Shown here in pieces: positions 1 to 20,262 of a DNA stretch of 20,262 nucleotides; positions within the stretch are counted from its first letter, which is position 1, and each line of letters begins with the position of its first letter. The stretch comes from a virus. The notes under the pieces were generated by a model that was not told where the DNA came from, did no database searches, and saw only the letters and a list, made by a program, of their open reading frames with translations. The DNA lies in IMG/VR virus record IMGVR_UViG_3300044614_001074, positions 1-20,262 of that record; one strand, written 5' to 3'. A program made the translations under genes and the position numbers.

Positions 1-2
1 CT

Positions 3-215
3 GACGATCAGGTAAGCAACCCGTCGCACTATAACTCACACCCGTCCGGGGTCGAGTGCATCGAGATCATCGAGCACATGCCGCTGAACGTCGGGAACGC
101 CATCAAGTACCTTTGGCGGGCCGGTCTTAAAGACGGGGCGCCCACCGAGCAGGATTACAGAAAAGCGATCTGGTTCATCACCCGGGAGATTCAGCGGATC
201 GGAGGTAACAGATGA
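3..215 (+). CDS. DUF3310 (SaV-like) family protein, 5' end outside the window
   Basis: Reading frame 3 is open from the window edge to a TGA at 213-215, giving about 70 residues with no start codon in view. It contains SNPSHY near the visible start, then GVECIEIIEHM, GNAIKYLWRAGLKDG and DYRKAIWFI. This matches the short DUF3310 domain common in phage early regions (HY...ECI-[DE]...N.iKYlwR.g.K......DL.KA.wY.). The molecular role of the family is not established; some members are loosely annotated as nucleotide kinase-like, which I would not rely on. It ends in an ATGA overlap with the next gene, so the two are probably translationally coupled. The domain identification is confident; the function is unknown. 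Confidence 0.85.
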   Translation, partial: DDQVSNPSHYNSHPSGVECIEIIEHMPLNVGNAIKYLWRAGLKDGAPTEQDYRKAIWFITREIQRIGGNR

Positions 216-712
216 GATCCGAGGCGCAGCGCCAGATGCATGCGCAGGGTCTTATTCCCGCCAGCGGTCCAATGGGGATCCACATCTCTGTTGGCACGCA
301 GGCGGCAATCAACAAAGCGTTTCAAGAATGGAAAGAGCGCCGCGGCATTGACGACGGGGACTACTACAACCGGCGCACAGCAGCGGCGGCAGCAAAGCCC
401 GCGGAGGCCAAACCTGAGCCGGTGCAAGAGGCGCCCAAGCCACCGAAGCCACCGAAGGCGCCCAAACCATCAAAGGCAGCGCCCGCGCCAAAGGTTGCGC
501 TGACAGCCGAGGAGCGCAAAGCGCAGCAAAAGAAGACCCGCCTGGCGTGGCGAGAGCGAAACAGGGAACGCATCCGGGAACAGGCCCGACTCTTTGCGCA
601 AAAGTGGCGCGAGTCGCTTACCCCGGAGCAGCGCAAAGAAGTCAGCGCAAAAGTGATGGCGTACGCAAAGGCCGCAAAACAGCGCGCAATAGACGCAGCC
701 AAAACACAGTAA
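212..712 (+). CDS. Basic Pro/Lys/Ala-rich hypothetical protein
   Basis: The 166-residue protein starts at an ATG that overlaps the previous stop (ATGA) and sits behind a strong ribosome binding site, GGAGGT at about 201-206. Residues 1-55 form a compact-looking N-terminal part. Residues about 56-95 are a low-complexity linker of Ala, Lys and Pro (PKPPKPPKAPKPSKAAPAP), like the tail of a linker histone. Residues about 96-166 are a very basic, probably helical segment (AWRERNRERIREQARLFAQKW) of the kind found beside HNH or other DNA-binding modules, but no catalytic motif is visible. Nucleic-acid binding is an inference from charge only. A terminator follows directly, so it is the last gene of its transcript. 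The coding call is firm; the function is unknown. Confidence 0.8.
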   Translation: MRSEAQRQMHAQGLIPASGPMGIHISVGTQAAINKAFQEWKERRGIDDGDYYNRRTAAAAAKPAEAKPEPVQEAPKPPKPPKAPKPSKAAPAPKVALTAEERKAQQKKTRLAWRERNRERIREQARLFAQKWRESLTPEQRKEVSAKVMAYAKAAKQRAIDAAKTQ

Positions 713-720
713 CGCGCCAT

Positions 721-760
721 AAGCCCCCGCAGGCCAACAGTTTGCCGGGGCTTTTTATTT
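721..760 (+). terminator. Rho-independent terminator after the basic protein gene
   Basis: The arms 721-731 (aagcccccgca) and 743-753 (tgccggggctt) pair over 11 positions with one mismatch around an 11-base loop. The 3' arm runs into a T-rich tract (ctttttattt, 751-760). It lies 9 bases after the stop codon at 712 and closes the upstream gene pair. Confidence 0.85.
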
Positions 761-768
761 CCCACGCA

Positions 769-814
769 TTTCCATGCTTTTCCATGTTGACAGTGGCATG
801 TCGTGGAATAGAGT
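769..814 (+). promoter_or_regulatory. Candidate sigma70-type promoter before the Lar-like gene
   Basis: A perfect TTGACA lies at 787-792. With a 16-base spacer, TAGAGT at 809-814 matches the -10 consensus at 4 of 6 positions. Two copies of TTTCCATG spaced 10 bp apart (769-776 and 779-786) sit immediately upstream and could be an activator or operator site. The placement, after a terminator and 36 bases before the next gene, is sensible, but the -10 is weak. This is a candidate only. Confidence 0.35.
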
Positions 815-830
815 GGGCGGCGCTAGTGAT

Positions 831-850
831 ACAAACCAACCAAACAACAC
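831..850 (+). promoter_or_regulatory. A/C-rich CAAACCAACC leader without Shine-Dalgarno
   Basis: The 20 bases before the ATG at 851 contain only A and C and no purine-rich ribosome binding site. They carry the units CAAACCAACC and CAAACAACAC. A very similar leader precedes the gene at 1525, which argues for function, perhaps an unstructured ribosome-entry leader. The functional reading is inference. Confidence 0.45.
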
Positions 851-1120
851 ATGAAACACGAACCAGAAATCTGCCCTTTTTGCTTTAGCGAAAACGTGGC
901 ATGCGTAAAAGACGACGATCAGTGGCTTGTCGGATGCGACGAATGCCACGCAACGGGGCCGGCTGCTTTGTCCGAGCATTCGGCGACCATCCTTTGGAAC
1001 AACGCGATGCGCCGCAGGGCGTCCATCACCATTGCGGGAAACTGCCACAACGACCTGACAAAGACGTTTGTGCAGACTGCTTTTCAGGCGGCTGCTGCTT
1101 TCAAAAAGGGGGGCAAATGA
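851..1120 (+). CDS. Lar-like restriction alleviation zinc-ribbon protein
   Basis: The protein has 89 residues. Residues 6-51 match the Lar family: a CPFC knuckle (Cys8, Cys11), a second CxxC pair (Cys29, Cys32, GCDECHATGP) and the closing A-x-x-x-W-N motif (SATILWNN, Trp49). The four cysteines should bind one zinc. Rac-prophage Lar in E. coli modulates type I restriction-modification so that unmodified DNA is better protected, and phage homologues are usually annotated as restriction alleviation proteins. An anti-restriction role here follows from family membership and is untested. Residues 52-89 (RRRASITIAGNCHNDLTKTF...) extend past the domain. The gene opens a run of small overlapping genes and follows the candidate promoter at 787-814. 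Its start has no Shine-Dalgarno sequence but an A/C-only leader. Confidence 0.8.
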   Translation: MKHEPEICPFCFSENVACVKDDDQWLVGCDECHATGPAALSEHSATILWNNAMRRRASITIAGNCHNDLTKTFVQTAFQAAAAFKKGGK

Positions 1121-1335
1121 TTGGCCACATGTCACTGCTTACTCCAAGGCTTAATAAGCGTGAGGTAAACGCTGCAGAAAAGTACGCAAGAATCTACGAA
1201 TGTGGCGGCAATTTGGATCTATTGCATGACGCGGTAATGTTCCGGCGGATGCCGGCAAAGGTCGGGAATGTGACCCGATCTTCCTTGATTAGAAAAATTC
1301 GCGCCGTTGCTCATGAGCAGGGGGTAACACTATGA
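1117..1335 (+). CDS. Small hypothetical protein (72 aa)
   Basis: I place the start at the ATG at 1117, which overlaps the previous stop as ATGA and has a G-rich ribosome binding site (ggggggc) just upstream. The same frame is open further upstream, but only inside the Lar-like gene. The 72-residue product begins MIGHMSLLTPRLNKREV, is basic and probably helical, and ends EQGVTL. It might be a small DNA-binding or adaptor protein, but no helix-turn-helix is clear and I recognise no family. It overlaps the next gene as ATGA. Confidence 0.65.
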   Translation: MIGHMSLLTPRLNKREVNAAEKYARIYECGGNLDLLHDAVMFRRMPAKVGNVTRSSLIRKIRAVAHEQGVTL

Positions 1336-1490
1336 CCCGCATGCTCACTTACGCAGTCGAGTGCGATTTCCGTCCGTTCCGGCGCTGGATTATCCAGGCT
1401 GAGTCGGAGTCCGAGGCGCGCTTAGCCCTGGTGGCCATGATTGGCGTCCCGTACGAGGAGACCGAGGCTTCGGTCGTAAAAGCTGTCTGA
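1332..1490 (+). CDS. Very small hypothetical protein (52 aa)
   Basis: This short open frame starts at an ATG in an ATGA overlap with the previous stop, with GGGGG eight to twelve bases upstream as ribosome binding site (cagggggtaacactATG). The product begins MTRMLTYAVECDF, continues with WIIQAESESEARLALVAMIG and ends EASVVKAV. The pattern of a beta-strand followed by a helix rich in Glu, Ser and Ala resembles the many tiny phage proteins that convert a residue into an 'AESEAEAR' helix, but these have no known function. Tight coupling on the 5' side and codon use like its neighbours support it as real. Confidence 0.6.
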   Translation: MTRMLTYAVECDFRPFRRWIIQAESESEARLALVAMIGVPYEETEASVVKAV

Positions 1491-1491
1491 G

Positions 1492-1524
1492 AACAAACCA
1501 ACCAACCAACTAACCAACACAAGT
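1492..1524 (+). promoter_or_regulatory. A/C-rich leader of tandem ACCA units
   Basis: The gap between 1490 and 1525 is almost wholly a tandem of 4-base units (caaaccaaccaaccaacta, then accaacacaag) with no Shine-Dalgarno sequence. It strongly resembles the leader at 831-850. It could be a translation enhancer that keeps the start codon unpaired, or a protein-binding RNA site. The repeat is seen directly; the role is inferred. Confidence 0.45.
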
Positions 1525-1917
1525 ATGACAGAGGAAACAAACCTATCACTAAACATTCACCGGCAACTTGACGAGTACCGCGTACCGAACAAAACGGAAA
1601 AGGGGGACATGGATCTTAGCGAGCGCATTGAGTGGATTGTTCTCGTTTTAAGAAAGGCCCAAAATGAACAGGCGCATTGGAAAAGGATTGCAGAGCGTTG
1701 CCAAGAAAAACTCAGTGCGTTGTTGACGCGCCCCGAGCCAAGCCGGCTGGAGATTGCGGCGATGATTTACGCGGCTTGGGAGGCCAACCCAGAAATTGAG
1801 CTTGTGCGCCAAACCGGCAGTGACCGCGCTGCGTGTTTTGAGCCTTGTGGAGCAGTGCTAGAAGCTGACGCTTTGATTGCCGCGGTTGAAGGGAGGTGCG
1901 ACCATGATTCGCACTGA
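1525..1917 (+). CDS. Hypothetical protein (130 aa)
   Basis: The product begins MTEETNLSLNIHRQLDEYRV. Residues 31-70 (LSERIEWIVLVLRKAQNEQAHWKRIAERC) are strongly helical and could form a coiled coil. The C-terminal half (RLEIAAMIYAAWEANPEIEL, then GAVLEADALIAAVEGRC) looks like a compact helical domain. I recognise no family and see no catalytic motif. The start follows the A/C leader and lacks a Shine-Dalgarno sequence. The 3' end overlaps the next gene by 14 bp, and the ribosome binding site of that gene lies inside this one. Confidence 0.7.
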   Translation: MTEETNLSLNIHRQLDEYRVPNKTEKGDMDLSERIEWIVLVLRKAQNEQAHWKRIAERCQEKLSALLTRPEPSRLEIAAMIYAAWEANPEIELVRQTGSDRAACFEPCGAVLEADALIAAVEGRCDHDSH

Positions 1918-2287
1918 ACAGCCAAACAAGGGGTACTTGTCAGCTAATTGGGACGTCGCTTCCAAGCGCATTCAGTGCTGGGCTGATGCTGTTGACGCAA
2001 TGGTTTTCCACTTGGGCGACATTGCCGTGCTTGCTTGCGATGAGCACGACGCACGCCAGGCGATCACAGAGGAAGACTGCAGCACGGAGCTGAAAGAGGT
2101 CCGGCGCGAGATTCGCAACCTGAAGGACAAGATCTACGACCTTGAGGAGGAGCTTGCGGAGTACGAGGAAGAAGAATTGGAGTTGGTAAAGAAGCTGAGC
2201 ACCGCGGAATCGCTTTTCAGCAACCGGATCCCGGAGTGGATACGGAACCACCTGACATTCGACTTCATGAAGGAGGTGCGGGCATGA
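1904..2287 (+). CDS. Acidic coiled-coil hypothetical protein (127 aa)
   Basis: The frame is open from an ATG at 1877, but the start at 1904 is better: it has GGGAGGTG at a proper distance and yields MIRTEQPNKGYLSANWDV. Residues about 60-105 (STELKEVRREIRNLKDKIYDLEEELAEYEEEELELVKKL as a region) form a strong acidic coiled coil with heptad-like Leu/Ile spacing, so the protein probably forms a dimer or a partner complex. The ends look folded (NRIPEWIRNHLTFDF near the C-terminus). It has no recognised family. It overlaps the following gene as ATGA, and that gene's ribosome binding site (GGAGGTG) lies in its last codons. Confidence 0.7.
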   Translation: MIRTEQPNKGYLSANWDVASKRIQCWADAVDAMVFHLGDIAVLACDEHDARQAITEEDCSTELKEVRREIRNLKDKIYDLEEELAEYEEEELELVKKLSTAESLFSNRIPEWIRNHLTFDFMKEVRA

Positions 2288-2481
2288 GCAAGTATGAAGT
2301 CAGCGTGAGTGGACACGAAGAGACGTTAGTGGTAGTGGCCGCAGGCGTAAGGCATGCCAAGATGGAAGCCATTCGACTTTACGGGCATGTTTTTGCCCGC
2401 ATGGGATGGCCGAAGCTTAAAGCCAGAAAGATGGCAAAGGCTGAAGTCCAGATGCACGAGGATTTGCCCCATGGCGCGTGA
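2284..2481 (+). CDS. Small hypothetical protein (65 aa)
   Basis: The start is the ATG of an ATGA overlap, placed by a strong GGAGGTG ribosome binding site about 10 bases upstream; an in-frame ATG at 2236 lies inside the previous gene and is not favoured. The product, starting MSKYEVSVSGHEETLVVVAA, has a beta-strand pair followed by a basic helix (KLKARKMAKAEVQMHED). The strand-strand-helix shape is common among small phage early proteins, but nothing identifies its function. The 3' end overlaps the next gene by 11 bp. Confidence 0.65.
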   Translation: MSKYEVSVSGHEETLVVVAAGVRHAKMEAIRLYGHVFARMGWPKLKARKMAKAEVQMHEDLPHGA

Positions 2482-2731
2482 GTACGTCATCCGGGACCGG
2501 CGCCAGGCCCCCCAAGCCCCCGTGCCGACAGTCCGCTTGCGGATCCAGCACCGCGACACCGGCTGCTGGCTGGTTATCGAAGGGGAGCGCACATACTGGG
2601 TGCCATGCGCCCGGCCTGACTGGTCTACGGTGTTTCGCTCGAAAGAGCACGCCGTGGAGGTGACCCAAGCTCTGGGGTTGACTCATAAGGAGTACCGGAT
2701 AACTTCGAGTCTCAGTAAACAACCAACCTAA
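2471..2731 (+). CDS. Hypothetical protein (86 aa), last gene of the small-gene run
   Basis: I choose the ATG at 2471 (MAREYVIRDRRQAP) over the in-frame ATG at 2354, because it has GAGG upstream, keeps the short-overlap pattern of the run and avoids a long overlap with the gene at 2284. The 86-residue product has a strand-rich centre (TVRLRIQHRDTGCWLVIEG, then WVPCARPDW) and ends SSLSKQPT. No family is recognised. The last codons (agtaaacaaccaacctaa) happen to repeat the A/C leader sequence seen before 851 and 1525. A terminator follows about 30 bases later. Confidence 0.6.
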   Translation: MAREYVIRDRRQAPQAPVPTVRLRIQHRDTGCWLVIEGERTYWVPCARPDWSTVFRSKEHAVEVTQALGLTHKEYRITSSLSKQPT

Positions 2732-2762
2732 CGGGGTGTTAGGGTGGGGGGAATTGAATGGG

Positions 2763-2795
2763 CCCCGGCTCCCGAGTGGGATGTCCGGGGTTTTT
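2763..2795 (+). terminator. Rho-independent terminator ending the small-gene run
   Basis: The arms CCCCGG (2763-2768) and CCGGGG (2785-2790) pair perfectly around a 16-base loop and are followed by TTTTT (2791-2795). It separates the accessory genes from the repeat array and the packaging genes. Confidence 0.75.
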
Positions 2796-2897
2796 CATGC
2801 CCAAATCCGGCGTGTCTACACTGGTTTTGCTTCGTTTTGGACTAGTGTAGACACAAGTGTAGACACGCAAGTCACTGATCTACAGCTCTGTCTACAC

Positions 2898-3025
2898 TGT
2901 CTACACTGTCTACACTTCTTTTTGATAAATACCTGAGAACGCAGAACGGGTAGGGGGTGTAGTACCCCCAATGGAATTTTGAGATTTTTAAAATGTTGCT
3001 CCGGGAAGTGTAGACAGTGTAGACA
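2898..3025. repeat. Perfect 21-bp inverted repeat with an 86-bp interior
   Basis: The left arm 2898-2918 is the exact reverse complement of the right arm 3005-3025. Each arm carries two tandem copies of the 8-mer plus the flank gaag/cttc. The extra identity beyond the 8-mers shows that the arms are related as whole units. The interior (2919-3004) is AT-rich and holds a smaller hairpin. Confidence 0.85.
2953..2969. repeat. GGGGGT-ACCCCC hairpin at the centre of the array
   Basis: The arms 2953-2958 and 2964-2969 pair over 6 bp around the loop gtagt. It is not followed by a T tract, so it is not a standard terminator. It lies near the midpoint between the arms of the 21-bp inverted repeat. Confidence 0.6.
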
Positions 3026-3157
3026 AGTTGCAATCGCCTCAAAGCGTGACGGTTGCGTGTCTACAGTTCTCAAAACCGGTGTAGACATTGGCGTAGACAT
3101 TGGCGTAGACACGCTTCTCCGTTGCGATTTTCGCACCACTGCGGCACACTGGTTGAC

Positions 3158-3439
3158 ATGGCACAAACTACTCGCGTCCCCGCATTCACCGAGTCCATGA
3201 CTCGCTTCAAGATCGACGACTTCACCATCCGCATTTGGAGGGAGGAGAAGTCGGCTAAACAGTCTCCGGCGAGCTTGTTGTCGGCCATGAGCTCAGTGCT
3301 CTCCGACATCCGGGACGAGATCCTGGATGACGTCGGCGAGATCGCAAACGCCGTTGGCGCTGTAGACAAGGACATCACCGCGGTGGAAGTCCTCGACAAT
3401 GAGGGGGACGGGGTGGTCCTGTATTTCCAGTGGCCCTAA
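3158..3439 (+). CDS. Hypothetical protein (93 aa) upstream of the terminase genes
   Basis: The frame is open from an ATG at 3053, but that part runs through the repeat array and gives an unlikely Arg/His-rich peptide, so I place the start at 3158 (MAQTTRVPAFTESMTRFKID). No Shine-Dalgarno sequence is visible before either start. The 93-residue product has a strand-like N-terminal part (FKIDDFTIRIWREE), a helical middle (LLSAMSSVLSDIRDEILDDV) and an acidic end with DGVVLYFQWP. It matches no family I recognise. A further exact TGTAGACA (3361-3368) lies inside the gene. It may belong to the late transcript with the terminase genes. Confidence 0.65.
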   Translation: MAQTTRVPAFTESMTRFKIDDFTIRIWREEKSAKQSPASLLSAMSSVLSDIRDEILDDVGEIANAVGAVDKDITAVEVLDNEGDGVVLYFQWP

Positions 3440-3465
3440 GCATCTGAAGTAGACAAACTAGATTT

Positions 3466-3744
3466 ATGGCAAAGGGACGCAAAACAGGAGGGCGCAAGAA
3501 GGGCACGCCGAATAAGCTGGGCCTGTCGCTCAAGGACGGGATCCTAGAGGCTTATCACCGCGCCGGCGGAGTGGAGTACCTCGAGAGCATCGCACGGCTC
3601 GATCCACGGACCTTCTGCGCCCTCCTGGCAAAGGTCCTGCCCACCCAGATCACTGGTGGCGACGGCGCCCCAATCAAGATCGAAGTGGTCACCGGGATCG
3701 AGCGCGCCCCGGATGACCCTCCGATCCATGACGACGAGGATTGA
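3466..3744 (+). CDS. Putative terminase small subunit-like protein (92 aa)
   Basis: The protein opens MAKGRKTGGRKKGTPNK, the basic signature of short phage proteins encoded directly before TerL. A central helical part follows (LEAYHRAGGVEYLESIARLDPRTFCALLAKVLP) and then an acidic tail (APDDPPIHDDED). In the related family the 'F..LL.K.LP' motif is conserved. By position it should recognise phage DNA and bring it to TerL, but 92 residues is short for a full TerS, so this remains a role by context. Its 3' end overlaps TerL by 17 bp. The leader (aaactagatttATG) lacks a Shine-Dalgarno sequence and contains a degenerate repeat copy (AGTAGACA) at about 3448-3455. Confidence 0.65.
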   Translation: MAKGRKTGGRKKGTPNKLGLSLKDGILEAYHRAGGVEYLESIARLDPRTFCALLAKVLPTQITGGDGAPIKIEVVTGIERAPDDPPIHDDED

Positions 3745-5035
3745 CCTACGTTACGACCCCAGGCCATGGCAGAGACGAGTCCACCGAAACCTCAAGCGAT
3801 TCTCTGTTGTCGTCATACACCGGCGTGGCGGCAAGACCGTCATGGCCGTTATGGCCCTCATTCATGCCGCCCTGAAGACTACCAAGACGGAAGCCCAGTT
3901 TGCCTACGTTGCCCCGCTCTTAAAGCAGGCAAAGAAAATCGCGTGGAAGTACCTCAAGCGGTTCACCAAGGAGATCATGGGGATCAAGGTGAACGAGTCG
4001 GAGCTCATGGTGACCTTCCCAAACGGAGCAACGATCACGCTGTACGGGGCTGACAACCCGGACTCGCTGCGCGGGATCTACCTGGACGGGGTGATCCTGG
4101 ACGAGGTCGCAGACATGAAGCCCGATGTGTGGGGCGAGATCATCCGCCCGACGCTGGCGGACAGAAAGGGCTGGGCTTTGTTTATCGGCACTGTCAAGGG
4201 CGTGAACCTGTTGAGCGAGATGTACTTTCAGGCGCTCAACGATGATGAATGGTATGTGGCGAACTACGACTGCTACCAGACCGACGCGCTGCCGGCTGAT
4301 GAAATTGAATCCATGCGCAAGACTATGGGAGAGAACAAGTTCAAACAAGAGATGCTCAACGACTTCAACGCCTCAGTGCCCAATCAGCTCATCAGCTTCG
4401 ATGACGTCAAAGCTGCCGCGGGCAAGCACTTGGATCCCTCGGTGTACGAGTATTCCCCGCGGATCCTTGGCGTGGACGTCGCTCGGTACGGAGACGACAA
4501 GTCGGTGATCTTTGGCCGGCAAGGGCTGGCCTCGTTCGTGCCGCAGACCTACCAAGGCCTCTCCAACATGGATCTGGCGGCAAAGGTGGCTGAGACCATC
4601 GCCACCTGGAAGCCTGACGCGGTGTTCATCGACGCGGGCCGCGGCGAGGGCGTGATCGACCGGCTCCTGCAGCTCGGACACTCGGTGGTCGGTGTCAACT
4701 TCGGGGGCGTGCCGACCAAGCCACAGTTTGCCAACAAGCGCGCAGAGATGTGGTGGGACCTGAACGAGTGGCTCAAGGCCGGGGGCGCTATCCCGGACGA
4801 CATCAGCCTCAAGACCGAGCTGTGCGCGCCCACCTACACCTACGCCAACGCCGCGGGCAAATTCCAGCTCGAGAGCAAGGACGAGATGAAAGCCCGGGGC
4901 CTGCACTCCCCGGACGTGGCCGATGCTCTGGCGTTGACGTTTGCCTTCCCCGTGGCGCCTACCCGGGGCCCAGGGGCAAGCCTGTCTGCCGGCGGGCACG
5001 CGACCACCGAGTACGATCCCTTTGCCATCGCTTGA
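3728..5035 (+). CDS. terL: Terminase large subunit (TerL)
   Basis: TerL is the ATP-driven motor that pushes DNA through the portal and its nuclease cuts the concatemer. The 435-residue product, read from the ATG at 3728 (MTTRIDLRYDPRPWQ), has a Walker A-type motif HRRGGKT (31-37), a Walker B GVILDEVAD (121-129) with the catalytic Glu next to the Asp, and a likely coupling motif around GTVKG (154-158). The RNase H-like nuclease domain shows Asp250 in LGVDVARYGDDKS, Asp302 in AVFIDAGRGEG and Asp396/Asp399 in HSPDVADAL, so all three acidic positions are present. Length and order are normal for a phage terminase of the Terminase_6 type. In-frame ATGs at 3656 and 3713 also exist, but the 3728 start keeps the overlap with the TerS-like gene short. 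None has a Shine-Dalgarno sequence. Confidence 0.95.
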   Translation: MTTRIDLRYDPRPWQRRVHRNLKRFSVVVIHRRGGKTVMAVMALIHAALKTTKTEAQFAYVAPLLKQAKKIAWKYLKRFTKEIMGIKVNESELMVTFPNGATITLYGADNPDSLRGIYLDGVILDEVADMKPDVWGEIIRPTLADRKGWALFIGTVKGVNLLSEMYFQALNDDEWYVANYDCYQTDALPADEIESMRKTMGENKFKQEMLNDFNASVPNQLISFDDVKAAAGKHLDPSVYEYSPRILGVDVARYGDDKSVIFGRQGLASFVPQTYQGLSNMDLAAKVAETIATWKPDAVFIDAGRGEGVIDRLLQLGHSVVGVNFGGVPTKPQFANKRAEMWWDLNEWLKAGGAIPDDISLKTELCAPTYTYANAAGKFQLESKDEMKARGLHSPDVADALALTFAFPVAPTRGPGASLSAGGHATTEYDPFAIA

Positions 5036-5057
5036 CACCAAGAGGTCGAGCTCAACA

Positions 5058-5909
5058 ATGGATACTCAGATGCTCGCCACTGTGCCCACTCTTACTGAAG
5101 CCGACGAGACGCTGCGTGCGCTCGCTGCGCTGCCTGTGCTTGAGCTTGAAAGCGCAATGATGCAGGCGCCTCAGGTTGAATGTCCCGTGGTTCACCACTT
5201 TGGTCCTGGCGTTTACATCCGAGAGGTACGCATTCCTGCCGGCACGCTGGCCATGGGGCATCACCAAAAGTTTGACCACATCAACATTCTGCTTCAGGGC
5301 AAGGTGCTGGTGATGGGGGATAACGGCCCTCAGGTGCTTGAAGCGCCGTTCATGTTTACGGGCAAGCCCGGGCGAAAGTTTGGAATCGTGCTGGAAGATC
5401 TGGTCTGGCAGAACGTGTATGCAACGGAGCTGCGGGACGTGGACGCCATTGAAGACCACTTCATCGACAAGAGTGCAGGCTTTTGCGATTTACAAGAGCG
5501 CATACTGGAACTGCTTAGCGCGGCACACGATAAGGATCGCAAGGACTACGCGCAGCTTATTGACGGGCGCAAAAGTGAAGACGAGATGCTGTGCATTCCA
5601 ATGCCCGACGGATGGCAGGTGACTACAGTACGTCCCTCAGCAATTGAAGGGCTGGGCACATTCATCGACTCGGGCGCTGCTGCCGGAACTGTTATTGGGC
5701 CGATCAGTATCGGCGACAAGCGCACGCCCTTGGGGCGATTTCTTAATCACTCGAGCGATCCCAATGCAGAAGCGCGGCGTGTTGGGAATGATGTGGTTCT
5801 AGTTGCATTGCGAAACATCAGCGGCAAGCGTGGCGGTTTTGCAGGCGACGAAATCACTGTTTGTTACAACCAACATTTTAATCCTCCAACCCAATCGACC
5901 ATATTATGA
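5058..5909 (+). CDS. Cupin-SET domain fusion protein
   Basis: The 283-residue product starts at the ATG at 5058 (MDTQMLATVPTLTEADE); the frame upstream runs inside terL. Residues about 41-130 match a cupin family common in podophage structural regions (HHFGPGVYIREVRIPAGTL, then GHHQKFDHINILLQGKV and PGRKFGI), with possible metal ligands His68, His69 and His74. Residues about 186-271 match a SET protein-lysine methyltransferase domain: IEGLGTFIDSG, then RFLNHSSDPNAE (227-238; canonical R-x-x-NHSC-x-PN, here with Ser for Cys) and GDEITVCYN (263-271), whose Tyr270 would be catalytic. Residues 136-180 link the two. SET enzymes transfer a methyl group from SAM to lysine. Substrate and role are unknown. 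The gene lies between terL and a small gene it overlaps as ATGA. Confidence 0.8.
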   Translation: MDTQMLATVPTLTEADETLRALAALPVLELESAMMQAPQVECPVVHHFGPGVYIREVRIPAGTLAMGHHQKFDHINILLQGKVLVMGDNGPQVLEAPFMFTGKPGRKFGIVLEDLVWQNVYATELRDVDAIEDHFIDKSAGFCDLQERILELLSAAHDKDRKDYAQLIDGRKSEDEMLCIPMPDGWQVTTVRPSAIEGLGTFIDSGAAAGTVIGPISIGDKRTPLGRFLNHSSDPNAEARRVGNDVVLVALRNISGKRGGFAGDEITVCYNQHFNPPTQSTIL

Positions 5910-6238
5910 GTTTTGTTGTTTCAGCCATTGTTGTGGCTACTGTGGCGACCACTGCTGCAACGGTTTATTCCGCCAACAAGGCAGAAAAGACTGCAGACAA
6001 GCAAATGCAGCAGGCCGAAACCCAGCGCAAAAGAGTTGAAGAGCAATACAACGAACAGCAGCGCCAGGCCGCTTCAGGTGAACAGCAAACCGCAGCCAAG
6101 GCGAAACAGAACCAGGCGCGCAAGCAAGCGGTGGCCGCTTATGGCGCATCCGACACGCTGCTGACCGGGCCAAGCGGGCTAGGCAGCTCACCAATGACCG
6201 ATCAAACCAAGACGGCAAGCACGCTGCTTGGGGGCTAA
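5906..6238 (+). CDS. Small membrane-anchored or coiled structural protein (110 aa)
   Basis: The product begins with a hydrophobic stretch (SFVVSAIVVATVATTAATVY, residues 2-21), a likely membrane-spanning helix or signal. A charged Gln/Ala/Lys-rich coiled coil follows (about 24-78), and then a tail with TLLTGPSGLGSSP and KTASTLLGG. The last two motifs recur in short proteins encoded directly before the portal of many podophages (often ending in TLLG), whose role is undetermined. They are thought to be virion-associated by position. It overlaps the SET gene as ATGA, and the portal follows 3 bases later, so it is part of the head operon. The start lacks a Shine-Dalgarno sequence (gaccatattATG). 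Confidence 0.75.
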   Translation: MSFVVSAIVVATVATTAATVYSANKAEKTADKQMQQAETQRKRVEEQYNEQQRQAASGEQQTAAKAKQNQARKQAVAAYGASDTLLTGPSGLGSSPMTDQTKTASTLLGG

Positions 6239-6241
6239 TTT

Positions 6242-7918
6242 ATGAGCGAGAGCACACGGCAAAAACTTGAGCGCCTCAGGGCAGCACTGCGCACCGAGCG
6301 TGAGAGCTTCGTGCCGCACTGGCGCGACCTCTCAGACTACGTTATGCCGCGGCGCTCTCGCTTCACGATTAGCGAGCGCAACAAGGGCGACCGTCGAAAC
6401 AAAAAGATCATCGACTCCACAGCCACGCTTGCGGTTCGCAACCTGCAGGCAGGCATGATGTCTGGGCTCACGTCCCCAGCGCGCCCCTGGTTCTCGCTGT
6501 CCACCCCGGATCCCGATCTTTCTGAATACGGGCCGGTGAAGTCCTGGCTCGACGATGTCACGCGCCGCATGCGCACGATCTTTCTCAAGTCGAACCTCTA
6601 TAACGCGCTGCCACTGCTCTACTGCGACCAGGGCCTGTTCGGCACTTCGGCCATGGCGGTGCTCGAGGATGACGAAGACATCATCCGCTGCTACAACTTT
6701 CCAATCGGATCCTACTGCATTTCGCAGAATCACCGGCACGCGGTGGACACATTCCTGCGCGAGTGGGCCATGACAGTGCGCCAGCTCGTGGAGCGTTTCG
6801 GCATCGACAACGTGAGCCGGCGGGTCAAGGACTTGTACGAGCAGCAGAACTACGAAATCTGGATCGACGTGGCGCACATGGTGATGCCTAACGCCGAGTT
6901 CGACGAGAACAAGCTCTCGGCAAAGCACAAGCGGTTCGCCAGCGTGTACTGGGAGATCGGAGCGGACGACGGCAAGCTTCTTGATGAGTCCGGGTTCGAT
7001 GAGTTCCCAATCATGGCGCCGCGGTGGAATCTGACTGGCGAAGATGTTTACGGGCAGTCCCCCGGGATGGATGCCTTGGGCGACGTGCAGCAGCTCCAGG
7101 CGATGCAGCGGCGGATGATTCAAAGCGTCGACAAGATGGTGAACCCGCCAATGACGGCGCCCACCTCGATGCAGAACAAGAAGGCGAGCCTGCTTCCCGG
7201 GGACATCACTTATGTGGACACCACGCAGGGCGGCGGCGGGTTCCAGCCGGCGCATGAAGTTCGCATGCCGCTGCAAGAGCTCAGCGCGTTAATCGGCGAG
7301 ACAGCAAACCGCGTGCGACGCTGCTTCTACGAGGACCTGTTCCTGATGTTGGCAAACTCCGACCGGCGCCAGATCACCGCCCGGGAGGTTGAAGAGCGCC
7401 ACGAGGAGAAGCTTCTGATGCTGGGCCCGGTGCTCGAGCGGCAGAACGAAGACCTGTTGGATCCGCTGATCGACCGGACCTTCGCCATCATGGCGCGCAA
7501 AGGGCTCATCCCGCCGCCTCCAGCAGAGTTGCAGGGAATGGACCTCAAGATCGAATACATCAGCATCATGGCGCAGGCGCAGAAGCTCGTCGCCACTGCC
7601 GGCCTCGAGCGGTTCGTGGGCTTCGTGGGCAACCTTGCCGCGGCCAAGCCGGACATCATCGACAAGATCGACCTGGACCAGGTGGTCGACGAGTACGGTG
7701 ACATGCTCGGGGTGCCACCTAAGATTGTGCGTCCTGACAACGATGTCGCGCAAATGCGCATGGCTCGCCAGCAGGCGCAGCAGCAAGCCGAGCGCGCCGC
7801 ACAGATGCAGCAGGTCGCTCAAGGCGCGAAGCTCCTGTCTGAAACCGACATGGGCAACGACTCACTGCTTACTCGCATGGGCGCCGCAATGGGCGCCGGC
7901 GGAATCCCAACAGCTTAA
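6242..7918 (+). CDS. Head-to-tail connector (portal) protein, podovirus type
   Basis: The 558-residue product belongs to the podovirus head-to-tail connecting family (PF12236 type). It opens with the typical LERLRAALRTERESFVPHWRDLSDYV and has PRRSRF, IIDSTATLAVRNLQAGMMSGLTSPARPWF (about 59-87), YNFPIGSYCI, ARREVEE-like ITAREVEERHEEKL and LDPLIDRTF near the C-terminal third. The end is Gln/Ala-rich (RQQAQQQAERAAQ), as in other members. Twelve copies should form the ring at one capsid vertex through which TerL drives DNA. The length is normal. The start at 6242 has no Shine-Dalgarno sequence (gctaatttATG). Confidence 0.93.
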   Translation: MSESTRQKLERLRAALRTERESFVPHWRDLSDYVMPRRSRFTISERNKGDRRNKKIIDSTATLAVRNLQAGMMSGLTSPARPWFSLSTPDPDLSEYGPVKSWLDDVTRRMRTIFLKSNLYNALPLLYCDQGLFGTSAMAVLEDDEDIIRCYNFPIGSYCISQNHRHAVDTFLREWAMTVRQLVERFGIDNVSRRVKDLYEQQNYEIWIDVAHMVMPNAEFDENKLSAKHKRFASVYWEIGADDGKLLDESGFDEFPIMAPRWNLTGEDVYGQSPGMDALGDVQQLQAMQRRMIQSVDKMVNPPMTAPTSMQNKKASLLPGDITYVDTTQGGGGFQPAHEVRMPLQELSALIGETANRVRRCFYEDLFLMLANSDRRQITAREVEERHEEKLLMLGPVLERQNEDLLDPLIDRTFAIMARKGLIPPPPAELQGMDLKIEYISIMAQAQKLVATAGLERFVGFVGNLAAAKPDIIDKIDLDQVVDEYGDMLGVPPKIVRPDNDVAQMRMARQQAQQQAERAAQMQQVAQGAKLLSETDMGNDSLLTRMGAAMGAGGIPTA

Positions 7919-7923
7919 TTACT

Positions 7924-10620
7924 ATGCCAGAAGACAAGAAACTCACGCAGCTTGAACCCGTTGTCACGCTCAGCGATGACGCTGATGTGTACATTGTGCA
8001 GGATGGAGCCAGCGCCCGCGGCAAGGCAGTGCAATTCAAGGGGCAGACCGGAGACACAGGCCCGGCAAACGTGCTTAGCATCGGCACAATCACAACCGGC
8101 GCGCCTGGATCGCAGGCAACCGCGACAATCACTGGCACCGCACCCAACCAGACGCTGAATCTCAGCATTCCACAAGGCGAGGCGGGAAGCCAAGGCATTC
8201 AAGGCGCCCAAGGGGTGCAGGGGGCGCAAGGCGACACCGGCCCAGCCAACGCGTTGACCATTGGCGTAGTCACGACCGGAGAGCCCGGTGGGCAGGCTGC
8301 AGCGACGTTGACGGGTACCTCTCCCACGCAAGTGCTCAACCTGGTGCTACCTCGGGGCGCGGTTGGTCCTCAGGGATATGACGGCCCTCCGGGGCCTCAG
8401 GGCGTTGCGGGCCCGGCGGGCGCCCCAGGGCCCAGCAACACGCTAACCATTGGCAGCGTGACGACAGGGATTACGGGCAGCGAAGCTTCCGCGACGATTA
8501 CCGGTACGGCACCCAACCAAACGTTGAACCTGACACTGCCTCGAGGCGAAGCTGGAATTCAGGGGGCGCAAGGAGTCCAGGGGGCCGACGGCGCCCCGGG
8601 CGCTGCAGGCGCTGCAGGCGCTCAAGGGGAAGCGGGCCCTGCAAATACGCTAAGCATCGGCACAGTGACCACCGGCGCCGCCGGATCATCGGCAACGGCG
8701 ACAATCACAGGCACCGCGCCTAACCAGACGCTCAGCCTGACCATTCCCCGTGGCGATGTCGGAGCGCAAGGCATTCAAGGGGTCGCGGGCCCAGCCGGAG
8801 CTCAGGGGGTTCCCGGCGCAAACGCTTCGCTTTCGATTGGCACGGTCACAACCGGTGAGCCTGGCTCTTCAGCATCCGCGACGATTACAGGAACGGGCGC
8901 AGCGCAGACGCTTGACCTTACGATTCCGGCGGGCAACCCAGGCAACCCAGCCGGAGAATACCTTGGAAACTGGGATGTTAATGTCGCCTACAAAGCGCAC
9001 GATTTAGTACGTTACGATGGCGCGTTGTGGCTTGCTCAAGGACACATTCCCGCAAATTCCCCAGCTCCAGGGAATGGCTTTGGCTGGATTTTGGCTTTGC
9101 AAGATGGCGCAGACGGAGCGCCGGGTGCTCAGGGCCTTCCGGGCGCAGACGGAGCGCCAGGTGCTCAGGGCGCCGCTGGGCTCGTGGGCGTATGGCGAGG
9201 GGAATGGGATGTCAACGGATCGTACGTTATCGGCGACGTCGTGTCGCGTGGCGCTTCGTTGTACATCATGGCAAGTGCCCCATCAGGGCCTGCGGATCCT
9301 GAACAAGGCGCGCCTTGGAGTTTGATTCTTACATCACCTGTTGGCCCCGCCGGCGCAGACGGAGCGCAGGGCCCAGCGGGCGCAGACGGAGCTCAAGGCC
9401 CGGCAGGGGCCGACGGGTCTCAAGGACCTCAGGGAGAGCCGGGCCCCGCCGGCGCAGACGGCGCGCAAGGTCCCGCTGGGGCTGACGGTGCGCCAGGGCT
9501 TGCCGCAGGAGTGTGGCGTGGGGCGTATGAAAACTACTACCCACTTGTTGTAGCCAACGACATTGTCTCCTACCAAAACGCAATTTACTTGGCCAAATTT
9601 AATTCCAGTGGCGGGGCGCTGCCAACGGACTCTAGCTACTGGGACTTGTTAGTTGCTGGCATTGAAGGCCCTCAAGGTGCGCAAGGCCCGGCAGGTGCAG
9701 ACGGGGCTCAGGGGATTCAAGGCGAGGCAGGGCCCGCGGGAGCTGACGGCGCTCAAGGGATTCAAGGTATTCAGGGTCCTGCGGGACCGTCGACTCCAAT
9801 TGACGTGCAAGTGCTTACCTCAAGTGGCAATTGGACAAAACCAACAGGCGCAACCGCAGTAAACATTCAGCTTTTTGGGGCAGGCGGCGGCGGCGGATCT
9901 GGGCGAAAAGATGTATCCACTACTGTTGTGCATTGTGGTGGTGGTGGTGGTGGTGGTGGAAGTTACCTTAACGTGACCGTTCCAGCGTCAGCCTTAGGAT
10001 CTACGGTTTCCGTCGCGATTGGAGCAGGCGGAACTGGAGGGGCAGCGCAAACGGCAACCGCAAACGGGAACAATGGAAACAACGGAGGAAACACGGTTTT
10101 TGATGGTTACATTGCAACCGGCGGCGGTGGTGGCGTTGGGGGAAGCCTTACAGTAGGAACAGGCGGCGTTGCAGTTTTAAATTCAAACGCAGGCGGCGCG
10201 GCGGCGACAAATGGAGGCTCTGGAGGGGTTGGGCTACCCATTGCAGCCGTAGTGCCATGGAATTTTGGAGGTGCAGGCGGAGGTGCAGGTGGAGGAATTT
10301 CATCCGCAAACGCTGCATTCCAAGGAGGACCAGGCGGTCGATCAAATGCGCTAGGTTTTCTTGGCGGCATTGGTGGCACGGCTACTGGGGCAGCCGGGTC
10401 AAATGGGGCTGCTAATTCAAACGCAGCAAACGGCTTGATCGCAAGCGGCTCAGGCGGCGGCGGCGGCGGCGCATCAACAACAGTTAATGGCGGGAATGGC
10501 GGGGCGGGAGGCTTTCCGGCAGCAGGCGGTGGTGGTGGAGGGGCAACTGGATCGGGAGCGGAATCAGGCGCTGGAGGCCCTGGCGCAGACGGACTTGCCA
10601 TCATTACAACCTACTTCTAA
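7924..10620 (+). CDS. Collagen-like tail fibre with polyglycine C-terminus
   Basis: This 898-residue fibre should bind the host surface. Residues 1-45 are an attachment-type N-terminus (LSDDADVYIVQDGASARGKAVQF). Five copies of a ~40-residue module lie at 46-85, 106-145, 169-208, 238-277 and 298-337 (for example LSIGTVTTG...ATITGTAPNQTL). They are joined by Gly-X-Y collagen-like runs that would form triple helices. Three carbohydrate-binding-like modules follow at about 345-393, 422-471 and 529-578 (WDVNGSYVIGDVVSRGASLY, then a Trp), similar to chitin-binding CBM5/12 folds. From about 640 the C-terminus is extremely Gly-rich, including eight Gly in a row (672-679, encoded by seven GGT and one GGA), like the polyglycine sandwich adhesins of T4-like fibres. 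It follows the portal after only 5 bases. Confidence 0.9.
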   Translation: MPEDKKLTQLEPVVTLSDDADVYIVQDGASARGKAVQFKGQTGDTGPANVLSIGTITTGAPGSQATATITGTAPNQTLNLSIPQGEAGSQGIQGAQGVQGAQGDTGPANALTIGVVTTGEPGGQAAATLTGTSPTQVLNLVLPRGAVGPQGYDGPPGPQGVAGPAGAPGPSNTLTIGSVTTGITGSEASATITGTAPNQTLNLTLPRGEAGIQGAQGVQGADGAPGAAGAAGAQGEAGPANTLSIGTVTTGAAGSSATATITGTAPNQTLSLTIPRGDVGAQGIQGVAGPAGAQGVPGANASLSIGTVTTGEPGSSASATITGTGAAQTLDLTIPAGNPGNPAGEYLGNWDVNVAYKAHDLVRYDGALWLAQGHIPANSPAPGNGFGWILALQDGADGAPGAQGLPGADGAPGAQGAAGLVGVWRGEWDVNGSYVIGDVVSRGASLYIMASAPSGPADPEQGAPWSLILTSPVGPAGADGAQGPAGADGAQGPAGADGSQGPQGEPGPAGADGAQGPAGADGAPGLAAGVWRGAYENYYPLVVANDIVSYQNAIYLAKFNSSGGALPTDSSYWDLLVAGIEGPQGAQGPAGADGAQGIQGEAGPAGADGAQGIQGIQGPAGPSTPIDVQVLTSSGNWTKPTGATAVNIQLFGAGGGGGSGRKDVSTTVVHCGGGGGGGGSYLNVTVPASALGSTVSVAIGAGGTGGAAQTATANGNNGNNGGNTVFDGYIATGGGGGVGGSLTVGTGGVAVLNSNAGGAAATNGGSGGVGLPIAAVVPWNFGGAGGGAGGGISSANAAFQGGPGGRSNALGFLGGIGGTATGAAGSNGAANSNAANGLIASGSGGGGGGASTTVNGGNGGAGGFPAAGGGGGGATGSGAESGAGGPGADGLAIITTYF
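8059..8934 (+). repeat. Five in-frame fibre modules
   Basis: Five copies of a roughly 120-base coding module repeat at 180-207 base intervals inside the fibre gene. Each encodes a 'GPAN-LSIGTVTTG' opening and an 'ATITGTAPNQTLNL' close. The copies differ at many bases, so they are old duplications rather than recent slippage. They could recombine and change the fibre length in register. Confidence 0.8.
9937..9960 (+). repeat. GGT trinucleotide run inside the fibre gene
   Basis: Seven GGT codons followed by GGA encode an eight-glycine run. Slippage would add or remove glycines in frame, so it could tune the fibre tip but not switch the gene off. Confidence 0.7.
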
Positions 10621-10623
10621 GCA

Positions 10624-10800
10624 ATGAAACACGCCCTCATAAACTCCGAAACCAACATTGTGGAAAACGTCATAGTGTGGGACGGACAAACGCCGTGGGC
10701 TCCTCCTGCTGGGTACTACGTCCGCGCCGTAGGGGCCTCTGGCGCAGGGATTGGCTGGTCGTACATCAACGGTGAGTTTGTTGCGCCGGAACCAGTTTAA
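10624..10800 (+). CDS. Small fibre-associated protein (58 aa)
   Basis: A short frame begins 3 bases after the fibre stop and ends exactly at the TAA at 10800. The product begins MKHALINSETNIVENVIVWDG, continues with PPAGYYVRAVGASGAGIGW and ends YINGEFVAPEPV. This is the familiar form of short phage proteins placed directly after tail-fibre genes ('V.NVI.WDG...W.PP.G', 'iGW.y.nG.F..P'). Their job is not known; a fibre assembly or accessory role is suggested by position alone. No Shine-Dalgarno sequence is seen, so translation probably depends on coupling to the fibre gene. Confidence 0.75.
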   Translation: MKHALINSETNIVENVIVWDGQTPWAPPAGYYVRAVGASGAGIGWSYINGEFVAPEPV

Positions 10801-10809
10801 TTTACCGAC

Positions 10810-11919
10810 ATGCTTCTCTTTGGTATCCCAGCAACCAGAGCGCCCGCGCCGACCGGGTTCTTGCTCCTCGAAGACGGCGGCTACCTGCTCAATGAGAATG
10901 GCGGGCGCATATCACTGAATGAGTCAGACACTCCTTCAGGGTTCAACATTCAATGGCAAAAAGTCTACGAATACATAGGCACCACCTTTAGGCCGACTTT
11001 CAATGACATTAAGTATGCCAACGGCAGATATGTTGCGGTGGGCAAAGTCTTAGAAAGTTTCAACGACAGAGTTTACGCAATCACCTCCGTCGACGGGATT
11101 ACCTGGACCGAAATTCCGCAAAGTAAATTTGTAGGATCAACGACGCTGCTTAACCTTCAAGCATTTAACTCGGTGGAGTATTCCACTGCGTTAGGTAAAT
11201 GGATTCTTGCGGCTACATTTACCGGCTATGGAGGAGGTCCACCAGACACTCCGGGGACAAGGTTCTATCAGTCGTCTGACATGGTCACATGGACATACAC
11301 TGACGCTCTTTTAGTGCTTAGTGACTTGCAATACAACGGCGTAAGGTATGCAGCAAAGCGATTTGTAAACATATTTGACGGCAGCATTATTCACTACGCA
11401 ACAAGCCTTGCAAGCTGGACGGCGCCCACATTCCCGTCAGTGGGAGGCTCTTCATTCAAGGCAGGAAATCTTGATCAGGTAGAAGGCACCTTTTTTGCGC
11501 TTGGTGTATTTGCGGAAGACGGCGGCAAAGTACTGTACTCAAACGATGGGGTGACGTGGCAGCAGTTTGAGTCAGCTATTAACTTTGACCGGATATACCG
11601 GTTCCAGGGCCGTTGGTGGGCTATTGATGGTACCGCTGTGCCGTATTATTCCTACGACATGGTCACCTGGACGCAGGCTGTGTTTTCCGCACCAGCGTCT
11701 TGTAGGGGGATGGCGTATGCAAACGGCATTTACTTGGTAGGCGGCACCAGTGGCTCCTCAAGTTTGATTGCCACATCAAGAGATGGGATCAATTTCGATG
11801 TGCAAATAGGAAGCGGACCCGAAGCGTCTGGCTCCGTGCAGCACCTGCTTAGCGCAAACGGAAAATTCCTTTGGCAGCATGCTGGCCTCGACGCTCAGAG
11901 AATCTACCTTTCACAGTGA
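10810..11919 (+). CDS. Asp-box beta-propeller-like tail protein
   Basis: The N-terminus (GFLLLEDGGYLLNENGGRIS, 16-35) is the 'LLLEDGG' repeat typical of phage tail proteins and may anchor it in the virion. The rest of the 369-residue product carries a repeating 'S-x-D-G-x-T-W' Asp-box motif: SVDGITW (93-99), SSDMVTW (155-161), SNDGVTW (244-250), SYDMVTW (281-287) and SRDGINF (323-329), plus a degenerate one near 198-203. 'YANG.Y..G' units precede some of them (69-78 and 303-312). The pattern indicates a beta-propeller of about six blades, as in sialidase-like or photosystem-assembly-like folds. No sialidase catalytic set is visible, so glycan binding is more likely than hydrolysis. It is probably a receptor-binding or accessory tail protein. 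The start lacks a Shine-Dalgarno sequence. Confidence 0.75.
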   Translation: MLLFGIPATRAPAPTGFLLLEDGGYLLNENGGRISLNESDTPSGFNIQWQKVYEYIGTTFRPTFNDIKYANGRYVAVGKVLESFNDRVYAITSVDGITWTEIPQSKFVGSTTLLNLQAFNSVEYSTALGKWILAATFTGYGGGPPDTPGTRFYQSSDMVTWTYTDALLVLSDLQYNGVRYAAKRFVNIFDGSIIHYATSLASWTAPTFPSVGGSSFKAGNLDQVEGTFFALGVFAEDGGKVLYSNDGVTWQQFESAINFDRIYRFQGRWWAIDGTAVPYYSYDMVTWTQAVFSAPASCRGMAYANGIYLVGGTSGSSSLIATSRDGINFDVQIGSGPEASGSVQHLLSANGKFLWQHAGLDAQRIYLSQ

Positions 11920-11936
11920 GCAGCTTTACCCAACCA

Positions 11937-12236
11937 ATGAGCAACGCAGCAGACCCGCAAAAAGTCGCCGAGGCAGACGCCAAGGCTAAACGCAAAGTCC
12001 GGCAGGAAGATGAAGACCTTTGCGCCGTCATGCAGACACCTTCCGGCAGGCGGGTCATCTGGCGCATCCTGTGCGGCACCGGCGCCCGGCGCTCGAGCTT
12101 CACCGGCAACAGCGAGACTTTCTTTCGGGAAGGGGAGCGCAACGTCGGCCTGCGGCTTCAGGAGCACATCGAGCGGGTGGCGTTCGACATGCACCTGCTC
12201 ATGCAAAAAGAGGCGCACGAGGGCGAGTTGGAATAA
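11937..12236 (+). CDS. Bbp19-like phage protein
   Basis: I place the start at the ATG at 11937 (MSNAADPQKVAEADAK), 17 bases after the propeller gene; the same frame is open further upstream but only inside that gene. The 99-residue product has a Lys/Ala-rich helical start and then the family core: TPSGRRVIWRILCGTG (about 37-52), RRSSFTGN and FREGERNVGLRLQEHI. This matches the Bbp19 domain of Bordetella phage BPP-1-type podophages, which is encoded next to the portal, scaffold and capsid genes. Its role in head assembly is not defined. The leader ends in cccaaccaATG, again A/C-rich with no Shine-Dalgarno sequence. Confidence 0.85.
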   Translation: MSNAADPQKVAEADAKAKRKVRQEDEDLCAVMQTPSGRRVIWRILCGTGARRSSFTGNSETFFREGERNVGLRLQEHIERVAFDMHLLMQKEAHEGELE

Positions 12237-12250
12237 ACTTGTTGCCAGCA

Positions 12251-12279
12251 TTGAGAATTTCTCACCACGTTGATTTAAA
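12251..12279 (+). promoter_or_regulatory. Weak candidate promoter with palindrome before the scaffold gene
   Basis: TTGAGA (12251-12256), a 17-base spacer and TTTAAA (12274-12279) resemble a sigma70 promoter, and a perfect 11-base palindrome, GAGAATTTCTC (12253-12263), overlaps the -35 region. The -10 would sit only 3 bases before the ATG at 12283, so a transcript from here would be leaderless or start within the gene. This is a low-confidence candidate. Confidence 0.2.
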
Positions 12280-12282
12280 CCT

Positions 12283-12972
12283 ATGTCTGATACATTGATC
12301 GCGGGTTCCCAGGCTTCACCACAGGACTCGCAGCAAAGTGCCGGATCTCAGGCCCAGCAAACGCAGCAGACGCCCGCTCAAGGCACCCAGGCAACTGGTG
12401 GCCAGCAGCAGCAGACGCAGCAGGCGCAGGGCAACGATCCAGCGTCACAGCAGCAACCTGCAGGCACAACTGACGGCGCACAGCAGACGCAGTCTCAGCA
12501 ACAGGCGTACGACCTGAAATTGCCCGAGAACTCGTCACTGGATGCCACTCACCTGGATGAAGTCAAAGCCATGGCCAAAGAGCTTGGGCTATCCCAGGAG
12601 GCGGCGCAGAAGTTGGTGGAGCGAGACAACGCATTGTTGTCAAAATCCAAGCAGCAGACCCAAGCGATGATCTCAGAGAAGGTTACTCAGTGGGCAGAGG
12701 AAGCGAAAGCCGACAAAGAAATCGGTGGAGCCAATCTGCAGTCGAGCATTACCGACGCCCGAACGGCGTTGGATAAATTCGGAACCCCTGAGTTCAAAAA
12801 CATGCTGAACCAATCTGGTGTAGGGAATCACCCGGAGTTGATCCGGTTGCTTTCCAAGGTTGGGAAAGCCATGCGCGAGGACAAGATGATCACAGGAGCA
12901 TCGAAGCCCGTGCAGGATCACAAATCATTCGCCGAAGCCTTCTACCCGGGCATGGCTAAAACCTCAGAGTAA
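12283..12972 (+). CDS. Capsid assembly scaffolding-type protein
   Basis: The 229-residue product has a disordered Gln/Thr/Ala/Ser-rich N-terminal third (to about 75), then YDLKLPENSSLDATHLDEV and AKELGLSQEAAQKLVER (about 76-110), a long helical part with WAEEAKADKEIGGANL, and a C-terminal GNHPELIRLLSKVGKAM followed by SFAEAFYP. This is the usual order of podophage scaffold proteins encoded just before the major capsid gene; they guide coat assembly from inside and then leave. The Gln-rich start is composed of CAG/CAA runs and is variable in such proteins. No protease motif is visible. The start has no Shine-Dalgarno sequence (tttaaacctATG). Confidence 0.88.
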   Translation: MSDTLIAGSQASPQDSQQSAGSQAQQTQQTPAQGTQATGGQQQQTQQAQGNDPASQQQPAGTTDGAQQTQSQQQAYDLKLPENSSLDATHLDEVKAMAKELGLSQEAAQKLVERDNALLSKSKQQTQAMISEKVTQWAEEAKADKEIGGANLQSSITDARTALDKFGTPEFKNMLNQSGVGNHPELIRLLSKVGKAMREDKMITGASKPVQDHKSFAEAFYPGMAKTSE

Positions 12973-12981
12973 AACAAACCT

Positions 12982-13977
12982 ATGGCCGTATTTTCATCTA
13001 ACGTAGCAACGCTTGCCGATCACGCCAAGCGTCTGGATCCTGATGGCAGGACTCCCAAGATCGTTGAGCTTCTTGCTCAACAGAACTCAATCCTCGAAGA
13101 CATGATGTGGAAGGAAGGCAATCTTCCTACCGGTCACCGCACCACGGTGCGCACCGGGCTCCCCACGATCACTGCTCGTCGACTCAACGAAGGTGTCGCT
13201 TCCAGCAAGTCGACCACTGCTCAGCTCGATGAACAGTGCGCGATGCTCGAGGCGGTGTCCGAAGTGGACGTCGACCTGGTGAAGCTTAACGGCAACGACG
13301 CAGGCTTCCGCCTGTCCGAAGCTCAAGCTTTCATCGAAGCGATGAACCAGACCATGGCCGGCTACCTGTTCTACGGGAACGCCGCGACCTCGCCCGAAGT
13401 GTTCACGGGGCTTGCGCCTCGCTACAACAGCTTGAGCGGGAACATCGGTCAAAACGTCCTCAATGCCGGCGGCGCTGGCTCAGACAACACCTCCATCTGG
13501 CTGGTGGTGTGGGGCGAGAACACGGTGTGCGGGATCTACCCGAAAGGCTCCAAGGCGGGCCTCACGCACGAAGATCTGGGCGAGCAGCTCATCCAGACCG
13601 GAGTGGGCGTGGGCACTGGCCGCATGAAAGCATTCGTGGATCGCTGGCAGTGGAAGTGCGGTCTCGCTGTGCGTGACTGGCGCTACGCTGTTCGCGTCGC
13701 CAACATCGACGTGTCCAACCTGGTCACCGAAAGCGGCGCTGCAGACCTCACCAAGTTGATGATCAAGGCCGTTCACCGCATTCCTGCCTTTGGCATGGGC
13801 CGGGCAGTGTTCTACTGCAACCGGACGGTGCGCGAAATGCTCGACATCCAGGCGCTCAGCAAGGCCAGCAATCAACTGAGCATCGACAACTTCGATGGCA
13901 AGCCTATCACCAAGTTCCGCGGCATCCCGATCCAGACCTGCGATCAGATTCTGGAAACCGAAGCTGTCGTGGCCTAA
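12982..13977 (+). CDS. Major capsid protein, epsilon15 gp7 / BPP-1 Bbp17 type
   Basis: The 331-residue product is the expected size for this group (about 330 residues). The N-terminal motif QQNSILEDMMW (34-43) and GLPTITARRLNEGV followed by SSKSTT (59-79) match the 'NsiL..m.....G' and 'P....R..N.Gv..SKs' signatures of epsilon15-like coat proteins, which adopt the HK97 fold or a permuted form of it. Further conserved-looking parts are YGNAATSPEVFTGLAPRY (about 132-149), WGENTVCGIYPKG and the C-terminal ITKFRGIPIQTCDQIL. It forms the icosahedral shell. It follows the scaffold gene after 9 bases, with leader taaaacaaacctATG and no Shine-Dalgarno sequence, even though it must be made in large amounts. 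Confidence 0.92.
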   Translation: MAVFSSNVATLADHAKRLDPDGRTPKIVELLAQQNSILEDMMWKEGNLPTGHRTTVRTGLPTITARRLNEGVASSKSTTAQLDEQCAMLEAVSEVDVDLVKLNGNDAGFRLSEAQAFIEAMNQTMAGYLFYGNAATSPEVFTGLAPRYNSLSGNIGQNVLNAGGAGSDNTSIWLVVWGENTVCGIYPKGSKAGLTHEDLGEQLIQTGVGVGTGRMKAFVDRWQWKCGLAVRDWRYAVRVANIDVSNLVTESGAADLTKLMIKAVHRIPAFGMGRAVFYCNRTVREMLDIQALSKASNQLSIDNFDGKPITKFRGIPIQTCDQILETEAVVA

Positions 13978-14006
13978 TCCAAAAACAAGAAAGGAAAGCA
14001 CACAAT

Positions 14007-14465
14007 ATGGCTATCTTTGACCGCCAAAATATGTTCAGCGATGCGCAGTCCGTCATCGGCACTGCTGCAACGCCTTCCACCGACACGTTGGACCTCAGCC
14101 CGCTTTACAGCGGTCCTGGTGGATCTAATGTGGCCCGCGACCTCGGCGTTGGCGAGGACCTGTACCTGCAGGTCACCGTCACCGGGGTGGCTGGCACCTC
14201 GCCCACTGCAACCGTCCAGATCGAGACGGCAGACGACTCCGGGTTCAGCTCGAACCTCGGAACCGTTGCCACCTACGGTCCGGTCGCGCTGCCTGCAGCC
14301 GGCGGACAGGTGCTCATCGCGCCCGTTCCGTTTGGTGACTACCGCAAGTTCCTTCGCCTCAAGTACACCTTGGGCGGGACTTCGCCGGCAGGCACGTTCA
14401 AGGCTGCACTGGTCAAGGGTGTCACCGCGGTGAAGATCTACAGTGACGCTGTAGTGATCGGCTAA
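14007..14465 (+). CDS. Bbp16-like capsid cement (decoration) protein
   Basis: The 152-residue product begins MAIFDRQNMFSDAQSV, continues with a strand-rich Gly/Thr/Ala-rich body (DLGVGEDLYLQVTVTGV, VQIETADDSGFSSNLGTV) and ends FGDYRKFLRLKYTLGGTSP, AVKIYSDAVVIG. This matches the Bbp16 family, the cementing protein that clamps capsid subunits of BPP-1-type phages. The 'DYRKFLRLKYT' segment is typical. It stands directly after the major capsid gene, the usual place, in a roughly one-to-one assembly pair. Its leader contains aaggaaag, so it is one of the few structural genes with a Shine-Dalgarno-like site. Confidence 0.85.
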   Translation: MAIFDRQNMFSDAQSVIGTAATPSTDTLDLSPLYSGPGGSNVARDLGVGEDLYLQVTVTGVAGTSPTATVQIETADDSGFSSNLGTVATYGPVALPAAGGQVLIAPVPFGDYRKFLRLKYTLGGTSPAGTFKAALVKGVTAVKIYSDAVVIG

Positions 14466-14469
14466 GCGT

Positions 14470-14715
14470 ATGGCTGCAATCCGAGTTCGCATCATTAGGA
14501 CCGGGTTTATCGGATCCCAGGTGAGGCTCCCCGGCGAGGAGCTCACCTTGGCCCATAAACGCTACTTCAGCGACAAGTGGATGGAGCTTCTGGGCCCTGT
14601 GCCCGAGGCGCCCACTGAGCAAAAGGTAGTGCAGGATGCCCCTGCAGAGTCCGACGATCCAGGTGTGGATCTCGAGCTTGAGGCATCGCCGGTGAAGCCC
14701 AAGCGCAGCAAATAA
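14470..14715 (+). CDS. Small hypothetical protein at the end of the head block (81 aa)
   Basis: The product begins MAAIRVRIIRTGFIGSQVRL, with a strand-rich first half containing a pattern like the small 'cell-wall/tail SH3' or 'head completion' proteins (PGEELTLAHKRYFSDKWMELL), and ends in an acidic then basic disordered tail (ESDDPGVDLELEASPVKPKRSK). It is probably a minor head or connector component by its place between the cement protein and the tail tubular gene, but I recognise no named family. It begins 4 bases after the previous stop without a Shine-Dalgarno sequence. A strong terminator follows it. Confidence 0.65.
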   Translation: MAAIRVRIIRTGFIGSQVRLPGEELTLAHKRYFSDKWMELLGPVPEAPTEQKVVQDAPAESDDPGVDLELEASPVKPKRSK

Positions 14716-14741
14716 CCACCCGGCGGGAGTCCCCGTCGCTT

Positions 14742-14774
14742 AAGGGGGGCGGGGTAACTCCCGCCCCCTTTCTT
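14742..14774 (+). terminator. Strong terminator between the head and tail blocks
   Basis: The arms 14742-14753 and 14760-14771 pair over 12 positions with a single G-T wobble, around a 6-base loop (gtaact). The 3' arm ends in TTT and continues TTCTTATTC (T-rich). It ends only 5 bases before the ATG at 14780, so tail genes need readthrough or their own promoter. Confidence 0.8.
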
Positions 14775-14779
14775 ATTCT

Positions 14780-15457
14780 ATGGCCCAGACTGTCGTCCAA
14801 ATCTGCAACACCGCCCTGGCTCGCATCGGGGTGTCCAACTTCATCTCCTCAATCGACGAGGCCACCCAGGAAGCTGCGGTGTGCAAGCTGCTGTATGAGC
14901 AGTGCCGGGACCGGCTGCTGCGCGAAGTGCATTGGCCGTTTGCTCGCGTGTTCAAGGCGCTGACGCTCGTTGAGCAGGCTGGCAGCGAACCGGCATGGGC
15001 GACCGAGTGGGCCTATGCCTACCGCTATCCGACCGACTGCCTGACCATCTGGCGGATCCTTACCAAGACCGGACGCAACGAGACGACGCCCGAGCCCTAC
15101 GACATTGGGCGCGACGAGCAGGGCCGGCTGCTGTTCACCAACCAGCTAAACGCCATCGCTGAGTACACCGCCCGGGTTGAAGACCCGGCACAGTTTGACT
15201 CGACCTTTGTTTCGGCGCTCGCGTGGCTGCTGGCCATGGAGATCGCTATGCCTCTGTCGGCCATGGATAACCTGCGCAAACAGGCGATGCAGGCGTACAT
15301 GGGAGAGCGTGATCAGGCGGCGCGCATTGCCGGCAACGAAAGCGAGCAAAGCCGCGATGTTGACACTGAGTTCTTGAACGCCAGGGGGTATGCAGCCAAC
15401 ACTGTTCTGGCAGACAGCGGAGTCGCCATCTACCCGAACGGATTCACCATTAGCTGA
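14780..15457 (+). CDS. Tail tubular protein A-like (gp11-type) protein
   Basis: The 225-residue product opens MAQTVVQICNTALARIGVS and continues ATQEAAVCKLLYEQCRDRLLREVHWPFAR, then WATEWAYAYRYPTDCLTIW. This is the standard start of podophage tail tubular A/head-tail adaptor proteins, which form the ring under the portal and link it to the nozzle. The C-terminal region (ALAWLLAMEIAMPLS, then MQAYMGERDQAARIAGNE and NARGY) also fits. It directly precedes the tubular B-like gene, as expected. The 5' leader is the tail of the terminator, and no Shine-Dalgarno sequence is visible, so how it is expressed is unclear. Confidence 0.88.
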   Translation: MAQTVVQICNTALARIGVSNFISSIDEATQEAAVCKLLYEQCRDRLLREVHWPFARVFKALTLVEQAGSEPAWATEWAYAYRYPTDCLTIWRILTKTGRNETTPEPYDIGRDEQGRLLFTNQLNAIAEYTARVEDPAQFDSTFVSALAWLLAMEIAMPLSAMDNLRKQAMQAYMGERDQAARIAGNESEQSRDVDTEFLNARGYAANTVLADSGVAIYPNGFTIS

Positions 15458-17748
15458 TGCCTTCTACGATTCAACGCTCTTTTGCCGGCGGCGAGATTGC
15501 CCCGGCGCTCTATGGTCGCGCCGATCAGATCAAGTATCAGACCGGCTTGCAGACCTGCCGCAACTTCCTCGTGATGCGTCACGGCGGAGTGGCCAATCGG
15601 CCTGGCACAAGGTTCGTTACGGAAGTCAAAGACAGCACCAAGGCTGTGCGCCTGGTGAAGTTTGTCTTCAACACCTTGCAGACTTACGTTCTGGAGTTTG
15701 GCGACCTGTACATGCGCGTCATCAAGAATGGCGTGCAACTCAAGGTTGGCGGCGTCCCCTACGAGATTGTCACGCCGTATGTGGCCGCGGATCTTCGCTC
15801 CCTGCAGTACGTTCAAAGCGGGGACGTCATCACCATCGTTCATAAGAGCTATGCGCCCCGAACGCTGGCCCGCACAGGCGACACAGCCTGGACGCTTTCC
15901 ACGTTGACGTTTGCTCCGAGCATTGCGGCGCCTACTACGCCCGCCGCATCGCCTGCAGGAACCGCCAACTATTATGTGGTCACGGCGGTAAAGGCTGAGA
16001 CGTTTGAGGAAAGTCTGCCAACCAGCGAAGTGGGCTCCTCAACTGCCGCTCCCACGACCGCTTCGCCTGTCACGATTACTTGGACCGCGGTCAGCGGCGC
16101 GCAGGAATACAACGTCTACAAGAAAAAGAACGGCGTGTTTGGCTACATCGGCGTAGCGCAGGGCACGTCGTTCAAAGACGATGGGCTGAGCGCCGATGTG
16201 ACTGAGACGCCGCCTCAGAGTCGCAATCCATTTCCTACGGCAAACGATTACCCCGGGGTGGTCTCGTACTACCAGCAGCGCCAGCTATTCGCATCGTCGA
16301 CGAACAACCCGGAAAAGGTGTGGATGAGCCGCACCGGCAACTACAAGAATTTCTCGATCCGCTCGCCCCTGCAGGACGATGACGCGGTCACATTCACCAT
16401 TGCAGGCCGGCAGGTGAACAAAATCGAGCACCTGCTCGAGATCGGCAACATGCTCATTCTCACCAGCGGGGGTGAGTGGCTGATCCTTGGGGACGCTGAC
16501 GGAGTGGTCCGCCCCTCCGCAATCAATTTGAAGCAACAGGGCTACACCGGCAGCTCGGGCATTCCGCCCATCGTTGTGGGCAATAACGCACTGTATGTGC
16601 AGGCCCGCGGGACAGTTTGCCGGGACCTTCGCTACGACTTCCAGTCCGATGGCTACACCGGGCGAGACTTGACCGTCTTTGCAGCGCACCTATTTGACGG
16701 GTATCAGATTGTGGCCTGGGACTACGCCCAGATTCCTCACAGCATCGTGTGGACCGTGCGATCCGACGGCACGCTGCTTGGGCTTACCTATGTGCGCGAG
16801 CACGAAGTGTGGGGATGGCACCGGCACGACACCGACGGCCAGTTTGAAGACGTCGTCGCGGTCCCAGAGGGCAACGAAGACAGCATCTATGTGGTGGTTC
16901 AGCGCACCGTCAACGGCGTGAGCAAACGCTACATTGAACGGTTCGCGCCCCGAGCAACTTCGCAGACCATCGACATCAAGCGCGATGCTTTCTTCGTCGA
17001 TTGCGGCGGGACCTACGACGGCAAGAATGCCGGCGCCACGACGCTTAAAGTCGAAGCCAACACCGGGCTCACCGTACAGCAGACGCAGTTCCTGGTCGCC
17101 AGCGCAGGCTCATTTACCGCCGGCGAGGTGGGCAACGCTTACGATCTCACTGTCGGAAGCGTCACCATCCGGTTTAGCGTGCTGGAATACGTCAGCGCCA
17201 CCGTGCTTGTCGTCCAGCCATCAAAGAACATTCCTGCCGGGTTTGCCGGCGTCACGAGCACCAACTGGTCGCGCTGCGTCGATGAAATATCCGGGCTGAG
17301 CTTTTTGATCGGCAAGACCGTGGCGATCCTCGCTGACGGAAATGTGCATCCGCAGCGCGTAGTCGACGGCACAGGGAAGATCACGCTTGACCGGCCCTAC
17401 TCGGTGGTGCATGTGGGCCTGCCCTACCTATCGACGATCAAGACGCTTGCCTTGGACGCGCAAAACGCCGAGACCATTTCGGACAAGCACAAGATCATCA
17501 ACAAGGTGTCGATGCAGGTGGAAAGCTCCCGGGGCATCTTTGCCGGCCCGGACCAAGCGCACCTGCGCGAATACAAGCAGCGCCAGTACGAGCCCTACAA
17601 CGAACCTGTGGCACTGGCCACCAGATTGGTTGAGGTGCAGACCATCGCGCAGTGGGACAAGAACGCTCAGGTGACCGTCGAGCAACAAGATCCTATCCCA
17701 ATCACGATTCTTTCGATTGTGCCCCAGGTAACCGTGGCACCAAAATAG
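15457..17748 (+). CDS. Tail tubular protein B-like (nozzle) protein with FN3-like insert
   Basis: The 763-residue product opens MPSTIQRSFAGGEIAPALYG and continues TCRNFLVMRHGGVANRPGTRFV, a very conserved start of podophage nozzle proteins. The main body has VVSYYQQRQLFASSTNNPEKV (about 261-281), GGEWLILGDADGVVRPSAINL and LDRPYSVVHVGLPYL. Inserted at about 158-258 is a fibronectin-III-like strand-rich unit (ANYYVVTAVKAETFEESLPT, VTITWTAVSGAQEYNVYKKK), a form also found in other tail proteins. Six copies should make the tail tip through which DNA leaves. It starts one base into the previous stop (TGATG) with no Shine-Dalgarno sequence, so the two are probably coupled. Confidence 0.88.
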   Translation: MPSTIQRSFAGGEIAPALYGRADQIKYQTGLQTCRNFLVMRHGGVANRPGTRFVTEVKDSTKAVRLVKFVFNTLQTYVLEFGDLYMRVIKNGVQLKVGGVPYEIVTPYVAADLRSLQYVQSGDVITIVHKSYAPRTLARTGDTAWTLSTLTFAPSIAAPTTPAASPAGTANYYVVTAVKAETFEESLPTSEVGSSTAAPTTASPVTITWTAVSGAQEYNVYKKKNGVFGYIGVAQGTSFKDDGLSADVTETPPQSRNPFPTANDYPGVVSYYQQRQLFASSTNNPEKVWMSRTGNYKNFSIRSPLQDDDAVTFTIAGRQVNKIEHLLEIGNMLILTSGGEWLILGDADGVVRPSAINLKQQGYTGSSGIPPIVVGNNALYVQARGTVCRDLRYDFQSDGYTGRDLTVFAAHLFDGYQIVAWDYAQIPHSIVWTVRSDGTLLGLTYVREHEVWGWHRHDTDGQFEDVVAVPEGNEDSIYVVVQRTVNGVSKRYIERFAPRATSQTIDIKRDAFFVDCGGTYDGKNAGATTLKVEANTGLTVQQTQFLVASAGSFTAGEVGNAYDLTVGSVTIRFSVLEYVSATVLVVQPSKNIPAGFAGVTSTNWSRCVDEISGLSFLIGKTVAILADGNVHPQRVVDGTGKITLDRPYSVVHVGLPYLSTIKTLALDAQNAETISDKHKIINKVSMQVESSRGIFAGPDQAHLREYKQRQYEPYNEPVALATRLVEVQTIAQWDKNAQVTVEQQDPIPITILSIVPQVTVAPK

Positions 17749-17758
17749 AGGCATCACT

Positions 17759-18337
17759 ATGGCATCAGGCGGATCATCAGGCGGATCATCAGGCGGATCA
17801 TCGGGCGGATCATCGAGCGGCGGCGGCGGCATGGGCGCTCTGGGAGGACTATCCCTCGGCATGCAGATTGGCGGTGCTATTGGCGGCTTCTATGCAGCCA
17901 ACAGTGCTGCGCGCACAAGCCGCAAGATTTCCGAGTTCAACGCCCGTTCTGGGGACATGCAGGCTAGGTGGGCTGAGGACCGGGGCATTGAAGCGATTTA
18001 CCGGCACCGGCTTAAGATGCGCGGCGTTCGCGGAGCACAGCGGACTTCGTTTGCCGGGCAGAACGTCCTGGTGGATGATGGCACCGCGCTTGAAGCTCAG
18101 GAGGACGCCGCCAAGTGGACCGAGGTCGACGCTATCACCATCAAGAATAACGCCGCCCTGGAAGCGTGGGGCTACAAATTGCAGGCCATCAACTCGAGCA
18201 TTCAGGGAGCTTTGAACAGCGGCATACAAGGGACAGGCACACTGCTCACCGGGCTCGGGGGCGCCGCAAGAGACGCCTACGTCATGTTTGGCGATAGGCA
18301 AAACGGCGGGGGTCGGTCGTCCGCAAAATCGGGTTAA
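17759..18337 (+). CDS. Glycine-rich probable internal virion protein (192 aa)
   Basis: Residues 2-23 are a flexible Gly/Ser repeat, written in DNA as four 12-base units, GGCGGATCATCA/G (17768-17815). A glycine-zipper-like hydrophobic stretch follows (GALGGLSLGMQIGGAIGGFY), then a helical body with RKISEFNARSGDMQARWAEDRG and VDAITIKNNAALEAWGYKLQ. The pattern of a short hydrophobic start, Ala/Arg helices and 'ITIKNNA...WGY' is found in internal virion or gp14-like proteins ejected with DNA by podophages. It stands after the nozzle gene and before a long helical protein, as in T7-like order. Possible Shine-Dalgarno: GAGG about 10 bases before the ATG. The role is an inference from position and shape. 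Confidence 0.7.
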   Translation: MASGGSSGGSSGGSSGGSSSGGGGMGALGGLSLGMQIGGAIGGFYAANSAARTSRKISEFNARSGDMQARWAEDRGIEAIYRHRLKMRGVRGAQRTSFAGQNVLVDDGTALEAQEDAAKWTEVDAITIKNNAALEAWGYKLQAINSSIQGALNSGIQGTGTLLTGLGGAARDAYVMFGDRQNGGGRSSAKSG

Positions 18338-18346
18338 TCGAACACC

Positions 18347-20167
18347 ATGCCAACCGCACCCATCTACAACGGGCCGCAGATCGCCCAAGGTCAAATATCC
18401 ACGCCGAACCTTAATCCAAACGTCAGCCCGGAACAAATGGGCGGCGGACTGGCGCAGGGGCTTGCCAACGTCGGCAGGGCTGGGATGGAGATTTACAAGG
18501 CCGAGCGCGACAAGGCGGACGACATTGCCGCGCAGGACGCCATTGCCAGAGCGCAGAACAAGCAGACCGAGCGCCTTTACAACCCGCAAACCGGCGTGCT
18601 GTTTCGCAAAGGCGCAGACCTCTACGAGAACGCCCGCACCTTTGCTGATGACTTTCAAAATGACCTGAACGAGATCCAAGACTCGCTCGGCAATGACCGA
18701 GTGAAGATGCGTTTTCAGCGCGTGCGCGATACGTTATGGAACGAGTACAACCGCACGCTCAGCACGCATGTGCAGCGCGAGATCGTCGACACGGCGAACA
18801 CCTCGACCGAGAACTTTCTGCGCTCGACAAAAACGCGGGCGCTCACTGCATTGGACAACGACCCGTCATTGACTCTTCCGCAAACACAGGAAGGCGGATT
18901 TGACTTTTCGGAGTGGGACAACGCACTGCAGTTGATGTCGGGCTCTATTGCAGAGAACGCCAGGCGCACCGGCAGGAGCGCGCAGGATGTCGAGAAGGCA
19001 ATTCAAGAGCACGTTGGGGAGTTTCACGTCCAGACAATCAAGCTACTTTCCGAGAAGGGAAACACCGACGCGGTGAAGGCGTACAAGGAACGCTACGCTG
19101 ATCAGATCCCATATCAGTCCAAAGCTGCGGTGAACGACGCAATCAAGCGCGGGACTGTTATTGACGAGTCGCAGTCTTGGACTGATCGGATCTTGGACAT
19201 GGTTACACCAGACGTGTTTGCGGTGACTCCTGAAGGAAAAGCTACGACTTTGCAGGAGCAAGAAGCCGCAGCCAATACCCTGGTGGCCGACCTTCTTAAG
19301 GGGAAGGGCGAGGTGCGCGATCAGGTGCAACGGCGTATCGCCGCGGAGTTTAACCAGCGCAAGCAGGCACAGCACGATTTCCAGGTTGACACGTTTAACA
19401 GCTACGCAACACGGGTTCAGAAGAACGAAAAGTATGACCGCCTCAGTAAGGAAGAGAACTTCTGGCGGATGACGCCTCAGCAGCGCGAGCTTGTAGAAAG
19501 GATTTGGGAAGAAAAGTCGCAGGGTAAAGACCTCGGTAAGGACGAAGCAAAGGTGTATCGGTTTTTAGCAACCGCATATTCAAATGACGAGGCAACCAGA
19601 GATTGGTTTCGTTCCCTAGACCTGACTGCTCAGGGGCTTACTCCAAAAGAGTTTGCAGAGCTTAAGACTGTGCAAATACACCTTCAGCAAGCAAATTTAT
19701 CTGAGCAGCAAAAGCTTGAATACGAGGGCATTCGGTCCATTCATGAAATTGCGGATGACGCTATGACTTCAATGGGCTGGAAGGACAAGGATGAGAATGG
19801 GCGCAAGTACAGATACCAGTTTCAAAAGAGGCTTGAGGAGGAGGTTAGGGCAGTCGAGTCGCGCACCAAGAAAAAGGTAGTTCCTGCCGACGTTCAGATG
19901 ATTTCTGACGAGTTGCTTCTTAAAGCCGCAGTCAAAGGCAAATACTTTGGCGCCGATAAGAAGTTTTTATTCGAGTTGACGCCAGCAGAGGCAACAGCTC
20001 CTGATACGAAGATTGTGTCCGATATTAGTGACGAAATTAAAGGGCGCATTCGGACGCAGTTTCAGAAGACGCAGAAGCGCCTGCCCACTGACGAAGAGAT
20101 TCAGAGGGCGTACTACAACGAGGTGCGCATCAGACAGCAAACCCGCGGACTCAAATTCAAAGACTAA
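18347..20167 (+). CDS. Large helical internal virion or tail protein (606 aa)
   Basis: The product opens MPTAPIYNGPQIAQGQIS with a GGLAQGLANVGRAGMEIYKA helix. The rest is strongly helical and charged, with LYNPQTGVLFRKGADLYENA (about 77-96) and ADDFQNDLNEIQDSLGN, and the C-terminal half is Lys/Glu-rich (KVYRFLATAYSNDEATRDWF, RTQFQKTQKRLPTDEEIQRA). This composition fits podophage internal core proteins, which line the ejection channel, but no named family is certain. 'PQTGVLFRKGADLYENA' resembles a conserved segment of many such proteins. It stands between the 192-residue protein and a further structural gene it overlaps (TAATG). No Shine-Dalgarno is seen. By eye the DNA becomes less GC-rich after about 19390. 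Confidence 0.75.
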   Translation: MPTAPIYNGPQIAQGQISTPNLNPNVSPEQMGGGLAQGLANVGRAGMEIYKAERDKADDIAAQDAIARAQNKQTERLYNPQTGVLFRKGADLYENARTFADDFQNDLNEIQDSLGNDRVKMRFQRVRDTLWNEYNRTLSTHVQREIVDTANTSTENFLRSTKTRALTALDNDPSLTLPQTQEGGFDFSEWDNALQLMSGSIAENARRTGRSAQDVEKAIQEHVGEFHVQTIKLLSEKGNTDAVKAYKERYADQIPYQSKAAVNDAIKRGTVIDESQSWTDRILDMVTPDVFAVTPEGKATTLQEQEAAANTLVADLLKGKGEVRDQVQRRIAAEFNQRKQAQHDFQVDTFNSYATRVQKNEKYDRLSKEENFWRMTPQQRELVERIWEEKSQGKDLGKDEAKVYRFLATAYSNDEATRDWFRSLDLTAQGLTPKEFAELKTVQIHLQQANLSEQQKLEYEGIRSIHEIADDAMTSMGWKDKDENGRKYRYQFQKRLEEEVRAVESRTKKKVVPADVQMISDELLLKAAVKGKYFGADKKFLFELTPAEATAPDTKIVSDISDEIKGRIRTQFQKTQKRLPTDEEIQRAYYNEVRIRQQTRGLKFKD

Positions 20168-20262
20168 TGGCTGGCTCAATTTTCGACACTCGCCCTCAAG
20201 ATGTAGACATGTCCATGCTTGCCGCGGCGAGCACCACGCCCGACGCGCACGCGAAGGTGATG
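20167..20262 (+). CDS. Next structural gene, 3' end outside the window
   Basis: An ATG at 20167 in a TAATG overlap with the previous stop opens a frame that stays open to the window edge. The 32 visible residues begin MAGSIFDTRPQDVDMSML and continue AAASTTPDAHAKV. The tight coupling and start are like the genes before it, and it is probably another internal virion or tail protein, perhaps a large one. Nothing in 32 residues identifies it. A copy of TGTAGACA lies within it (about 20206-20213, coding for the Asp-Val-Asp part), probably by chance. Confidence 0.6.
   Translation, partial: MAGSIFDTRPQDVDMSMLAAASTTPDAHAKVM

Follow-up and report, generated by a model that had tools for sequence, protein, structure and literature searches.

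The array of short repeats located in front of the packaging genes of this viral DNA is interpreted, with a probability of roughly 0.85, as a phage replication origin in which the 8-bp sequence TGTAGACA would serve as the iteron of a VapE-type initiator, an SF3 helicase-primase resembling P4 alpha and the PriRep of PICIs. It is most likely an origin of the P4/PICI type that is displaced from its initiator gene and lies ahead of the packaging genes; this position before terS, away from vapE, is unusual. The array provides a likely replication origin for a group of uncultured phages represented here largely by incomplete genomes, and arrays of the same 8-mer are widespread and tied to VapE-type helicase-primases.

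The window, that is, the whole stretch of 20,262 bases of the IMG/VR record that was analysed, was recounted, and the ten exact 8-mers, five in each orientation, and the two near copies described in the first-pass annotation were all found within 2813–3111 as TGTAGACA and CGTAGACA, respectively. The arrangement of these copies in two blocks around a 94-bp gap had been missed. The left block (2813–2914) consists of six exact copies of TGTAGACA at 2813 (−), 2846 (+), 2858 (+), 2889 (−), 2898 (−) and 2907 (−), and the right block (3009–3111) consists of TGTAGACA at 3009 (+), 3018 (+), 3058 (−) and 3080 (+) and of CGTAGACA at 3092 (+) and 3104 (+). Read from the gap outward, the orientation of the copies alternates in mirror order on either side. 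The two reported spacing classes hold at these positions, with 9 bp at 2889/2898/2907 and 3009/3018 and 12 bp at 2846/2858 and 3080/3092/3104. The gap (2915–3008) is moderately enriched in AT, at 57% compared with approximately 41% in the flanking DNA, and is the putative melting region by analogy with PICI origins (PMC6092414). The array thus has the many short iterons on both strands that are characteristic of the iteron origin of an SF3 helicase-primase, and the two iteron sets around an AT-rich region that are characteristic of the P4/PICI type, with the AT enrichment being moderate. The gap folds no better than its shuffles (z = −0.8), and a pRN1-like stem-loop origin is not proposed for this reason.

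When up to one mismatch is allowed, the window contains 29 matches against 8.3 expected from dinucleotide shuffles, none of which reached 29, and 300 mononucleotide shuffles of the window gave at most one exact copy per 300-bp stretch. A chance origin of the array is excluded, as the first-pass annotation had argued from its density. The search for equal clusters that it had proposed revealed no second cluster of such density elsewhere in the 20,262-bp window; outlying copies consist of an exact TGTAGACA at 3361–3368 (+), inside the ORF at 3158–3439, AGTAGACA at 3448 (+), and a lone exact TGTAGACA at position 20202.

A terminator had been placed upstream of the array at 2763–2795. A hairpin with a T run is indeed located at 2760–2796 (+) between the upstream genes and the array, with a folding energy of −21.9 kcal/mol (z = −2.3), and is a plausible terminator, but it is not among the sites listed by a consensus scanner. 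Downstream of the array, a 93-aa ORF with no assigned function (3158–3439, +; 98.9% identical in the related contig L104) is followed by the gene for a TerS-like small protein of 92 aa (3466–3744, +; PHROG 11043), whose homologues were found only in the TerL relatives bearing the array, and by the gene for the large terminase subunit, TerL (3728–5035, +; PHROG 2, Terminase_6N). The protein encoded at 5055–5906, downstream of the terminase gene, matches a SET domain (PF00856, E = 7e-6), and a Lar-like restriction-alleviation protein (PHROG 599) is encoded at 851–1120. The gene content upstream of the array is variable: L104 has a cytosine-5 DNA methyltransferase there (240–1418), where the window has small genes.

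The relatives of the window's TerL form two groups, in which the array is kept at a TerL identity of at least 66% and is absent at 59% or less. In L104, whose TerL is 99.5% identical, the spacing of the copies, whose conservation the first-pass annotation had asked about, is the same as in the window, the left block included. In the relatives of at least 66% identity, a two-block array lies upstream of terS in the same block order, partly as near copies. VapE is encoded in the array-bearing relatives G001–G004 and G011, and its N-terminal part in G010, that is, wherever the contig covers vapE. G013–G015, MW202640 and MW202722, with a TerL identity of 59% or less, have neither the array nor VapE, and two complete genomes among the relatives in this range encode a DnaC-like loader instead of VapE. 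Some points stand against the origin reading. The gene vapE is absent from this 20-kb fragment and present in five close relatives and partly in a sixth, and the window's own initiator is therefore linked to the array through these relatives. In addition, the array of the relatives is not directly 3′ of vapE, the distance ranging from 2.4 kb (G003) to approximately 10 kb (G002). The GC-skew check that had been suggested gave no support, as the skew of the relatives shows no switch at the array.

The TerS family shows the same split as the array in the TerL clade, where the array, VapE and the TerS family may have become absent together in one event. For this reason, the TerL clade alone cannot separate VapE from TerS; at the level of sequence comparison, the two are told apart by the distribution of arrays outside this clade. 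Pairs of TGTAGACA copies at a 9-bp distance were sought, and 103 stretches in IMG/VR and at least 118 in GTDB genomes contain one. Since this pattern required the 9-bp pair, the 9-bp preference of the loci is partly built in; the orientation of the copies flanking the gap and the AT content are not. Many of these loci have dense arrays of mixed orientation, and the 8-mer extends across several bacterial phyla, in both phages and elements. A VapE or D5 ORF is present at 24 of the 54 loci with at least five copies, a figure inflated by near-identical C. difficile prophages, compared with 4 of the 124 loci with two copies or fewer; at the other 30 dense arrays, neither was found in the DNA retrieved around them. 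The Pfam families at or beside the arrays of many lineages, cyanobacteria among them, include VapE-like_dom, D5_N, DUF5906, the NrS-1-pol-like domain and Prim-Pol, and the gene order in the C. difficile prophages is VapE, array, VRR-NUC and SNF2/DEAD helicase. Among the distinct arrays with a gap of 70–130 bp, opposite orientations flank the gap in 28 of 32, in 21 of them as in the window, and the gaps of such arrays are richer in AT than their loci (Wilcoxon p = 3e-5).

The neighbor of the array could not be named at L043, L045 and L066; at L045, L062 and L066, each array has eleven TGTAGACA copies and adjoins proteins without a recognisable family. Dispersed four-copy clusters of TGTAGACA occur in Alloprevotella sp. 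OH1205_COT-284 (L112, L118, L122, L136, L144, L156 and L170) and perhaps represent a repeated element. Among the matches listed in a literature search for TGTAGACA, judged by title, there was no replication origin or phage iteron.

The loci of VapE itself were also considered. In 63 of 112 VapE loci, a set that includes array-selected ones and approximately 80 fetched through the VapE protein alone, the 700 bp on the 3′ side of vapE contain an 8-mer repeated more often than in 20 shuffles; where the locus was fetched through VapE alone, the gene is frequently followed directly by iterons specific to the lineage, such as GTAGGACA, GTGGGACA and GGTTGGAC. Between the C. difficile prophage L014 and phage phiCDKH02, VapE is 98.3% identical, with most of the differences in the final 25 or so residues, the putative wing, and all eight TGTAGACA copies of L014 are replaced at the aligned positions by eight TGTTGACA copies in phiCDKH02, the same base being changed in each. 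This natural swap is the strongest evidence for the link between VapE and the iteron. Listeria phage LWP01, whose VapE is 51% identical, has a C-terminus of the phiCDKH02 type together with seven copies of TGTTGACA. Prophage L070 has the same type of C-terminus but a mixed array of four TGTTGACA and three TGTAGACA copies, which indicates either that the specificity is not absolute or that the recombinant is recent. The array of L070 (6858–7114) has the appearance of a recombinant origin with the breakpoint inside the array, TGTTGACA lying to the left and TGTAGACA to the right; recombination thus takes place at this site, and mixed iterons may be tolerated by the code. In a Pseudomonas-type VapE group, the protein has LGWRR where the iteron is TGGGACA, and LGWRK where it is TAGGACA or TTGGACA, in 14 of the 14 confidently labelled cases, so that a single R/K position tracks a single iteron base, although this correlation is supportive only because these proteins are related by descent.

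In the model of the C-terminal region of VapE (pLDDT 88–95), there are three helices and a wing of two strands, and the residues that vary in the swap are placed by alignment after the third helix, in and around the predicted wing. The C-terminal profile matches the solved structure of PICI PriRep1 (7pds) at 1.3e-26; a Foldseek search with the model gave no match below E = 0.001, 7pds being weakly present. In G003, G009 and G010, which belong to two lineages of relatives, a protein of 220–227 aa composed of two tandem copies of this domain is encoded adjoining the array. Such stand-alone proteins, with a long N-terminal helix and adjoining an array, are located at L100:4203–4886, L310:3879–4541 and L414:6994–7656, and no Pfam family matches them above the cut-off; L245 and L246 encode small proteins with a single copy of the domain. 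That a tandem-domain protein controls the origin is a guess.

From these observations we infer that each 8-bp TGTAGACA would be a binding site for the winged-helix domain at the C-terminus of a VapE-type initiator, whose gene would be located elsewhere in the phage genome, outside this contig fragment. The two blocks, being opposite in orientation, would load a pair of helicase hexamers that flank the 94-bp gap, and the AT-enriched gap would melt so that replication could start in both directions. We consider the chances about even for a more general scheme, in which an exchangeable C-terminal wing of VapE reads the 8-bp iteron, replication compatibility changes when a few residues and all iterons are replaced in concert, TGTAGACA is one specificity shared across phyla, and the stand-alone tandem domain of some relatives may regulate the origin. 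The matched changes of C-terminus and iteron in close relatives bring the recognition code within reach of a direct test that uses short synthetic DNA and two near-identical proteins.

The first-pass annotation had left open whether the array consists of replication iterons, of operators or of a terminase site, and the relatives strongly favour the first. Recognition of the array as a pac or cos site by the TerS-like protein, whose gene is 350 bp downstream, would account for its position just before terS and terL and for the co-occurrence of the TerS family with the array within the TerL lineage. However, TGTAGACA arrays in other phages often adjoin helicase-primases, which are most of their nameable neighbors, without this terminase; the iterons change together with the VapE C-terminus; and repeats of this form in P4 and PICIs are replication origins, which makes a packaging site improbable. 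Similarly improbable is a role in controlling late or early transcription, with the array as the operator of a phage regulator such as the tandem-domain protein. The array does sit between transcription units, and G003, G009 and G010 encode a protein with a doubled DNA-binding domain adjoining it, but no promoter-like site was found in 2600–3500, the window revealed no tandem-domain gene, and the copy number and symmetry fit an origin; the late-operator reading found no positive support. Operator function could also be combined with that of an origin. If the array were a host-factor site or a partition centromere with no connection to the phage helicase-primase, the presence of the same 8-mer across several bacterial phyla, in both phages and elements, would be explained. 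The iteron, however, follows the C-terminus of the initiator and not the host, with two iterons occurring within C. difficile phages and one being common to C. difficile and Listeria phages, and this explanation is the least credible of all.

The replication-origin reading can be compared with known systems. In PICI origins, an AT-rich region lies between two iteron sets (PMC6092414); SaPI Rep uses its C-terminal domain to recognise an iteron origin downstream (PMC7581432); and the winged helix of P4 alpha binds origin repeats (PMC4234260). The pri-rep-ori segment of PICIs and SaPIs resembles the window in that two iteron sets flank an AT-rich region and the ori is recognised by the C-terminal domain of Rep. 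In contrast, the PICI ori is directly 3′ of rep, whereas arrays of the window type are kilobases from vapE (2.4 to 10 kb in the relatives), which departs from the strict PICI/SaPI arrangement, and the window comes from a tailed phage that carries structural genes of its own, unlike PICIs and SaPIs. In the Firmicutes phages phiCDKH02, LWP01, phiFL4A and phiSauS-IPLA35, VapE is followed by an intergenic iteron array and then by VRR-NUC and/or a DEAD helicase; compared with the window, the array of such phages adjoins vapE and the iteron sequence depends on the lineage. The records of these four phages list no origin feature at the array. As in the window, the ori and crr of P4 have 8-bp repeats on both strands with pairs 9 bp apart, the annotated type 1 repeats of ori being TGTTCACC/A; P4 TGTTCACA differs from TGTAGACA in the two central bases, and ori and crr are separate in P4, whereas the window has one array before terS. 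The P4 initiator is an SF3 helicase-primase with a C-terminal winged helix, the same as is proposed for the window; the VapE profile found no match in P4 alpha, to which sequence homology is therefore not claimed. Since the P4 ori is also remote from alpha, adjacency to the initiator gene does not define the wider P4/PICI type, to which the array of the window most likely belongs.
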